A stretch of DNA of 64,000 bases from Gloeocapsopsis sp. IPPAS B-1203 (GTDB lineage: Bacteria; Cyanobacteriota; Cyanobacteriia; Cyanobacteriales; Chroococcidiopsidaceae), in assembly GCF_002749975.1 (NCBI RefSeq), contig NZ_PEIG01000013.1:101139-165138 (forward strand), in the 5' to 3' direction. The notes beneath the pieces are model-generated. The model did no database searches. It saw only the letters and a list, made by a program, of their open reading frames with translations, and was not told the origin of the DNA. Every line of letters starts with the position of its first letter. Within the stretch, counting starts at the first letter, position 1. Shown here piece by piece: positions 1 through 64,000 of the stretch. The translations under genes and the position numbers were made by a program.

Positions 1-1408
1 CTACGCCAGTCAAACTGAAGATTGGCGCAAACACGACAACGATAATCACTGTAGAAAAAATCACCGCCAGCCGCACTTCCACAGACGTATCATACACAAC
101 CTGGAACGGGTGCTTAGGGTTGCCCTGTGCCTGATTGGTTCGGAGTCCGCGATAGCAGTTTTCCATATCGACGATTGAATCATCTACTACCGATCCAATA
201 GCAACCACTAACCCACCCAGCGTCATGGTATTGATGCCTAAACCAAAGGCTTTCATAAGCATCAACCCGATTAACAAGGACAGCGGAATTGCGCTCAGGG
301 TAATTACCGCTGTGCGCCAATTCATCAAAAATAGCAACATAATCACCGAAACGATAATGATGCCTTCAATCAGAGAACCACTGACATTGCCAATAGCAGA
401 ATCAATAAAATTAGATTGGCGAAACGTTTGCGCTATTTGCACATCAGGGGGAAAATTCGGCTGCAACGATTGCATCACTGCTTCCACGGCTTTGGTGACA
501 GTAGGTGTATCGACATCGGGCTGTTTATTAATCATCAGTACCACCGCAGGCTGCCCATTAAAGCTGGCATCTCCTCGCTTCAGGGCTGCTCCGGTTTTGA
601 CTACCGCCACATCTTTAAGAAAAACTGGCTTGCTATCCTGAACTTTCACGACAGATTCTTGCAGATCGGCGCTCGATTTCACCTGCCCAATGCCGCGCAC
701 CAATAGTTCTTGACCACCGCCAATTAGAAAACCGCCTGGGGCATTAGAATTTGCACCTCTAGCTGCATTGGTGACTTCGGTGAGGGAAACATTGCGTGAT
801 CGCAGCTTTTCTGGATCAACTAGTACCTGTTCTTGACGCTCATCTCCACCGTAGATTGTGACATCGGTGACTCCTGGCACGGACAAAATTTGATTGCTGA
901 GCGTACTATCAACTAAACGACGCAGATCCATCAGCGACGTTTTTCCCTGTCCATTGACAGTGAAGGCATATTGCAAAATCGTACCCAATGGCGATGCTAG
1001 GGGTGAAATCTCTGGCGAATGCACACCTTCAGGAAGCTGATTTGTCACCTGTTGCAGCCGTTCTGTCACGGCTTGCCGCGCTTGGTAAATATCGGCATCC
1101 TGGTCAAACACCACCTGCACCATCGACAGCCCCACCTTGGAGGATGACCGCACAGTTGTCACACCTGGCAAGCCATTCACCGCACTTTCAATCGGTACAG
1201 TAATTTGCGACTCTACTTCCTCGGGAGCGAGTCCAGTCGCTTCGGTGTGAATATCGACTTGGGGTGGGGCGAATTCGGGAAACACATCTAGCGGCATTTG
1301 GGTGGCACTGAAGACTCCCCAGACCGTCACTAAAATGGCACAGACGACGATGAACCACCGCTGAGCTATCGAGTTTTTGAGCGTCTGATTTAGAATCGAG
1401 TTAAACAT
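1..1408 (-). CDS. HME-type RND efflux pump (CusA/CzcA-like), N-terminal part
   Basis: Inner-membrane proton-driven exporter that drives metal ions out through an adaptor and a TolC-type channel. The frame opens with ATG at 1408 (MFNSILNQTLKNS) and stays open past the window edge, so about 469 of roughly 1040 residues are visible. TM1 lies near residues 12-32, followed by the conserved MPLDVFPEFAPPQV stretch and the start of the porter domain; the last visible residues are the VFAPIFSLTG part of the transmembrane region. It closely parallels the complete pump at 25070-28207. It lies 6 bp downstream of the shortened adaptor gene, so the two form one operon. The substrate cannot be fixed from sequence; an NrsR/S-like pair upstream would fit Ni, Co or Cu. 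Confidence 0.93.
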   Translation of the reverse strand, partial: MFNSILNQTLKNSIAQRWFIVVCAILVTVWGVFSATQMPLDVFPEFAPPQVDIHTEATGLAPEEVESQITVPIESAVNGLPGVTTVRSSSKVGLSMVQVVFDQDADIYQARQAVTERLQQVTNQLPEGVHSPEISPLASPLGTILQYAFTVNGQGKTSLMDLRRLVDSTLSNQILSVPGVTDVTIYGGDERQEQVLVDPEKLRSRNVSLTEVTNAARGANSNAPGGFLIGGGQELLVRGIGQVKSSADLQESVVKVQDSKPVFLKDVAVVKTGAALKRGDASFNGQPAVVLMINKQPDVDTPTVTKAVEAVMQSLQPNFPPDVQIAQTFRQSNFIDSAIGNVSGSLIEGIIIVSVIMLLFLMNWRTAVITLSAIPLSLLIGLMLMKAFGLGINTMTLGGLVVAIGSVVDDSIVDMENCYRGLRTNQAQGNPKHPFQVVYDTSVEVRLAVIFSTVIIVVVFAPIFSLTGV

Positions 1409-1414
1409 CTTAAA

Positions 1415-2098
1415 TTAGAAGCCCCCTTTCTTGTTAGAAAAGATGTTCTTCTTTTTGCGACTGCCACTCATAACGGCGATCGCCCCTACCAACAGCGCTG
1501 CTCCTCCACCGGCTGCGGCTACAATCCCTATAGGGAATCCGCTCGGTTGCGGAGTCGTTTCACTAGACTGTGAGACGAGATTACCAGCATCATCGTGGCT
1601 ATGAGGGATTCCTTGAGCATCTGCCTGAGCATGGGCTGTACTAGTTTGGGGAGAGGCGATTGCGGTTGGACTAGCGGCTGCATTGGCAGTTTGAGTTTTG
1701 CGCGATTCTGCATAGAGCGACAAACTTCCTTGCGTGACAAGTTTTTCCCCAACTGACAATCCTTGAGTTACCTCGATCAGGTCGCCCTGAGTTGCGCCAG
1801 TTGTGATGGGAACAGGCTCATAAAAATTCTCATACTGCACGAAGACGAGTTGCTTACCGTTAGCATCGACCAATGCTGTGATAGGCACCATAACAGCGGC
1901 GCTACCATCTGCGGCTGGCTCAATTGGCGTAACCATAATACCCGACATCTGATCGGTTTCAGCATTGACTTGTACGCGCTGAACACCGCCCTCTGCCTGA
2001 AATTCATCGCCATGCCCAACGTGAGCAAACCCAGCGCTGGGTACGCTGATAGCCAAACCAACAGCAATAATGGAACTAATAAATAGAGCGGATTTCAT
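1415..2098 (-). CDS. Shortened RND periplasmic adaptor-like protein
   Basis: 227 residues with a signal peptide (residues 1-25), an HxGHGDEFQ segment, then directly the membrane-proximal part of a CusB/HlyD adaptor (ALVDANGKQLVFV, near residues 76-88). A Ser/Thr/Ala/His-rich linker and a C-terminal membrane helix (about 190-212, ending in Lys-rich residues) follow. Compared with the 579-residue adaptor at 28217-29956 it lacks the lipoyl/barrel core and the whole alpha-hairpin that contacts TolC. Start, stop and operon spacing (6 bp to the pump) are intact, so it may be a real short form rather than debris. Its role as a pump partner is inferred. A direct-repeat regulator box lies 62 bp upstream. 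Confidence 0.82.
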   Translation of the reverse strand: MKSALFISSIIAVGLAISVPSAGFAHVGHGDEFQAEGGVQRVQVNAETDQMSGIMVTPIEPAADGSAAVMVPITALVDANGKQLVFVQYENFYEPVPITTGATQGDLIEVTQGLSVGEKLVTQGSLSLYAESRKTQTANAAASPTAIASPQTSTAHAQADAQGIPHSHDDAGNLVSQSSETTPQPSGFPIGIVAAAGGGAALLVGAIAVMSGSRKKKNIFSNKKGGF

Positions 2099-2159
2099 AA
2101 TACTTCCTCACAAAGACGCGGGGCTAAACCAAAATCTTCCATAGTCTGCCAAAGAGCAG

Positions 2160-2177
2160 ATGAAAATCAGGTGAAAT
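2160..2177 (-). promoter_or_regulatory. Direct-repeat box (a) for OmpR-type regulator
   Basis: ATGAAAATCAG followed by GTGAAAT: two heptamers 11 bp apart, in the intergenic region shared by the short adaptor (minus) and the response regulator (plus). Read on the minus strand it has the TTTCAT-N-TTTCAT orientation seen at most other copies in this window. A weak -10 (TATGGA) follows at the usual distance towards the adaptor gene. Confidence 0.6.
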
Positions 2178-2225
2178 GGCAGCGGTTTCTGTAAAATCAA
2201 GTTTGTGGTTAATTTCATTGGGGCT

Positions 2226-2918
2226 ATGCGAGTTTTGCTAGTAGAAGACGAAGCGGATTTGGGAATAGCCATTAAGCAAGTCTTAGTGAGCGAAAAATAC
2301 GTAGTAGATTGGGTGCCAGACGGCTCTCAGGCATGGCATTGTCTTGAAAGCCAGTGGACAGATTACACGGTGGCGATCGTCGATTGGCTACTACCAGAGC
2401 TATCAGGGCTAGAGTTATGCCAGCGGCTCAGAATGCACCAAAACCCCTTACCAGTGCTGATGCTCACCGCCCTGGGACAACCTGAAAACCGGATTGCCGG
2501 ACTCGATGCTGGAGCCGATGATTACTTGGTCAAGCCATTTGTGATGGAAGAACTGCTGGCACGGTTACGGGCACTTCAGCGGCGATCACCTCAACTTCAA
2601 CCTCAAAACCTCAGTATCGGTGCATTCACGCTAGATTATGCTAATAATGCCCTGTGCAGCGAACTAGCTCAGCCTCCTCAAGCGATTCCTTTAACCGTCA
2701 AGGAATTTCAAATCCTCGCCTATCTGATGCAAAATTCTAATCGCATCATTTCAGGTAGCAAAATTCGGCATCAACTCTGGGATCTAGAAGAGGAACCGAT
2801 CAGCAATGTGGTTGCAGCACAAATGCGGTTATTGCGACGCAAGTTAGCCAGCTATGGTTGCAACTGCCCGATCGAAACTATTCCAGGTCAGGGCTATCGA
2901 TTCAACACAGCCTTGTGA
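2226..2918 (+). CDS. OmpR/NrsR-like response regulator
   Basis: DNA-binding response regulator. Receiver domain residues 1-115 with acidic pocket EDE (7-9), phospho-acceptor D53 in IVDWLLP and K103 in DDYLVKPF; winged-helix DNA-binding domain in the C-terminal half (KEFQILAYLMQ, ending GQGYRFN). I chose ATG 2226 (MRVLLVEDE) rather than GTG 2205, because the receiver fold begins there. Closest recognisable family is NrsR/RppA of cyanobacteria, which controls nickel or redox responses. It overlaps the following kinase gene by 4 bp. A second, very similar regulator is at 16625-17329. Likely target sites are the ATGAAAT direct repeats; this is inference. Confidence 0.93.
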   Translation: MRVLLVEDEADLGIAIKQVLVSEKYVVDWVPDGSQAWHCLESQWTDYTVAIVDWLLPELSGLELCQRLRMHQNPLPVLMLTALGQPENRIAGLDAGADDYLVKPFVMEELLARLRALQRRSPQLQPQNLSIGAFTLDYANNALCSELAQPPQAIPLTVKEFQILAYLMQNSNRIISGSKIRHQLWDLEEEPISNVVAAQMRLLRRKLASYGCNCPIETIPGQGYRFNTAL

Positions 2919-4303
2919 ACAGCCACCAGCTTTTTCGTCGCAGTCGTACCCGTCTAGCACTCTGGTATGCGCTCGTCATGGGGATAATTTTAAGCCTGTC
3001 TTGGTTCGGGATGTACCGAGCGCTCGTTCAAGCAAACTGGGCAGCGCTAGAACGAGAAATTGAGTCGATCGCTGGAACGCTGCATGACAGTCTGGAACCT
3101 AGGCTATCTGCTTCAGAAGATCCGGCAGTTGTTTTACAGCGAATTTTTCCTGAACTATGTTTAGTAGGTCAATTTTGTAATATCAGTTCCACCTTAATTC
3201 AGCGCCATACAATCGGCATTAGCGATCGGAGTACCTACTACATTCGCTTGTTCGATCACCACGGCAAACTACTTGCTTTTTCACCTAATCAACCGCCGCC
3301 GCTTCCTCAGACTTTCAACCCTGCTCCGTGGCAAACATTTCGCACTACTGATAGGACTCGCTATCTCCAATTCACGACAATTTTGCACAGTGCTAATGCG
3401 AAACATCAGGCGGCTCAAACAACTAATTATCCATCCTGGGGCTATCTGCAAATCGGACGTACTTTAGCACCCTTTGATGCTGAAACCAGGCGAATGCAAT
3501 GGACATTTATTATTGGATTCCCTATTGCGCTGGGTTTGGTGGTTATTTCAAGTTGGCGGCTCTCAGGCTTGGCAATGCAGCCTATTTACCAGTCCTATCA
3601 GCAACAACAACAGTTTACCGCCAATGCTGCCCATGAGTTGCGATCGCCTCTTGCTAGCTTACTGGCAACTATAGAAGCCATTTTGCGAGTTCCCCAATCA
3701 AATCAACAAAATATCCAAATTATGCTGCATACTGTTGAACGGCAAGGACGACGCTTGAGTCATTTGATCGCAGATTTACTCTTTTTGACTAGTCTTGAAC
3801 AAGATTCGTCATTAAAGCCCTTTCAACCCTGTTGTTTGAATGACCTCATCAATGATTTGACTGAAGAGTTTTTAGAGCTTGCAACGGCATCAGATATTCA
3901 CCTAACCAGCCGAATTCCTGATTTTGAGGTATACATCCTGGGTAACGAATCGCAACTTTACCGCTTAGTATCAAATTTAATTGCCAATGCCATTCAGTAC
4001 ACACCTAGTGGAGGACAGGTGAGCGCGAGTCTCACAGTGCGCGATCGCACTGCCATAATTGCGGTAAAAGACACAGGGATTGGGATTCCGCTAGCTGAAC
4101 AAACGCAAATTTTTGATCGCTTTTATCGTGTTGATGGAGACCGCTCTCGCAAAACTGGAGGAACAGGATTGGGGTTGGCGATTGCACTGGCAATTGCCCA
4201 AAAACATCAAGCCCATCTCAGTGTTGAAAGTCTAGTAGGACAAGGGAGCATTTTTACTTTAGAAATGGTAATTACAAACCATAGAACATTTAGGCACGAT
4301 TGA
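2915..4303 (+). CDS. NrsS/RppB-like membrane sensor histidine kinase
   Basis: Sensor kinase partner of the preceding regulator. I chose GTG 2915, whose GTGA overlaps the regulator stop; the longer frame would begin inside the regulator gene at a TTG. Two membrane helices (about residues 13-32 and 195-215) flank a periplasmic loop of some 160 residues containing two cysteines (LCLVGQFC). Then come the HisKA box AHELRSPL with H240, the N-box NLIANAIQYTP, and the G boxes DTGIGIP and GGTGLGLAIA. 462 residues, normal for the family. The signal sensed is not visible from sequence; metal sensing by the periplasmic loop is inferred from the neighbours. Confidence 0.92.
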   Translation: MNSHQLFRRSRTRLALWYALVMGIILSLSWFGMYRALVQANWAALEREIESIAGTLHDSLEPRLSASEDPAVVLQRIFPELCLVGQFCNISSTLIQRHTIGISDRSTYYIRLFDHHGKLLAFSPNQPPPLPQTFNPAPWQTFRTTDRTRYLQFTTILHSANAKHQAAQTTNYPSWGYLQIGRTLAPFDAETRRMQWTFIIGFPIALGLVVISSWRLSGLAMQPIYQSYQQQQQFTANAAHELRSPLASLLATIEAILRVPQSNQQNIQIMLHTVERQGRRLSHLIADLLFLTSLEQDSSLKPFQPCCLNDLINDLTEEFLELATASDIHLTSRIPDFEVYILGNESQLYRLVSNLIANAIQYTPSGGQVSASLTVRDRTAIIAVKDTGIGIPLAEQTQIFDRFYRVDGDRSRKTGGTGLGLAIALAIAQKHQAHLSVESLVGQGSIFTLEMVITNHRTFRHD

Positions 4304-4331
4304 AGCAAGATTTGAAGAATTCTCTTGTTTG

Positions 4332-4733
4332 TCAAGAATTTTGCTCTTGTAGATGCTCTGAAACCTCCTGATAAAGGCTGATGATATGCTGGTCGGCCAG
4401 ACTGTAATAGACATTACGTCCTTCCCTGCGATATTTCACCAGGTGTTGTGATCGCAAAATTCGTAATTGGTGTGATACCGCAGACTCACTTACCTTCACA
4501 GCAGCCGCTAAATCACAGACACATAGTTCTCGATTCGCTAACGCAGACATCAACCGCAAACGATTTGGATCGGCCAATGCATTAAAAAACTCTGCCATCT
4601 GTTGCGCCTTGTCAACAGGCATAATTTCTGGTTGAACCTGACGCACTTGCTCAAGATGAACGAGATGAGCGTCGCAACTGGGCATATCTTCATTATTCTG
4701 AGAAGACTCCGATTTTGGTGACAATTTGCTCAT
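4332..4733 (-). CDS. ziaR: SmtB/ZiaR-type zinc-responsive repressor
   Basis: ArsR/SmtB winged-helix repressor that releases DNA when it binds Zn(II). The HTH spans about residues 70-95 (SESAVSHQLRIL). Both known zinc sites are visible: alpha-3N ligands C71 and C73 in ELCVCD with N-terminal C20, H23 and H26, and alpha-5 ligands D114, H116, H127 and E130, with exactly the SmtB spacing D-x-H-x10-H-x2-E. 133 residues is typical. It is transcribed divergently from the zinc ATPase gene across a 156-bp region with a 12-2-12 inverted repeat, the classic ZiaR/ZiaA arrangement. The symbol rests on this arrangement and the residues; SmtB-like is the safe family call. Confidence 0.93.
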   Translation of the reverse strand: MSKLSPKSESSQNNEDMPSCDAHLVHLEQVRQVQPEIMPVDKAQQMAEFFNALADPNRLRLMSALANRELCVCDLAAAVKVSESAVSHQLRILRSQHLVKYRREGRNVYYSLADQHIISLYQEVSEHLQEQNS

Positions 4734-4806
4734 AGGGGTTAAACTTAGCAGCTAAAAGCAGGGTGCAGGCTCAGTGTAGGTAAATGATTCTCATTCTAAC
4801 ACCTGA

Positions 4807-4832
4807 AATATATGAAGATATATTCAGATATT
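4807..4832. promoter_or_regulatory. SmtB/ZiaR operator, 12-2-12 inverted repeat
   Basis: AATATATGAAGA, TA, then TATTCAGATATT: 10 of 12 positions pair between the half sites. The TGAA...TTCA core and the 12-2-12 geometry match known SmtB-family operators. It sits between the divergent repressor and ATPase genes, 57 bp before the ATPase start, where binding would block transcription. Confidence 0.85.
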
Positions 4833-4889
4833 TCAGAATTCGTGTTAAAGTTCAGAAAAGTTCCTCTGTAACTGCGTAATGAAATCCCT

Positions 4890-7262
4890 ATGAATCAAAT
4901 TCCGTCGCTTAAAACTCAGCAGATGCAGATCGGCGGCATGGACTGTGCAAGCTGTGCGGTAAAAATTGAAATAGCCTTGGAACGCTTAGCAGGTGTAGTT
5001 GAAGTATCTGTGAGCGCTGCAACTGAACGTTTGACAGTCTCCTACAACCCGCAAAAGGTGACTGAGGCAGACATCAGAAATCGAGTGGTGAGGTTGGGAT
5101 ATACCGTAGCAGTTGAGCAGCCCGCATTAAGCCGAACGATGGATATCATCGTGGGGGGCATGGATTGTCCCTCCTGTGTCGATAAAATTTCGACATCCCT
5201 CGAAAAATTGTCAGGTGTTACAGAAGCATCTGTCAATTTTGTTACTGGCAAGTTACGGGTCTCCTATAATCCGCAGCAGGTGAATGAAACAACCCTTCGC
5301 GATCGCATCACTGCTTTGGGTTATACCGTTATCACTCCCACACCGAAGCCTCACTCTGAGACACACGACCATGAGCACAATCGCGGGCATAGTCATGGCA
5401 CGGGTGAGTTTAATCTCAAGGCAGAAATTGTTCCTGTGCTTTTAGTTGTGGCGCTTTTAGCTGGAGGAGTGATTTTTGAGGAGTCTTTGCACAACACACC
5501 TTATAGTTTGGGAGAATATGCGGTATTCATCCCTGCTTACCTAGTAAGTGGTTGGACTGTATTGAAGACAGCTGGACGTAATATTGTACGCGGGCAAGTG
5601 TTTGACGAAAACTTTTTAATGACCATTGCGACTTTGGGTGCGATCGCCATTCACCAACTCCCCGAAGCCGTCGCCGTCATGCTGTTCTTTCGGGTTGGAG
5701 AACTATTTCAAGAATACTCTGTCGGGCGATCGCGCCGCTCTATCAAATCACTGTTAGAAGTTCGCCCTGACACTGCCAATCTCAAAGTTAATGGTACAGT
5801 CAAAGTTGTTTCTCCAGAAACAGTCAGGGTGGGAGATATAATTCTGATTAAGCCAGGAGAAAAAATTCCTCTGGATGGTGAAGTTCTAGAGGGTAATTCG
5901 CAGCTTGACACCTCAGCTTTAACAGGAGAAGCAGTTCCCCGTACGGTAAAAACCGGAGAAACAGTTTTAGCAGGGATGATTAACCGGACGGGGGTACTGA
6001 CTGTTCGAGTCACGAAACTGTTTGGTGAATCGTCGATCGCCAAGATTCTCGATTTGGTCGAAAATGCGACCAGTAAGAAAGCAGCAACGGAGAAATTTAT
6101 CACTCGTTTTGCCCGCTACTACACACCAATTGTAGTTGTTTTGTCGCTGGCAGTTGCCCTCTTGCCACCTCTATTCATTCCTGGTGCAACTCACGAAGAA
6201 TGGGTTTATCGTGCCCTAATTCTGCTCGTCATCTCCTGTCCTTGTGGGCTAGTGATTAGTATTCCATTAGGCTATTTTGGTGGTGTTGGCGGAGCTGCTA
6301 AACGAGGTATTTTAGTCAAAGGCTCGACGTTTTTAGATGCGCTCACAGATGTTAAAACGGTTGTTTTTGATAAGACCGGAACCTTAACCAAAGGCGTGTT
6401 CAAAGTTACTCAAATTGTCACTAAAAATGGCTTTTCCGAAGCAGAATTACTAACGTTAGCAGCTAAAGCTGAATTTCACTCCAATCATCCGGTTGCACAA
6501 TCGATTCGAGAGGCTTACGGTCAACCCATCGATGATGCAGATGTGACAAATTACGAAGAAATTGCGGGTCATGGCATCCGAGCTAACGTGAGCAATCAAA
6601 CGGTGCTGGCAGGAAATGACCGTCTCCTGCATCGAGAAAATATTGATCGCGATACTTGCAATGTAGAAGGAACTGTCGTTCATCTTGCGATTGATGGGCG
6701 CTATGCAGGCTACATCTTAATTGCAGATGAAATCAAAGAGGATGCGGTTCAAGCCATTCAAGACCTCAAGCGGGTTGGAGTTGCGCAAACAGTTATGCTC
6801 ACAGGCGACAACAAAGCCGTTGCTCAAGGCATAGCCACGCGTTTGGGACTAGATTCTTACAAGGCTGAATTGCTACCGGAAGGCAAAGTAGAAGAGATCG
6901 AAGAGCTACTCAGTCGTTCGGGCAGAGGCAAAGTAGCATTTGTAGGTGACGGTATTAATGATGCTCCTGTCATTGCTAGAGCTGATATTGGCATAGCGAT
7001 GGGTGGACTCGGTTCCGATGCTGCCATTGAAACAGCGGATGTCGTGATTATGACTGATGCACCCTCCAAGGTTGCTCAAGCTATTCAGGTGGCTAGAAAA
7101 ACCCGCAAAATCGTACTACAGAACATTATCTTAGCAATGGCAGTTAAAGGTTTATTTATCGTACTAGGAATGTTTGGCGTAGCAACACTTTGGGAAGCGG
7201 TATTTGCGGATGTCGGTGTCGCACTTTTAGCAATTCTCAACGCAACTAGAGTTATTCGTTAA
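4890..7262 (+). CDS. ziaA: Zn(II)/Cd/Co-exporting P1B-type ATPase
   Basis: Inner-membrane pump that exports divalent soft metals at the cost of ATP. Two N-terminal HMA domains are present, with GMDCASC (C19, C22) and a second GMDCPSC, followed by a His-rich linker (HDHEHNRGHSHG). The membrane metal site is C450-P451-C452 in SCPCGLVIS, the phosphorylation site is D494 in DKTGTLTKG, and GDGINDAP closes the hinge. The last helix carries ADVGVALLAILNATR, whose Asp is diagnostic of Zn/Cd/Pb ATPases rather than Cu pumps. 790 residues. It is divergent from the ZiaR-type gene and probably repressed by it. Four further genes follow on the same strand at short spacing. Confidence 0.94.
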   Translation: MNQIPSLKTQQMQIGGMDCASCAVKIEIALERLAGVVEVSVSAATERLTVSYNPQKVTEADIRNRVVRLGYTVAVEQPALSRTMDIIVGGMDCPSCVDKISTSLEKLSGVTEASVNFVTGKLRVSYNPQQVNETTLRDRITALGYTVITPTPKPHSETHDHEHNRGHSHGTGEFNLKAEIVPVLLVVALLAGGVIFEESLHNTPYSLGEYAVFIPAYLVSGWTVLKTAGRNIVRGQVFDENFLMTIATLGAIAIHQLPEAVAVMLFFRVGELFQEYSVGRSRRSIKSLLEVRPDTANLKVNGTVKVVSPETVRVGDIILIKPGEKIPLDGEVLEGNSQLDTSALTGEAVPRTVKTGETVLAGMINRTGVLTVRVTKLFGESSIAKILDLVENATSKKAATEKFITRFARYYTPIVVVLSLAVALLPPLFIPGATHEEWVYRALILLVISCPCGLVISIPLGYFGGVGGAAKRGILVKGSTFLDALTDVKTVVFDKTGTLTKGVFKVTQIVTKNGFSEAELLTLAAKAEFHSNHPVAQSIREAYGQPIDDADVTNYEEIAGHGIRANVSNQTVLAGNDRLLHRENIDRDTCNVEGTVVHLAIDGRYAGYILIADEIKEDAVQAIQDLKRVGVAQTVMLTGDNKAVAQGIATRLGLDSYKAELLPEGKVEEIEELLSRSGRGKVAFVGDGINDAPVIARADIGIAMGGLGSDAAIETADVVIMTDAPSKVAQAIQVARKTRKIVLQNIILAMAVKGLFIVLGMFGVATLWEAVFADVGVALLAILNATRVIR

Positions 7263-7308
7263 GTCACTTAAATTCATCAAGCTTTCTTCTTTCGACACAA
7301 AAAATACT

Positions 7309-8247
7309 ATGCCTCGTAAACAGTCAATTCCCTGGATGCATCGCTGGTCGCGTCCCTTAATTGCAGGTATCGCTACGCTTGGGGCTGTAGTCACAGCATA
7401 TTTAACTTACACAAAACTCACTGGTGATGCAGCGGCTTGTCCGACAAAAGGCTGTGACATTGTACTTTCGAGTCCCTACGCGACCGTGTTTGGTCAACCG
7501 CTAGCTTTATTTGGTTTTCTTGCCTACACCAGTATGATTGTCTTAGCGATCGCGCCGCTACTCGTTAGTTCGTCACGAAATCAGATCCGCGCTCAAATCG
7601 AGGCTTGGACAGGGCTAATGCTATTTCTCGGCGGCACTGCCATGCTGGTGTTCAGTATCTATCTGATGTATCTGTTGACGTTTGAGATCCAAGCGCCGTG
7701 TATCTATTGCATTGCCTCAGCAATTCTTTCGTTGAGCTTATTTGTTTTAGCTTTGCTGGGACGTGATTGGCAGGACATTGGACTACCACTGTTTGCTGGA
7801 GGTTTAGTCGCAATACTTGTAGTTGTAGGTACTTTGGGAGTTTATGCAAACATTAATAACCCAGCGATCGCTGAATCTAATCCTACACAACCTTTACCAG
7901 GAGGTTACACAATTACGACAACTTCGGGAGAGGCAGAAATTGCTTTAGCAAAGCATTTAGCAAAAGTCAAAGCAATCATGTACGGTGCATTTTGGTGTCC
8001 TCACTGCCACGACCAAAAGCAGCTATTTGGACAAGAAGCCGTTCAATATATTTCCTATATTGAGTGCGACCCTAGTGGCATCAATCCGCAACCACAGCGG
8101 TGTCAAGCTGCTAACGTTCAAGGATTTCCCACATGGTCGATTAATGGTCAGACCGTGACTGGCGTGCAAACCTTAGAGGAATTAGCTAAATTATCGGGCT
8201 ACCAAGGATCGCGCAACTTCAAAAATGTAGAGTCACTGCGCTCATGA
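7309..8247 (+). CDS. VKOR-thioredoxin fusion, disulfide-bond forming
   Basis: Membrane enzyme that makes disulfide bonds in exported proteins, using quinone as electron acceptor. The VKOR domain fills residues 1-185 with about five helices; its loop cysteines are C44 and C49 and its active-site pair is C131-x-x-C134 in APCIYCIAS. A fused thioredoxin-like domain (about 205-305) carries C230-P-H-C233 in FWCPHCH. This two-domain form is the normal cyanobacterial/plant type and its length (312) fits. It lies 46 bp after the zinc ATPase and in the same direction. The link with metal export (thiol protection, or folding of Cys-rich proteins) is inference. Confidence 0.92.
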   Translation: MPRKQSIPWMHRWSRPLIAGIATLGAVVTAYLTYTKLTGDAAACPTKGCDIVLSSPYATVFGQPLALFGFLAYTSMIVLAIAPLLVSSSRNQIRAQIEAWTGLMLFLGGTAMLVFSIYLMYLLTFEIQAPCIYCIASAILSLSLFVLALLGRDWQDIGLPLFAGGLVAILVVVGTLGVYANINNPAIAESNPTQPLPGGYTITTTSGEAEIALAKHLAKVKAIMYGAFWCPHCHDQKQLFGQEAVQYISYIECDPSGINPQPQRCQAANVQGFPTWSINGQTVTGVQTLEELAKLSGYQGSRNFKNVESLRS

Positions 8248-8302
8248 AACTGATTGCTAGCAGATCCGCTCTCATCCACAAATGCAAGCAAGATGAGTTC
8301 TT

Positions 8303-9418
8303 ATGAAACGAACAATTATCGATAAAATACAATCAATCATTGTGCTAGCGATCGCCAGTAGTTTGATTGTAGCTAACCCGCAAGTTGTTCAAGCACACAC
8401 AGCAAATCAATTGCGCAATAAAGTTGAAGTTAATCAGGAACTCAACGAGCTTTTGCAACAAGGGCGAAAGCTTGTTCAAGAAAGAAATCTCACCAAAGCG
8501 TTATCGCTTTATCAACACGCAGTTGAATTAGATCCAAAAAATCCGCAAATCTTTTCTGCGATTGGTTATATCCAAGCTGTTCAAAGTAACTTTCGAGAAG
8601 CATCGAATGCGTTACAGCAGGCAATTAAATTGGATCGGGATAACGCCAATTTTCACTACGCCCTAGCATATTCGCTAGCAAAATTGGGAGATAATCCCGC
8701 AGCCGCATCTGCCTACCGTCGCAGTATTGCTCTTGCAGCAAATAACGTCAACGCTTATTTAGGGTTAGGTATCGTACTGCTACGTCAACACGATGACAAC
8801 GCAGCATTACAGGTGCTTCAGCGCGTGACAGAATTAGCACCCACAAACACGATCGCGTATCATCTAATGGGAACGCTTCTACTTCAGCAAAAGCGGTATT
8901 CAGAAGCAATTGCCAGCCTCCAGCAAGCAGCGCAGATCGCGCCACAAGACAGTACAATTCAGTTAGATTTGGGAATTGCCTGGTTGAATCAGCAACGGAT
9001 GACAGAGGCAATCACCGCGTTCGAGCGGGCTGCACAGCTCGATCAGAATAACAGTAAAATCCGGTTACAAATCGGCAAAATTCTCCAGTTGAAAGGTAAT
9101 CTTGACGAGGCGCTGCGAGCGTATCAACAAGCCGTTGACATTCAACCCAACTTGATGGAAGCACGCAAGGCGATCGCAGATATTCTGTTAGAACAGCAGA
9201 ATTACTTGATGGCGCTAGTAGCACATCGCCAGGTGATTGCGTTAGTACCGGAAGATGCTAATTCATACTATCATTTGGGAGTTGCTTTGCAAGCACGGGG
9301 ACGTCTTCAAGAAGCGATCGCTGCCTTTACTCAAGCACGCAATCTTTATCAAAGTCAAGGCAAGAAGGAAGCTGCGCAGAATGTTGAAACAATCTTGCGC
9401 CAATTCCAAGTGCAATAG
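8303..9418 (+). CDS. Secreted TPR-repeat protein
   Basis: 371 residues with an N-terminal signal peptide or anchor (about 1-32, ending VVQAHT), followed by roughly eight tandem tetratricopeptide repeats from residue 45 on. Each has the W/L-G-Y-A-x-F-A-P pattern in forms such as ALSLYQHAVELDPKNP and AITAFERAAQLDQNN. TPR arrays bind other proteins; no catalytic motif is seen. The gene lies 55 bp after the VKOR fusion and 6 bp before the CDF-like gene, so it belongs to the zinc operon. It may be a periplasmic scaffold for exported metal proteins; the specific partner is unknown. Confidence 0.82.
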   Translation: MKRTIIDKIQSIIVLAIASSLIVANPQVVQAHTANQLRNKVEVNQELNELLQQGRKLVQERNLTKALSLYQHAVELDPKNPQIFSAIGYIQAVQSNFREASNALQQAIKLDRDNANFHYALAYSLAKLGDNPAAASAYRRSIALAANNVNAYLGLGIVLLRQHDDNAALQVLQRVTELAPTNTIAYHLMGTLLLQQKRYSEAIASLQQAAQIAPQDSTIQLDLGIAWLNQQRMTEAITAFERAAQLDQNNSKIRLQIGKILQLKGNLDEALRAYQQAVDIQPNLMEARKAIADILLEQQNYLMALVAHRQVIALVPEDANSYYHLGVALQARGRLQEAIAAFTQARNLYQSQGKKEAAQNVETILRQFQVQ

Positions 9419-9424
9419 AAGCTT

Positions 9425-10099
9425 ATGACACAAGCCAAAAATTACTACTATCAACAAATCAATTCGGCGGCATCTCAACATGGGCGAAGAATGCAACCAA
9501 TTCATCTTTTGTGGATTGTTCTGGGGTTGCGGAGTATCTTTTTTCTAGTGGAGTTAGCAACTGGACTTTTGGTTCATAGTTTGTCTCTAATTGCTATTTC
9601 AGGACATATGCTAGTTGATGTGCTGTCAATTGTCATCGCTTTGGGTGCAGCTCGACTAACGCAGTATTCATCTCAAAATAATATAGCGATCGCTCCTCAG
9701 CAAATCGAAGCTTGGGCAGCACTCCTTAATAGCATAATCCTAATTGAAGTTGCGGCTTTACTCCTCTGGGGCATCATGAGACAAACACAACCACCAGAAC
9801 TCAGCGCTGGTTTACCTATGTTGGTCATGGCAGCATTAGGATTTGTGGTCAGCGGGATAAATGCCAGCTTGCTTTATCAAGAAAGTCACCATAATCTAAA
9901 TGTGCGTGGAGTGTTTTTACACGCGATCGCCGATGCAGCTAGTTCAGTAAGCTTAATTTTAGCCGCATTGGCATTGCTTTACTTCAAGTGGCTATGGGCA
10001 GATGTCGTTGCCAGTTTACTCGTTGCTGCACTCATTTTCTTGAACGCCCTCTCACTACTGAGAGATAGTCTCCAAATCCTCAAGCCAGAAATGCTTTGA
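9425..10099 (+). CDS. CDF-like cation efflux membrane protein, lacking the C-terminal domain
   Basis: 224 residues with six predicted membrane helices. The two HxxxD motifs that form the transport site of cation diffusion facilitators are present in TM2 (H61-x3-D65 in SGHMLVDVLS) and TM5 (H166-x3-D170 in LHAIADAASS). The protein ends after TM6 (QILKPEML), so it lacks the cytoplasmic dimerisation domain of classical CDFs and is about 80 residues shorter than usual. Proton-coupled Zn/Co/Fe export is the family function; here it is an inference supported by the zinc operon. The stop overlaps the next ATG by one base (TGATG), so translation is probably coupled. Confidence 0.85.
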   Translation: MTQAKNYYYQQINSAASQHGRRMQPIHLLWIVLGLRSIFFLVELATGLLVHSLSLIAISGHMLVDVLSIVIALGAARLTQYSSQNNIAIAPQQIEAWAALLNSIILIEVAALLLWGIMRQTQPPELSAGLPMLVMAALGFVVSGINASLLYQESHHNLNVRGVFLHAIADAASSVSLILAALALLYFKWLWADVVASLLVAALIFLNALSLLRDSLQILKPEML

Positions 10100-10929
10100 T
10101 GGCTAAACTTTACCAGACTTTTTCTACGCTTGCCCGCTATCCAGTGGGGGTAAGATTAGGAGTTTTTGTCGTTATTCTACTCCTATTGTGGCTACCTATC
10201 GCAGTTCCGATCTATTGGGTCTGGGGTACAAGTAACTTGACAAGCATAGTCACAATGCTTGCGTTGTATGGCGAGTTTATTTTTCTACTGCAACTTTGGG
10301 GGCAAAAAGTTCATCGACAAGTTCATCCGCTTGCAAGTCACGGGGTAAGCGGCACCCGCCGCAATGCGTTGGAGTTGTTAAAAGGAGTAGGCATTGGAGT
10401 CACAAGTCTTTTGTGCTTATTTATCTTGGAGGGTTTATTGAGTTGGTTAACCTGGCAATCCTCAACGCAATTCCTACCCAAAATCATACTTGAAGGGTTA
10501 GGAGTAGCATTAGGCGTAGGATTTGCCGAGGAGTTATTATTTCGGGGCTGGCTAGTTGATGAGTTGCAATGGGATTATGGTTTCAAAGTTGCTTTATGGA
10601 TTAGTAGCAGTATTTATGCAACGTTGCATTTTATTAAGCCTTGGGGAGAAGTTTTACGAACATTGCCCAGTTTTCCAGGATTGTTACTTTTGGGCTTAAC
10701 TTTAGGTTGGGCAAGACAAGTTAGCCAAGGTCATTTGGGTTCAGCAATTGGATTGCACGCTGGTTTAGTCTGGGGTTACTACATTATCAATGTGGCAGAA
10801 TTAGTGCGCTATTCCCAGCAAGTACCACCTTGGGTAACAGGCATTGATCGTAATCCTTTAGCAGGTGCAATGGGATTATTGTTTCTAAGCGTGATTGCCT
10901 TGAGTTTGCGAATTACTTCAAGTAATTAG
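10099..10929 (+). CDS. CPBP (CAAX/Abi) family intramembrane protease
   Basis: 276-residue protein with about eight membrane helices. Conserved motifs of the CPBP glutamic intramembrane protease family are seen: E144-E145-x3-R149 in AEELLFRGWL and H177 in the following helix (YATLHFIK). I take ATG 10099, overlapping the previous stop, rather than the TTG one codon upstream. It is the last gene of the zinc operon. Substrates of this family are mostly unknown; membrane protein processing is the family expectation. A GTAGTC/GACTAC hairpin shortly after the stop could end the transcript. Confidence 0.85.
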   Translation: MAKLYQTFSTLARYPVGVRLGVFVVILLLLWLPIAVPIYWVWGTSNLTSIVTMLALYGEFIFLLQLWGQKVHRQVHPLASHGVSGTRRNALELLKGVGIGVTSLLCLFILEGLLSWLTWQSSTQFLPKIILEGLGVALGVGFAEELLFRGWLVDELQWDYGFKVALWISSSIYATLHFIKPWGEVLRTLPSFPGLLLLGLTLGWARQVSQGHLGSAIGLHAGLVWGYYIINVAELVRYSQQVPPWVTGIDRNPLAGAMGLLFLSVIALSLRITSSN

Positions 10930-11102
10930 TTCTACTTCAATCAGAGTAGTCAAGGTTGAAGACTACAAATAATTAATATTCTGATAATCATTAAGTATAA
11001 ATACAATATCTAGATGTGCCAGTAATCAAGCTAACTTATCCTCGTTTAATCCTTGATCTTCATACATAAGTATAAAAGTTGTTTTAGCTACTCTTTCTGA
11101 AC

Positions 11103-11120
11103 ATTTCATCCTAATTTCAT
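11103..11120 (+). promoter_or_regulatory. Direct-repeat box (b) before copB-type ATPase
   Basis: ATTTCATCCTAATTTCAT, the reverse complement of ATGAAATTAGGATGAAAT, with an 11-bp period. On the strand of the downstream ATPase it reads TTTCAT, and a -10-like TATCCC follows about 15 bp later. The rest of 10930-11203 is AT-rich and no further gene is seen in it. Confidence 0.7.
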
Positions 11121-11203
11121 AAACTTTTGCGAAACTATCCCTAGAGCCAATTGCCTTAACAAAATGAGATTACTTTCTATTGCAGAATAGGGGAGCAGAA
11201 CCA

Positions 11204-13285
11204 ATGCAGCAAGAGGACGGGCATCACAAACATCAGGATCATCCGCAACGAACAACACTTGATCGTCACGACCAACACGGGCACAATCAAGCCGAATCAT
11301 CATCGCATAGTAAAGATAGAGCGCACAACAAGCACGCTGGACATAGCCCTGAGATGTTTAAATGGCGCTTTTTTATTTGCCTTTTCCTGACTTTGCCGAT
11401 CCTCTACTTTTCACCTTTGTTTCAAGAATGGTTTGGCTACACTGCCATTCAGTTTCCTGGCGTGAACTTAGTCAGTCCTATTTTGGGAACAGCGATTTAT
11501 TTCTATGGAGGCTGGGTATTCCTTCAAGGAGCCTTACGCGAATTTCAAAGCAAAATAGGGATGATGACCCTAATAGCCTTAGCAATTACAGTTGCTTATG
11601 TCTACAGTTTGGCAGTCTCTTTAGGGCTACGTGGAGAGCCTTTTTACTGGGAACTCGCAACCCTAGTAGATGTAATGTTGCTTGGTCATTGGATTGAATT
11701 GGTTTCAGTGCAGGGAGCAAGCCGTGCTTTGGAACATTTAGCAGATTTAGTGCCTTCTGTTGCACACCGACTAGTAAATGGTCAGATTGAGGATGTATCT
11801 GTAGGTGAATTGGCACAAGGAGAGCAAATTTTGATCCGCCCTGGGGAACAAATACCGATTGATGGTGAAGTAAAAGAAGGCGTGTCAAGTGTTAACGAAG
11901 CATTTCTCACAGGCGAATCGCGTCCTGTTACTAAACAGGCTGGTGATGAAGTCGTAGCAGGAGCCGTAAATGGAGAAGGCGCATTGACTGTAGTAGTGAC
12001 GCGAACAGGCGAGCAAACAACACTTAGCCAGGTGATGCGTTTGGTTGAGGAGGCGCAATCTTCGCGAGGGCGGTTTCAAGCACTTGCAGACCAAATTGCT
12101 TACTGGTTAACCTTGATTGCAATTGGAATTGGTACCTTGACGTTAGTTATTTGGCTGATGCTAAATCCAGATCCAACTTTTGCAATCAATCGCAGCGTAA
12201 CAGTATTAGTCATCACCTGTCCTCACGCTTTGGGTCTGGCAATTCCTCTGGTTATGGTTAATGCAACATCAATGTCTGCTAAGAATGGTATTTTAGTACG
12301 GAATCGAGAAGCCTTCGAGCGAGCGAGGAATATTAAAACAATTGCTTTTGATAAAACAGGCACTTTGACTGAAGGACAGTTTGGAGTACAGCGAATTTAT
12401 GCTCAAGATATCAGTGACTTGGAAGCACTTGCGATCGCAGCCGCTTTAGAATCGCTGTCTGAACATCCGCTAGCACAGGCAGTCGTTCAAGAAGCTAATA
12501 ACCGGAAAATGCAGCTTCCAAAGGGAAGTGAGTTTCAATCAGTGACAGGTAAAGGAATAGAGGGTGTTGTTAACGGTAAAAGCTATCGAGTCGGGCGTTC
12601 AGAGTGGGCAGAAGAACTGGGCTTGATGTTTCCTACTGAGTTGCAAGCAGGATTAGAGAAAATTGAAGCGCGTGGAGAAAGCGCGATTGCACTACTAGAC
12701 AATAGTCAGGTTCTTGCGATATTTGGGCTAGCTGACAAGATTCGCGAACGCGCGCGCGAAGCTGTTCAACGGCTGCAAGTCATGGATGTTCAGGTCGTAA
12801 TGATTACCGGAGATGCCGAAGCTGTGGCAAAAACTGTTGCAGCGGAACTGAACATCGAGCAATATTATGCGCGTGTTTTACCTCAAGATAAAGCAGCAAT
12901 CATCCAGCGGTTAAAAGCAAAAAGCCCAACGGCATTTGTTGGTGATGGAATTAATGATGCTGCCGCTTTATTTAACGCAGATCTAGGAATTGCAATTGGT
13001 GCAGGGACAAATGTAGCAATAGAATCAGCTGACTTGGTGTTAGTTGAAAATGACCCGCTTGATGTAACGTATACACTTCAACTTGCTAAAGCAACTTACA
13101 ACAAGATGATTCAGAATTTGTTTTGGGCTACTGGGTATAATGTAGTTGGAATTCCATTAGCGGCTGGAGTTGCTGCCCCTCTAGGTATTCTACTCTCACC
13201 GGCATTGGGAGCCGTGTTCATGAGCCTTTCTACTGTAATTGTGTCAATTAACGCGATGTTGTTGCGCCGAGTCCAGTTAACCTAA
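11204..13285 (+). CDS. copB: CopB-type P1B-ATPase (CPH, Cu/Ag export)
   Basis: Copper or silver exporting P-type ATPase of the CPH class. There is no HMA domain; instead a His-rich N-terminal tail (about residues 4-48, e.g. HHKHQDH and HDQHGH) probably binds metal. The membrane site is C339-P340-H341 in TCPHALGLAIP and the phospho-Asp is D383 in DKTGTLTEG; GDGINDAA is present. ATG 11204 is chosen because GGGAGC precedes it; the TTG eight codons upstream is unlikely. 693 residues, normal length. It stands alone behind a direct-repeat box, so it is probably induced by an NrsR/CopR-like regulator. A GACCG/CGGTC hairpin follows the stop without a clear U tract. Confidence 0.93.
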   Translation: MQQEDGHHKHQDHPQRTTLDRHDQHGHNQAESSSHSKDRAHNKHAGHSPEMFKWRFFICLFLTLPILYFSPLFQEWFGYTAIQFPGVNLVSPILGTAIYFYGGWVFLQGALREFQSKIGMMTLIALAITVAYVYSLAVSLGLRGEPFYWELATLVDVMLLGHWIELVSVQGASRALEHLADLVPSVAHRLVNGQIEDVSVGELAQGEQILIRPGEQIPIDGEVKEGVSSVNEAFLTGESRPVTKQAGDEVVAGAVNGEGALTVVVTRTGEQTTLSQVMRLVEEAQSSRGRFQALADQIAYWLTLIAIGIGTLTLVIWLMLNPDPTFAINRSVTVLVITCPHALGLAIPLVMVNATSMSAKNGILVRNREAFERARNIKTIAFDKTGTLTEGQFGVQRIYAQDISDLEALAIAAALESLSEHPLAQAVVQEANNRKMQLPKGSEFQSVTGKGIEGVVNGKSYRVGRSEWAEELGLMFPTELQAGLEKIEARGESAIALLDNSQVLAIFGLADKIRERAREAVQRLQVMDVQVVMITGDAEAVAKTVAAELNIEQYYARVLPQDKAAIIQRLKAKSPTAFVGDGINDAAALFNADLGIAIGAGTNVAIESADLVLVENDPLDVTYTLQLAKATYNKMIQNLFWATGYNVVGIPLAAGVAAPLGILLSPALGAVFMSLSTVIVSINAMLLRRVQLT

Positions 13286-13344
13286 TTCGACCGATGCTCT
13301 CGGTCAGTTACAAGCCCCATTCCCCTGTGGGTAGGGCGGTTGAC

Positions 13345-14964
13345 TTACTCAAGTCCTCCAGATTGCGGATCTGAACTAGCTGCGCGCTGTAGTCTTGCCA
13401 ACGCCCGATTGTAGTCTAAAATTGCCGTGACGCGATTGCCTTCGGCGTTGGTGAGGTCGTTTTCTGCATCGATGACTTCGGTTTGCGTCCCGACTCCGGC
13501 TTGGAAGCGTAAGCGAGCCAATCGCAAAGCTTCGCGTGCTTGTTCTAATGCGACCGATGCAGTTTGAATGTTGGCTAAATTTGATTGGAGAGTGTTGTAA
13601 GCTTCTTCTACTTCAAAACGGACTTGGTTGCGCGTGTCGGCAAAATTCGTCTCGGCGATCGCAATATTAGCTTCTTCTTGTCTTGCTCTAGCGCGGGCGG
13701 CTCCCCCATCATATAAATTTAACGACACGTTGGCTCCCAGCGAGTAACCATCAGCTAGACCAGCTCCATCATTAAACACATCTAGAACATTATAACTTGT
13801 AACCAAACTTACTCGTGGTCTTAATTGAGATAATGCCAAGCGTCGCTGTGCTTCGCTGATATTACGCTGCGCGAGTTGTTGTTCGAGTTCGGCACGATTG
13901 CGAAATGCTAGCACAATACTGTCTTCTAGAGGCAAATTCCACAACCCTGATAGTTGCACGGGGTCAGCCGCAGAAACATTTACCGATTGGGCGATACTCA
14001 GTCGCGATGCTAGCTGACGACGACTTGTTTGTTGTTGACCCAACGCATTAGTTAAATCTTGTGTAGCGTTTGCTAACTGTACTTCCGCTTGTAGTACAGC
14101 AAACCGAGTTCCTACTCCTGCTTGCTCTAACGCTTGGGCATCGCGTAAACTCGCTTGAGCATTGGTGACAGCAGATTGATTGATCCGGACTAGTTCATCA
14201 GCTGCTTGCAAATTGTAGTAATCATCTGCAACATTCAAACGCAACTCTTCTGTAGCTTGCTCTAATTGCAATTCACTCAAACGCACTTGTTCTTCGGCAG
14301 CACGAATTCGCGAACTTCTTTCGCCGGAAGTATAAAGGTTGTAACTCAGTTCTGCTGTTCCATTTAGCACGGTGCTGATTGAACCTTCGTCCGTTTGGGG
14401 AATGCCTTGATTTTCTTGAATACGTTGCTGCAACTCCGATTGGGCTGAGCGCGAGCGCGAAATTCCTGAATTTACACCAACACTAGGATACAATGCGGAA
14501 CGTGCTTCGCGTAATACCTCACGACTGCGTTCAACTGTTAATCGAGCGACTTGTAGCTGTCGATTGTTTCGCTGTGCCAGTTCCAACGCTTGTTGTAGTG
14601 TAATTGGCTGCGTACCCTGAACGCGTACATCTTCCGGTCGTGTGGGAAATTGTAGTGGGTTGGGATTGGGATTGAGATAATTTGGAGCTTCTGTTGATAA
14701 CCCTGGACTAGGGGAGCTACTGGGAGTAGAGTTTAAATTGTTTTGAACTGGAGTGCTTGTACGCACTGGTACTATTACATCTTGTAGTTGCTTAGAAAAT
14801 TCGTTTGCCTGAGATTGAATACTCTTACTCGAACTATCAATGTTTTGCTGAGTAATTGATAAAATGTTTTGAGACCTACTTGGCTCAATGTTTCCTAAAG
14901 CCGTTACTGTACTTATACTTACAGCTATAAAGTAGCGAGTATAGCTCAAAATATTAATTCTCAC
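13345..14964 (-). CDS. TolC-family outer-membrane efflux channel
   Basis: 539 residues: signal peptide (about 1-32), a Pro/Ser/Asn-rich spacer, and from about residue 120 two OEP repeats rich in Ala, Gln, Arg and Glu coiled-coil helices (LQQALELAQRNNRQL; LEQAREALRLARLRFQ). This gives the TolC beta-barrel and alpha-tunnel layout. It would be the outer-membrane exit for the RND pumps in the window, none of which has its own TolC gene beside it. It lies downstream of DUF1830 and the NrsS-like kinase on the same strand and may be co-transcribed with them. Confidence 0.93.
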   Translation of the reverse strand: MRINILSYTRYFIAVSISTVTALGNIEPSRSQNILSITQQNIDSSSKSIQSQANEFSKQLQDVIVPVRTSTPVQNNLNSTPSSSPSPGLSTEAPNYLNPNPNPLQFPTRPEDVRVQGTQPITLQQALELAQRNNRQLQVARLTVERSREVLREARSALYPSVGVNSGISRSRSAQSELQQRIQENQGIPQTDEGSISTVLNGTAELSYNLYTSGERSSRIRAAEEQVRLSELQLEQATEELRLNVADDYYNLQAADELVRINQSAVTNAQASLRDAQALEQAGVGTRFAVLQAEVQLANATQDLTNALGQQQTSRRQLASRLSIAQSVNVSAADPVQLSGLWNLPLEDSIVLAFRNRAELEQQLAQRNISEAQRRLALSQLRPRVSLVTSYNVLDVFNDGAGLADGYSLGANVSLNLYDGGAARARARQEEANIAIAETNFADTRNQVRFEVEEAYNTLQSNLANIQTASVALEQAREALRLARLRFQAGVGTQTEVIDAENDLTNAEGNRVTAILDYNRALARLQRAASSDPQSGGLE

Positions 14965-15004
14965 TCCTTTTCATCCTACTTATTGATAGTTTTCGATCAG
15001 TTTT

Positions 15005-15262
15005 TTATGAATTAATACGCAAGCGATCGCATAGAATCTTGTCCATTAAGACTGTACTAGGTATTTCGCTACTGTAGATTTCTAAATAAGTAATTGGTAG
15101 TGCAAAGAACAAGATACGTTGTCCTGGAAAAATAACTCGTTCAAACCAGCTACTAATTGGGTTGGCAATCCGCAAAATTTGAACTTGTCTTGTAGTATTA
15201 ACATAGCCACAAAGAATTTGTTCAAAGCGTTCATCAAATAGAGCAGCAGACATTTGAGCCAT
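15005..15262 (-). CDS. DUF1830 protein
   Basis: 85 residues, a small cyanobacterium-specific family. Recognised by the ILCGYVNTTRQVQILRI start, the central FERVIFPGQRILF motif, and ILCDRLRI near the C-terminus. No catalytic or membrane feature is visible and the function of the family is unknown. It sits between the kinase gene (38 bp away) and the TolC gene (40 bp away), in one direction. Confidence 0.82.
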   Translation of the reverse strand: MAQMSAALFDERFEQILCGYVNTTRQVQILRIANPISSWFERVIFPGQRILFFALPITYLEIYSSEIPSTVLMDKILCDRLRINS

Positions 15263-15300
15263 AATTGTTAGTATTAAATAATGGCTTTTTAGTAAAAATA

Positions 15301-16638
15301 TTACTGTTTAGCCAGCTTAAGGTTTGAAGATTGATTGATTATTGAAGGCAACCGAATCGTAAAAGTGCTACCTCTACCTAGTTCACTCTGCACCTGTAAG
15401 CTACCTCCGTGTGTTTGGACGATTGCTTGCGCGATCGCCAACCCTAACCCTGAACCACCTGTATGACGAGCGCGATCGCTACTGACGCGATAGAAGCGGT
15501 CGAAAATCCGTTTTTGCTCTAAAGGTGCAATGCCAATACCTGTGTCTTGAACTTGAATAATTCCATGGTGATCGCTGTAATTCAACGTAACATTCACTTG
15601 ACCATCTGTAGGGGTATATTGAATAGCATTAACAATAATATTAGAAACCAAGCGATACAACTGTTCCTCATCACCGATAACTTTTATCGGTCGATGTACC
15701 CTTGCCCCATAACTGATTGTTACTTTAGCTGCGATCGCTAAGGCTGCAAGTTCTTCGACTAAATCGCTAACAATATCATTCAGATAACAAACTTGGCGTC
15801 GTATTGGTATGGGTTGTCGCTCTATACGAGCAAGTAGTAGTAAATCAGCAACCAATGTCGTGAGCCGCCGATTCTGACGCTCAATTGTGCGTAAGATATT
15901 CCGTGCTTCTGATTCAGGTAAGTTAGGCATTCCCGATACTGATTCTACCGTTGCAGCAACTGCTGCTAAAGGCGTTCGCAGTTCGTGAGCAACATCTGCG
16001 GTAAACTGTTGAATTTGGCTGTATGATTCGTAAATGGGTTGCATTGCAAATCCTGCTAACCACCAACTCGCACCGCCTACTAAAACCATAGCAATTGGTA
16101 AACCCAGCAATAAAACTAGTTTCACATTAGCAAGGTAATTATCGACATCGTTGAGACTTCGTCCCATCTGCATATATCCCCAAGGGCGATTGTCTTGCGT
16201 GTGCAGTGGTAAGGAAATTTGATGATAGCGATTTCCTTTAGTATCTTGAACTGTTTGCCAAGTAATCTCTCCTGATGTAGTAGGTAATCCCTCTGGCTGA
16301 AACCCCGCCGTAGTAACCGTCTGTCCCGCCGTATTTAATAACCTTACAAAGTAATCGCCTTGGTGAATAGCTCCAAGGATATGTTGTTGCGGCTTCCGTT
16401 CTGGTAAGAGTTGCTGAGCAGTTGGTTCTACACGTCCAGGCTGCTTTAATACACTTTCAACACTATCATGTAATGTTCCAGCAACTGACTCTAGTTCTCG
16501 ATCTAAAGTTTGCCAATGGGCATGAACAAGCGCTTGGTATAAACCCAGCGCACATATACTTAAGACTAAACCCATCGCAGCAGAGTAGCAACCTGCTAAC
16601 TTCCAACGAGTCAGATAAAAAAGCTTATTTTGGTTCAT
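15301..16638 (-). CDS. NrsS/RppB-like sensor histidine kinase (second copy)
   Basis: Sensor kinase of 445 residues from the ATG at 16638 (MNQNKLFYL); an ATG three codons upstream is also possible. Both overlap the end of the regulator gene. Two membrane helices (about 15-35 and 175-197) frame a periplasmic sensor loop. HisKA has AHELRTPLAAV with H218, the N-box is NIIVNAIQYTP, and G boxes are DTGIGIA and GGSGLGLAIAQ. It resembles the kinase at 2915-4303 throughout but lacks the extra cysteines of that loop. It pairs with the regulator at 16625-17329. Confidence 0.92.
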   Translation of the reverse strand: MNQNKLFYLTRWKLAGCYSAAMGLVLSICALGLYQALVHAHWQTLDRELESVAGTLHDSVESVLKQPGRVEPTAQQLLPERKPQQHILGAIHQGDYFVRLLNTAGQTVTTAGFQPEGLPTTSGEITWQTVQDTKGNRYHQISLPLHTQDNRPWGYMQMGRSLNDVDNYLANVKLVLLLGLPIAMVLVGGASWWLAGFAMQPIYESYSQIQQFTADVAHELRTPLAAVAATVESVSGMPNLPESEARNILRTIERQNRRLTTLVADLLLLARIERQPIPIRRQVCYLNDIVSDLVEELAALAIAAKVTISYGARVHRPIKVIGDEEQLYRLVSNIIVNAIQYTPTDGQVNVTLNYSDHHGIIQVQDTGIGIAPLEQKRIFDRFYRVSSDRARHTGGSGLGLAIAQAIVQTHGGSLQVQSELGRGSTFTIRLPSIINQSSNLKLAKQ

Positions 16639-17329
16639 GGGTTGCATTTAGTCGATATCCCATGCCGTGTAGAGTTTCAATCAAACCATCGTTTCCAAAC
16701 TGACCTAATTTACGTCGCAATAAACGCATCTGAGCAGCTACTACATTGCTGGTTGGTTCGGCGCTTACTTCCCACAATTGATGACGAATTTGCTCACTGG
16801 TAACAATTTGGTTGGAATGCTTCATGAAATACTCTAGCAGTTGAAACTCCTTTGTTGTTAGAGGAACCACTTGTGCATTAGTTGACTGATTCTGAATACT
16901 AACTGTGCGCGTAGTGTAATCTAAGCTAAGGCTACCTACTTGAAGTTTTTGGGGTGAAAGTTGAGGTGATCGCCGCTGCAATGCTCGCAATCGTGCTAGC
17001 AATTCTGCCATACCAAATGGTTTGACGAGATAATCATCTGCTCCAGCGTCTAATCCTACAACCTTATCTTCCATGCGATCTTTAGCTGTAAGCATCAACA
17101 CTGGTAAACAGCTACCCCGAAGTCGTAACCGCTTGCATAGTTCTAAACCAGATACTCCTGGAAGTAACCAATCAAAAATGGCTAGTGTATATTGTGTCCA
17201 CTGACCATCTAAATAGTTCCACGCTTCAGTACCATTCAAAACTAAGTCAACTATGTATCTTTCCTGATTTAGAGTACGCTTGATTGCACATCCTAAATCT
17301 GGTTCATCCTCAACTAACAGCACTCTCAT
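16625..17329 (-). CDS. OmpR/NrsR-like response regulator (second copy)
   Basis: 234 residues from ATG 17329 (MRVLLVEDEP); a TTG start three codons upstream is less likely. Receiver: acidic pocket EDE (7-9), phospho-acceptor D53 in IFDWLLP, and DDYLVKPFGM. The C-terminal winged helix ends GMGYRLN. Very similar to the regulator at 2226-2918, so one probably arose by duplication. Its stop lies inside the kinase gene, giving coupled translation. A direct-repeat box lies 97 bp upstream, which suggests autoregulation. A CopR- or NrsR-like role is inferred from the boxes and metal genes around it. Confidence 0.92.
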   Translation of the reverse strand: MRVLLVEDEPDLGCAIKRTLNQERYIVDLVLNGTEAWNYLDGQWTQYTLAIFDWLLPGVSGLELCKRLRLRGSCLPVLMLTAKDRMEDKVVGLDAGADDYLVKPFGMAELLARLRALQRRSPQLSPQKLQVGSLSLDYTTRTVSIQNQSTNAQVVPLTTKEFQLLEYFMKHSNQIVTSEQIRHQLWEVSAEPTSNVVAAQMRLLRRKLGQFGNDGLIETLHGMGYRLNATHEPK

Positions 17330-17425
17330 AACACTCAATCATTTTCAATAAGTATTACAGTATACAAATTTGTATCTGCTTAAGAATTGTAAGGTTTCTC
17401 CTTAAAGATAGATTGACACAAGATT

Positions 17426-17443
17426 ATGAAATCAGAATGAAAT
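17426..17443 (-). promoter_or_regulatory. Direct-repeat box (c) before regulator/kinase pair
   Basis: ATGAAATCAGAATGAAAT on the plus strand, TTTCAT orientation towards the minus-strand regulator gene. A TATCTT -10-like hexamer follows at about 15 bp, preceded by TGTC as at three other boxes (d, f and g). Confidence 0.7.
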
Positions 17444-17462
17444 ATTAGTGGAGATGAGGATG

Positions 17463-17547
17463 TTAAGATGAATTAAGCGAGACAGCCTCAAGTAAATCGT
17501 TTTCAGAAAATTTGCGAAGTTCTCAAGGCTGTAGAAAATCATCTTAA
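17463..17547. other. Nested inverted repeats, possible structured RNA
   Basis: TTAAGATGA (17463-17471) pairs with TCATCTTAA (17539-17547), and inside it CAGCCT (17483-17488) pairs with AGGCTG (17526-17531). No reading frame crosses the stretch. It lies just upstream of box (c). It could be a small RNA, a remnant end of a mobile element or chance; I see no U tract directly after it. The rest of 17444-17677 shows nothing I can name. Confidence 0.3.
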
Positions 17548-17677
17548 TAACAGCTAGTGAAGTTTATGCTTCTTCTCGGTGGTACTATTTTCATCTGCTA
17601 CACACTCCATAATTTGTTGTTTGCTACAACTCTTTAATAGTGTCAAGCCTCAGAAAACATTGCTACAAAACATCTTA

Positions 17678-17971
17678 TTAACAGTTATTCATGGCACGGA
17701 CTCTTGCTCTAGTAGCACCTCCGCTAGGTTCAGCTATAGACGCGGATTGACACATTTTCCGACGATGAGTTTTTGTAATTTGCTGGGAGCCTTTGTTACA
17801 TCGCTCTATGGCTTGAAGCCGAATTCTAGTAGCACCTCCGCTAGGTTCAGCTATAGGAATATTTTGGCATGTTCTTGCATGAGAACTACTTGTATTTGCA
17901 AAAGCAGTATGCTCAAAAGAAACTATACCTAGAAAAAGTGTAGTTCCGAATACTATCAACAGTTTATTCAT
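17678..17971 (-). CDS. Small secreted protein with two IAEPSGGATR repeats
   Basis: 97 residues from ATG 17971, with GAGAGG 8 bp upstream; the longer frame lacks such a site. Signal peptide at 1-26 (cleavage likely after TAFA). The mature part holds two copies of a unit C-x4-IAEPSGGATRxRxxA-x3-C, at about residues 35-58 and 74-97, each bounded by cysteines, joined by a basic linker (KGSQQITKTHRRK). I do not recognise the family. The four cysteines may form disulfides or bind metal; two VKOR/DsbA systems are nearby. No direct-repeat box is seen just upstream. Confidence 0.75.
   Translation of the reverse strand: MNKLLIVFGTTLFLGIVSFEHTAFANTSSSHARTCQNIPIAEPSGGATRIRLQAIERCNKGSQQITKTHRRKMCQSASIAEPSGGATRARVRAMNNC
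17708..17856. repeat. 32-bp direct repeat inside the small secreted protein gene
   Basis: The segments 17708-17739 and 17825-17856 are identical over 32 bp (TCTAGTAGCACCTCC... to CTATAG). They encode the two copies of the IAEPSGGATR unit. Identity at the DNA level, codon wobble positions included, indicates recent duplication or gene conversion. Confidence 0.9.
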
Positions 17972-18212
17972 GACAAACCTCTCTAATATATTGGTGTAAG
18001 TAGTGAAAACGCAACTTAATCTTTGGCTGGTTGAGTTGTAAGAGATAGTTTTACCAATCAGAAGTAACAACTAAGTAAAATCTGAAGAAAACTACTTCAT
18101 GTAATTGAAAAATACATAAAATTTCATTAGAAATGTTTACTTTCTCTTTCTAAATTTTATGTAAATTGAGGTTCTTCACCTCTTACTTCTCTATCTTTTA
18201 AGCAGCAATCTA

Positions 18213-18692
18213 CTACTCATAAGTTTGGATTTGAGCTGTACCAAATAAAACATCTTCTTCCATATTTTGATTTTTGCCACTTACCGAATAACGCCAAGTT
18301 TTTCTGTATCCAGGAAATGGAGTTTGGACTCCTTTCATCGAAACTGTAAGAATTGTTTCTGGAGATACTGGTCGAGAAAAAGCGACAGTAGCTTTTTTGT
18401 CATTGATAGAAACATCAGCATCTAATTTCTTGCCAGATTGATCCGTAACTTCAACTCCTCGCCTAATCTTAACGCCCTCTGGTAAATCTATTGAAATTTG
18501 TGATAAATCGCTCCCTTGAACGTGTAGTTTAAAATGATGCATAGCGCTTAAAGCGCGAGCATCATTGGGATGTGCATTGCTATGAAAGAGATGAGAAAAA
18601 GATGTTTCACCTGGAACTCCCTCCGCAAAAGCAGCTGGGACTGAATATATACTCAATAAAGTCAAAGTAGTAAGCGAAATTAGTTTTTTCAT
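18213..18692 (-). CDS. DUF2808 secreted protein
   Basis: 159 residues from ATG 18692 (MKKLISLTTL); the frame is open further upstream but the signal peptide begins here (1-23, cleavage after AFA). The mature part has the DUF2808 pattern: HLFHSNAHPNDARA, then MHHFKLHVQGSDLSQISIDL and an all-beta C-terminal part ending in GTAQIQTYE. The function of this cyanobacterial family is unknown. A direct-repeat box (d) lies 69 bp upstream, so it probably belongs to the metal regulon. A paralogue is at 19545-20018. Confidence 0.82.
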   Translation of the reverse strand: MKKLISLTTLTLLSIYSVPAAFAEGVPGETSFSHLFHSNAHPNDARALSAMHHFKLHVQGSDLSQISIDLPEGVKIRRGVEVTDQSGKKLDADVSINDKKATVAFSRPVSPETILTVSMKGVQTPFPGYRKTWRYSVSGKNQNMEEDVLFGTAQIQTYE

Positions 18693-18760
18693 TGAAATTG
18701 CCCTTTGGAATTCAAGAGAGAAAATCATATTCTTCTTATTTACTATCCTGACAGGTAATA

Positions 18761-18778
18761 ATGAAATTAGAATGAAAT
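18761..18778 (-). promoter_or_regulatory. Direct-repeat box (d) before DUF2808 gene
   Basis: ATGAAATTAGAATGAAAT, an exact member of the series, oriented towards the minus-strand DUF2808 gene. TGTC and a TAGTAA-like -10 follow downstream on that strand. Confidence 0.75.
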
Positions 18779-19164
18779 ATATACACTAGATAAACAAAAT
18801 GTTTATGCTTTATCAAAGCACTTTAAACTTATCGCATCAAAGCATTAATAATGATTGAATACATAATTTAAAGAATCTATACTTGAGAACCACTAGCTAA
18901 GCTAAATAAAGAAACTTTAATTCATTCTTATTAAGATAATATGTATCCCTCAAAATATTATGACTCTTGAGGTCTAATGAAGAAATAAGGGAAATGCTTT
19001 TCACTTATCTTATGATAGATTGTCTCTACTGAAAGAAAGTATTGCTCAAGACAGCAAAAAAATCAGTATTCTCAAAGTTTGAAAAATGCGAAGTTCCTAT
19101 ACGATTTTTGCTTCTGCACTTGGATTTAATGCCTATTAGAGCTTTAGAATGATATATTTTGATA

Positions 19165-19242
19165 GAAAAAAATAGGCTTTTCGCTTGTACTTGAGTAGCA
19201 CAGTGGAAAAGCCCAATGTTGCATTAAGGGTGTAAGTGATTA
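19165..19242 (-). ncRNA. Candidate small RNA under a direct-repeat box
   Basis: On the minus strand a perfect -10 TATAAT (19249-19254) lies 11 bp after box (e). About 30 bp beyond the predicted start comes a stem GGCTTTTC/GAAAAGCC (19206-19213 with 19175-19182), then TATTTTTTT, a rho-independent terminator. No open frame lies between. The predicted transcript is about 75-80 nt. The rest of 18779-19544 holds no gene I can support. The RNA itself is inference from promoter plus terminator spacing. Confidence 0.45.
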
Positions 19243-19265
19243 AATACTATTATACGAACATGAAA

Positions 19266-19283
19266 ATGAAATTAGTATGAAAT
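19266..19283 (-). promoter_or_regulatory. Direct-repeat box (e), no adjacent protein gene
   Basis: ATGAAATTAGTATGAAAT in a 765-bp region without protein genes. With TTTCAT orientation on the minus strand and a TATAAT 11 bp further on, it would drive the candidate small RNA. Confidence 0.7.
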
Positions 19284-19490
19284 ACACTACACAACAGTCG
19301 TTTTTTTTGAATTCGTAACTATTAGTATAATAACCAACACATATCTACCTAAAAATTAGTAGTAACAAATTGATTATCATAGTCAAATTGATTTCAGGTT
19401 TATGTTAAGTTGGTTTTAGAAAAGCTGACAGTAAAATAAACTTCTCCTACTAAAAGGCTTTTTATGAGATAAGCATGACGGGTAACATTT

Positions 19491-19529
19491 ACTTTTTTAG
19501 ACCTGAGCATCACTTCAGGTCTAAAAAGT
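19491..19529. terminator. Bidirectional rho-independent terminator
   Basis: ACTTTTTTAGACCTGA pairs almost completely with TCAGGTCTAAAAAGT around an 8-nt loop, giving A/T tracts on both sides. It lies 16 bp beyond the stop of the second DUF2808 gene and would end that minus-strand transcript. Confidence 0.75.
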
Positions 19530-19544
19530 ATAAGTGTAATGCCA

Positions 19545-20018
19545 TCAATACGTTTGAATTCTAGCCATACCAATTCTTATGTCTTCGGTCATTCCTGTCT
19601 TCCTTGCGTAAACTGGGTAAAGCCATACACGACCAAGCAATGATAATTGCGATCTAACTCCTTTCATAGAGACTGATAGCGTTGTACCTGTACGTATAGG
19701 TTGTGAAAAAGCGATCGCAATCTTCCTATCGTTGACAGAAATCGTATTATCAATTTTTTTGCCAGATTCATCAGTAACAACAATGCGATCGCTTACTTTC
19801 ATTCCCTTTGGTACATCAATAGTAAGTTGTGACAAATCACCACCCTGAACGTGTACTTCAAAATGATGTGTTGCAGATAAACGAGCATTGTTGGGATGTG
19901 CTCCACTATGAACAAGATGAGAAGCTTTCGCATCACGTAAAACTCCTCCTGCTAAAGCATCTGGAACTGAAGACGCGATCGCGATTGTAAAAACAGTAGA
20001 GAAGATTAATTTATTCAT
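19545..20018 (-). CDS. DUF2808 secreted protein (paralogue)
   Basis: 157 residues; signal peptide 1-23 (cleavage after DALA). Mature part HLVHSGAHPNNARLSATHHF, VQGGDLSQLTIDVPKGM, then a beta-rich region ending GMARIQTY, colinear with the protein at 18213-18692. Function unknown. It has its own direct-repeat box (f) 62 bp upstream and its own terminator, so the two paralogues are separate transcription units of one likely regulon. Confidence 0.82.
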   Translation of the reverse strand: MNKLIFSTVFTIAIASSVPDALAGGVLRDAKASHLVHSGAHPNNARLSATHHFEVHVQGGDLSQLTIDVPKGMKVSDRIVVTDESGKKIDNTISVNDRKIAIAFSQPIRTGTTLSVSMKGVRSQLSLLGRVWLYPVYARKTGMTEDIRIGMARIQTY

Positions 20019-20079
20019 TGCAAAAGTCCTTAAGCAGTTATATTAGTAAACTCCTTATTTAATAGCTTGACATTACCAA

Positions 20080-20097
20080 GTGAAATTAAAGTGAAAT
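20080..20097 (-). promoter_or_regulatory. Direct-repeat box (f) before second DUF2808 gene
   Basis: GTGAAATTAAAGTGAAAT, 11-bp period, with TGTC and TATTAA following on the minus strand. The region 20098-20406 is otherwise very AT-rich and empty as far as I can see. Confidence 0.65.
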
Positions 20098-20406
20098 ATT
20101 AAACATTTAGAACTACAATATATTACTTATTTTGTATTCTGTTTATTTTCAAAGCAATTAATAATACCAATAATCTCTCGACTAAGTAGTATTTAATTGA
20201 GGTTTTATCATCAAAATAATTTGTTGTAGTCTACATTAATAATCTTTTTCTTTTATTATAGAAGAGAGAATTTTAAAAAAAATAAACCCAAGTGAATTAG
20301 GAAATATTATAGTTAAGTCTAATGCTTTATTTCAAGGAATATTAAGAACTCCTCTAATTTATTTTTCTTATTAATTTAATTCAGAATAATTTTAATAGTT
20401 TAGTTA

Positions 20407-20445
20407 GTGTCCTTGTCTGTTTTGTATCATTGATGGCAAGGACAC
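20407..20445 (-). terminator. Probable terminator after porin gene
   Basis: GTGTCCTTG (20407-20415) pairs perfectly with CAAGGACAC (20437-20445). It lies 19 bp beyond the stop of the minus-strand porin gene. There is no long U tract, so its strength is uncertain. Confidence 0.55.
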
Positions 20446-20463
20446 ATTTCAGTCTAATTGTGT

Positions 20464-22242
20464 TTAGAATTCAAAGGTAGTCCGAATTGTTCCAACATAG
20501 ATTGTGTCATTATCATTGTTATGTTCTGGATTGAAAATTACAAATGCTCCTGGAGTAATTGAAACATTTTCTGTGAGTTTAAAACGGTAAAAACCTTCAA
20601 GATGATAAGAGGTATTTTGATCCTCTATCAGATCGCTATCGACTACCTTCGGTGGTTGACCAAAGATAATAGAAGCAAGATTACCTTCTTTGCCCAAATC
20701 TGGAAAAGAAACCGCCGCAGCCCAATTAAAAATCCTGGCTTCATTTCCCTCAATAACACCTAAACCACTAGCTTGTGCTTTAGCCCAGGTATAACCAGCC
20801 CAACCTGATAAAATCAAACCTTCACCTACTCCTAACTGTGCTTGTGCGCCAACAGAATCAGCTGAAGTTGCAACTCCTAATGGGTCTTGAGCAATGCCAC
20901 TACCTGTACTGCCTGTGAGATTGACCTCACCCCCAGGCGCATAAGAACGGACATAAGATAAACCTAGTTTAAAATTATTGGTTGCATTAAAGACTACATT
21001 GGTGAAAGCTGCATATGCACCATCAGAAAGACCAGCCTTTTGACTAGGGTTACTAGCAAAATCAGTTGGGACTAAATATCCAGCAGCTAAAGTAAAGGTG
21101 TCATTTAGCTTAAAGTCAAACGCAAGCCCTGAACTGTCATCTGGTATTCGCAAAACTGGATTGAGACGACCAAAACGGGAAACAGCCCCATCACCACTAC
21201 TATAGAAAGGGCTGACTACATCAATAAAATCTCTTGGTTCAAAACTGTTGAGTGCAAGAAAGACTCTAAACTGGTTGTTGAGTGGAAAACGGTAAAAGAA
21301 GTCATCAATAATAACATCATTACCTTCGTCACCATCAAATCCCAAGCGGGTCATTGAGGTACCAGTTTCTCCAGTGTTGTTATCAATATTACGAGCTTGT
21401 AAACGAGTTCTTAAAAGATCTCTACCAGTAAAGCTAGTATCAAAGTTTAATCGCGCGCGGACAGCAGCAATGGTATTGTACTCTAAGTCACTTCCACCAA
21501 CAGCTGAATCACCAAAAACATCAGCTAAGCCAAATACAACTTCCCCACCTAACTTTGTAGTAGTAGAGAACTGATTAGCTTCTAGTTCGGCTGTTTGTGC
21601 TTCTAATGCATCCACGCGACCGCGCAATGTGGCTAGTTCTGCTGAAAATTCTTCTTGTAATCGCTGTAAAGTTGCTAGGTCTTCCCGATTCACTGCGTCT
21701 GCGGTTGCTGTGGTAATGAGTTCGTTTACTCGGTCTAAACAAGCATTTAAACCAGCAGCAAATTCATAGCGCGTCAAAGCCCGATTGCCCCTATAAGTAC
21801 TATCAGGGTACCCAGCAATACAGCCATAACGTTCTACTAAAGATTGCAGTGCCTGGAATGCCCAATCGCTGGGTTGTACGTCAGATAATTGAGAAACTGA
21901 TGTAACTTGAGCTAGTGCATCCAAAGCTGAGGGATTTTCGATAGTTTGATAAGTATTAGCTAGCTTTACATCTGGAGGTTGAGGTCTGGAAGAAGACAAG
22001 ATATCTTCTGAAACACTTTTGATAGAAGAAGTAGTGCTTGCTACAAAAACTTGTGGATTGATGGAGTTTTGTTTTAGTGAAGTGCTATCTTGAGTTGTAA
22101 CAATAGTAGAAGAGTTAGATACTAACGCCCTCACAGGTACTTCACTAGCTTGAGTGCGTTCAAGCAAAAGAAATATAGCACTTAAGAGTGTTGGGCTTAG
22201 TTTTAAAACACTCCAGAAAAGTTTCTGCATAATTTTGCTCAC
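20464..22242 (-). CDS. SLH-domain outer-membrane porin (iron-uptake porin family)
   Basis: 592 residues: signal peptide (about 1-32); an SLH domain near 120-180 (DVQPSDWAFQALQSLVERYG, IAGYPDSTYRGNRALTRYEF) that binds cell-wall polymers; a coiled coil (185-215, LEEF-type heptads) and an OprB-like beta-barrel to the C-terminal Phe (TIRTTFEF). This is the cyanobacterial Som/iron-uptake porin family, which passes small solutes and inorganic ions. Direct-repeat box (g) lies 39 bp upstream, tying porin expression to the metal regulon. It is similar to the next porin at 22770-24419 and may be a duplicate. Confidence 0.92.
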   Translation of the reverse strand: MSKIMQKLFWSVLKLSPTLLSAIFLLLERTQASEVPVRALVSNSSTIVTTQDSTSLKQNSINPQVFVASTTSSIKSVSEDILSSSRPQPPDVKLANTYQTIENPSALDALAQVTSVSQLSDVQPSDWAFQALQSLVERYGCIAGYPDSTYRGNRALTRYEFAAGLNACLDRVNELITTATADAVNREDLATLQRLQEEFSAELATLRGRVDALEAQTAELEANQFSTTTKLGGEVVFGLADVFGDSAVGGSDLEYNTIAAVRARLNFDTSFTGRDLLRTRLQARNIDNNTGETGTSMTRLGFDGDEGNDVIIDDFFYRFPLNNQFRVFLALNSFEPRDFIDVVSPFYSSGDGAVSRFGRLNPVLRIPDDSSGLAFDFKLNDTFTLAAGYLVPTDFASNPSQKAGLSDGAYAAFTNVVFNATNNFKLGLSYVRSYAPGGEVNLTGSTGSGIAQDPLGVATSADSVGAQAQLGVGEGLILSGWAGYTWAKAQASGLGVIEGNEARIFNWAAAVSFPDLGKEGNLASIIFGQPPKVVDSDLIEDQNTSYHLEGFYRFKLTENVSITPGAFVIFNPEHNNDNDTIYVGTIRTTFEF

Positions 22243-22280
22243 ACCAAAGAATCTTTTAATATAAATAATGACAGTTAATT

Positions 22281-22298
22281 ATGAAATTAAGATGAAAT
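22281..22298 (-). promoter_or_regulatory. Direct-repeat box (g) before porin gene
   Basis: ATGAAATTAAGATGAAAT, TTTCAT orientation towards the minus-strand porin, followed by TGTC and a TATTTA -10-like hexamer. The remaining bases up to 22769 are about 75% A+T with no frame or hairpin I can support. Confidence 0.75.
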
Positions 22299-22769
22299 GA
22301 TATTCTAAAAAAAATCATAAATATTTAGAGGATTTCATAAAGAGGAGTGAGGAAGACGTTATCGCTTTTGGCTATTTGGCACTTCGTTCACCAATACAAT
22401 GCATCTTTTCTTTACTTGTTTAGCACTACCTACAAAGAATAAATACGAAATATATTATAAAATCTTAATGAGAATAAGACTTGATTTTTCAATTTATTAA
22501 CGATTCAGTGACTAACATATTCTCTATTTTTTAATATTTATTGTTGAAAAACATAACTTACTCGAAAAACTTTACTAATTAAGCTAGCTTTCAAGTAAAG
22601 AAGAGTATATTTTATTTTAACAGTACAGTTAGACCCTATAGATTCTTAATATAAAAACAACAATCTTAAGTAGAATAGTAAAACAAAGGACAATCTTTTT
22701 AAATTAAATCTGTAGTTAAGTATATATCAGCGTATTACATATGGGATTTAATATATTTATTGATAAAAC

Positions 22770-24419
22770 TTAAAAGGAAAAAGTAGTTCGGAGTGTTCCT
22801 ATATAAATAGTATTATTAGCTTTGTTATGTTCTGGATTAGTGATAACTAGTATACCTGGAGTGATTCCAATATTTTTAGTGAGTTGAAACCGGTAAAAAG
22901 CTTCTAGATGCAAAGATGTATCTTTATCTTCACGTAAATTAATTTCATTACTTGTGACTTTGGGTGGTATACCAAGAACAATTCCTGCTAAGTTACCTTC
23001 TTGAAAAAGGTCTGGAAAAGCTAAAGTAATAGCATAGTTCAATATAGTTGCATTGGCTCCTTCGTTAGCTCCTGAAATAGCTTCAGTTTGAACATAACCA
23101 ACCCATCCACCGACTGCCATCTGAGGACTAATCTGAAAGCTTGCTTCAAAACCATAAGAATTAGCTATATTGTCTGCTCCATCAAAAGGATCGTTAGCGT
23201 ATATGCTTCCAACTCCTACATTACTGAAACCGTTGAAAGAGCGCACATAAGTTAAACCTAAATTGATAGCTTCAGCTGGTCGCAAGGTTAGCTGAGCGAT
23301 CGCCCCATAAGAGCCGCCAGTTAGTCCGGAGTTAGGATTGCTAGCTTCGGTAGCAAGATAGCCTAGTGATAAACTAGCCGTGTTACTAAAATTATATGTT
23401 ACGCCAACTCCTGCACCAAAACTACTTTGCCAGTAAATGGGGTTGCGGTTGCCGAAAGCAGAGATTGAACCATCTCCTGCACTTCCTAAAAAAGGATTTA
23501 TTGTATCTACAAAATCACTTAAAACTCCACCGTATGGCTCAACCAAAACATTTAAACGTTCTCCAATAGGAAATTGATAGGAAAGATAAAACAACCCAAA
23601 ATCATTTTCGGTAGATCCACCAGTATCTTGCTCGTAAACCAGTCGTGCCATTTTGCTTCCAGTAACGTCAAGAAAATCTGGAAAATTATTGCCGTAAACT
23701 GAAACAATGAGTGCGTCTTGTCCAGTAAAACTAGTTTCAAGATTCAAAATTGCTCGTTGGCTAAACGAGAGGTTACTATCAACATCGCTAACTGAACTAG
23801 TTGAGACATTAGAAGGAATAGCTTTGTTATTTCTAGACGCTGTACTAAGAGCAAATATAACTTCTCCATTAAGCTTAGTTGTAGTAGAAAATTGATCTGC
23901 TTTCAATTCTGCTGTAGCTACTTCTAGTGCATCTACTCGATTCCCTAAAACAGTAAGTTCATCTGCAAAATCTTCTTGTAACTTTTGTAAAGTGGCTAGA
24001 TCTTCTTCAGGAAATAGCTCGGCTTTTGCAGTTGCAATCTGTTTATTGACTCGTTTTAAACAAGTATCTAAACTAGCAGCAAACTCATATCTGTTTAATA
24101 CGCGATCGCCACGAAATAGATTATCTGAATACCCTGCAAGACAACTATACCGTTCGACTAATGTTCGCAAAGCTTGGAATGCCCAGTCACTTGGCTGTAC
24201 GTCAGATAGTTGCGAGACTGAAGTGATGGGAGCTTTTTGAGCTACTAAATTCTCAGAAAAGCTATAAACTTTAGTATGGTAAATAGTGTCGGATTGAGCC
24301 ATTAAAGTAGAAGCTTGTGCGACTTGTCCACCCAGATCGTTTGTTGCAAACGCAGGTAGAATTGGGGCAAGCGCTCCAATTACGCAAAATATCCCCAAGT
24401 TTATATAAGCTTTTTCCAC
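22770..24419 (-). CDS. SLH-domain outer-membrane porin (second copy)
   Basis: 549 residues: signal peptide (1-25), SLH domain near 70-130 (DVQPSDWAFQALRTLVERY, FRGDRVLNRYEFAASL), a coiled coil around 140-170, then an OprB-like barrel ending in LRTTFSF. Same architecture as 20464-22242. It begins 125 bp after the lipoprotein gene of the CusBA operon on the same strand. I see no good direct-repeat box in between, only a degenerate one near 24478, so it may be read through from the efflux operon. Confidence 0.9.
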   Translation of the reverse strand: MEKAYINLGIFCVIGALAPILPAFATNDLGGQVAQASTLMAQSDTIYHTKVYSFSENLVAQKAPITSVSQLSDVQPSDWAFQALRTLVERYSCLAGYSDNLFRGDRVLNRYEFAASLDTCLKRVNKQIATAKAELFPEEDLATLQKLQEDFADELTVLGNRVDALEVATAELKADQFSTTTKLNGEVIFALSTASRNNKAIPSNVSTSSVSDVDSNLSFSQRAILNLETSFTGQDALIVSVYGNNFPDFLDVTGSKMARLVYEQDTGGSTENDFGLFYLSYQFPIGERLNVLVEPYGGVLSDFVDTINPFLGSAGDGSISAFGNRNPIYWQSSFGAGVGVTYNFSNTASLSLGYLATEASNPNSGLTGGSYGAIAQLTLRPAEAINLGLTYVRSFNGFSNVGVGSIYANDPFDGADNIANSYGFEASFQISPQMAVGGWVGYVQTEAISGANEGANATILNYAITLAFPDLFQEGNLAGIVLGIPPKVTSNEINLREDKDTSLHLEAFYRFQLTKNIGITPGILVITNPEHNKANNTIYIGTLRTTFSF

Positions 24420-24544
24420 TCTACTTTATGCCTCACTCCTAAAAATCAACTTTCAATTATTGCTATTGAGTAGCAAATTGAAAATTAAGACAAATAATCA
24501 ACTAAAGCTCTAAACTTTGATCTCTATGTACTGCCAGTCAAGTT

Positions 24545-25045
24545 TTAGCGATTAAAGGTAAATCTACCGTTCACTTTCTCGCCCTTAATCTCAGAGAGAA
24601 CGACAACTTGATGTTCTCCAGATGTCTGCCCAGGGAGCAAAGCAGCGTAGTGTTTTCCTTCAGCATCATAACTAAGAGGAAGCTCCTTCTGACTTCCGTC
24701 AGGAAGTTGAACTTGAGCAGTTACATTTGCATCGGATATTGCTTGATGATCGTCACCTGTTTGCAGATAGAAATCGATGTGGGTACCATTATTTTCGGGT
24801 ACAGCTTCAAATTCTAAGTGATAAGGACCTGACTCTACAACTTGGCGACCTGTATTGCTACTATTACTGCCTGTATTTACTGTTGCTTCTGTAGAGGTTG
24901 TAGAAGGGTTTTGGGCAGGTGTTTCAGTAGGAGATGATGCCGTACTAGTTGGAGAATTTGTTGTTTGCGTACCGTTGCTGCAAGCTCCCAGAAAGATAAA
25001 TCCTAAACTACTTATAATCAGTAAACTTGACTTGAATAACTTCAT
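24545..25045 (-). CDS. Lipoprotein with YtkA-like beta domain
   Basis: 166 residues with a lipobox (FLGAC, Cys about residue 22) and a long Ser/Thr/Pro/Asn-rich linker. A small beta-sandwich domain (about 70-166) follows, with GPYHLEFEAVPENNGTHIDF and DANVTAQVQLPDGSQKELPL, resembling YtkA-like/FixH domains. The position 24 bp after the RND pump gene, on the same strand, suggests a periplasmic accessory to the CusBA-like pump, possibly replacing a CusF-type metal donor. That role is inference; few Met, His or Cys ligands are present. Confidence 0.75.
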   Translation of the reverse strand: MKLFKSSLLIISSLGFIFLGACSNGTQTTNSPTSTASSPTETPAQNPSTTSTEATVNTGSNSSNTGRQVVESGPYHLEFEAVPENNGTHIDFYLQTGDDHQAISDANVTAQVQLPDGSQKELPLSYDAEGKHYAALLPGQTSGEHQVVVLSEIKGEKVNGRFTFNR

Positions 25046-25069
25046 TTATTTTCCTCCTTGTTAATAAGA

Positions 25070-28000
25070 TTAAATTTGTTGGTGGTGTGTTACATTTTGT
25101 GCGTCAAAGCTTTCATTTTGAATTGTTTGCTTTATTTGCTTCGGAACCAAAAGTCTACTAAATTGAGAATACAAAGCAGGTAAAACTAGTAAAGTTAATG
25201 CAGTAGAAGTAAACAATCCACCTAAGACAACAACAGCCAAAGGTTGTAAAATTTCTTTGCCTGCGCCACTACCAACGACAAGCGGAACCATACCCAAAGC
25301 TGAGGTAAAAGCAGTCATCAAAATTGCTACTAAGCGGTCTGTTGAACCTTCAAGTAATACCTTCTTCACTGGCATTCCTTGTGCTAACTTGGCGTTGTAA
25401 TTTTCTACCAGTAATAGTCCATTACGTGTCGCTACTCCAAAGAGAGTAATAAAGCCCACCATTGATGCTACAGAGAGAATTCCACCACCCAACGCCACAG
25501 AAAAAATACCTCCAACTAAAGCTAGAGGTAAATTAATCATAATCATTAACATAGCTGGTATTGATTTGACAGCAAAGTACATAAGAACAGCTATGATGAC
25601 AAGAGCCAGTGTGCCAAAGACAAGTAAGTTTTGGCTGGCTCGCTGTTCGGATTCAAATTGACCACCGTACTGGATAAAGTAGCTCGACGGTAGTTGTACT
25701 TGTTGTTTGATGTTTGCTTGAATATCTTCAATAACCGAACCTAAATCTCGCCCAGCTACGTTGGCAGAAACAACGATTAAGCGCGAAACATTTTCGCGAT
25801 TGATTGTATTTGGACCAGTACCATAGTTAACTTGAGCTAATTGAGCGAGAGGAATTTTTGATCCTTCGGGAGTATCTACAAGTAAGTTACGAATCGTATC
25901 TAGGTTGTTACGCGAATCGGCTTGCAGCCACACCAACAGATCGAACAGTTGTTGTTCTTGCAACACTTGAGAAACAACTTTACCATTCAAGGCGGTTTCA
26001 ATCATTTCTGAAAGGTTGCCAACAGTCAGACCATAGCGCGCAGCAGTAGCACGGTCAAATTGAATTTGTACTTGTTTAACAGGAACTTGCGGTTCTAGTT
26101 GCAAATCGACAACACCTGCAATGTTGCTCATCGCTGTTTGCACTTCAGCGCCAATGCTACGTAATTCATCGAGTTCGGGACCAAAGATTTTGACTGCGAT
26201 CGCACTTCTTACGCCAGATAATACCTCATCCATGCGGTGCGAAATAAAACCTCCAATACTCGGTGCAACACCAGGTAATTTCGCAAATTCTGCTCTTACC
26301 TTCTCAACCGTCGTTTCCCGATCTTTCATTCCTTCGTCGCTGATTTCAATATCAACGTGTCCTAAGTTGACACCACCTGCATCAGCATCTCCTGGTGCGC
26401 GTCCAGCGCGTAACTGCACTGATTCAAATCGCGGGTCATCTTTAAGCGCATCTTGAATTGCTAAACCTGCTTGATTGGTAGCTTCTAAAGAAGTGCCAGG
26501 ATAAAGCAACATGGCATTAACAAGCGATCGCTCCTGAAATTCTGGTAAAAATACCCGTCCCAAGGACGTTAAAATAATTAAAGAAGCAATAAACACCGCA
26601 ACTGCGCTAACCAAAATAGTGCTGGGGAAATTTATCGAAAACCTTAGAAGTGGACGATACAATCTTTGGGAAAAGCGCGAAATCCAGGTGTCATCTTCTG
26701 GTAATTGCTGCTTAGTTAACAAAATGGCACACAAGGCTGGTGAAAGTGTCATTGCTACTAATGTAGAAGCAAAAATCGACACTAAATACGCCACACCCAT
26801 CGGCGCAAAAATCCGACCTTCGACTCCTGTAAGAGTAAAAATTGGCGCAAATATCACGGCAATGATTACCGTAGAAAACAGTACGCTGACACGTACTTCT
26901 ACTGAAGTGTCATAAACAACCTGAAACGGATGAACAGGAGTTCCTGCTAGTTGATTTTTCCGTAACCCTCGGTAAGCATTTTCCATATCTACAATTGAGT
27001 CATCTACCACTGAGCCAATTGCTACGACTAATCCTCCCAACGTCATTGTGTTGATGGCTTGACCAAACAAGTTGAGGATGATCATCCCGATCAGCACCGA
27101 GAGTGGAATAGCGCTAAGCGTGATCATGGCAGTGCGCCAATTCATCAAAAATAGCAGCAGGATAATGGAAACAATGATGATTCCATCTCGCAAAGAACTT
27201 TGAACGTTTTCAATCGCATCATCAATAAAATTTTGTTGCCGGAAAGTAACCGTAAACTTGACATCTGATGGTAAGCTGGTTTGAAGTTCTGCCATTGCGG
27301 CTTCAATTGCCTGCGTGACAGTTGGGGTATCAGCTTGGGGTTGTTTATTAATCATCACAACAACTGCCCGCTGACCGTTCAAACTACCATCACCGCGCTG
27401 CAAGGCGGCACCAATTTGCACCTCAGCCACATCACCTAACAAGACGGGCGTACCGTTGCGAGCAGTAACTACCGATCGCTGCAAGTCTTCGATTGTAGAA
27501 ATTCGACCAATACCCCTAATTAATAATTCCTGGTCGGGACTGACGAGAAATCCTCCTGCGGCATTTGTATTCGCTGCTGCTGCCGCATCTGTAACTTCAG
27601 CTAAAGTGACATTAAAAGCTTTTAATTTAGCAGGGTCAACCAAAACTTGATACTGACGAACATCTCCGCCATACGCGATCACTTGAGAAATACCTGGAAC
27701 TGCTAATAATCGATTTGTAATATCGCGATCAACTAATCGCCTTACTTCCATCAATGGTGTAGTTTCAGCAGTAAAAGCATACTGAAGGACTGTGCCAATG
27801 GGCGAGCTAATCGGAGAAATTTGGGGTGGTTCAATACCTTGCGGTAACTTACTCTGAGCTTGTTGCAATCGCTCAGTCACAAGCTGACGTGCTTGATAAA
27901 TATCGGTTCCCCAGCTAAAAATGACTTTGACTACAGAGATGCCTACTGCGGAGGAAGAACGAACCGTTTCAACTCCAGGAGTACCATTGATTGCACTTTC

Positions 28001-28207
28001 GACGGGTAATGTAATTAAGGATTCAACTTCCTCAGGAGCTAGCCCTGGTGCTTCAGTCTGAATTTCAACCTGGGGTGGTGCAAAGTTAGGAAAAACATCC
28101 AACGGCATTTGTGTTAGGTTATAAATTCCCAACACCGTCACGATAATTGCTCCCAGCACAACCAGCCAACGTTGAACAATTGACCACTTGAGAATGGCAT
28201 TGAGCAT
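25070..28207 (-). CDS. HME-type RND efflux pump (CusA/CzcA-like)
   Basis: Complete 1045-residue inner-membrane metal pump. Twelve helices in the RND 1+5+1+5 layout; N-terminal TM1 followed by MPLDVFPNFAPPQVEI; proton-relay carboxylates in TM4 in the sequence GSVVDDSIVDMEN; ATRNGLLLVENYN near TM11. The large periplasmic loops between TM1-2 and TM7-8 are both present. The TM4 motif differs from those usually quoted for Cu/Ag (CusA) and Zn/Co (CzcA) subfamilies, so metal choice stays open; copper is favoured by the genomic setting. It starts 9 bp after the adaptor gene. Confidence 0.93.
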   Translation of the reverse strand: MLNAILKWSIVQRWLVVLGAIIVTVLGIYNLTQMPLDVFPNFAPPQVEIQTEAPGLAPEEVESLITLPVESAINGTPGVETVRSSSAVGISVVKVIFSWGTDIYQARQLVTERLQQAQSKLPQGIEPPQISPISSPIGTVLQYAFTAETTPLMEVRRLVDRDITNRLLAVPGISQVIAYGGDVRQYQVLVDPAKLKAFNVTLAEVTDAAAAANTNAAGGFLVSPDQELLIRGIGRISTIEDLQRSVVTARNGTPVLLGDVAEVQIGAALQRGDGSLNGQRAVVVMINKQPQADTPTVTQAIEAAMAELQTSLPSDVKFTVTFRQQNFIDDAIENVQSSLRDGIIIVSIILLLFLMNWRTAMITLSAIPLSVLIGMIILNLFGQAINTMTLGGLVVAIGSVVDDSIVDMENAYRGLRKNQLAGTPVHPFQVVYDTSVEVRVSVLFSTVIIAVIFAPIFTLTGVEGRIFAPMGVAYLVSIFASTLVAMTLSPALCAILLTKQQLPEDDTWISRFSQRLYRPLLRFSINFPSTILVSAVAVFIASLIILTSLGRVFLPEFQERSLVNAMLLYPGTSLEATNQAGLAIQDALKDDPRFESVQLRAGRAPGDADAGGVNLGHVDIEISDEGMKDRETTVEKVRAEFAKLPGVAPSIGGFISHRMDEVLSGVRSAIAVKIFGPELDELRSIGAEVQTAMSNIAGVVDLQLEPQVPVKQVQIQFDRATAARYGLTVGNLSEMIETALNGKVVSQVLQEQQLFDLLVWLQADSRNNLDTIRNLLVDTPEGSKIPLAQLAQVNYGTGPNTINRENVSRLIVVSANVAGRDLGSVIEDIQANIKQQVQLPSSYFIQYGGQFESEQRASQNLLVFGTLALVIIAVLMYFAVKSIPAMLMIMINLPLALVGGIFSVALGGGILSVASMVGFITLFGVATRNGLLLVENYNAKLAQGMPVKKVLLEGSTDRLVAILMTAFTSALGMVPLVVGSGAGKEILQPLAVVVLGGLFTSTALTLLVLPALYSQFSRLLVPKQIKQTIQNESFDAQNVTHHQQI

Positions 28208-28216
28208 ATTGATATT

Positions 28217-29956
28217 TCAGGAGTCAGAATATTTTTTAGTGCCGGATTCGAGTTGACTTACTTTAGGTGTCGGTTGGTGATTGTTATTTTCTACCCATAT
28301 AGGAGCTTCGTAGATTTCAGGCTCATGGTGACTACTCTCCCTCGAAGCAACTTCTGATGAAGTAACGAAGCCATCATTTGGTACTCCTACATATGCTCCA
28401 CTCAAATGGTGTTGGTTACGGCGATTAGACCACAGAGTACCTGCCACAAATGCTCCAGCCCCAATTGCAGTTCCTCCGATGGCTCCCACCACCCACCAAG
28501 GTAACGGAATACTGTTGCTAGTTGGCGTTGCGGGTATAGGTGCTTGCTGTTGTTCCCCTTCCTGAGTTGTACTACCACCACGTAAAGATTGCGCGTAAAG
28601 TTGCGGCGATCGCACAGTAACAATCAAATCTCCCTCGAATAGACCACTCTTGACCTCAACCAAATCTCCAAAGGTTTCACCTAGAGTAACTTCTGCCGCT
28701 ACATAAGCATTGCCATTTTGCACGTAAACCAATTGTTTGCCATTTGCGTCTACCACTGCTGAACTCGGAATGGCGATTGTCTCTGCTGACGTTTGGTCAG
28801 TTAATACCTCTAATTCTGCAAACATCCCAGGCTTGAGTTGTCCATTCAGGTTATCTACTTCCGCCTGTACTGGCACTACCCGCGTTTCTCCTTCTACTAC
28901 CGAGCCAATTCGCGTAATTCGTCCGCTGAAGGTGCGATTCGGGAGTGAAGCTACTTTGATATTTACACGTTGACCTGTCTTAACTTGAGCTAAATCTTTT
29001 TCGTAGATATTTGCTGTGGCAAATACGCGATTATCATTAACTATCGTCATCAGCTTACCACCAGCATCTTGGAATGATTGACCGAGGCTAGCTTCTCGGT
29101 CAGTAACTGTACCAGATATGGGTGCGGCTACAGTTACTAATCCTGCCGCATTCGCGCGAGTTCCCAGTTGTTGGAGCCGAGTTTGGTAATTAGCATTACT
29201 CAGGCTAATTCGAGATTGAGCTACCTCAACAGCTGATTGTGCGCGTTTGAGTTGTGCTTCTGCTTCTAGTACATCTCGGCGACTCGCAGCTTTAGTGAGT
29301 TCGGCTTGAGCTTGTGCCAGTTGAGTTTGTGATTCTAAGGCATTGCGACGCGGTAGTGCGCCTGCTGCTGCTAGTTCGCGATCGCGGTTATACTTTTCTT
29401 GTGCAAATGCCACTTGGCTGCGTGCTTGTGCGGTTTGGGCTGTTGCGATCTGCAAATATCGTTGATAGTTCTGACGAGCTAGGCTTAAATCGGCTTGTGC
29501 CTGTTGTAGATCTGCCAGTCCTTCTGCTTGCTTTTCCTGCGACTCAACTCTTAATTGAACTAATTCAGGACTGGAAATAACCGCCACCGCTTGTCCTTTT
29601 CTTACACTGTCTCCAGGGTTAGCGAGTAATTTGACTACCGTGCTATTTAAAGGAGCCGTTACCTCAACTTGTTGATTCGGTAATGTTTCAATTTGACCTG
29701 TAGTTTTAATTCCTACAGCTATTGGCTGACGAGTCACTGGCTCAACTTTTATTCCTAGTCGTTTAGCAGTTGTGGCATCAACTTGAATTGCGTCAGCAGC
29801 CTGATTTGCTCCGCCTTGAAACTCATTTCCATGTCCGCCATGAGCTAAAACTTTGTTAGGAGTAGCTAAGATCAACAAACTGAACATTGCTCCAGCAACA
29901 CAGCGGCTTGCTGTACATTGTTTGGCATGATGGGAGACGTACTGCATTGATGACAA
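28217..29956 (-). CDS. RND periplasmic adaptor (CusB/CzcB-like)
   Basis: 579-residue membrane-fusion protein linking the RND pump to an outer-membrane channel. It has an N-terminal signal region and a His/Gly motif (HGGHGNEFQ), then a beta-barrel and a lipoyl domain (TTGQIETLPNQQVEV; PLNSTVVKLLANPGDSVRKG). A long Ala/Gln-rich alpha-hairpin (about 135-260), the second barrel half and a membrane-proximal domain (VVDANGKQLVYVQNG) follow. Unusually it ends with a C-terminal membrane helix (PWWVVGAIGGTAIGAGAF) and a His-containing tail. First gene of the operon with the pump and lipoprotein, behind box (h). Confidence 0.92.
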   Translation of the reverse strand: MSSMQYVSHHAKQCTASRCVAGAMFSLLILATPNKVLAHGGHGNEFQGGANQAADAIQVDATTAKRLGIKVEPVTRQPIAVGIKTTGQIETLPNQQVEVTAPLNSTVVKLLANPGDSVRKGQAVAVISSPELVQLRVESQEKQAEGLADLQQAQADLSLARQNYQRYLQIATAQTAQARSQVAFAQEKYNRDRELAAAGALPRRNALESQTQLAQAQAELTKAASRRDVLEAEAQLKRAQSAVEVAQSRISLSNANYQTRLQQLGTRANAAGLVTVAAPISGTVTDREASLGQSFQDAGGKLMTIVNDNRVFATANIYEKDLAQVKTGQRVNIKVASLPNRTFSGRITRIGSVVEGETRVVPVQAEVDNLNGQLKPGMFAELEVLTDQTSAETIAIPSSAVVDANGKQLVYVQNGNAYVAAEVTLGETFGDLVEVKSGLFEGDLIVTVRSPQLYAQSLRGGSTTQEGEQQQAPIPATPTSNSIPLPWWVVGAIGGTAIGAGAFVAGTLWSNRRNQHHLSGAYVGVPNDGFVTSSEVASRESSHHEPEIYEAPIWVENNNHQPTPKVSQLESGTKKYSDS

Positions 29957-30109
29957 ATATCCTTAAGTACAACAGGAAATGCTAAGGCTGGAGTTTAACA
30001 ATGTGCTTGATGCACTCGCATCTGTTTAAAGTTGCTGGCATGGCAAAATCAAGGTTAGCTTTTCTGACCAAACAGATCGTTGCCTTAAATTCTACTTTCT
30101 CATCTAAAA

Positions 30110-30127
30110 ATGAAAATAGAATGAAAT
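30110..30127 (-). promoter_or_regulatory. Direct-repeat box (h) before CusBA-like operon
   Basis: ATGAAAATAGAATGAAAT with TTTCAT orientation towards the minus-strand adaptor gene; a TAGAAT -10-like hexamer follows about 15 bp on. Confidence 0.7.
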
Positions 30128-30195
30128 TTTTGACTATGGCGAGTGTAAAACAATTCTCGCCATAATTTCTACAACTTTTAAGTTAGGTGCGATAC

Positions 30196-30942
30196 TTACT
30201 GTTTGTACCAAGCTTGTTGCCACTGCTTCATTTGAGCAATCTCCGCTTGCTGCGAATCAATAATTTCTTGAGCCAATTTCTTAATTTCCGGACGCTGGGA
30301 TTTTGCTAAAGCATCTTGTGCCATCATCAAAGCACCTTCATGGTGGGCAATCATTGCATTCATAAACCGCAAGTCAAACTCAGCATCAGCAGGTCCTAAG
30401 TCTTCAAGCATCGTCATGCTTTGCTGTTGTTGTTCCGACATCGGCACCAGTGGCTTGCTCTCATTACCGTAAGCTACAAATTCTTGAGGAGCATTGGGAT
30501 ACCAGTCTTGTCGCCACCGCCGCAACAGCTCATTTTCCTCTCTACTTTGAGCTTGAATAATATTTTCTGCTAGTTTTCTAATTTCTGGGCGTTGCGATTT
30601 TTGTTGAGCTTCTTGAGCCATGGCGATCGCGCCGCGATGATGTAGTCGCATTGCGTCAATAAACCGCAAGTCATAATTAGCATCAGCAGAACCTAAGTCC
30701 ATAGCCATGTTATGGTTCATGCTACTGTGATCCATGCCCTGCATACCACCTGTATCCGTCATGGTGTTTGGCGATTGTTGCTTCTGAGAAGTAGTTGAAC
30801 CTGCGTCAGTTGCAGATGTATTAGGGACTTGGCTTTGAGTTGTGTTTGCACAAGATGCAAGTAAGCCGCCTGTCGAGGCGATCGCTGCGAAGGTCAATGC
30901 TAATAACCCTGTTTTCAAAGAAATACTTTGTGTAAACTTCAT
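30196..30942 (-). CDS. copM: CopM-like DUF305 copper-binding lipoprotein
   Basis: 248 residues from ATG 30942. The longer frame (from 31020) would run through the MerR-type promoter, so it is rejected. Lipobox LLASC with C31; a Met/His-rich segment (GGMQGMDHSSMNHNMAMD); then two DUF305 repeats, each with FDLRF-x-AM, HH-x-GA and MAQ motifs (about 85-155 and 170-248) that bind copper through Met and His. CopM of Synechocystis belongs to this family and chelates periplasmic Cu. It has both a MerR-type promoter and a direct-repeat box upstream, the only gene here with both signals. The symbol is given by family resemblance. Confidence 0.88.
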   Translation of the reverse strand: MKFTQSISLKTGLLALTFAAIASTGGLLASCANTTQSQVPNTSATDAGSTTSQKQQSPNTMTDTGGMQGMDHSSMNHNMAMDLGSADANYDLRFIDAMRLHHRGAIAMAQEAQQKSQRPEIRKLAENIIQAQSREENELLRRWRQDWYPNAPQEFVAYGNESKPLVPMSEQQQQSMTMLEDLGPADAEFDLRFMNAMIAHHEGALMMAQDALAKSQRPEIKKLAQEIIDSQQAEIAQMKQWQQAWYKQ

Positions 30943-30978
30943 ACCTATATCATTGCTACTTAGAGGGGAGGCTTTTTC

Positions 30979-31010
30979 ATTATGATCTCTCCAGTCAACT
31001 GGAGAGTCAA
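30979..31010 (-). promoter_or_regulatory. MerR-type promoter M1 (copM-like gene)
   Basis: On the minus strand: -35 TTGACT (31005-31010), a 20-bp spacer, -10 CATAAT (30979-30984). The spacer holds the perfect 8-4-8 palindrome CTCTCCAG-TTGA-CTGGAGAG (30987-31006). An overlong spacer with a central palindrome is the mark of MerR activation. Confidence 0.85.
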
Positions 31011-31081
31011 ATGTCTCCATGTATACTGGCTAACTTTTCTAGAATTTTCAACAGCACACAATCCCAGCTTGTCATTTAAAA

Positions 31082-31099
31082 ATGAAATCAAGATGAAAT
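31082..31099 (-). promoter_or_regulatory. Direct-repeat box (i) upstream of copM-like gene
   Basis: ATGAAATCAAGATGAAAT, 72 bp before the -35 of promoter M1 and oriented towards the copM-like gene. It also lies between that gene and the divergent multicopper oxidase gene. Confidence 0.7.
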
Positions 31100-31240
31100 T
31101 TTGAGATTTAGAGAACTCAAAAGTACTGATTTTTCATTACGAAGGCGTATCAACAATTTCTGCCACACTTGATTTGTTACTTCAAGTAGAATAGCCAGAA
31201 GTCAAATATATAATGTCAATACCGTATTTTTACTTACTTC

Positions 31241-31272
31241 TTGACTCTCCAGCTAAATAGAGTCTTTAAAAT
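31241..31272 (+). promoter_or_regulatory. MerR-type promoter M2 (multicopper oxidase)
   Basis: TTGACT, 20-bp spacer, TAAAAT. The spacer CTCCAGCTAAATAGAGTCTT keeps an imperfect copy of the palindrome found in M1. The oxidase ATG is 64 bp downstream of the -10. Confidence 0.78.
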
Positions 31273-31335
31273 ATTGACTGAGATAGCCTAATTACTCAAA
31301 ACCGCTACAAAGTTGGCTATAAACAGGAGTCACAT

Positions 31336-32859
31336 ATGAAAATTCATCGTCGTCAATTTTTTACGCTCAGTGCTGCCACTGTAGGAGCAATTCTTGTCAG
31401 TCGTTGGGTAAATCAACAAAATCAAAATCCGCTGCAATCGGCGATTTCTACGGAACGTTACGCGAACGCGCTCCCACAACTGCACAAAAGTAAGGATGGT
31501 TTGCTTGAACTCGATCTGGAAGCGAGTTATCGTCCGGTTCAATTGGGTAATCGACAAGCTTATCTTTTAAGCTACAACGGACAAGTTCCAGGTCCGCGAC
31601 TGGAGGTCAAGCCAGGAGATACTATCCGCATTCACCTTACCAACAAACTTTCGCAACCTACAAACTTGCACTACCATGGATTGCACGTTACACCGCAGGG
31701 GAATGCTGACAACGTTTTCCTCAATATTCCATCACAAGAGCGCCTGACTTATGAATTTTTCCTGCCTCGTGACCATCCGGCAGGTACTTTCTGGTATCAT
31801 CCCCACCTCCACGGCTCAGTGGCAGAGCAAGTGTTCGGCGGACTTGCAGGTCTTTTTATTGTACGCGGGGAACTAGATGAAATTCCAGAAATACAAGCAG
31901 CACAAGAAGAGTTCCTTGTTTTGCAGGATTTTGACCTTGACACCAATGGTCGCATCATTACCCCGAATCCTATGGCAATGATGATGGGACGTGAGGGACA
32001 ACTCGTGACGGTAAACGGGCAAGTCAATCCTAGTCTAAAAATTGCTTCTGGTGGATTGCTACGCTTGCGCCTCCTTAATGCTTCCCCATCCCGCTTTTAT
32101 CGATTAGCACTTGAAAATCATCCTCTCTATTTAATCGCCACAGATGGCGGTGCTCTAAGCGAGCCAGTCGAAGTCGCCGATTTACTGTTATCTCCTGGAG
32201 AACGGGCGGAAGTACTCGTCAAAGGCGATTCTCCTTCGGAGAGGCTTCGCCAACGCCAACCAGGACAATACCGCTTGCTTAATTTGCCTTATAACCGAGG
32301 CGGTATGAGCATGATGGGGCAAGGTATGAGTGAGATGATGGGGCGTGGAATGCGTCATGATATGGGAACTCAATCCCAAGCTCCACAACCTTTAGCAACT
32401 CTTACCTATCACGATTCCGTTACTTCTGTGCCACTACCGCAAAAGTTAATTAGTGTTGATTCTTTACCAAAGCCTGTACTCACCCGTCGAATTGAACTCT
32501 CAATGGCAATGGGAATGGGTAGAGGTATGACATTTCTCTTCAATGGTAAAGCTTACGATCCTAAGCGAATTGATACTGAAGTGCAATTGGGCACAACTGA
32601 GGAATGGGAATTAGTAAATGTTGACCCAGACCGCATGGATCACCCTTTTCATCTCCATATCAATCCATTTCAAGTTATTTCTCGCAATGGTCAACCTGAG
32701 CCTTATCAAGCTTGGAAAGATACAGTTCTAGTGCAGGGCGGTGAAACTGTCCGAATTCGCATTCCTTTCCGCGATTTTGCAGGTAAAACTGTGTACCACT
32801 GCCATATTCTCGACCACGAAGACTTGGGAATGATGGGGAATTTAGAGATTCGTAGTTGA
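31336..32859 (+). CDS. Periplasmic multicopper oxidase (CueO/CopA-like)
   Basis: 507 residues. Twin-arginine signal at the N-terminus (HRRQFFTLSAATVGAILV), as expected for a cofactor protein exported folded. Three cupredoxin domains with all four copper motifs: HYHGLH (112-117), WYHPHLHG (153-160), HPFHLHINPF (about 440) and YHCHILDHEDLGM (487-499). The axial position has Met/Leu as in laccase-type T1 sites. Two Met-rich stretches (MSMMGQGMSEMMGRGM and MAMGMGRGM) resemble the CueO Met-rich region that binds Cu(I). Probable role: oxidising Cu(I) to Cu(II) in the periplasm. It lies behind MerR-type promoter M2 and divergent from the copM-like gene. Confidence 0.93.
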   Translation: MKIHRRQFFTLSAATVGAILVSRWVNQQNQNPLQSAISTERYANALPQLHKSKDGLLELDLEASYRPVQLGNRQAYLLSYNGQVPGPRLEVKPGDTIRIHLTNKLSQPTNLHYHGLHVTPQGNADNVFLNIPSQERLTYEFFLPRDHPAGTFWYHPHLHGSVAEQVFGGLAGLFIVRGELDEIPEIQAAQEEFLVLQDFDLDTNGRIITPNPMAMMMGREGQLVTVNGQVNPSLKIASGGLLRLRLLNASPSRFYRLALENHPLYLIATDGGALSEPVEVADLLLSPGERAEVLVKGDSPSERLRQRQPGQYRLLNLPYNRGGMSMMGQGMSEMMGRGMRHDMGTQSQAPQPLATLTYHDSVTSVPLPQKLISVDSLPKPVLTRRIELSMAMGMGRGMTFLFNGKAYDPKRIDTEVQLGTTEEWELVNVDPDRMDHPFHLHINPFQVISRNGQPEPYQAWKDTVLVQGGETVRIRIPFRDFAGKTVYHCHILDHEDLGMMGNLEIRS

Positions 32860-32960
32860 TTTTTCTGGCGATCGCCTTGCCTTACTGGCTTACTTTACCC
32901 AGGATTGAGCCAAAGCTGAAGCTAACACCAACAGAACTTATACACCAAGATATTGATTGT

Positions 32961-32989
32961 ATGCAGAGAAATGTAGCTCTTCTCTGCAT
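32961..32989. other. Perfect 10-bp hairpin beside box (j)
   Basis: ATGCAGAGAA (32961-32970) pairs with TTCTCTGCAT (32980-32989) around a 9-nt loop. It lies about 100 bp after the oxidase stop and directly beside box (j). It has no U tract, so terminator, operator or RNA element all remain possible. Confidence 0.4.
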
Positions 32990-32995
32990 ATAAAG

Positions 32996-33013
32996 ATGAA
33001 ATTAGAATGAAAT
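32996..33013. promoter_or_regulatory. Direct-repeat box (j) before DUF305 gene
   Basis: ATGAAATTAGAATGAAAT, identical to box (d). Its orientation relative to the downstream plus-strand gene is opposite to that of boxes (a)-(i), so either it drives an unseen minus-strand transcript or it acts differently. The stretch 33014-33246 is AT-rich with no other recognised signal. Confidence 0.65.
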
Positions 33014-33246
33014 CCTTTTACCTAATTAGTAATAAATCACTTTTACTCCATTTGAAAGATGTATTACTCTTATCAAGACTTTAATCTGAGTTTGTCTTTA
33101 GAGATTTAAATATACTATCAATAGCAGGTCTTGAAGTTTAGTCAATGTATGCAGAGATTGATATTGATTAAGCAATCAATACTTATCTTTACATACCAGT
33201 AAAAGCTTATTGAACTTTCTCTTAATCAATAAGTTTTATTTTCTCA

Positions 33247-33924
33247 ATGCATACTAAAATCAATAAGACAAAAAATATGCACAAGCGTTGGACTGTAAAA
33301 ATTACCTCTCAGCTAGCTCTAGCTTTAACACTAATAATTGGTACACTTGTTACTACAAGAATGCCTGTTAAAGCAGACGCGCCTGCACCAAGAAATAGGC
33401 TAACAATATTAGAGATTCGTCTTCTACGAGATTTAATTGACGGTCATAATTTTGCAGTCCAAATGGCACAAGTTTGCGTACAGAAAGCCAGTCGTCCACA
33501 ACTAAAGTCTCTCTGCGAACAGGTAATTTCAACTCAGCAACAAGAGATACAAACTATGCGATCGTGGCTTTTTAATTGGTATGGCGTTAGCTATGCGCCG
33601 ACAGCTAATAAATTTGCTACGAACGTAGTCAACGAACTTGCATCATTAAATGGCAGGCAATTTGAAATTGTCTTTATGAAGACATTAGCGTCACATCATT
33701 GGGGTGCTATCGAGTTTGCAGGAGAAATTATTGACCGTGCTTACCATCACCAATTTGTAGATCTTGCCGCAGATGTTGTTACTGCACAAGTAAGTGAGAT
33801 TAATCAGCTACAAAATATGCTTCTGAATGTTTATGGTGTTGAATACAATGGTGCTGCTGCTGCTGGTTCGGCATCTGTTGATCCTGAACCTGGATTACTC
33901 GATCCAGGAGCACCTCGCCGATAA
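33247..33924 (+). CDS. Secreted DUF305-family protein
   Basis: 225 residues; a second ATG at 33277 (MHKRWTVK) is an equally likely start since neither has a clear ribosome site. Signal peptide to about residue 44 (cleavage after VKA). Two DUF305-like helical repeats follow (about 50-120 and 125-195), recognisable from HNFAVQMAQ, ASRPQLKSL and ASHHWGAIEFAGEI. Many of the Met residues of the copM-like protein are replaced, so copper binding may be weaker or different. The C-terminus is Gly/Pro-rich. Box (j) upstream suggests metal regulation. Confidence 0.8.
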   Translation: MHTKINKTKNMHKRWTVKITSQLALALTLIIGTLVTTRMPVKADAPAPRNRLTILEIRLLRDLIDGHNFAVQMAQVCVQKASRPQLKSLCEQVISTQQQEIQTMRSWLFNWYGVSYAPTANKFATNVVNELASLNGRQFEIVFMKTLASHHWGAIEFAGEIIDRAYHHQFVDLAADVVTAQVSEINQLQNMLLNVYGVEYNGAAAAGSASVDPEPGLLDPGAPRR

Positions 33925-33978
33925 TTGTATCTTTTAGCCTGGAGTTATGTTGCAAAAACGCTGTCGAGCTAGTGATGT

Positions 33979-34131
33979 ATGCACTTTGAAGAGTTAAACA
34001 CTATTTCAATGGAGTCTAAGCGTCCCTATCCTTGGAAAGACTTCGCCTATGAGTGGCAGCGCTTTTTGCCCCAATATATTTCCGTTGCATCCGCTGATAC
34101 TTCTGTTAATCGCTCATCTATTGAGATGTAG
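33979..34131 (+). CDS. Small unrecognised ORF, possibly a gene remnant
   Basis: 50 codons starting MHFEELNTISMESKRPYP and ending before TAG, containing a Trp-rich stretch (PWKDFAYEWQRF). No clear ribosome site. It could be the start of a broken transposase or an unrelated relic; I cannot place it. The rest of 33925-34473 has no gene I can support. Confidence 0.25.
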   Translation: MHFEELNTISMESKRPYPWKDFAYEWQRFLPQYISVASADTSVNRSSIEM

Positions 34132-34473
34132 AAAACATAAGAACTAGGATTGAGTGTGGGTCATCAACCGTTTACGGGTAGAATTTTACACCCCAGAATT
34201 AGACAAGTGCTATTCCACCACTTCGATTAATATTTTACTCTAGTGATACTTTAGTTATTCCTTGACTATGACTTCAAGTACAAGTGCTAAAGCAATATAC
34301 TCAAATAGTGGTACTATAGCAAACCTTAAGACTGCAACTGCTGTAACTAGCAATTAATAGGTAAGTAATTCATTTTTAACTTGCGTTAGTTTTTTTGTTT
34401 AGCCAGTTTATTAGAACACTTAATAATAACAGTAAGTAACAGTATTTACTTCGTAAAATCTCATTCCAGCAGA

Positions 34474-36045
34474 ATGCCAATTGTGAAAACGAGATTGGGT
34501 AAACAGTATCATCAGAGGTGGGCAATGCTTGCCTCTGGTTTTCTTGCTTTAGCTAGCGGTATGCTAATGGGGCTAACTGTTGCCCCTGTTGAAGCATGGT
34601 TTTTAGCATGGATCGCATTAGTACCTTTATGGGTATTAGTAGCATCTCCCGCACAACGAAAAACTAAATTACTCTCAGCTACACTGTGGGGAATTGGCTA
34701 TCACGGTGTTGCTTTGTCTTGGATTACTGGTGTTCACCCTATGATGTGGATGGGAGTACCGTGGCTTGCGAGTATTGCGATCACACTATTTTGCTGGGCT
34801 GCTATTACACTTTGGGGTGCAGTCTTAGTCACAATTTGGGCAGTTTGTATGACTGTTCTGAGTCAAAGTGTAGGAACTTTCAGCCGCACTCTTGTTGGCG
34901 TTGCATTGTGGTGTGGTTTAGAAAGTTTATGGAGTTTAGGTCCTTTATATTGGACTTCACTTTCCTACACTCAGAGTCCTCATAACTTAGTTATTCTCCA
35001 TCTAGGACAAATTTCCGGTTCTCTCACAGTCACAGCCGCAATTGTTGCAGTTAATGGCTTACTAGCTGAAGCATGGATGAAATATGAGGGGTCAGTGGTC
35101 AAGGATCAGAGGGCTGCAATAAAGGTCTTTGCCAGAAGCTGCATACTTTTTGTTATATTACATCTTATTGGGTTTAGTTTATATAGTCGCCCATTAATAC
35201 AACCACCAGAGACTGCTTTAAGAGTAGGAATTATTCAAGGTAATATTCCCAATACAATCAAACTTTATCCTGAAGGATTGCGACGGGCGCTCGCCGATTA
35301 CACCGAAGGATATATTACATTAGTCGAGCGAGGAGTTGAGGCAGTTCTGACACCCGAAGGGGCTTTACCTTTTATGTGGAGTGAGGTGCTGCGTACCTCT
35401 TTCTACTCTGCTGTACAAGAAAAAGGTGTCACCGCTTGGATTGGTACATTTGGCGAACAAGGACAAAGTTACACCAACAGCATATTTACTCTTACTGAAA
35501 AGGGCGAATTCAGTCGCTACGACAAAGTTAAATTAGTACCAATTGGTGAATATATTCCGTTTGAGCAAGTTTTAGGAGGATTAATTCAACGATTATCTCC
35601 ATTAGAAGCCAAGCTAGTACCAGGTTTGCCAGATCAAGTATTTGACACACCTTTTGGACGTGCGATCGCTGCAATTTGTTACAGTTCCGCGTTTCCTGAA
35701 CAGTTACGTTATCAAGCTGCAGCAGGTGGACAATTTATCCTCAGCGCTGCGAATAACGCACATTACAGCCCTTCAATGCCAGCACAACACCATGCTCAAG
35801 ATACCATGCGAGCAATAGAAACAGATCGTTGGGCAGTACGCGCAACAAACACAGGTTACTCAGGTATTATCGATCCGCACGGTAGAACATTGTGGATATC
35901 CGGCTTAAACACTTACGAGTTACACGCAGAAACAGTCTACCGACGTATTACGCAAACTTTATACGTCCGTTGGGGGGATTGGCTCACACCCTTACTACTA
36001 GGATTAGCCGTAATCTCTAAATCAATATCAAGTCTGGCTAAATAA
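34474..36045 (+). CDS. lnt: Apolipoprotein N-acyltransferase-like protein
   Basis: 523 residues. Seven to eight membrane helices at the N-terminus (1-235) and near the end (500-520), with a carbon-nitrogen hydrolase domain between (245-490). It would add the third acyl chain to lipoproteins in the inner membrane. Catalytic Glu (TPEGALP) and Lys (YDKVKLVPIGEYIPFE) and the nucleophile Cys (AICYSSAFPE) are present. However, the Glu two residues after the Cys, essential in E. coli Lnt (CYE), is Ser here (CYS), so activity is uncertain. It stands alone, possibly an extra copy carried with the lipoprotein-rich metal genes. Confidence 0.85.
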   Translation: MPIVKTRLGKQYHQRWAMLASGFLALASGMLMGLTVAPVEAWFLAWIALVPLWVLVASPAQRKTKLLSATLWGIGYHGVALSWITGVHPMMWMGVPWLASIAITLFCWAAITLWGAVLVTIWAVCMTVLSQSVGTFSRTLVGVALWCGLESLWSLGPLYWTSLSYTQSPHNLVILHLGQISGSLTVTAAIVAVNGLLAEAWMKYEGSVVKDQRAAIKVFARSCILFVILHLIGFSLYSRPLIQPPETALRVGIIQGNIPNTIKLYPEGLRRALADYTEGYITLVERGVEAVLTPEGALPFMWSEVLRTSFYSAVQEKGVTAWIGTFGEQGQSYTNSIFTLTEKGEFSRYDKVKLVPIGEYIPFEQVLGGLIQRLSPLEAKLVPGLPDQVFDTPFGRAIAAICYSSAFPEQLRYQAAAGGQFILSAANNAHYSPSMPAQHHAQDTMRAIETDRWAVRATNTGYSGIIDPHGRTLWISGLNTYELHAETVYRRITQTLYVRWGDWLTPLLLGLAVISKSISSLAK

Positions 36046-36193
36046 ATAGGTACATTGCAGGGAATCGATAATTGGTAATTGGGAATTGTGTTGCTGAGTT
36101 ATTAGCTACTTTATATTACGAGCGATTGACCAGATTTAATATAAACTCTTTGTGTACTGTGTGCCTTTATAGTTATTCTTAGTTTAAAAACTT

Positions 36194-36906
36194 TTAAATA
36201 TAACTAACTAAAACTTTTGGTTGTTTTATTTGTGGAACATGACCGCAATTTTTCAACCAAACAAGTTGAGAATCTGCGATTGTCTAATGAAACTTCGTTG
36301 TATCATTTATACCCAAAGTATCGTTGCGATCACCCCACAAAATGAACGTTGGTTGAGTAATTTTATGAGTCTTATCTGCTAAATTATTATAGCTGTTACT
36401 TTTCATGAAATCGAGCATTGCCTCATACCAATTAGGCATATCTAAGTGCAGTAAAGCACAACTTATCGCTTCTACAGAATCTAATTTACTAAGATAACTC
36501 CACTACGTTGCCAATACTCTACTGCTACATAATGAAAAGGCGGAAAGAAAAACTTACCAAGTGGAAAATCACCACTAAAGCCTACACTATTAATCAAAAC
36601 TAACTTCTCTACCGCTTGCGGATAATTCAACGCAAAATCGATTGCCGTTGCACCTCCATCGAAGTACCAACCAATTAATGGCTGATTGATCAGCTTCCAA
36701 AAGCTATAATGATGGGCTTTAATTGAGTCCGGACTATAGATAATTTCTGTTATTCTTTCAGTAAAACCAAATCTGAGTCAATCAACCGCCCATGTTTGAC
36801 CAACTTTGGCTAGTAATAGTAGAAAATAGCGAAATTCTAGAACTGAACTGTCAAATCCATGCAATAGTAAAATTAGTTTACCTGTACCTTGACACACATA
36901 AGCTGT
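36194..36906 (-). pseudogene. Alpha/beta hydrolase pseudogene
   Basis: On the minus strand a hydrolase can be read in pieces: KLILLLHGFDSSVLEF, FALNYPQAVEKLVLINS, PTFILWGDRNDTLG and NCGHVPQIKQP. These are the oxyanion loop, helix after the nucleophile, acid-residue strand and catalytic His region in correct order. In-frame stops follow WAVD and FH, one frameshift lies near 36490, and the nucleophile elbow GxSxG has become GWYFDGG. The gene is dead. Its substrate is unknown. Confidence 0.8.
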
Positions 36907-36933
36907 AGTGATCGCCTATTTGCTTAGCGGAGT

Positions 36934-38007
36934 TCAAATCAACTTACGTTGAATACTTTTAGCTAAAGCAATTGCTGCATTTTCCTTAAGTAACTGTACT
37001 TGAGATGGTAGAAATGCGGGAAACATATTTTTAAACAACTTTGATTTTGCTAGCAGCTTGTGTAGTGCTTTTTCTCTTGCCTCCTCTACATTGTTACCCT
37101 TAGCTAAAGCTACTCCCATTTGTCGTCCAGGACGTGTATCTGGCTTGCCAAATAACCGCAATTTGATGTCTTTTTGTCTTTTTCTGCTAAAGCCTCCGTT
37201 GCACTAATATAGGGGACTCGTCAGCCTATTTATGAGCTAAAATAACTGCACTGGCTGAAGGTGCGAATAACTCAATTTGCGGTATGGGTAATCCTAAAAC
37301 AGCCTACAGGTGTAATTCAAATTCATTCAGATTTTGTGAAATCAATATCACCATACCTATATCGTGAGGTAGATGTGAAAGTTTTGAAAATATAAATTCA
37401 TTTTTAGTAACAAAAAAATCTACTCCAAAAAAATCCTGCACCACTCAAAACATCAGTAACTTTTTGAATGATCGCTTGTGCTTCTATTAATAATTTATTT
37501 GAAATGTTAGCAGATTACCAAGACTCCTGATAGTTTCCATTTTCTTAATGGATCCAATTGCAGAATAAAAAAATGTTGGTGCATTCCACTGCTTAATGGT
37601 TAAGAGAGTTATTTCAGTTTAAATTGAATAAATTCTTCAACGATAGTTTTTTGACTATCTCCTCTAGAATTATGAATAGCATAATTTCAAGCAGTTTTCA
37701 CCTCATCAGAATATGAACAACAGATTGCCCTTTTCCTGATGAAGACATAATTGGTTTAATTACATTTGGAAAACTAATATTTTGAGAAGCCGTCACTATT
37801 TCCTCTAAACTCGCTGCATAAGCATATTTAGCAGTCCGGATTCCAGTTGAGTATGTGCTAGTTCGCGCATGTGCTTACGATTCATTGTAAAGTTAGTTGC
37901 TTTAGCCGTTGGTATAACAGTGATTCCGTGTTGTTCAAACTCAAGTAATTTTTCAGTTTAAATCATGCTCTTGCTATTTCAATCTTATTTGGAGATTTTA
38001 TATTCAT
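36934..38007 (-). pseudogene. purT: Decayed purT (formate-dependent GAR transformylase)
   Basis: The best preserved part is the C-terminus (75 codons, 36934-37161) with MRLFGKPDTRPGRQMGVALA, diagnostic of PurT, an ATP-grasp enzyme of purine synthesis. Upstream on the minus strand, frame by frame, come FELHLRAVLGLPIPQ-like, FSKLSPRPHD-like and ITVIPTAKATNFTMNR-like pieces, broken by stops and frameshifts. The first ATG may be at 38007. The mutations are spread over the whole gene, so decay is old. It is unrelated to metals and marks a degenerating accessory segment. Confidence 0.82.
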
Positions 38008-38147
38008 TATTTAAAATTTTCTTTTCTTCTTGCTTTTACTAACATTGCTTACTATTGCATTTAGGTTCTTCGTAGAAAAATGAAGTTGCAACGAGTATCT
38101 CACGAGTTTAGTTTGTATCAGTTAGATTGTGTATAAAGCATATAAGA

Positions 38148-38165
38148 ATGAAATTTAGATGAAAT
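38148..38165. promoter_or_regulatory. Direct-repeat box (k) before Cys-rich storage protein
   Basis: ATGAAATTTAGATGAAAT, 133 bp before the Cys-rich protein gene. As with box (j), its orientation is reversed relative to the downstream gene, and both are preceded by a GCATATAA sequence. Confidence 0.65.
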
Positions 38166-38298
38166 TCTTATATTTCTAAAGCAAGAAATTGCTCGCATAC
38201 CATTAGAGAGACGCGATCGCCCGCGTTAACTTCTAACGTGAAATTGGAAAAGGCATACTACCGCCTTAGATTATGTTTCTCACTTTAGGAGTTAAACA

Positions 38299-38652
38299 AT
38301 GACCACAACTCAATCTCACGATTCTTTGTTGGAAACTTGCATTCAAGCTTGTCTTGATTGTTTACGCGAGTGCGAAAACTGTGCTAATGCTTGCTTAGAC
38401 AGCGATATGGTGCAGATGATGGCTGCATGTATCAAACGCTGCCGTGATTGTGCTGACACTTGCGACCTCTGTGCTCGTTTTATGGCTCGCAATTCAGATA
38501 TTCACGGTCAGATGTGCAGCATCTGCGCCGAAGCCTGCGATCACTGCGCTGCAGAGTGCGAGAAGCACGACCACGACCACTGCAAGCAATGTGCTGAATC
38601 CTGTCGTCGTTGTGCAGAGTCTTGCCGTCAAATGGCAACTGCAATGGCATAA
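38299..38652 (+). CDS. Four-helix-bundle copper storage protein (Csp/DUF326)
   Basis: 117 residues with 21 cysteines, mostly as CxxxC and CxxC along helices (ACLDCLRECENCANAC; CSICAEACDHCAAEC), the signature of Csp proteins that fill a helix bundle with Cu(I). A short His/Asp cluster (KHDHDHC) precedes the last helix. No signal peptide, so it is a cytosolic Csp3-like type. GGAG precedes the start. It would buffer cytosolic copper along with CopZ and CopA. A direct-repeat box is upstream and MerR-type promoter M3 lies downstream, for the next gene. Confidence 0.9.
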   Translation: MTTTQSHDSLLETCIQACLDCLRECENCANACLDSDMVQMMAACIKRCRDCADTCDLCARFMARNSDIHGQMCSICAEACDHCAAECEKHDHDHCKQCAESCRRCAESCRQMATAMA

Positions 38653-38795
38653 GGTAGCACCGTTCAGTCGTGGTTACGCAGCTGTAGCGTTGCATTTTTA
38701 GCCGATCGCAGCCCTGGTTTATCTAGCGATAGACCCAGGGTTTGTTCGTTTCAACATGAGTTGAGTAGACTCAATCATTTTTTCCACTTCCCCCC

Positions 38796-38827
38796 TTGAC
38801 TCTCCCGTGAACTAGAGGCTCTAAGAT
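38796..38827 (+). promoter_or_regulatory. MerR-type promoter M3 (truncated chaperone gene)
   Basis: TTGACT, 20-bp spacer CTCCCGTGAACTAGAGGCTC, TAAGAT. It heads the interrupted copper chaperone gene at 38878. Between promoter and gene the 16-mer ACACATTTAGAGGTTT occurs twice in tandem (38838-38853 and 38854-38869). Confidence 0.8.
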
Positions 38828-38877
38828 AGAAGCAGTTACACATTTAGAGGTTTTTACACATTTAGAGGTTTAGATTC

Positions 38878-39003
38878 ATGGCTCTTCAACTGACAGTTCC
38901 TAACATGGCTTGTTCTGCCTGTGGCGACACGATTACCAAAGCTATCAAGGTGATCGACCCCAATGCTATGGTTCAAGCTGATCCTAAAACCCAGAAGTGT
39001 TGA
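38878..39003 (+). pseudogene. Copper chaperone (CopZ-like HMA), 3' end lost to IS
   Basis: 41 codons: LTVPNMACSACGDTITKAIK, then QADPKTQKC and a stop supplied by the inserted element. It matches the intact 64-residue chaperone at 50333-50527 up to ADPKT. The metal-binding MACSAC is intact but the second half of the ferredoxin-like fold is gone, so the product is unlikely to fold. The IS left end begins at 38991 inside the gene; the missing 3' half does not reappear beyond the right end. Confidence 0.88.
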
Positions 39004-40095
39004 AAGTAAGATTAAGCAACGAAAAAAAGGGGGCAGAATGCAGTATTCTGTTCCCAACTCGAAAAAAATGATGCTTGACAGTAACCTCATTTCCAACACT
39101 TGTCAAATCGATTCTGAAGCAACCTCGCCCGCATGACTACCCTGTATTGAACTCGCGCTTATTCTTTGAAATCTGGTTGACCTTTTTACTCGACCGCAGT
39201 TTAACCAGCATCAGGGACTTGTTTTATCGGCTAAATCGGACGGGTATTTCAGTCGATATGTCCACGTTTTCTAAGGCTTGCAAAAATCGGCAAGACCAGC
39301 ACTTTTTTCGGATTTATATCGAATTAATTCAGCAACTCAAGCGACGCAATCCAGCGATCGCATAAATGCTGTTTCCGATTGATTCAATGGTCATCACCTT
39401 AACCAGCAAAGTGTTTTGGATGCAAGGCTATCATCAAGTTAAATTGCTCAATGGCATCAACTTAGAGCAGGGTAATCCGAGTGAATGTCTGATTCATTTA
39501 GGACTGGGGCGCGATGCAAAATTTGCCGAGTCCGTGACAGGAATGATACCGGAAGGCGGCATCGGCATTATAGATAGAGGCTTTGCAGGTTGGGAGTTCC
39601 TCGACCAATTGAGTTTAACTGGAACACAATTTGTTGTGCGAATTAAGAACAATATGAAGACCGAACTGGATCACAATCGATATCGGGTCGTCTGGTTTTG
39701 CGATCAGGAGAGCCAAACCGAGTTTCGCCTAGCGACGAATGTGGATGAGATGAGCAATGAAGAGATTGGTGAAACGTATCGACATATCGCTGGCAGATTG
39801 AGGTGTTGTGGAAGTTTCTCAAGATGCACCTGAAATTGAACAAGTTGATCACGAAAAACGTGAACGGAGTGACGATACAGATTTACATGGTACTCATTGC
39901 GTATTTAATCTTGCAGTTAATCGAAATCTCAGCGTTCTATGGGCGTCAACTACTGGATAAGTTTCGCTACTTGCAATTAGAATTGAGTCGTCACGGTTCG
40001 ATCGTGCATTGGAGCTACGATCTGCTTCCTGAGACCCTTGTATGAGTCTTGCAAGGTCAAATGTAAAGTTTTATGGCTGGATTCAACACTTCTGG
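38991..40095 (+). mobile_element. IS4-family-like insertion sequence with 14-bp ends
   Basis: About 1105 bp bounded by perfect inverted repeats CCAGAAGTGTTGAA (38991-39004) and TTCAACACTTCTGG (40082-40095). It carries a broken DDE transposase and disrupts a copper chaperone gene. No target duplication is obvious, and the flank on the right does not continue the chaperone, so a deletion or rearrangement followed insertion. Confidence 0.85.
39075..40045 (+). pseudogene. IS4-type transposase, broken by a stop and a frameshift
   Basis: Three collinear parts: 39075-39365 (TSFPTLVKSILKQPRPHDYP), 39366-39833 (PIDSMVITLTSKVFWMQGYH with first catalytic Asp, then GIIDRGFAGWEFLDQL with the second) and about 39788-40045 (RWQIEVLWKFLKMHLKL with the catalytic Glu). 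A TAA at 39363 and a shift at 39786-39787 interrupt them. The DDE triad in this setting identifies an IS4-like enzyme. The copy cannot make an intact transposase without recoding. Confidence 0.85.
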
Positions 40096-40258
40096 TAGTA
40101 GGGGAAGTAGAAGAACATTGTAATTGCTCAAACTTAAACAAAGATAAGGGGAAGCAGGCGGCTTTGATCGGCTGAAATATACTAGGACAGTAAACAGTTA
40201 CAGCAGCTATTCAACCAGATGTTTACCGTCCTGCTCCATATCCATTAAGGAAATGCCG

Positions 40259-42274
40259 ATGAACTCATCTGATTCTCCTACAACGGCATCTCAATCTGTC
40301 CCTTTGACAAGGCTAGAACAACAAGTTCAACAATTACAAGAAGAGATCGCTCAACTGCGGCAAGAGAATGAGCAGTTACGTCAGCAGAAGGAGAGAGAAT
40401 TTTCTATCGAGATCGTCAATCAACAACAAAAGATAACTCAGCAACAGACGCAAGCGCTAGAGAAAGCCAATCCGGAGTTGTGGCAACCCGATCGCCTGTT
40501 AGAAATTACAGCGATTGCTGCCAGCGCTCTACTGACGATCGAGAACTTTGATGAGGCGGTTAAGGCTGCTCTACAAACCATTGGCAAAGGTTTAGAAACC
40601 GATCGCGTGGGAGTGATTGAGAACTTTACTCTTCCATCTAAAGAATTACCTGGTTGGAGGGTGCTGTATGAGTGGAACTCACCCTATACAATCGCCCAGA
40701 TTTCTGATTTGAATACGTCGCAGGGATGCTATGAGGAAATTCGAGATTGGCATGACTTGTTTTGCCAGGGGCAACCCGTTAGCTGCCAGATTGAGCAAAT
40801 GCCAGAACCTTTTCGGGGCAAGCAAGCGGCGATCGGAGTCAAAGCGTTTTACCTCGTACCGATCTTTGTTGAGGGCAAATGGTGGGGGGTATTGGGACTG
40901 GACGACTGCCGTGAGGCAAAGCATCGTACTCTAGCAGAACTGGCAGTCTTGAAAATTGCTGCTAATTGTATTGGCAGTGCCATTCAGCGCGATCGCACCC
41001 AAAAAGCAATGTTGCAAGCTGAACAAGCCCGATCGGCTGGATTAGCTAAAGCGAATGAAGTGTTGCGGCGAACAGCCTCAAAGCTTGTTGGACAGGAAGA
41101 CCTCGATCGCTTTCTCGAAAGTGTAATATTTGAAGTGGCTCAAGAAACTGAAGCCGTCAACAACTCAGTTTTTCTCTACAATTCCCAAACAAACACGCTT
41201 CTGATGCACAGTGCCATTCAGGAGGGTCAAGTCATCAATCTTGAAACCGATCCGCGATTTGAACTTTGGAGAACACCTGTTCCCGCAGATATAAACGAAG
41301 GATGGAAGCAAACACAAACACGCGGATATGTCTGGCACTCGTTAGAGAGCAGTGCCATGACGGGAGGTGAAATTTGGGACATCTCAGTGCCTTGGCATCG
41401 AATGATGGGGCATCGCTTTGTGTTATCGGTTCTGCTACAAGTTGGAGATGAGCCGCTGGGATTCATGGAATTATGCTTCTGTGAGCAGATGCATCTCTTC
41501 GCAGAGCGGATTGAGTTAGTGCAGACCCTCGCGCATCAGGCAGCTTTAGCCATTCAACTGACGCGACTGGCAGAAGAAGCCAAACAAGCGGCGATCCTTG
41601 AAGATCGTAATTGCATGGCGCGTGAAATTCACGATACGCTGGCTCAAAGCTTTGCCGGAATCCTCATGCAACTGCAAGCAGCCACTCTTAACCTGATCGA
41701 TGACCCAGAACAAGTTATTGTTCACCTAAAACGAGCTAGCAATCTCACGCGAGAAGGATTGGCAGAAGCCCGCCGTTCAGTATCGCTGCTGCTGCAAGAA
41801 GACACGGCTTACAGCGATTTATTATCCTCTCTCCATCAACTGGTTGAGCAAATGGGGTGCAATACTGATGTCCCTATCTCAATTAACGTTGAAGGGACTC
41901 CTTACCCGCTAAATCCAGAAGTGGGAATGCACCTATTTCGCATGGTTCAAGAGTCTCTGAACAACGCGCTTCGTCATGCTGACCCATCTACGATTCAGAT
42001 TAATCTCTCGTATATGGTTCAAGAGTCTCTGAACAACGCGCTTCGTCATGCTGACCCATCTACGATTCAGATTAATCTCTCGTATGCTACACAGAAAGTA
42101 TCGCTGTGTATTCAAGATAATGGGCGTGGGTTTGACCTAGAGCAGCCGACCAACGGCTTTGGCTTAAAGGGAATGCAGCAACGGGCAGACCTACTGAATG
42201 CTCAATTGCAGATCAATAGCCAAATCGGTACAGGAACTGAAGTTCATATCACAGCCCTTGCTCCTCTAAGCTAA
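40259..42274 (+). CDS. GAF-domain NarL-type sensor histidine kinase
   Basis: About 671 residues; I prefer ATG 40259 because AAGG lies 8 bp before it, against 2 bp for ATG 40253. Coiled coil (about 15-75), two GAF-like domains (75-240 and 270-440), then HisKA_3 with CMAREIHDTLAQSFAGI (His near residue 458), and a HATPase_c domain ending FGLKGMQQRADLL. No membrane helix, so it is a cytosolic sensor. The N-box of the ATPase domain is duplicated exactly (72 bp, 24 residues), which may abolish or alter ATP binding. The partner regulator is at 43283, with a cyclase-family gene between. Confidence 0.9.
   Translation: MNSSDSPTTASQSVPLTRLEQQVQQLQEEIAQLRQENEQLRQQKEREFSIEIVNQQQKITQQQTQALEKANPELWQPDRLLEITAIAASALLTIENFDEAVKAALQTIGKGLETDRVGVIENFTLPSKELPGWRVLYEWNSPYTIAQISDLNTSQGCYEEIRDWHDLFCQGQPVSCQIEQMPEPFRGKQAAIGVKAFYLVPIFVEGKWWGVLGLDDCREAKHRTLAELAVLKIAANCIGSAIQRDRTQKAMLQAEQARSAGLAKANEVLRRTASKLVGQEDLDRFLESVIFEVAQETEAVNNSVFLYNSQTNTLLMHSAIQEGQVINLETDPRFELWRTPVPADINEGWKQTQTRGYVWHSLESSAMTGGEIWDISVPWHRMMGHRFVLSVLLQVGDEPLGFMELCFCEQMHLFAERIELVQTLAHQAALAIQLTRLAEEAKQAAILEDRNCMAREIHDTLAQSFAGILMQLQAATLNLIDDPEQVIVHLKRASNLTREGLAEARRSVSLLLQEDTAYSDLLSSLHQLVEQMGCNTDVPISINVEGTPYPLNPEVGMHLFRMVQESLNNALRHADPSTIQINLSYMVQESLNNALRHADPSTIQINLSYATQKVSLCIQDNGRGFDLEQPTNGFGLKGMQQRADLLNAQLQINSQIGTGTEVHITALAPLS
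41942..42085 (+). repeat. Exact 72-bp tandem duplication inside kinase gene
   Basis: 41942-42013 and 42014-42085 are identical. Each encodes MVQESLNNALRHADPSTIQI plus NLSY, the N-box that binds Mg-ATP. The duplication keeps frame. Confidence 0.97.
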
Positions 42275-42399
42275 AGCGACAGTAAGGCAATGTTGTACTT
42301 GTTATCCTGCTGCACTCTTGGGTCAGAGCAGTCCTTAAGAGCCATCTGTGGGACGATAGAGAGTGAGGCTAATGTTATTTGTGCAAAGAGGAAAACACC

Positions 42400-43209
42400 T
42401 TGATTAATCAAGAGATTGTCGAACTCCTGGGACAGCGTGTCCAACTAATCGATCTCAGTCGTTCACTTGAACCCACAGTGAGTGAGCCAACTCCTCCCCG
42501 TATACAGCATATTTCACACAAAGACTGTGCTGAGATGTGGGAATTCATGTTTGGGATTCCATCAAATGCCCTTCCTAATGGATTGGGCTTTGCAGGTGAA
42601 ATTGTTGAAGCTTCAACACACGCCAGTACTCACTTAGATGCACCGTGGCACTATGCTCCGACTTCAGAGGGACAGCCTGCTTGGACGATTGATGAAACTC
42701 CACTGCATTGGTTTGTGGGTCAAGCGGTTGTTTTAGACGTATCAGATCTACCTACAGGTTATTTGGTCACACCTGAAGAAATAGAAAAGTGTTTGAAGAA
42801 ATTAAGCCACACCATCAAACCCGGTGAAATTGTTCTTTTTTGTACTGGAGCAGACGCAGTTTGGGGCACAGAAGAATTTTTTAGCTATGGGTGTGGATTA
42901 GGAGAGGAGGCGGTTCTTTATCTAGTCGATCAAGGCGTTCGAGTTATTGGCACTGATGCTTGGAGTTTGGATCGCCCCTACCCGATTATTGGTAACGAGT
43001 GGGCAATTTTTCAAGACTCAAAACGTCTGTGGTCGGCTCATTTTGCAGGAATAAAGCGGAAATATAGTCAAATCGAGAAATTAACCAATTTGAGTCAGCT
43101 TCCACCTGTTGGTAGCACTATTTTATGTTTTCCAATCAAAGTCAAGGGCGGTAGTGGGGCATGGTCACGAGTGATTGGGTTGGTGCCAACGGGAGAAAAA
43201 GTTGATTAA
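42400..43209 (+). CDS. Cyclase-family (kynurenine-formamidase-like) hydrolase
   Basis: About 269 residues from TTG 42400, which has AGAGGA at the right distance; the frame is open slightly further upstream. It belongs to the metal-dependent cyclase/KynB family. The diagnostic H-x3-H-x-D-x-P-x-H motif is seen in HASTHLDAPWHY, and further conserved parts are GEIVLFCTGAD and GVRVIGTDAWSLDRP. Family members hydrolyse amides or lactones with Zn or Mn; the substrate here is unknown. It lies between the kinase and its response regulator and probably belongs to their operon. Confidence 0.85.
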   Translation: MINQEIVELLGQRVQLIDLSRSLEPTVSEPTPPRIQHISHKDCAEMWEFMFGIPSNALPNGLGFAGEIVEASTHASTHLDAPWHYAPTSEGQPAWTIDETPLHWFVGQAVVLDVSDLPTGYLVTPEEIEKCLKKLSHTIKPGEIVLFCTGADAVWGTEEFFSYGCGLGEEAVLYLVDQGVRVIGTDAWSLDRPYPIIGNEWAIFQDSKRLWSAHFAGIKRKYSQIEKLTNLSQLPPVGSTILCFPIKVKGGSGAWSRVIGLVPTGEKVD

Positions 43210-43282
43210 TAAAAATGTCAGAGCATAAAATTTTAACCAGAATGAAGACAAAGACCTGCTAAATCCCGTTCTGCCTTCAATT

Positions 43283-43915
43283 ATGAACCCTGAGCCTCAA
43301 CCCCTTTGGATCTTAATCGCTGACGATCACCCTGTAGTCCGCGACGGGCTAGCGGCAATTCTTAACAAGCAGCCAGGTATGACCGTCATTGCTCAGGCGG
43401 GTAATGGGCTAGAAGCCGTCGAGCAATTTCGTTTACATCAGCCTGATGTAGCAATTGTAGACTTGCGGATGCCAGAAATGGGCGGGGCTGAGGTCGTTGC
43501 GACCGTCCGGGCTGAGTTTCCCAACGCCTGTTTTATTATGCTCACGGTCTACGATGGGGATGAGGACATTTACCAGGGATTTCGGGCTGGAGCCAAAGCC
43601 TATCTGCTCAAAGATACCCCCTGTCATGAGTTAGTTGAAGTGATTCGTGCCGTTTGTGCTGGAGCGCAGCATATTCCCAATTCACTCACCTCTAAACTGG
43701 CTTCTCGCCTCAGTATGTCAGAGTTGAGCGATCGCGAACGTCAGGTTTTAACGCTCATGACGGACGGTAAAAATAATCGCGAGATTGGTGAAGCCATTGG
43801 CATTTCGGAGAGTACTGTGCGATTTCATGTGTCTAATTTGATGAGTAAGTTGGGAGTGAGCGATCGCACTCATGCTGTCGTAACAGCTCTAAAACGCGGA
43901 ATCATCAAGCTATAA
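43283..43915 (+). CDS. NarL/FixJ-type response regulator
   Basis: 210 residues. Receiver with DDHPVVRDG near the start, phospho-acceptor D60 in VAIVDLRMPEMGG, and the switch Lys in AYLLKDTPCHELVEVIR. C-terminal LuxR-type HTH (about 145-205): LSDRERQVLTLMTDGKNNRE and ISESTVRFHVSNLMSKL. It is the natural partner of the GAF/HisKA_3 kinase at 40259-42274. Its targets may be the redox genes that follow in the same direction, but no operator could be identified. Confidence 0.92.
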   Translation: MNPEPQPLWILIADDHPVVRDGLAAILNKQPGMTVIAQAGNGLEAVEQFRLHQPDVAIVDLRMPEMGGAEVVATVRAEFPNACFIMLTVYDGDEDIYQGFRAGAKAYLLKDTPCHELVEVIRAVCAGAQHIPNSLTSKLASRLSMSELSDRERQVLTLMTDGKNNREIGEAIGISESTVRFHVSNLMSKLGVSDRTHAVVTALKRGIIKL

Positions 43916-44132
43916 CAAGCAGATTCATTTGCCTAAACAAGACTAGATTTTTGGGATTTGCTGTAATTGATTAAACACCTAGCGTTTCGTCCAGGTCAAA
44001 GACTGGATGTTTGCATCGTGCCTAAAACATAGGTTTTACGGTAGCTTGACAGCAGGAGCAGAGTTAGATGTGCCAATTTTGCTTGTAAGGAAAGGTTTTT
44101 CAAGACTTAGCGATAGGTTGGGTAGAGTAGCC

Positions 44133-44681
44133 GTGAATTCAGCAAATGATTCTAATCAACTGGCAATTCCAGTAGGACAGCGTGACCACATCCAGGGAGG
44201 AGAGACCGCAGTGATAACCCTAGTGGAATATGGTAGTTATGCCTGTCCAAATTGTGCAGCGGCTCAAACCGTAATTCAACAGCTTCAGCAGCAGCTAGGA
44301 GAACAGCTACGGATTGTATTTCGCCATTTTCCACAAGTCAATCTTTACCCGGAAGCTCAACACGCATCTGAAGCGGCTGAAGCCGCCGCCGCCCAAGGTA
44401 AATTTTGGCAAATGCATGACTATTTATTGACTCATCAACATGCTTTGAATAACGGCAATTTAGTAAAGTATGCTTTGACAATAGGATTGGATGTTAATCA
44501 TTTTCTACATCAAATGAGACGAGATGTTCATTTAGAGCGAGTGCATGAAGACATAGCGAGTGGAATACAAAGTGGAGTCAGTCGTACACCGACTTTCTTT
44601 ATTAATGGGATTCGACTAAATGGTGAATGGAACCCAGAAACTTTAAAATCAGAAATTTCAAAAGTATTCTTGCAAGGATAA
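44133..44681 (+). CDS. DsbA-like thioredoxin-fold protein
   Basis: About 182 residues from GTG 44133; the frame extends upstream to 44007 but the thioredoxin fold begins after this start. Active-site pair C38-P-N-C41 in YGSYACPNCAAAQ, helical insert, and cis-Pro loop SRTPTFFING. No signal peptide, so it is cytosolic and resembles the DsbA-like domains found fused to NhaA antiporters. Probable thiol-disulfide exchange. The next gene (24 bp on) is a second DsbA-family protein, then a thioredoxin-reductase-like gene. Confidence 0.8.
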   Translation: MNSANDSNQLAIPVGQRDHIQGGETAVITLVEYGSYACPNCAAAQTVIQQLQQQLGEQLRIVFRHFPQVNLYPEAQHASEAAEAAAAQGKFWQMHDYLLTHQHALNNGNLVKYALTIGLDVNHFLHQMRRDVHLERVHEDIASGIQSGVSRTPTFFINGIRLNGEWNPETLKSEISKVFLQG

Positions 44682-44705
44682 ACATTTTGGAGCAAATGGA
44701 AAGCC

Positions 44706-45368
44706 ATGACCTTAACGATCGAAATGACTTCAGATTTTATTTGTCCCTGGTGTTTAGTTGCAGACACCAACTTACAGAAAGCAATAACTTCGTTAAGCTC
44801 CGCTAACGCACAACTGGGTAATTCAGTTGAGATTCAGCGCATCTGGTATCCGTTTGAGCTAAACCCAGATATGCCAGAAGCGGGGATGGATCGCAAAACT
44901 TACCGCACCAATAAATTTGGCAGTTGGGAATATTCACAACAACTGGATGCCAAAACGGTACAGGCAGGGCAAGCCAACGGTATTGAATTTCGCTACGACT
45001 TGATGAAAGTTACTCCCAATACCCTCAAAGCCCACCGATTAACTTGGTTCGCAGGTAATGCGGGCAAAGCAACGGAGATGGCAGAACGGATTCTGAGAGC
45101 CTATTTCACAGAAGGTCAGGATATTGGTGATGTTGGTACGCTGGTAAATCTCGCTGCTGAAATTGGTTTAGATTCAGCGCACGTCAAAACATTTCTTCTT
45201 TCACAAGCAGGGATTCAAGAAATTGAAGCATTGAAACGTCAAGCGATCGCTCAAGGAATTCGGAGTGTTCCCACCATCTGCATTGGCAAGGAAGTGTTAG
45301 TGGGGGGGCAGCCTACCGAGATTTTTCTCGCTGCCCTGCGTGCTGCAACAGAATTAGAGAAGGTTTAA
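44706..45368 (+). CDS. DsbA-family FrnE-like oxidoreductase
   Basis: 220 residues. C13-P-W-C16 in DFICPWCLVAD, then the all-helical insert and the cis-Pro segment RSVPTICIGKEVLVGGQP, as in FrnE/2-hydroxychromene isomerase-like DsbA proteins. Cytosolic. FrnE proteins elsewhere protect against oxidative and cadmium stress; a similar role is inferred from the setting. It starts 24 bp after the other DsbA-like gene and ends 5 bp before the reductase-like gene, so the three genes form an operon. Confidence 0.87.
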   Translation: MTLTIEMTSDFICPWCLVADTNLQKAITSLSSANAQLGNSVEIQRIWYPFELNPDMPEAGMDRKTYRTNKFGSWEYSQQLDAKTVQAGQANGIEFRYDLMKVTPNTLKAHRLTWFAGNAGKATEMAERILRAYFTEGQDIGDVGTLVNLAAEIGLDSAHVKTFLLSQAGIQEIEALKRQAIAQGIRSVPTICIGKEVLVGGQPTEIFLAALRAATELEKV

Positions 45369-45373
45369 GTCCG

Positions 45374-46669
45374 ATGATGACTAAATTAGATTACCTAGAT
45401 TCAGCGGAACACCAAAACAAACCTCAAAACCAAGTGCGGCTGTATGGTCAACCCAATCTAGCAGAAGCTTACGAGATCCGCGATTTTCTCAATCGAAGTG
45501 TGGTTGAATTTGATTGGGTTGAACTTACAAGCGATGAGGATTGCCATCGAGAATTGGGATTTGCCGCCCTGAACGATCTGCGTTTACCAGTCGTTGAATT
45601 TCCAGATGGGATTCGTCTGTTTGCACCAACCATTCGTGACATTGCTCAAAGGTTGGGGTGGGTAGCCCAGCCTAAATTCAAAGAATATGATCTTTCGATC
45701 TATGGAGCAGGTCCGGCGGGGCTAAGTGCAGCAGTTTATGCGGCTTCTGAGGGATTGCGAACTGTCCTAATTGAGCGACAGGCAGTTGGGGGTCAAGCTG
45801 GAACCAGTTCGCTAATTGAAAATTATATGGGATTTCCTGAAGGAATTCGGGGTGCAGAATTAGCGGAACGAGCGCGTCAGCAGGCAGTCAAATTTGGCGT
45901 TGAACTCTTGCTATTGCGTGAAGGAATTAAGGCAGAATTTAGAAACAATCGCATTTATGTAGATATGGCAGACGGCAGCAAAATGATTGCCCGTACTAAC
46001 ATTTGTGCGACAGGTGTAGAGTATCGACGGTTAAATCTGCCCAACGAAGATCACTTTCTGAACCGGGGGCTGTTTTATGGCGCGGGTGTGAGTGAAGCGT
46101 CCATGTGCCGGAATCAGCAGGTTCTCGTGGTTGGTGGCGGTAATTCAGCAGGTCAAGCCGTTATGCACTTCTCACAGTATGCCAAGCAGGTGACGATGAT
46201 TGTTCGTGGCAGCACTCTGGCATCTACATTGTCAAAATATTTGATCGATCGCATCCTGAATGCCGCTAATGTTGAGGTGCTTTTTAATGCTCAAGTCACG
46301 AGGCTAGATGGTGAGGGCAGCTTACAGCAAGTTGAAATTACAGACTGTAGCGAAAACTTGGTGCGAACCATTGATACTCAATATCTCTTTATCTGTATTG
46401 GTGGTGTGCCGAACACAGAGTGGGCAAAAGACACCAATATTGTGAGAGATGAAGCAGGTTATTTGATTACCGGCTCGGATTTGCTTAAGAATGGGCAGAT
46501 GCCCGCTTGCTGGACACTCGATCGCGATCCTTATTTTCTTGAAACCAGTGTTCCGGGATCGTTTGCTGCGGGTGACGTGCGGCATGGATCAACCAAGCGA
46601 GTTGCTTCAGCAGTCGGAGAAGGGGCAATGGCAGTTACATTTGTCCACAAATTTCTAGCCGAAGCTTGA
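45374..46669 (+). CDS. Thioredoxin-reductase-like flavoprotein without CxxC
   Basis: 431 residues: an N-terminal glutaredoxin-like domain lacking cysteines at the usual place (VRLYGQPNLAEAYEIRDFL, 21-95), then a TrxR-fold flavoprotein with FAD motif GAGPAG (111-116), NADPH motif GGGNSAG (254-260) and a C-terminal FAD motif (FAAGDVRHG). The redox CATC of true TrxR is reduced to a single C245 (SEASMC). It may therefore use another acceptor, or form a mixed disulfide with the DsbA-like proteins encoded just upstream. That partnership is inference. Confidence 0.87.
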   Translation: MMTKLDYLDSAEHQNKPQNQVRLYGQPNLAEAYEIRDFLNRSVVEFDWVELTSDEDCHRELGFAALNDLRLPVVEFPDGIRLFAPTIRDIAQRLGWVAQPKFKEYDLSIYGAGPAGLSAAVYAASEGLRTVLIERQAVGGQAGTSSLIENYMGFPEGIRGAELAERARQQAVKFGVELLLLREGIKAEFRNNRIYVDMADGSKMIARTNICATGVEYRRLNLPNEDHFLNRGLFYGAGVSEASMCRNQQVLVVGGGNSAGQAVMHFSQYAKQVTMIVRGSTLASTLSKYLIDRILNAANVEVLFNAQVTRLDGEGSLQQVEITDCSENLVRTIDTQYLFICIGGVPNTEWAKDTNIVRDEAGYLITGSDLLKNGQMPACWTLDRDPYFLETSVPGSFAAGDVRHGSTKRVASAVGEGAMAVTFVHKFLAEA

Positions 46670-46765
46670 ATTTATTGGCTATTTAGAAAAAGATGTCTCT
46701 TATGATTTCTTCAGGAATCAAATGCTACTCAATGTTTGAACTAGAAAGCGAATCGGAGTTGAACA

Positions 46766-47941
46766 ATGAACTCTACAGAAAAATATGCCATTGTTATTGG
46801 TGGATCATTGGGTGGTTTATTCAGTGGAATCATGCTGCGATTGATCGGGTGGCAGGTCGATATTTATGAGCGATCGCAACATGCTCTTGATAGTCGCGGT
46901 GGTGGCATTGTCCTGCAACCCGATGTCATCGAAGCGTTCCAACGGGCAGGGATTCCAGTTGATTCGTTGGGTGTCATTGCACAGGAACGCTATTACCTCA
47001 ACCGCGATGGCAGCATTAAAATGCGAATGCCCATGCGGCAAACCTTAACATCCTGGAATATGCTCTATGGTTCAATGCGGCGGCATTTTCCAGTCGAACA
47101 CTACCATACTGGAAAGCGACTGACGGATATTCAGCAAACCAATGAAGAAGTTACTGCAATATTCGCAGATGGCACCTCTGTCACTGCTGCATTGCTGGTG
47201 GGTGCAGATGGTCCTGGTTCAACGGTGCGTCAACTGCTTTTGCCCACTTATCATTATCACTATGCAGGATACGTCGGTTATCGAGGATTAGTGGATGAAG
47301 CAGATCTTGATCCAGCGACAGCCGCTCTCTTTACAGAACGATTCGTCTTCTTCCAGTTTCCCAATTCCCACATTCTGCAATACCTGGTTCCCGGTGAGAA
47401 TGAATCGCTTGTGCCCGGAGAACGCCGCTTTAACTGGGTTTGGTATGTCAACTATGACGAAACGACAGAACTGCCCCAAATTCTGATTGACAAAGAGGGA
47501 AGACGGCGAGATTATTCAGTTCCTCCAGGTTTTTTAGCTTTCACTGTTGAGCAAGAGATGCGATCCTATGCGGATGCGGTACTGGCTCCCCCCTTTCAAA
47601 AGCTAGTTGCTGCTACAAAAGAACCGTTTGTGCAAGCAATTTTAGACTTAGGAGTACCGCAAATGATCTTTGGACGAGTGGCCTTAGTTGGGGATGCTGC
47701 CTTCATTCCTCGTCCTCACACGGCTGCCAGCACCTCGAAAGCGGCAGCTAATGCGATCGCCCTCGCTGATGCTCTCCTGGAACAGAATCATCAAGTTCCT
47801 GAGGCGCTAAATGCTTGGGAACCCGATCAGCTTAAATTGGGAATGCATTTGTGGAAAACTGGGCAGGATCTCGGCGAACGTTCCCAGTTTGTGCATGGCA
47901 CAAAGCGCTTTAACGGGGCTACGACTATGGGACAAGTCTGA
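46766..47941 (+). CDS. FAD-dependent monooxygenase (PHBH/UbiH type)
   Basis: 391 residues of the aromatic hydroxylase fold. N-terminal dinucleotide motif in a variant form GGSLGG (12-17), the DG motif around GADGPGS, and the ribityl-binding GD motif in GRVALVGDAAFIPRPH. These enzymes insert one oxygen into aromatic or related substrates using NAD(P)H; substrate unknown. Upstream of a TetR-family gene, which may regulate it, although both are on the plus strand with 161 bp between. Confidence 0.87.
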   Translation: MNSTEKYAIVIGGSLGGLFSGIMLRLIGWQVDIYERSQHALDSRGGGIVLQPDVIEAFQRAGIPVDSLGVIAQERYYLNRDGSIKMRMPMRQTLTSWNMLYGSMRRHFPVEHYHTGKRLTDIQQTNEEVTAIFADGTSVTAALLVGADGPGSTVRQLLLPTYHYHYAGYVGYRGLVDEADLDPATAALFTERFVFFQFPNSHILQYLVPGENESLVPGERRFNWVWYVNYDETTELPQILIDKEGRRRDYSVPPGFLAFTVEQEMRSYADAVLAPPFQKLVAATKEPFVQAILDLGVPQMIFGRVALVGDAAFIPRPHTAASTSKAAANAIALADALLEQNHQVPEALNAWEPDQLKLGMHLWKTGQDLGERSQFVHGTKRFNGATTMGQV

Positions 47942-48073
47942 TATTGGTTTCATAGAGTAGTCCATTGAGCAGGGAAGGAGCATCACGCACAGTCGAACTA
48001 AGTAGAACGACTAGGGTTGGGTCGAAACCATAGTTGACATTGATGAATTTCCAAAGATTAGAACTATTTTAAA

Positions 48074-48089
48074 TAGACAGACAGGTCTA
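48074..48089. promoter_or_regulatory. Probable TetR-family operator
   Basis: TAGAC-AGACAG-GTCTA, an inverted repeat 14 bp before the TetR-family start codon. Sequences of this TAGAC...GTCTA form are common TetR autoregulatory sites. The rest of 47942-48102 shows nothing else. Confidence 0.6.
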
Positions 48090-48102
48090 TATAAAAACGT
48101 TC

Positions 48103-48714
48103 ATGAAATCAACTTCTCCTAAAAAATCTGTTCGCGATCGCATTCTGGATGCCGCCTTAGAATTGTTCTACCAGAAGGGCATTCAGCACGTTGGGGTCGA
48201 TGAGATCGTGGCTCATTCGGGTGTTGCCAAAATGTCGCTTTATAATCACTTTCATTCAAAAGACCAATTAGTCGCAGAGTTTCTGCGGCGGCGGGATGAG
48301 AACTGGCGACGTTGGTTTGAAGCAACGGTTGAACAGTACGGGAAGACTCCGTTTGAACGCCTACTCGCTATGTTTGATGCGTTGAAAGACTGGTTTGAGC
48401 AGCCCAACTTTCGAGGGTGTGCATTCATCAACGCAACAGTTGAACTTGTGAATTCAGATCATCCGGGTTATCAAGTGGCACTGGAACACAAGCAAGCACT
48501 TTACCAATACATCCTCAAACTGACACAAGCGGCAGCAATAAAAAACGCAGAATCTTTAGCCCGTCAACTATTGCTGTTGATTGAAGGGGCAATTGTGCTT
48601 GCCTTAATGGAAAAGCGTTCAGATGCGGCAGGGCAAGCTCGTGCGGCTGCTTTAGCTTTATTAACTGCACAAAGCTACCAATACCGGACTTCAGGTTCAA
48701 CCAAACGACGCTAG
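48103..48714 (+). CDS. TetR/AcrR-family repressor
   Basis: 203 residues. N-terminal HTH (about 10-55): RILDAALELFYQKGIQHVGV and SGVAKMSLYNHFHSKDQLVA, typical of TetR. The C-terminal helical ligand domain resembles TetR_C regulators with FEQPNFRGCAFINAT. It probably represses itself via the palindrome just upstream, and perhaps the monooxygenase or the AraC gene 25 bp downstream. Ligand unknown. Confidence 0.9.
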   Translation: MKSTSPKKSVRDRILDAALELFYQKGIQHVGVDEIVAHSGVAKMSLYNHFHSKDQLVAEFLRRRDENWRRWFEATVEQYGKTPFERLLAMFDALKDWFEQPNFRGCAFINATVELVNSDHPGYQVALEHKQALYQYILKLTQAAAIKNAESLARQLLLLIEGAIVLALMEKRSDAAGQARAAALALLTAQSYQYRTSGSTKRR

Positions 48715-48739
48715 TAGGTGTTTTAAGGAGAGAATAACG

Positions 48740-49099
48740 ATGGACATGGAGCGAGAGCCAACCTTTGAATGTAGAGGATTACCGAAACACAAACTGAATC
48801 AAGCGATCGCTTATATCAATGAACACTTAGATGAGAATCTGTCGTTAGAGGCAATTGCCACTCATCTCGGCATGAGCCAATACTACTTCTGCCGCCTATT
48901 TAGAGAATCCATTGGAGTCTCTCCTTACAAGTATTTGATGCAGCAACGCATGGAGCGAGCAAAGCAGCTATTAGAACAGAAGCAAACACTAATCATCGAC
49001 ATTGCTCTTCAGTGTGGCTACTCGGATCAAAGCACATTTGCAACCGCTTTTCGGAGAGCAGTAGGAATGTCTCCTAGAACCTATCAACAACAGTTCTGA
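48740..49099 (+). CDS. AraC-family DNA-binding protein (HTH only)
   Basis: 119 residues consisting almost entirely of the double HTH of the AraC family: LSLEAIATHLGMSQYYFCRL and DIALQCGYSDQSTFATAFRR, ending FRRAVGMSPRTYQ. There is no sensor domain, as in MarA/SoxS-like stand-alone activators. AAGGAG precedes the ATG. It follows the TetR gene directly, so its level may be set by TetR. The bases 49100-49317 show nothing I can name. Confidence 0.9.
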   Translation: MDMEREPTFECRGLPKHKLNQAIAYINEHLDENLSLEAIATHLGMSQYYFCRLFRESIGVSPYKYLMQQRMERAKQLLEQKQTLIIDIALQCGYSDQSTFATAFRRAVGMSPRTYQQQF

Positions 49100-49317
49100 T
49101 ATCGCCAAGAGACAACACTAAAAAACAGCAAGAATTCCAAACTTTCGCAAGAAATCTCAAGACAAGCTTTAATCATTTTTTTATAGTTACTTCCAGTACG
49201 CTGTAGTTTTCGCCAAAGAAACGGCATCGCATCTATCAAAAAAGTCCGAAAGATCAAGGATTCGGGATGCCTCAGTTTTGCTTTATTGACGTTACAAAAG
49301 ATTTTTCCTAAATATTC

Positions 49318-49349
49318 TTGACTCTCTAGTGTACTGGAGACTTCAGGAT
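49318..49349 (+). promoter_or_regulatory. MerR-type promoter M4 (HxHP protein)
   Basis: TTGACT, 20-bp spacer CTCTAGTGTACTGGAGACTT, CAGGAT. It lies 29 bp before a start codon with a good GGAGG site. Confidence 0.85.
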
Positions 49350-49377
49350 AGAAGTAGTTTATTGCAGGAGGATTGAA

Positions 49378-50220
49378 ATGATGACATCCACTGAAAATGT
49401 GATCGCAGGTCCGGCTCTATCTGCTTATCAAGTTGAGTTTGAATCAAAGCCTGCCGACGTTAAAGCGGGTGAGATGGTAGACCTTGTTTTTACCATTCGG
49501 AATGCCAATGGAGAAGTTGTGCACAATCTCCAAGTTGTGCATGAGCAAGCCATGCATCTGCTTGTCGTCTCTGAAGACCTGAGCGAGTTCCATCACTTGC
49601 ATCCAGAACAACAAACCGATGGTCGTTTTCGTGTCACGCATACCTTTCCACAAGCTGGTAATTATCGGCTTTATGTCGATTACACGCCGATCGACACGTA
49701 CCAAATTGTGAATCAACTGAGTCTGCAAGTTCTCGGAAAAGCACGTGAGTCGATCGCCCTGATTGAAGATGAACTCCCAACGAAAACAGTGAATGGCATA
49801 CGAGTCACAATGAGGGCAAACCAACCCCTGCGTGCGGGTGAAGGCGTACTGCTCGATTTTGTTGTTGAAGATGAGCAGACCCATGAGCCAGTCACCGATC
49901 TTCAACCTTACCTGGGTGCGCTCGCCCACTTTGTCATCATCAGCGAAGATGGCGCGGAGTTTTTGCATGTTCATCCGATAGAGCATCACGGTGCATCGGC
50001 AGCCCATCACTCCGATCATGCAGTTTCATCCTCTACTCATCAACACACACACTCTGGTGAACTGCACTCAGTCGATACCATCACCCCTCAAATTAGCGCA
50101 CATACAAGCTTTCCTCGTGCTGGACTTTACAAAACCTGGGCACAGTTACAGCGTGATGGACAGGTCATTACCGTCCCCTTCGTTGTACGGATTGCCGAGC
50201 AACAAACCTACTCAAGCTAA
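49378..50220 (+). CDS. Tandem-repeat His-rich metal-binding protein (HxHP)
   Basis: 280 residues, no signal peptide. Two beta-sandwich-like repeats (about 17-118 and 133-274). Each has an MH or AH pair at the start of a strand (59-60; 183-184) and an H-x-H-P motif at its end (HLHP 73-76; HVHP 197-200), with the phrase VSEDLSEF/ISEDGAEF between. A His-rich insert (AAHHSDH, HQHTHS) sits in the second repeat. The domain recalls YtkA/FixH-like folds found beside copper genes, but I cannot name a function; metal binding through the conserved His is inferred. It is the first gene behind promoter M4 and precedes copZ-copA. Confidence 0.8.
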   Translation: MMTSTENVIAGPALSAYQVEFESKPADVKAGEMVDLVFTIRNANGEVVHNLQVVHEQAMHLLVVSEDLSEFHHLHPEQQTDGRFRVTHTFPQAGNYRLYVDYTPIDTYQIVNQLSLQVLGKARESIALIEDELPTKTVNGIRVTMRANQPLRAGEGVLLDFVVEDEQTHEPVTDLQPYLGALAHFVIISEDGAEFLHVHPIEHHGASAAHHSDHAVSSSTHQHTHSGELHSVDTITPQISAHTSFPRAGLYKTWAQLQRDGQVITVPFVVRIAEQQTYSS

Positions 50221-50269
50221 GTGGTTCTGTCTTTTGATAGGTTTTCAAAATTTGCTTGCCCCTCCCCCC

Positions 50270-50301
50270 TTGACTCTCCAGTGTACTGGATACTTCAAGA
50301 T
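50270..50301 (+). promoter_or_regulatory. MerR-type promoter M5 (copZ-copA)
   Basis: TTGACT, 20-bp spacer CTCCAGTGTACTGGATACTT, CAAGAT, 31 bp before the copper chaperone start codon. Confidence 0.85.
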
Positions 50302-50332
50302 AAAGATAGTTCATAGCAGGAGGATGAAAATC

Positions 50333-50527
50333 ATGACCTTACAGCTTACTGTTCCCAATATGGCTTGTTCCGCTTGTGGAGAAACCATCACGAACGCTGT
50401 CAAAGCCGTTGATCCGGTGGCAACGGTACAAGCTGATCCTAAAACCAAGTTGGTCAATATTGAAACGCAGCAGTCTGAAACGGCAATCAAACAAGCCATT
50501 ACTGATGCGGGTTATACCGTCGCATAA
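50333..50527 (+). CDS. copZ: CopZ-like copper chaperone (HMA domain)
   Basis: 64 residues, one complete HMA domain: LTVPNMACSACGETITNAVK with MxCxxC, and the second half ending AIKQAITDAGYTV. It carries Cu(I) in the cytosol to copper ATPases. AGGAGG lies at 50319-50324, so ATG 50333 is preferred to the in-frame ATG three codons before. It lies 31 bp before the CopA gene and behind promoter M5. The IS-truncated copy at 38878 is its paralogue. Confidence 0.93.
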   Translation: MTLQLTVPNMACSACGETITNAVKAVDPVATVQADPKTKLVNIETQQSETAIKQAITDAGYTVA

Positions 50528-50558
50528 GCAAAGCATCCAGAGAAATGGGGGGTAACAC

Positions 50559-52817
50559 ATGGAAAACGCAACCTTAAAACTGCGAGGCATGAGTTGTGCC
50601 TCCTGTGCCAACAACATTGAAGAAGCAATTCGATCGGTTCCCGGTGTTGAAGTATGCAGCGTCAACTTCGGAGCCGAGCAAGCATCTGTCACCTACGATC
50701 CGAGTAAAACGGACGTAGCGGCGATTCAGGAAGCGGTTGATGCAGCGGGGTATTCGGCTCAACCCATGCAAGATAATGTGCTTGCCCCCGAAGCTGATAC
50801 CGAACGACGAGAACGACAAGCCGAGAACCGTAAGTTAACTCGTAAAGTCTGGGTCAGTGGTATTGTCAGCGCCATTCTGGTAATTGGCTCACTGCCCGCC
50901 ATGACAGGCTTACCCATTCCCTTTATCCCCATGTGGCTGCACAATCCCTGGTTCCAGCTCGTCCTCACAACTCCCGTATTGTTTTGGGCAGGAAGTGAAT
51001 TCTTCGTCAATGCTTGGAAAGCCTTAAAACGCCATACCGCAACGATGGATACGCTGGTGGCGATCGGCACCGGGACCGCTTATCTTTACTCGCTATTTCC
51101 GACATTTTTCCCTCAGTGGTTCGTGAACCAAGGGCTGAACCCGGATGTGTATTTTGAGGCAGCCGCCGTCATTATTGCCTTGATTCTGTTGGGAGGATTG
51201 TTACAGAACCGGGCAAAGGGGCAAACCTCTGAAGCCATTCGTAAGCTGATGGGGTTGCAGGCGAGAACCGCACGAGTGATTCGTAATGGTCAAGAAGTAG
51301 ATGTGCCGATCGCACAAGTCGTTTTGGGGGATGTCGTCTTAGTGCGTCCGGGTGAAAAGATTCCGGTGGATGGCGAGATTATCGATGGCTCCTCCACCAT
51401 TGATGAGGCAATGGTCACGGGAGAGAGTATTCCCGTTAAAAAACATCCGGGCGATGAAGTGATTGGCGCAACGATCAACAAAACAGGTAGCTTCAAATTC
51501 CGGGCAACGCGGGTGGGGAAAGATACTTTCTTAGCGCAAATTGTGAAGCTGGTGCAGCAAGCACAGGGTTCCAAAGCTCCGATTCAGCGACTTGCCGATC
51601 AGGTGACGGGATGGTTTGTGCCTGCGGTGATTGCGATTGCGATTCTCACGTTTATCCTCTGGTACAACATCATCGGTAACGTCACAATGGCATTGATTAC
51701 CACCGTTGGTGTGCTGATTATTGCCTGTCCCTGTGCGCTGGGATTAGCAACACCCACCTCGATCATGGTGGGTACGGGAAAAGGAGCCGAGAACGGCATC
51801 TTGATCAAAGGAGCAGAAAGCCTGGAAATGGCGCATAAGCTCCAAACGATCGTCCTCGATAAAACAGGGACAATCACGCAAGGAAAACCCACCGTTACCG
51901 ATTTTGTCACAGTGAATGGTACAGCCAATCGTAACGAATTAAAATTACTGCAATTAGCTGCATCAGTAGAACGCAATTCCGAACATCCGTTAGCAGAAGC
52001 TGTTGTGCAATATGCCCAAGCTCAAGGTGTGGAACTAGTAGATGCGCGAGAATTTGAGGCGATCGCTGGAAGCGGTGTACAAGGATACGTATCGGATCGA
52101 TTGGTGCAAATTGGAACCCATCGTTGGATGAACGAATTGGGGATTGATACCAGCAGATTGCAACAACACTGGGATAAGCTGGAATACCTGGGCAAAACGG
52201 TGATCTGGATTGCGATCGATGGCAAAATCGAAGCAATCATGGGCATTGCCGATGCAGTAAAACCCTCTTCTGTCAACGCGATTCGTGCCTTGCAAAAGAT
52301 GAGCTTAGAAGTGGTGATGCTGACCGGAGACAATCAGCGCACCGCTAATGTCATTGCCCGTGAAGTGGGAATTGAACGAGTGTTTGCAGAAGTGCGTCCC
52401 GATCAAAAAGCAGCAACCGTAGAAAAAATCCAATCAGAAGGCAGAATTGTGGCAATGGTGGGAGATGGCATTAACGATGCCCCTGCTCTCGCTCAAGCGG
52501 ATGTCGGGATGGCAATTGGCACGGGAACGGATGTGGCGATCGCGGCTAGTGATATCACGCTGATCTCTGGGGATTTGCAAGGCATTGTGACGGCGATTCA
52601 ACTCTCGCGCGCCACCATTCGCAACATTAAACAAAACCTATTCTTTGCCTTCATCTACAACGTGGCAGGCATTCCGATCGCGACTGGCATTCTCTACCCG
52701 ATCTTCGGTTGGTTGCTCAGTCCAATTATTGCGGGTGCAGCAATGGCATTCAGTTCAGTGTCGGTTGTGACGAATGCGCTACGTCTGCGGAACTTTCAAC
52801 CTAAAACACGGAGTTAG
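50559..52817 (+). CDS. copA: CopA-type Cu(I)-exporting P1B-ATPase
   Basis: 752 residues. A single N-terminal HMA domain with GMSCASC (C13, C16); eight helices; the copper site C390-P391-C392 in [11 protein letters not shown]; phospho-Asp D434 in [23 protein letters not shown]; and in the last helices [11 protein letters not shown] and [15 protein letters not shown], the N/YN and MxxSS residues of the Cu(I) subgroup (P1B-1). It pumps Cu(I) out of the cytosol and would receive it from the CopZ encoded just upstream. Its specificity is clearly different from the Zn ATPase at 4890 and the CPH pump at 11204. Confidence 0.95.
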
Positions 52818-52848
52818 ATGAAACGGACGAAAGCAGGAGGAAATGACA

Positions 52849-52941
52849 ATGCTCAAGACAATAGCGTTTTTTGGAACACTCATAGGATTCGGTTTTCTGC
52901 TCGGTGTGATTTCCGGCTCAATCTTAGGGACACTTGGATAG
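52849..52941 (+). CDS. 30-residue single-helix membrane peptide
   Basis: MLKTIAFFGTLIGFGFLLGV followed by ISGSILGTLG. Almost the whole peptide is one hydrophobic helix with G-x3-G packing motifs (G9, G13, G15, G19). A strong AGGAGG lies 8 bp before the ATG, and another ribosome site for the next gene overlaps its stop. It sits between copA and the cupredoxin-like gene in the same operon. It could be a small subunit or regulator of the CopA pump, in the manner of other P-type ATPase mini-proteins; there is no direct evidence for that. Confidence 0.6.
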   Translation: MLKTIAFFGTLIGFGFLLGVISGSILGTLG

Positions 52942-52953
52942 GAGGATTTCTCG

Positions 52954-53925
52954 ATGGTGAAGAAAACAACAATCATCAGTGGTATTGCAAGCTTGGGATT
53001 AGTGCTAGGAGTAGCATCTAGCAGAGCGGTTGCACAAATGCCTCACGACATGAGCGACATGCAGCCGACTGAACAAACCGGACAATTTCGCCGCATTGAT
53101 CAACCTATTGCGAATAAAGTAGCGGTAACACTGGGTGGATTAGGGTTAATTGGGTTGGAACTGTGGTGGTTTCTGCTCAGTAAACCAAAGTCGCGTAAGG
53201 CAACCACTCAGGGCGGAGTTCAGGAGGTGACTGTCAGAGTCGATGGTGGATATGAACCGAGCCATATTGTGGTGCAAGCTGAGCAACCCGTGCGATTAAA
53301 CTTCGATCGCAAAGATCCCAGCAGTTGCTTAGAGGAGGTACGTTTCCCTGATTTTCGTATCGCCCAAGAGCTACCACTCAACCAAATCACCCCAATCGAG
53401 TTTACGCCTGATAAACCTGGCAGATATCAGTTTACCTGCGGCATGAATATGTTTCGAGGTGTGGTGGAAGTGCAGTCTGCAAACGGAGGTATGGCAATGG
53501 CGATCGCCTCTGTTCCTCAACCCACTCATCACTCTGATCACACTCATCACGCGGATCAGTCTACGGTTTCAGCCTCTGGTGTTGAAGCGATAATGACACC
53601 AGCAGGAATCCAACAGGCAACCATAACCGTTGCGAAAGGGTATCAACCAAAGCGAGTCATCGTCGAAGCTGGAAACCCCGTTCGTTTGCATTTTGATCGC
53701 CAAAATCCCAGTAGTTGCTATGACCAATTACTGATTCCAGACTTTGCGATCACGGTGAACCTTCCACTCGATCAAACAACAACGGTGGAATTTACACCAG
53801 AACAAGCAGGCGAGTATGAGTTCATGTGTGGCATGAAGATGAATCGTGGTGTGATTGAAGTGCGAGCTTCTAATAGCACTAGTGATGGGAAGGTTATTGC
53901 TCAAACTTCAATACAGGTGAGGTAG
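52954..53925 (+). CDS. Membrane-anchored protein with two cupredoxin-like domains
   Basis: 323 residues. Signal peptide 1-27, a Met/His patch (MPHDMSDMQP), a membrane helix (55-76), then two plastocyanin-like domains of the Cupredoxin_1 type (88-174 and 217-304). Each has DPSSC/NPSSC (C125, C255), a strand ending in PDF, the EFTPxxxGxYxF motif and a terminal CGM-x-M-x-RG loop (C162, C292). A His-rich linker joins them (THHSDHTHHAD). The Cys/Met ligands fit copper binding although the classical type-1 set is altered. GGAGG precedes the start. It is co-transcribed with copA by position. Confidence 0.88.
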   Translation: MVKKTTIISGIASLGLVLGVASSRAVAQMPHDMSDMQPTEQTGQFRRIDQPIANKVAVTLGGLGLIGLELWWFLLSKPKSRKATTQGGVQEVTVRVDGGYEPSHIVVQAEQPVRLNFDRKDPSSCLEEVRFPDFRIAQELPLNQITPIEFTPDKPGRYQFTCGMNMFRGVVEVQSANGGMAMAIASVPQPTHHSDHTHHADQSTVSASGVEAIMTPAGIQQATITVAKGYQPKRVIVEAGNPVRLHFDRQNPSSCYDQLLIPDFAITVNLPLDQTTTVEFTPEQAGEYEFMCGMKMNRGVIEVRASNSTSDGKVIAQTSIQVR

Positions 53926-53963
53926 GCGATGTTTGTTCAGTGACAATTGCCCTGCAACGCCCC

Positions 53964-53995
53964 TTGACTCTCTAGTCAACTAGAGAGTTTAGGAT
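53964..53995 (+). promoter_or_regulatory. MerR-type promoter M6 (merR autoregulation)
   Basis: TTGACT, 20-bp spacer, TAGGAT. The spacer contains CTCTAG-TCAA-CTAGAG, a perfect inverted repeat. It drives the MerR-family gene itself, 35 bp downstream. Confidence 0.87.
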
Positions 53996-54029
53996 AGAAG
54001 AAAGAACACTAGAGGATGGTGTAGTCGGT

Positions 54030-54443
54030 ATGTTAGTTCAACACTCTCCTAAATTGATTGGTTCAGTTGCAAAAACAAGTGGTATGCCGATCAAAACGAT
54101 TCGATACTACGAAGAGCTAGGTTTACTGAAGACAACTGGGAGAACTGAAGGTGGATATCGCTTGTTTAACTCAGATGTGTTCTCTCGGTTGAGCTTCATC
54201 AAGCGTGCTCAAGGATTAGGATTAAGTCTGTCGGAGATTAAGGAATTTCTAGATGTTTACGACCAGGGCGACCTACCGTGCGATCACATCAAGGTAAAGT
54301 TGGAAGATAAGCTGGAGGCGATCGAACAACAAATCCAGCAACTGCAAATTCTCAAACAGGAATTAAGAGGATTACTATCAGGTTGGGAAACCATTCCTGA
54401 ACATCCTGAAGATACCATTTGTCCAATTATTGAACGGGTTTAA
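54030..54443 (+). CDS. MerR-family metal-responsive activator
   Basis: 137 residues. N-terminal winged HTH (GSVAKTSGMPIKTIRYYEEL; RTEGGYRLFNSDVF), dimerisation helix (about 85-115) and a short metal loop. Candidate ligands are C84 (LPCDH), H125 and C131 (TICPIIE). The CPII at the end is shared by CueR and ZntR. C84 aligns with the ZntR/MerR cysteine that accompanies divalent sensing, whereas CueR has Ser there, and the first loop Cys of CueR is missing. The genes behind its presumed operators are copper genes, so the inducer is open. It likely binds the M1-M9 promoters. Confidence 0.92.
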   Translation: MLVQHSPKLIGSVAKTSGMPIKTIRYYEELGLLKTTGRTEGGYRLFNSDVFSRLSFIKRAQGLGLSLSEIKEFLDVYDQGDLPCDHIKVKLEDKLEAIEQQIQQLQILKQELRGLLSGWETIPEHPEDTICPIIERV

Positions 54444-54512
54444 TCAGTGTGTTTCATGCCTAAGTCCCACTAAACCGAACACCTTTAGGGCTGGCAGGAG
54501 GTTATGATTTTC

Positions 54513-54584
54513 ATGATTAGAGCGGATCAACTGATTAAGGCGAACCCGTTCAATAACAACATTTTAAAACCCAAACAAAAATAG
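54513..54584 (+). CDS. Possible 23-residue peptide
   Basis: MIRADQLIKANPFNNNILKP then KQK and TAG, with AGGAGG 11 bp before the ATG (a closer ATG at 54504 is in the same frame). It follows the merR gene on the same strand. Composition is hydrophilic; it may be spurious. Apart from this and M7, the region 54444-54889 is empty. Confidence 0.25.
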   Translation: MIRADQLIKANPFNNNILKPKQK

Positions 54585-54613
54585 AATTTTTTTGAGTTTT
54601 TTGTGAGATCATC

Positions 54614-54645
54614 GTGACTCTTTAGCTAACTAGAGACTGAAAGTG
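54614..54645 (+). promoter_or_regulatory. Weak MerR-type promoter M7 (flavodoxin)
   Basis: GTGACT, 20-bp spacer CTTTAGCTAACTAGAGACTG with the CTxTAG/CTAGAG palindrome, and a poor -10 (AAAGTG). It lies 245 bp before the flavodoxin start, so the leader would be long. Confidence 0.5.
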
Positions 54646-54889
54646 AATTTATCTCAGCAAGCAAGTTATAAATTGATCCAAAAGCTGTTCGACTGAGCTA
54701 AAAACCAAGTTGACTCAGACAAAATTAGCTATCTGGTACCGAAATTACATTAGCGATCGCCTCAATCAAGCTATGCATTTATCTAATCTTTTAGAACATT
54801 TACTCTCAGCTAACAGCACTGATAGATCCTGTTAGTTGCCTTTCATTCGATGATTTTGTTCCTAATCGTTATTTTCCTTAGAGGTAATT

Positions 54890-55405
54890 ATGGCTAAGAT
54901 TGCTTTGTTTTATGGAACTCAAACAAGCAACACGCAAACCGCAGCAGAATTGATTCAAAAAGAGTTTGGTAGTGACGCTGTTGTAACACTACAGGATATC
55001 TCGCAAACTGAACCTAACGACTTTAATGAATATCAGTACATCATCATTGCATGTCCGACCTGGAACGTAGGAGAGCTACAGAGCGACTGGGAAAGTTTCT
55101 ACGACGATCAGCTAGATAACATCGATTTTAGCGGAAAGAAAGTTGCATACTTTGGAGAAGGCGATCAAATTGGCTATCCCGATACTTTCCAGGATGCAAT
55201 GGGAATATTGGAGGAAAAAATTTCTGAACTTGGTGGCGAAACGGTTGGCTACTGGTCTACTGAAGGATATGAGTTCAGTGATTCTAAAGCACTCCGAGAC
55301 GGTAAGTTTGTGGGGCTAGCCCTAGATGAAGACAACCAGTCTGAACTAACAGAAGAACGCATCAAGGCTTGGGTTGCTCAACTCAAGACTGAGTTTGGGC
55401 TGTAG
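54890..55405 (+). CDS. isiB: Flavodoxin (IsiB-like, long chain)
   Basis: 171 residues. FMN phosphate loop GTQTSNTQT (9-17), W/Y flavin stacking positions in CPTWNVGELQSDW and YFGEGDQIGYPDTF, and a C-terminus (LDEDNQSELTEERIKAWVAQL) closely resembling cyanobacterial IsiB. It replaces ferredoxin as electron carrier when iron is short or Fe-S clusters are damaged; excess copper damages such clusters. Its place behind a MerR-type palindrome suggests metal-stress control rather than Fur alone. The usual YFGTGDQIG is YFGEGDQIG here. Confidence 0.93.
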   Translation: MAKIALFYGTQTSNTQTAAELIQKEFGSDAVVTLQDISQTEPNDFNEYQYIIIACPTWNVGELQSDWESFYDDQLDNIDFSGKKVAYFGEGDQIGYPDTFQDAMGILEEKISELGGETVGYWSTEGYEFSDSKALRDGKFVGLALDEDNQSELTEERIKAWVAQLKTEFGL

Positions 55406-55435
55406 CTTGCTGATTATAAATGATGAGAAAAAAGC

Positions 55436-55467
55436 TTGACTCTCCAGTTTACTGTACAGTTTACAGT
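55436..55467 (+). promoter_or_regulatory. MerR-type promoter M8 (glutaredoxin/RND operon)
   Basis: TTGACT, 20-bp spacer CTCCAGTTTACTGTACAGTT, TACAGT. It heads the glutaredoxin-MauE gene and, by position, the RND adaptor and pump. Confidence 0.78.
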
Positions 55468-55504
55468 GATGAACAGTTGAGCCAGGATCATTGCTCTGGC
55501 TGCA

Positions 55505-55609
55505 ATGCCTTTAAAAAGATTGTGCCTCCTCGTGCATCAGGATTGCAGCATTTGTGCTAGCTGGCAGATCGAGTATCACAATTGTGGCAGCCTTCAACAC
55601 AATTTTTAA
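55505..55609 (+). CDS. Possible Cys-rich 34-residue leader peptide
   Basis: MPLKRLCLLVHQDCSICASW, then QIEYHNCGSLQHNF and TAA. Four cysteines, including CSIC, and two His in 34 residues, between promoter M8 and the glutaredoxin gene. No convincing ribosome site, so it may be chance or a decayed gene. Confidence 0.25.
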   Translation: MPLKRLCLLVHQDCSICASWQIEYHNCGSLQHNF

Positions 55610-55626
55610 CCTCCAGGAGGTAAATT

Positions 55627-56451
55627 ATGACTGTTATGAATCGAAAAACTAAAAATACGACTGCTACATCCGTTACTGTTTATCGGATGTCTATGCCTGA
55701 GCATGAGTGCCCTTGGGGACTTCGTGCGATCAAATTGCTTCAGGAGCAAGGTATGGAATTCGAGGATGTTAAACTCCGATCGCGCCAAGAAGTCGATCAG
55801 TTCAAAGCAAAATACGGTGTTGCCACTACCCCTCAGATTTTCTTTGGTAAAGAACGAGTCGGAGGTTACACAGATTTGGCAGAACGGCTAAAGGTAGAAG
55901 CAGAAAAAGCTGAGTATTCCTATACTCCAGTCGCTGCGGTCTTCTCGACGGCCGGACTAATGGCGCTTGCCACATCGCTTGGAATTCCTGGCTTCATGGG
56001 ATTTTCGCTCTCAATGCTGGCTTCGCTCAAATTGATGGATATTAACGCTTTTGCCGAGAGCTTTGAAAAATATGACCTCGTCACCAAGCGCTTCAAGCCC
56101 TATGGAAAAATCTATCCCTTTGCTGAGTTACTAATTGGGCTTGGGTTTCTCTCTGGCGTTGCCCCGCTTGCTACTGGAATTGGGTCATTGATTGTTGGTG
56201 TGAGTGGTGCAATTTCGGTCTTCAAAGCGGTCTACATTGATAAGCTGGCGTTAAATTGCGCTTGTGTGGGCGGTAACTCTAAAGCACCACTGGGTGTCGT
56301 CAGTTTTGCTGAGAACGCAATCATGGCAGTGATGGGTGGAGTGCTAACCTTTTCTGCATTGTCAGAGGCAAATATTCAGTCGATGCGAAGTCTAGAAGCA
56401 TTGCCTCCAGCGGTGGTGCAGCTACAAGAAGGAAACTACGAAGCTAAATGA
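55627..56451 (+). CDS. Glutaredoxin-MauE/DoxX-like membrane fusion protein
   Basis: 274 residues. Residues 15-92 are a monothiol-type glutaredoxin domain (C28 in HECPWGLRAI, cis-Pro TTPQIF, GGYTDL). Residues 100-250 form four membrane helices of the MauE/DoxX type with a cysteine pair (NCACVGG, C211 and C213) at the end of a helix, which can pass electrons across the membrane. AGGAGG lies 6 bp before the ATG. This fusion suggests electron transfer from cytosolic thiols to the periplasm. First clear gene behind promoter M8, 22 bp before the RND adaptor. Confidence 0.85.
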   Translation: MTVMNRKTKNTTATSVTVYRMSMPEHECPWGLRAIKLLQEQGMEFEDVKLRSRQEVDQFKAKYGVATTPQIFFGKERVGGYTDLAERLKVEAEKAEYSYTPVAAVFSTAGLMALATSLGIPGFMGFSLSMLASLKLMDINAFAESFEKYDLVTKRFKPYGKIYPFAELLIGLGFLSGVAPLATGIGSLIVGVSGAISVFKAVYIDKLALNCACVGGNSKAPLGVVSFAENAIMAVMGGVLTFSALSEANIQSMRSLEALPPAVVQLQEGNYEAK

Positions 56452-56473
56452 GCAGGATGATTAGGGTTGAATT

Positions 56474-57760
56474 ATGGAATCATCTGATTTTTCTGCAACG
56501 AATTCATCTTCTCAAAGGGCTTCAGCCCCTCCTCGTCACTTTCGCCTGGGGTGGTTGCTAGGGCTGCTGTTGCTAGGGGGCGGTGGGTTGGGAGTTTGGT
56601 GGGTTTTGGCTCCGGGGCGTGAGCCAGTTCCTGCAACTGCCCAGCAACCAGCGATGCCCGTCAAAACCTTGACCCTACAGCCGCGCCTCATTCAGGAGCG
56701 ATCCGAGTTCATTGCTAATGTGCGATCGCGCCGTTCCGTGACGCTACGACCCAGAATTCAGGGTCAAATTACTCAGATTCTGGTGACACCCGGAGAACGG
56801 GTTACTACCAGAACCGTACTCATTCAAATTGATCCAGATGAACAACAAGCGGCTGTCAGCAGTACCAGTGCAGCAGTAGAATCGGCTCAAGCGAATGTGG
56901 AGAATGCCAGAGCCATATTGCGATCGCTCGAAGCCGAACGGGTATCTAAATTATCGGATGTCGAACTTAATCAACAAGAGTACGAGCGCTATGCAGCACT
57001 GGCTGAAGTGGGAGCTGTTTCGCAACAGACACGAGACCAGTATGCTAACCGCATTGAAGTCGCGCGGGCTAACCTCAATGCGATTGCAGAACAAATTCAA
57101 GCGCAACAAGCCGCCGTTGTTCGGGCTGAGAAGGCAGTACAGGAAGCTCAAGCACGGATTCAAGAACAACAGGTGCAGCTTCAGTATTTTCAAATTGCGG
57201 CTCCGTTTGCGGGTGTTGTAGGCGATATTCCTGTGAAAGTGGGTGACTTCGTGGATACCTCTACCGAGCTGATCAGCGTTTCAGAGAACGATTTGCTAGA
57301 GGTGAATTTTTCAATCCCGGCTGAGCAGGCAACTCAACTGCGAGTAGGCAGCCCAGTTGAGTTATTCGACAGCCAGGGGCGCAAATTGGGAACTAGCCAA
57401 GTTTTTTTCATTGCTCCTAACACAGCTAACACAACGCAATCTGTTCTTGTCAAAGCCTCGCTTGACAATTCTGACGGGCAATTGCGAACGGATCAATTTG
57501 TGCGGGCAAGCGTGATTTGGAATCAGCAACCCGGTGTACTTATTCCCACAACTGCTGTGACGCGCTTAGGTGGAGAAGCCTTCGTTTATGTGATTGAACC
57601 CTCAGAGTCAGGATTCGTAGCTCGACAGCGCTTAGTTGAACTCGGCAGCGTGGAGGGCAATGATTATCAAGTTCTTGATGGATTAGAGCCAGGAGAAAGC
57701 ATTGTTACCTCAGGAGTCCTGGCTCTAAGGGATGGTGTACCGATTACCCCCGAATCCTAG
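56474..57760 (+). CDS. RND periplasmic adaptor (AcrA/MexE-like)
   Basis: 428 residues: cytosolic start, one membrane helix (about 27-48), lipoyl halves (VTLRPRIQGQITQILVTPGE and IAAPFAGVVGDIPVKVGDFV) around an alpha-hairpin (135-230, rich in Ala, Gln and Glu), a beta-barrel and a membrane-proximal domain ending VPITPES. This is the adaptor type that serves HAE-class pumps for organic toxins rather than the CusB type. It is followed after 32 bp by the pump gene. Confidence 0.92.
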   Translation: MESSDFSATNSSSQRASAPPRHFRLGWLLGLLLLGGGGLGVWWVLAPGREPVPATAQQPAMPVKTLTLQPRLIQERSEFIANVRSRRSVTLRPRIQGQITQILVTPGERVTTRTVLIQIDPDEQQAAVSSTSAAVESAQANVENARAILRSLEAERVSKLSDVELNQQEYERYAALAEVGAVSQQTRDQYANRIEVARANLNAIAEQIQAQQAAVVRAEKAVQEAQARIQEQQVQLQYFQIAAPFAGVVGDIPVKVGDFVDTSTELISVSENDLLEVNFSIPAEQATQLRVGSPVELFDSQGRKLGTSQVFFIAPNTANTTQSVLVKASLDNSDGQLRTDQFVRASVIWNQQPGVLIPTTAVTRLGGEAFVYVIEPSESGFVARQRLVELGSVEGNDYQVLDGLEPGESIVTSGVLALRDGVPITPES

Positions 57761-57792
57761 CATCGGAATTTCTAGTATTACAGAGTTAGCTT

Positions 57793-60700
57793 ATGTTCGC
57801 TGATTTCTTCATCAAACGACCTGTTTTTGCGATCGTTTGTGCTTTGGTTATTCTAGTGGCGGGATTAGTTAGTCTGCCTACTTTACCCGTCGAGCAGTAT
57901 CCTGACATCAGCCCAGTGCAAATCACGGTGACTGCAAACTATGTCGGTGCCAATGCTCAAGTCGTCGAAGACACTGTCACTACTGTGTTGGAACGGCAGA
58001 TTAATGGGGTCGAAGGCATGCGGTATATGAGTTCGACCAGTAGTAACGATGGCACGAGTACAATCGTCGTCACCTTTGAGCAGGGATATGACATTGATGT
58101 CGCTGCATCTGATGTGCAAAATCGGGTACTGCAAGTGGAACCGCGCTTACCAGAAGCTGTGCAACAAACGGGCGTATCGGTATCAAAGCAGTCTAGCGGT
58201 ATTGTCTTAGCAATGGCAATCTATAGCGAAGACGATCGCTATGATGATATTTTTATCAGCAATTATGTGGATCTCTATGTACTAGATCCGCTCCGGCGCA
58301 TTGAGGGCGTTGGCAACATTCTTGCGTTTGGTGAACGTCGTTACGCCATGCGAGTTTGGCTAGACCCGAATCGGCTTGCCAGCCGTAACCTTACGGCCCA
58401 GGACGTAATTAACGCCCTCAATCAACAAAATGTGCAGCTAGGGATTGGTAGTATTGGACAACCGCCTGTATCTGATGAGCAACTCTATCAAATTGACTTG
58501 CAGACGATCGGTAGGCTGAGAGACGCAAACGAGTTTGAGGAGATTGTGCTGAAAGCCGAAACTGATGGCACGCTGGTGAAATTGAAAGATGTGGGTCGGG
58601 TTGAGTTAGGGGCTGAAAACTATAGCTCGTTCGCCAGCTATAGAGGACATGTTTCAGTGGGCTATCAGGTGATTCAGATTCCAGGCAGCAATGCTTTGAA
58701 CATTGCAAAAGCGGTCAAGACTGAAATGCAACGATTGGCAGAGAGCTTTCCTGCCGGCTTGACCTACGACATTCCCTATGATTCTTCATTGTTTGTAGAG
58801 GCATCTTTCAAGGAAGTCGTCATCACTCTGGTTCAAGCAGTATTGCTAGTTGTGCTGGTAATTTTCATCTTTTTGCAAGATTGGCGCACCACGATCATTC
58901 CAGCCATCACGATTCCCATTTCTTTGATTGGCACTTTTGTATTCGTAAAACTATTCGACTTTTCACTCAATAGCCTGACGTTATTTGGTTTGACATTAGC
59001 AACCGGAGTGGTTGTGGATGATGCGATCGTTATCGTAGAAGATATTTCCCGTTTAATTCAAGAAAAAGGGCTGAGTCCAGCTCGAGCTGCAATTGAAGCC
59101 ATGCACGAACTGTTTGGGGCAGTCATCGCCACATCGTTAGTGCTGATGGCAGTGTTTATTCCGGTGGGTTTTTTCCCTGGAACTACTGGGCAACTCTATA
59201 AGCAGTTTGCTCTAACAATTGCCTTTGCCATTGCTATTTCTACCTTTAATGCGCTGACATTGACTCCCGCCCTTTCTGCTCTATTGCTACGTCAACAGCC
59301 TCAATCACGAGGCTGGTTAGGTTGGAGCTTTAATCGCATCAATGGGTTTCTCAATTGGCTGCGTCGTGTTTATAATCGTGCCCTTCATTTCATCATTCGG
59401 TTTAAGGGAGCCGTGCTCATCCTGTTTATCGCGTCCTTAGGGTTAACGGGTTGGCTTTACCTGCGCGTCCCACAAGCCTTTTTACCCGATGAAGATCAAG
59501 GATATTTCATCAATTTGATTCAAGGACCCGATGGCACATCCTTAAATTACACCAAACAGATTGTGGAGCAAGCGGAACAACAGTTGCTCGACGTGCCCGA
59601 AATCCGAGCAACCTTTGCCGTTGGTGGTGTAGGATTTAGCGGCAATGCTCCTAATCGAGGATTTATGTTTGCGCCCCTCCAGCCTTGGACTGAACGAACC
59701 AATCCGGAACAGACGGTATCAGGCATTCTGAATCGGGTACGAGGATCACTGATGGCGATTCCGCAAGCTCCGGTGCTGGCAATCAATCCACCGACGATTC
59801 AAAGTTTGGGCAGTGTAGGTGGTTTTGTATTTCAACTGCAAGATCGAAGCGATCGTACCACCAGTGATATTAGCACGCTCGATCAGATGAAGGGTGAACT
59901 GCTCAATCGTGCTAATCAAACCCCAGGATTGCAGGCTGTTTTTAGCACCTATACGGCAAACGCACCACAACTGTTGCTTGAAGTTGATCGCGATAAAGCG
60001 GAGGCATTGCAAGTTTCAGTCGATGAAATTTACAGTACACTGCAAACCTATCTCGGTTCGCGCTACGTCAATGATTTCAATGCATTTGGTCGCACCTATC
60101 GTGTTTATATCCAGGCAGATCAACAATTTCGTTCTAATCCAGAACATATTAGTCAGTTGTACGTGCGTTCCAGACAGGGTGAAATGATTCCTTTGAGTAA
60201 CCTCATGACCATGACTCAAACAACTGGTCCGCAAACGATTAATCACTATAACCTGTATCGATCAATTGAAATTAATGGGACAGCCGCGCCTGGGTTTAGT
60301 TCTGGACAAGCTATTCAAGCCATGGAAAGATTGGCGGCTGAGGTGTTACCTCCCAACATGGGATTTGAGTGGTCAGGAATTTCTCTGGAAGAACTAGAAT
60401 CTGGAGGGCAGGCTCCCATCATTTTTGGGTTAGGTGTTTTCTTTGTACTCCTGGTTCTGGCAGCTCAGTACAACAATTTTGTTGATCCACTCATTATCGT
60501 GTTGTCTGTTCCTTTGGCGGTTCTAGGAGCGTTATCAGCTCAATCTCTGCGAGAGTTATATAACGATGTATATTGTCAAGTTGGACTCGTCATGTTGATT
60601 GGTTTAGCTAGCAAGAACTCAATTTTGATTGTAGAGTTTGCCAATCAATTACGCGATCAGGGACTTTCAATTACTAAAGCAGCTATACAAGGCTCACAGG

Positions 60701-60942
60701 AGCGATTACGCCCAATTTTGATGACAGCCATCTCTACCCTGTTAGGCATTTATCCGTTGGTTATGGCAACTGGAGCCGGATCAGCTAGTCGCCAATCCTT
60801 AGGAACGGCAGTTTTTGGTGGAATGTTAGTTTCAACACTTTTGAGTTTATTCGTGGTGCCCATGCTCTACATCATGATTAGCAAGATTCGAGAACGATTG
60901 ATACGCTCGCCATCCATCCACATCTTTGATGAACAGGCTTGA
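57793..60942 (+). CDS. HAE1-type RND multidrug efflux pump (AcrB-like)
   Basis: 1049 residues, start FADFFIKRPVFAIVCALVIL typical of HAE1 pumps. TM4 carries the proton-relay pair in ATGVVVDDAIVIVED; two large periplasmic loops, and LIGLASKNSILIVEFANQL near TM11. Family members export hydrophobic compounds, dyes or siderophores. No TolC gene is adjacent; the channel at 13345 could serve. Its position behind a MerR metal promoter suggests that it exports a metal complex or a product of metal stress, which is inference. Confidence 0.93.
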   Translation: MFADFFIKRPVFAIVCALVILVAGLVSLPTLPVEQYPDISPVQITVTANYVGANAQVVEDTVTTVLERQINGVEGMRYMSSTSSNDGTSTIVVTFEQGYDIDVAASDVQNRVLQVEPRLPEAVQQTGVSVSKQSSGIVLAMAIYSEDDRYDDIFISNYVDLYVLDPLRRIEGVGNILAFGERRYAMRVWLDPNRLASRNLTAQDVINALNQQNVQLGIGSIGQPPVSDEQLYQIDLQTIGRLRDANEFEEIVLKAETDGTLVKLKDVGRVELGAENYSSFASYRGHVSVGYQVIQIPGSNALNIAKAVKTEMQRLAESFPAGLTYDIPYDSSLFVEASFKEVVITLVQAVLLVVLVIFIFLQDWRTTIIPAITIPISLIGTFVFVKLFDFSLNSLTLFGLTLATGVVVDDAIVIVEDISRLIQEKGLSPARAAIEAMHELFGAVIATSLVLMAVFIPVGFFPGTTGQLYKQFALTIAFAIAISTFNALTLTPALSALLLRQQPQSRGWLGWSFNRINGFLNWLRRVYNRALHFIIRFKGAVLILFIASLGLTGWLYLRVPQAFLPDEDQGYFINLIQGPDGTSLNYTKQIVEQAEQQLLDVPEIRATFAVGGVGFSGNAPNRGFMFAPLQPWTERTNPEQTVSGILNRVRGSLMAIPQAPVLAINPPTIQSLGSVGGFVFQLQDRSDRTTSDISTLDQMKGELLNRANQTPGLQAVFSTYTANAPQLLLEVDRDKAEALQVSVDEIYSTLQTYLGSRYVNDFNAFGRTYRVYIQADQQFRSNPEHISQLYVRSRQGEMIPLSNLMTMTQTTGPQTINHYNLYRSIEINGTAAPGFSSGQAIQAMERLAAEVLPPNMGFEWSGISLEELESGGQAPIIFGLGVFFVLLVLAAQYNNFVDPLIIVLSVPLAVLGALSAQSLRELYNDVYCQVGLVMLIGLASKNSILIVEFANQLRDQGLSITKAAIQGSQERLRPILMTAISTLLGIYPLVMATGAGSASRQSLGTAVFGGMLVSTLLSLFVVPMLYIMISKIRERLIRSPSIHIFDEQA

Positions 60943-60973
60943 TTCAACAGTCAGAAAAGTTTTAATTGAGAGC

Positions 60974-61005
60974 TAGATTCTTTAGTTTACTAGAGAATCT
61001 AAGAA
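60974..61005 (+). promoter_or_regulatory. MerR-type promoter M9, target gene lost
   Basis: TAGATT, 20-bp spacer CTTTAGTTTACTAGAGAATC, TAAGAA. Downstream, ATG 61027 opens only 21 codons (MNRFYSRIHGCSALLN) before running into the IS630 fragment, so the original target gene appears to have been replaced. Confidence 0.6.
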
Positions 61006-61057
61006 GCAATCTTTGAAGATTACACAATGAATCGTTTTTATAGCCGTATTCATGGTT

Positions 61058-61298
61058 GTTCAGCACTTCTCAATCCGATTAAGGTCAGGTAAGTAGGGGG
61101 GTAGATAAACGACTCGGCACCCTGTGACTTCAATCAGTTGAGCAATACGACCGCCGTGATGAAACGTGGCGTTATCGATAATCATCCACTGTCCAGGACG
61201 CAGTTGCTGCACTAAGTACTTCTCTAGCCAAGTCAAATACTGTCCGTTTACACGCCCCTGTGACGGTAAACGGAGCAATCAGTTGATCATTCGCTTGC
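61058..61298 (-). pseudogene. IS630-family transposase fragment
   Basis: Minus strand pieces LIAPFTVTGACKRTVFD and, after a one-base shift near 61229, WLEKYLVQQLRPGQWMIIDN, ATFHHGGRIAQLIEV, YLPPYLPDLNRIEKC. These are the central Asp strand and the SPDLNPIE glutamate motif of IS630/Tc1-type transposases. It is cut at both ends: after IEKC at 61060 and at 61298, exactly where the candidate transposon end begins. Confidence 0.85.
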
Positions 61299-61501
61299 TG
61301 TCGCGAAACAGGGTATTTATCCTCGTTAACAAAATAAATATCCGCCGTAGGAATGGCGAGAATGCTTGTACAGTAGGAGTTATAGCTTCTTTGAGCGAAC
61401 AGATTAGTTGTCCGAAAATCAGTGCAACAAATTAACACAATATTTGCCCAGTGGATGAGATAAAGTGATGGAAACTGTTGATAGCAGGCTCGACAGTGAC
61501 A
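61299..61501 (+). mobile_element. Candidate left end of a type V-K CAST-like transposon (element 1)
   Basis: Begins TGTCG at 61299, directly where the IS630 fragment stops. Four copies of a motif AACAnATTAA-like lie at 61307 (degenerate), 61328 (AACAAAATAA), 61398 (AACAGATTAG) and 61426 (AACAAATTAA), two near the tip and two further in, as TnsB-binding repeats are arranged in Tn7-like left ends. A tnsB-like gene follows inside, in the expected orientation. Confidence 0.6.
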
Positions 61502-62350
61502 ATGACCCAAATGGGCGAATTCGAGATGAGTGCGGCTGATGATAGCTCGTTGGCGAGCGAACGAGCACAAGAGAAGGATGACTCTAGGAAGGGCGAACGA
61601 ATGCGCTTATTAAGTGAGTCCGAGCGTAAGCGGTTGTCAGTATTACAAGAATTGTTAGCGACGGCAGGGCAGCCAGGATATGGGCAACGGCAAGCAGCAG
61701 CGGCACAAAAGTTAGGGATGACGGTTCGGAGCGTGCGCCGACTGATGCGGCAATTACGCGAGGAGGGAGTGGAGAGTATCATCCGGCGATCGCGCTCGGA
61801 TCGAGGAGAAGCGCGCATCAGCTCTCAGTGGCAGCAGTTTATTGTGAAAACTTATCGCTCTGGGAATCGAGGCGGTCGGAGAATGAACCCGGCACAAGTG
61901 GCAGTGCGGGTGAAGGTACGGGCACAAGAACTAGGGACACAAGAGTATCCGAGCCACATGACGGTCTACCGCATCTTGAAGCCGTTAATCGAGCAGGGGC
62001 AACCGCAAAAGCGCTCTTTAGGGTGGCGCAGCGATTGTCTGAGCCTGAAAACTCGTGAAGGGTTAGAAATCCCCATTGAATGGTCAAATCAAGTCTGGCA
62101 ATGCGATCACACACGAGTCGATGTGTTGGTCGTGGATGCTGCTGGCGAGATTTTAGGGCGACCTACCTTATCGATAGTAGTAGATACTTATTCGCGCTGC
62201 ATCATGGGCATCCATTTGGGATTCGACGCACCCAGTGCGGCTGTAGTGTGTCTGGCGCTGCGTCATGCTATTCTACCCAAGCACTACGAAAGCTGGGTAT
62301 TTCGAGTCATTTCTTATCCTGGTGAAAGCTTATGTCGAATAACAAATTAA
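61502..62350 (+). pseudogene. tnsB: TnsB-like transposase of CAST type, C-terminally truncated
   Basis: 282 codons from ATG 61502 (an in-frame TTG at 61478 is also possible). HTH domains: RLLSESERKRLSVLQELLAT, YGQRQAAAAQKLGMTVRSVR. The start of an rve/DDE core follows: VWQCDHTRVDVLVVD, DTYSRCIMGIHLGFDAPS, LALRHAILPKHY. These phrases are highly characteristic of TnsB from type V-K CRISPR-associated transposons. Homology ends after KHYES near 62291, before the second catalytic Asp and the Glu, and the last residues come from unrelated sequence and the next element end. The protein cannot catalyse transposition. Confidence 0.82.
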
Positions 62351-62526
62351 CAGAGTCGTTAACAAATTAACTGTGTGGGAGGAGAATTTGCTGTAACGCT
62401 TTTGGAGCAGCGATTTCAGCAACGGGACTAACGTGAGACAAGCCAAAACAGGCTTAACAAATTAAGCGCATCAATTTAGCGTAGAATTAACAGATTAACT
62501 GCGCGATTGAGAAGGAGGCTAATTGT
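62333..62526 (+). mobile_element. Second candidate CAST-like left end (element 2)
   Basis: TGTCGAATAACAAATTAAC at 62333, with motif cores at 62341, 62361, 62456 (AACAAATTAA each) and 62489 (AACAGATTAA). The tip-to-first-core distance (8 bp) and the 2+2 grouping are the same as in element 1. It abuts the truncated tnsB of element 1 and is followed by its own decayed tnsB start. Confidence 0.65.
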
Positions 62527-62755
62527 GTGGATCAAGATGAGGTCAACCCAGCAATTTAGCCTGAAATCGTGACGCAACTGAGTGAGCGCCAACACCAACG
62601 CTGGGAAGTAATTCAGGACTTAATTGCTGCTCCAGAGCAAGCAACTTATCATCAACGCCAGCAGGCAGGTGCGAAGCGATTGTGAACTTAAGTATCAGTA
62701 GCATTCAGCGACTGGTGCGCGAGTTGTCATCTTGGGGATGCGATCGCACGCCTTT
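62527..62755 (+). pseudogene. Second TnsB-like N-terminal remnant
   Basis: From GTG 62527 an in-frame TAG (62557) is followed by PEIVTQLSERQHQRWEVIQD, LIAAPEQATYHQRQQAGAKR and, after a one-base shift near 62684, NLSISSIQRLVRELSSWG. This matches the first HTH region of TnsB, as in element 1 (LSESERKRLSVLQELL). Homology ends soon after 62740. Decayed by a stop, a frameshift and truncation. Confidence 0.7.
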
Positions 62756-63874
62756 TGGGCAGAGAGTGGGCGTACAACAGAAAGCAAATCAATAAATCTC
62801 AGCTTGTACAGTTCTACGAGGGTGTTGTAGTTGTACAAGTATAGGAGACCGATATACAGACAAATGTACAGATAAGCTCAGGACTGGGACTAGATGAGAT
62901 ACATCTAGCGAGCAATGATACCAAGCCAAGCAAGAAGCTCGTGCCAGTGAATTGCCATCCTCTAAAGCCGATAGGCTAATGGTGCAACCAGCATGTTGCT
63001 ATGTAGACTCAGAGTGAGGTTGAGTTTTTAGATTTAGTTTAGTTTTTTAGGGGCGAAGACAGTTGAGCCGTAGCAGGCAGGAGTAGCGGACAGGTAAGTA
63101 CTCAGGGCTGCGATTGCAGAGATAGCACCACAAATACTGGTTTATTTAGGCGTACGGTTAGTCAGCAGGAATTTAGCTGTATAATAATAGCGCTCAGTGG
63201 AGCCAGACAATTTTATACGCTTAAATAAGATAGGACTAATGCTTGAGTTCAAAGTGAGCGATGTGAGCGATCGCCCTTCAATATCAGCAAGGTTACGAGC
63301 TAAACCCGGAATTCATCCAGGTCAGGCGAGGCATAGTAGCGGAGCTTGAGCTAGCAAGCGAGGACAGGCAAGGGAAAGGCGCATGATACTGAGTGCAACA
63401 GGGCAGGCAATAGCAGAACACAGTAAGAGGCAAGGCTAGCCTTGATTGCACTGTTTAACTCAGCAAGGACGAAGGCACAAGAAGCAAGCGATCACGTTGC
63501 TAGCTAGAAACAAAGCTAAACAATCGCAGTATGCCACACCAGCAATCAACAGAGGCTATGATGGGGATGCGATCGCACTGCTTTGGGCATACAGAGAGCC
63601 AGCCAACAATCAACAAAGCAGAGGCACTCCTACGAGCGTTCAATTACTGAAACGCGAATAAATTAAAAGTGTATATGTACAGCAATTCCTACAATCTTAC
63701 AGACATATTTGTACACTTGTACAGTTATGTGAGAAAACTGTATAGGTGCATTTATACAGTACAGTGTAAGTGTAAATGTAAAAGCCTTGCTAGATAAGCA
63801 CTCTAGACTAGCATGTTCATGCCCTAAAATATCTGTATAGATCTGGTAAGGGCGGATAAGCGGATAATCTGGCT
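62756..63874. other. Non-coding stretch with TGTACA clusters
   Basis: No convincing gene on either strand over 1.1 kb; a 71-codon frame at 63446-63661 has no ribosome site or family signs. TGTACA or near copies cluster at 62800-62870 (TTGTACAGTT, TTGTACAAG, ATGTACAGAT) and at 63675-63765 (ATGTACAGC, TTGTACACTTGTACAG, ACAGTACAG). They continue into the palindrome. They might be iterons, regulator sites or transposon-end remains. Confidence 0.5.
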
Positions 63875-64000
63875 CTGTACAGCCAAAAATTTGACTGTAT
63901 ATACAGGTAAATATGAGCGTACATTGTTATATTGGAATTCCAATATAACAATGTACGCTCATATTTACCTGTATATACAGTCAAATTTTTGGCTGTACAG
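63875..64000. repeat. Perfect 126-bp palindrome reaching the window edge
   Basis: 63875-63937 is exactly the reverse complement of 63938-64000, without spacer; the axis lies inside GAATTC (ATTGGAATTCCAAT). Each visible arm starts with CTGTACAG and contains CTGTATATACAG. The right arm is cut by the window end, so the true palindrome may be longer. Confidence 0.97.

Follow-up and report, generated by a model that had tools for sequence, protein, structure and literature searches.

The last 2.7 kb of the contig studied here from Gloeocapsopsis sp. IPPAS B-1203 most probably consist of two nested, decayed transposons of the V-K transposase family. Each extends from its TGTCG tip as far as the palindromic terminus of a putatively linear plasmid with a predicted hairpin telomere, and they are likely to have spread by the joining of a single end to a plasmid arm, bringing the telomere along. 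The 64,000-nucleotide stretch that was analysed (the window) corresponds to G000:C13:101139-165138; its last base is also the end of the contig, which has no bases past 64000. The best reading of this end is that of nested relics of V-K-derived telomeric transposons with a predicted hairpin telomere, the class itself being already published. Telomeric transposons, reportedly described by Hsieh et al. in Science in 2025 from cyanobacteria and Streptomyces, are said to possess one specific end and to have the telomere as their second boundary. By this description the anatomy is shared: one specific transposon end is present in the window, and the telomere, as far as the sequence tells, is the second boundary. 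The window copies differ in being dead and nested. In PMC12669027 the report of Hsieh et al. (2025) appears by its title, together with one sentence on I-E5 CASTs.

The RND efflux permease gene (57793..60942, + strand) marks the arm common to the window and the Gloeocapsa PCC 7428 plasmid pGLO7428.02. It is followed by a fragment of an IS630 transposase gene (61060..61298, - strand), which is recognised by IS630 DNA similarity and by a DDE_3 match in the frame 61060-61278 (Pfam, E 3e-14) and is cut at the tip of element 1; the piece 61172-61297 had no Pfam match. Element 1 spans 2.64 kb from 61299 to the telomere and includes a tnsB-side end (61299..61477, +), only the 5' part of tnsB (61478..62287, +) and a 5' remnant of tniQ fused to it (62288..62332, +). 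Element 2 is nested in this tniQ remnant, spans 1.6 kb from 62333 to the telomere and has its own tnsB-side end (62333..62526, +) and a decayed tnsB stub (62578..62682, +). The subtelomeric stretch at 62724..63937 shows piecewise 74-91% identity to four relatives (G119, G161, G067 and G102), and the window closes with a perfect palindrome of 126 nt (63875..64000), the predicted hairpin telomere, centred between 63937 and 63938. The two nested units proposed in the sequence-only reading, with tips at 61299 and 62333, spaced repeats and tnsB remnants after each tip, are borne out by this layout.

Both tips consist of TGTCG and repeats spaced 20 bp apart. The repeats of element 1 begin, in register, at 61306, 61326, 61396 and 61424, those of element 2 at 62339, 62359, 62454 and 62487. 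A single repeat 12-mer is unremarkable in the window (16 matches with up to two mismatches vs 12.99 expected; 21 of 100 shuffles reach 16), but six of the 16 matches cluster in 61326-62498. Whole ends were scored with a 45-nt matrix covering the tip and the first two repeats, constructed from 13 ends located next to related TnsBs in other genomes (of the 19 loci L012-L030, 13 contributed an end, and eight of these had Cas12k seen nearby). With this first matrix, 62333 tops 127,912 positions with 19.7, against -1.2 for the runner-up and 7.3 for the best of 10 Markov windows, and 61299 ranks only 49th (-14.3). A second matrix also included the ends of the telomere-linked clade described below, the tested end being left out (for element 1, the G119 copy as well). 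It gave 16.1 for 61299 (next 3.1) and 18.0 for 62333 (next -0.7), each window tip being beaten only by the other, which was then part of the training set. These scores agree with the V-K-type end architecture proposed earlier for both tips.

The strongest evidence for the tip at 61299 is positional, as it is independently fixed by a first base shared after unlike flanks. The last 127 nt of another contig of the same genome (C27) are identical to 61299-61425, with zero further identical bases upstream, and the copy in Gloeocapsopsis dulcis (G119) starts at the same base behind a third flank. The flank is IS630 DNA in the window, an IS110 gene (Transposase_20, E 3e-18) in C27 and an unannotated stretch in G. 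dulcis. The IS630 similarity stops at 61285, about 14 nt short of the tip, in line with the earlier claim that element 1 adjoins a cut IS630 gene. That the tip is an internal part of the IS630 gene is ruled out by the flanks in C27 and G. dulcis.

Both ends had been called left ends. The ends themselves stand and the name does not: in a passage of PMC9938897 the V-K convention defines the left end as the CRISPR/tRNA-side end, therefore the tnsB-side ends of the window would be right ends. No second transposon end was found between the tip and the contig end by a matrix scan of both strands of 61299-64000, in which only the two + strand tips score and the best - strand score is -13.8; a strongly diverged end could escape the matrix.

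The 290-aa frame of element 1 carries VWQCDHTRVDVL and DTYSRCIMGI, as had been noticed from the sequence, and its assignment to the V-K TnsB family is corroborated: ShCAST TnsB is the best solved match (E 9e-77, vs 7e-9 for I-F3 TnsB and 2e-6 for Tn7 TnsB), and the protein is placed among Cas12k-linked TnsBs in the tree. The TnsB similarity ends at residue 272. The stretch at 62279-62332 matches the TniQ start of G152 (67% over 18 aa, E 6e-5), and weaker TniQ-start matches after residue 272 are seen with G161 (E 0.016) and the V-K genome G201 (E 0.37). At the DNA level, 62294-62331 matches tniQ of G119 (87% over 38 nt, E 1e-5). Since a TniQ start follows residue 272, the remainder of tnsB is missing from element 1, as is tnsC, and element 2 lies within tniQ. 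The neighbour of element 2 is a tniQ remnant, as the protein and DNA matches show, and not the cut tnsB suggested by the sequence-only reading. A TnsB N-terminus had been assigned to both units; it is confirmed for element 1, and element 2 keeps only about 35 recognisable residues (46% over 35 aa, E 4e-5). Just the start of tniQ is left in element 1, and the sole strong TnsC-like match in the genome belongs to another element, on C27. In PCC 7428 this efflux gene likewise has a homologous tnsB beside it, which lacks the tip and the 5' part and contains no element 2.

A second Tn7-like set with open genes is located at G000:C27:4749-9291 (L008) and codes for a 755-aa TnsB, a 347-aa TnsC and a 412-aa TniQ-like protein. 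The DNA to its left and right matches neighbouring parts of NC_020051.

The palindrome at the contig end is not a mere artefact, since its centre reappears in other assemblies; the 126-nt length was probably set by the assembler. An identical 24-nt palindrome centre is present in G067, G119 and G161. In G067:C6 and G102:C5 each end bears a homologous palindrome, with half-lengths of 63 and 18 nt, and the identical terminal repeats measure 1385 and 1340 bp, respectively; G102:C5 is NC_020051, a Gloeocapsa PCC 7428 plasmid recorded as linear. Perfect palindromes with the same centre sequence as in the window were found in G161:C2 (5478 bp, centre 470905) and G119:C3 (NZ_CP119970; 3476 bp, centre 211060), the latter record carrying the label circular. 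In both cases a linear replicon was probably joined through its hairpin during assembly. A different palindrome of 68 nt is located at both ends of G139:C31 (85 kb), with a 4928-bp repeat that includes a 635-aa tnsB.

The window region 36500-60900 aligns with positions 4883-39855 of NC_020051 (96.9%, 94% covered), and C27 aligns with 179455-183919 at 96.7% and with 184838-188635 at 91.4% (32% of that query covered). The two contigs thus match opposite arms of the plasmid. The palindromic end found here belongs to one arm; the other arm stops at the contig end of C27. The halt of C27 after exactly 127 nt of the element fits an assembler word length, and we infer that C27 continues to a telomere. 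A short GTGGGGTTCTAGAG-type repeat opens both C13 and C27 (L043, L048) and may have caused the plasmid assembly to break between them.

A telomere resolvase gene is present in the same genome: PF16684 was matched at C27:13514-14101 (E 3e-60) within a 784-aa open frame. Within the family, six of 19 genomes have such a resolvase, among them the present one. Across the order, the PF16684 domain was found in 51 of 291 genomes (50 above the cut-off), often several times in each, and it also matches the Synechococcus elongatus control. A linear form with a hairpin telomere is predicted for the window plasmid. Hairpin-telomere linear replicons with a telomere resolvase are known from N15 and Borrelia. 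This cyanobacterial plasmid shares with them a palindromic contig end and a PF16684 resolvase gene, whereas its arm ends bear transposon sequence and its hairpin is predicted.

A 65-row tree unites the six telomere-linked TnsBs (window, G067, G161, G152, G139:C31 and NC_014534) in one group with 100/100 support. This clade sits inside the starred nodes, the Cas12k-linked clades are outside, and the outgroup is on a long branch. The G102 TnsB was left out of the trees, being 98.7% identical in DNA to G067 over the arm; L039_1 and L092_0 (G252) are omitted from the 65-row tree. An earlier 46-row tree had placed L092_0 within the clade, at the end of a long branch, and neither telomere nor resolvase was seen on its 5.9-kb contig. 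Among 58 other TnsBs, tblastn detected Cas12k (fragments counted) in the neighbourhood of 30; short contigs hold many of the remaining 28, and up to 20 kb was read per locus. Beside the telomere-linked TnsBs it was found in none of six cases, as judged by tblastn for four, by the whole genome for the window and by the annotation between tip and record end for NC_014534. A TnsB hit (E up to 1e-20) was present on 88 contigs, a resolvase on 80 and both on five (G067:C6, G102:C5, G139:C31, G152:C169 and G161:C2), all of which belong to the telomere-linked clade. No resolvase was seen at the 60 other TnsB loci within the 4-20 kb read. The sample is non-random, as similarity to the window TnsB decided which loci were included.

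The sequence-only reading regarded the elements as relics of CRISPR-associated transposons, and this part of it is not sustained: in addition to the lack of a second end and the position of TnsB in the telomere-linked clade, a Cas12k search of the genome with E up to 10 came back empty and the Rfam scan of 55000-64000 gave zero matches. No spaced repeat array was found in 60500-64000. The window elements share with type V-K CASTs (ShCAST and kin) the TnsB family, the tnsB-side end with 20-bp spaced repeats and the tniQ remnant, but they have neither a Cas12k match nor a second end, and a telomere stands in their place. A repeatedly hit hotspot had also been proposed; the nesting is real, and the hotspot is the telomere.

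Ordinary two-ended V-K CASTs could nevertheless have inserted near the plasmid end and then decayed until Cas12k, the CRISPR array and the other end were gone, with the telomere as a mere neighbour. The V-K type of TnsB and of the ends and the decay of both window copies suit this explanation, as do Cas12k remnants on the chromosomal contigs G161:C1 and G119:C1, three Cas12k genes on G139 contigs other than C31 and a Cas12k at 386944-388927 of NC_014534, 371 kb from the tip. However, the six telomere-linked TnsBs come from separate replicons and make one clade, the contigs with both TnsB and resolvase (5/5) fall in it, and G152 and NC_014534 have open tnsB, tnsC, tniQ and resolvase genes from tip to contig end with no Cas12k there. 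We therefore consider decay of ordinary CASTs unlikely.

The gene order in G152:C169 is tip, tnsB, tnsC, tniQ, resolvase and a 40-nt palindrome at the contig end, and the TGTCG at 4338 cuts a CHAT gene. A candidate inverted end in this genome (L034:9700; 8.0 with the left-out and 6.9 with the full matrix) was rejected, as it is under the best of 20 random 5-kb maxima (12.4). NC_014534 (Gloeothece verrucosa PCC 7822) is recorded as linear; it has a tip at 15857, followed up to the record end by tnsB, a TniB-type tnsC, tniQ and resolvase, and its record ends are not palindromic. A passage of PMC4320622 calls it a linear plasmid with seven CRISPR-related genes. In G161 the 3' part of tnsB, tnsC and tniQ face the telomere, and the tip (460072) and the 5' part of tnsB face away, an arrangement that can be read as a later inversion. 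The G139:C31 element has its resolvase inward of the tip and no tnsC shown; its tip scores only 1.1 when left out of the matrix, which is first in its locus and below the best of 20 random 5-kb stretches (12.4). Just inside this tip (3624), telomere-proximal DNA recurs as a copy, a trace expected if the element had inserted into an older subtelomere.

The tnsB element of G139:C31 (L036) has on each side (92-928 and 3624-4481) a copy of the subtelomeric DNA and of a protein of unknown family; the two frames have 233 and 247 aa, the first without a Pfam match. AP018300, a Fischerella NIES-4106 plasmid recorded as circular, carries a cut TnsB (L157, 175451-176701) 61% identical to that of G152 and also a resolvase-like match.

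Overall, the telomeric reading is favoured by the palindromic contig end, by homologous palindromes at both ends of linear relatives, by the resolvase in the genome, by the match of C13 and C27 to opposite arms of NC_020051, by the exact tip boundary after three flanks, by the lack of a second end in the window, by the single clade of telomere-linked TnsBs to which every contig with both TnsB and resolvase belongs, by the gene order in G152:C169 and by the copied DNA inside the G139:C31 tip. The G139 element, the G161 orientation, and the non-palindromic ends and distant Cas12k of NC_014534 speak against it. The arms of G067/G102, G119, G161 and G139 turn identical at non-tip places, therefore arm copying by recombination also occurs. 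Recombination between arms (copying of terminal repeats) could then account for the shared arm ends with no transposition of a telomere-bound element, and the terminal repeats of the relatives (1385, 1738, 2739 and 4928 bp) do end at non-tip places. Yet the boundary in the window and in G. dulcis is exactly the TGTCG base, with unlike flanks, which makes this explanation very improbable. A CAST relic continuing beyond 64000 can be dismissed, as the palindrome that closes the contig has homologues at plasmid ends and the genome has no Cas12k match.

Since the telomeric transposon proposed here has one recognisable end and runs into the palindromic tip, it likely moved carrying the telomere. From this anatomy, transposition would proceed from one end. 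TnsB, acting together with TnsC and TniQ, would cleave the 3' strand at the tip and transfer it to the target DNA; without TnsA, replication would pass from the target through the element to the hairpin and back, and the new end would then be sealed by the telomere resolvase. As the former distal arm would disappear, every insertion would truncate the previous one. Such one-ended joining with subsequent replication to the hairpin would agree with the published telomeric-transposon class. Relevant passages of two papers state that V-K elements have neither TnsA nor a resolvase and that ShCAST makes cointegrates (PMC11406308), and that ShTnsB binds either end singly (PMC9527255). Judging from their sequence, both window copies are broken (tnsB cut, tnsC gone), therefore further movement would need proteins from elsewhere.

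Chances seem even that a V-K lineage gave up the guide-RNA half and the CRISPR-side end, took on a hairpin telomere and a telomere resolvase in exchange and thus became a jumping telomere; element 2, with one end and a telomere in 1.6 kb, may be a telomere movable in trans by full-length relatives. The telomeric reading explains why hunting for the rest of a CAST past the contig would yield nothing, and it flags plasmids recorded as circular as probably linear. It also points to an RNA-guided transposon family as the source of telomere carriers, a step that can be tested by phylogeny, with relatives that have open transposition genes and with the dead nested copies.
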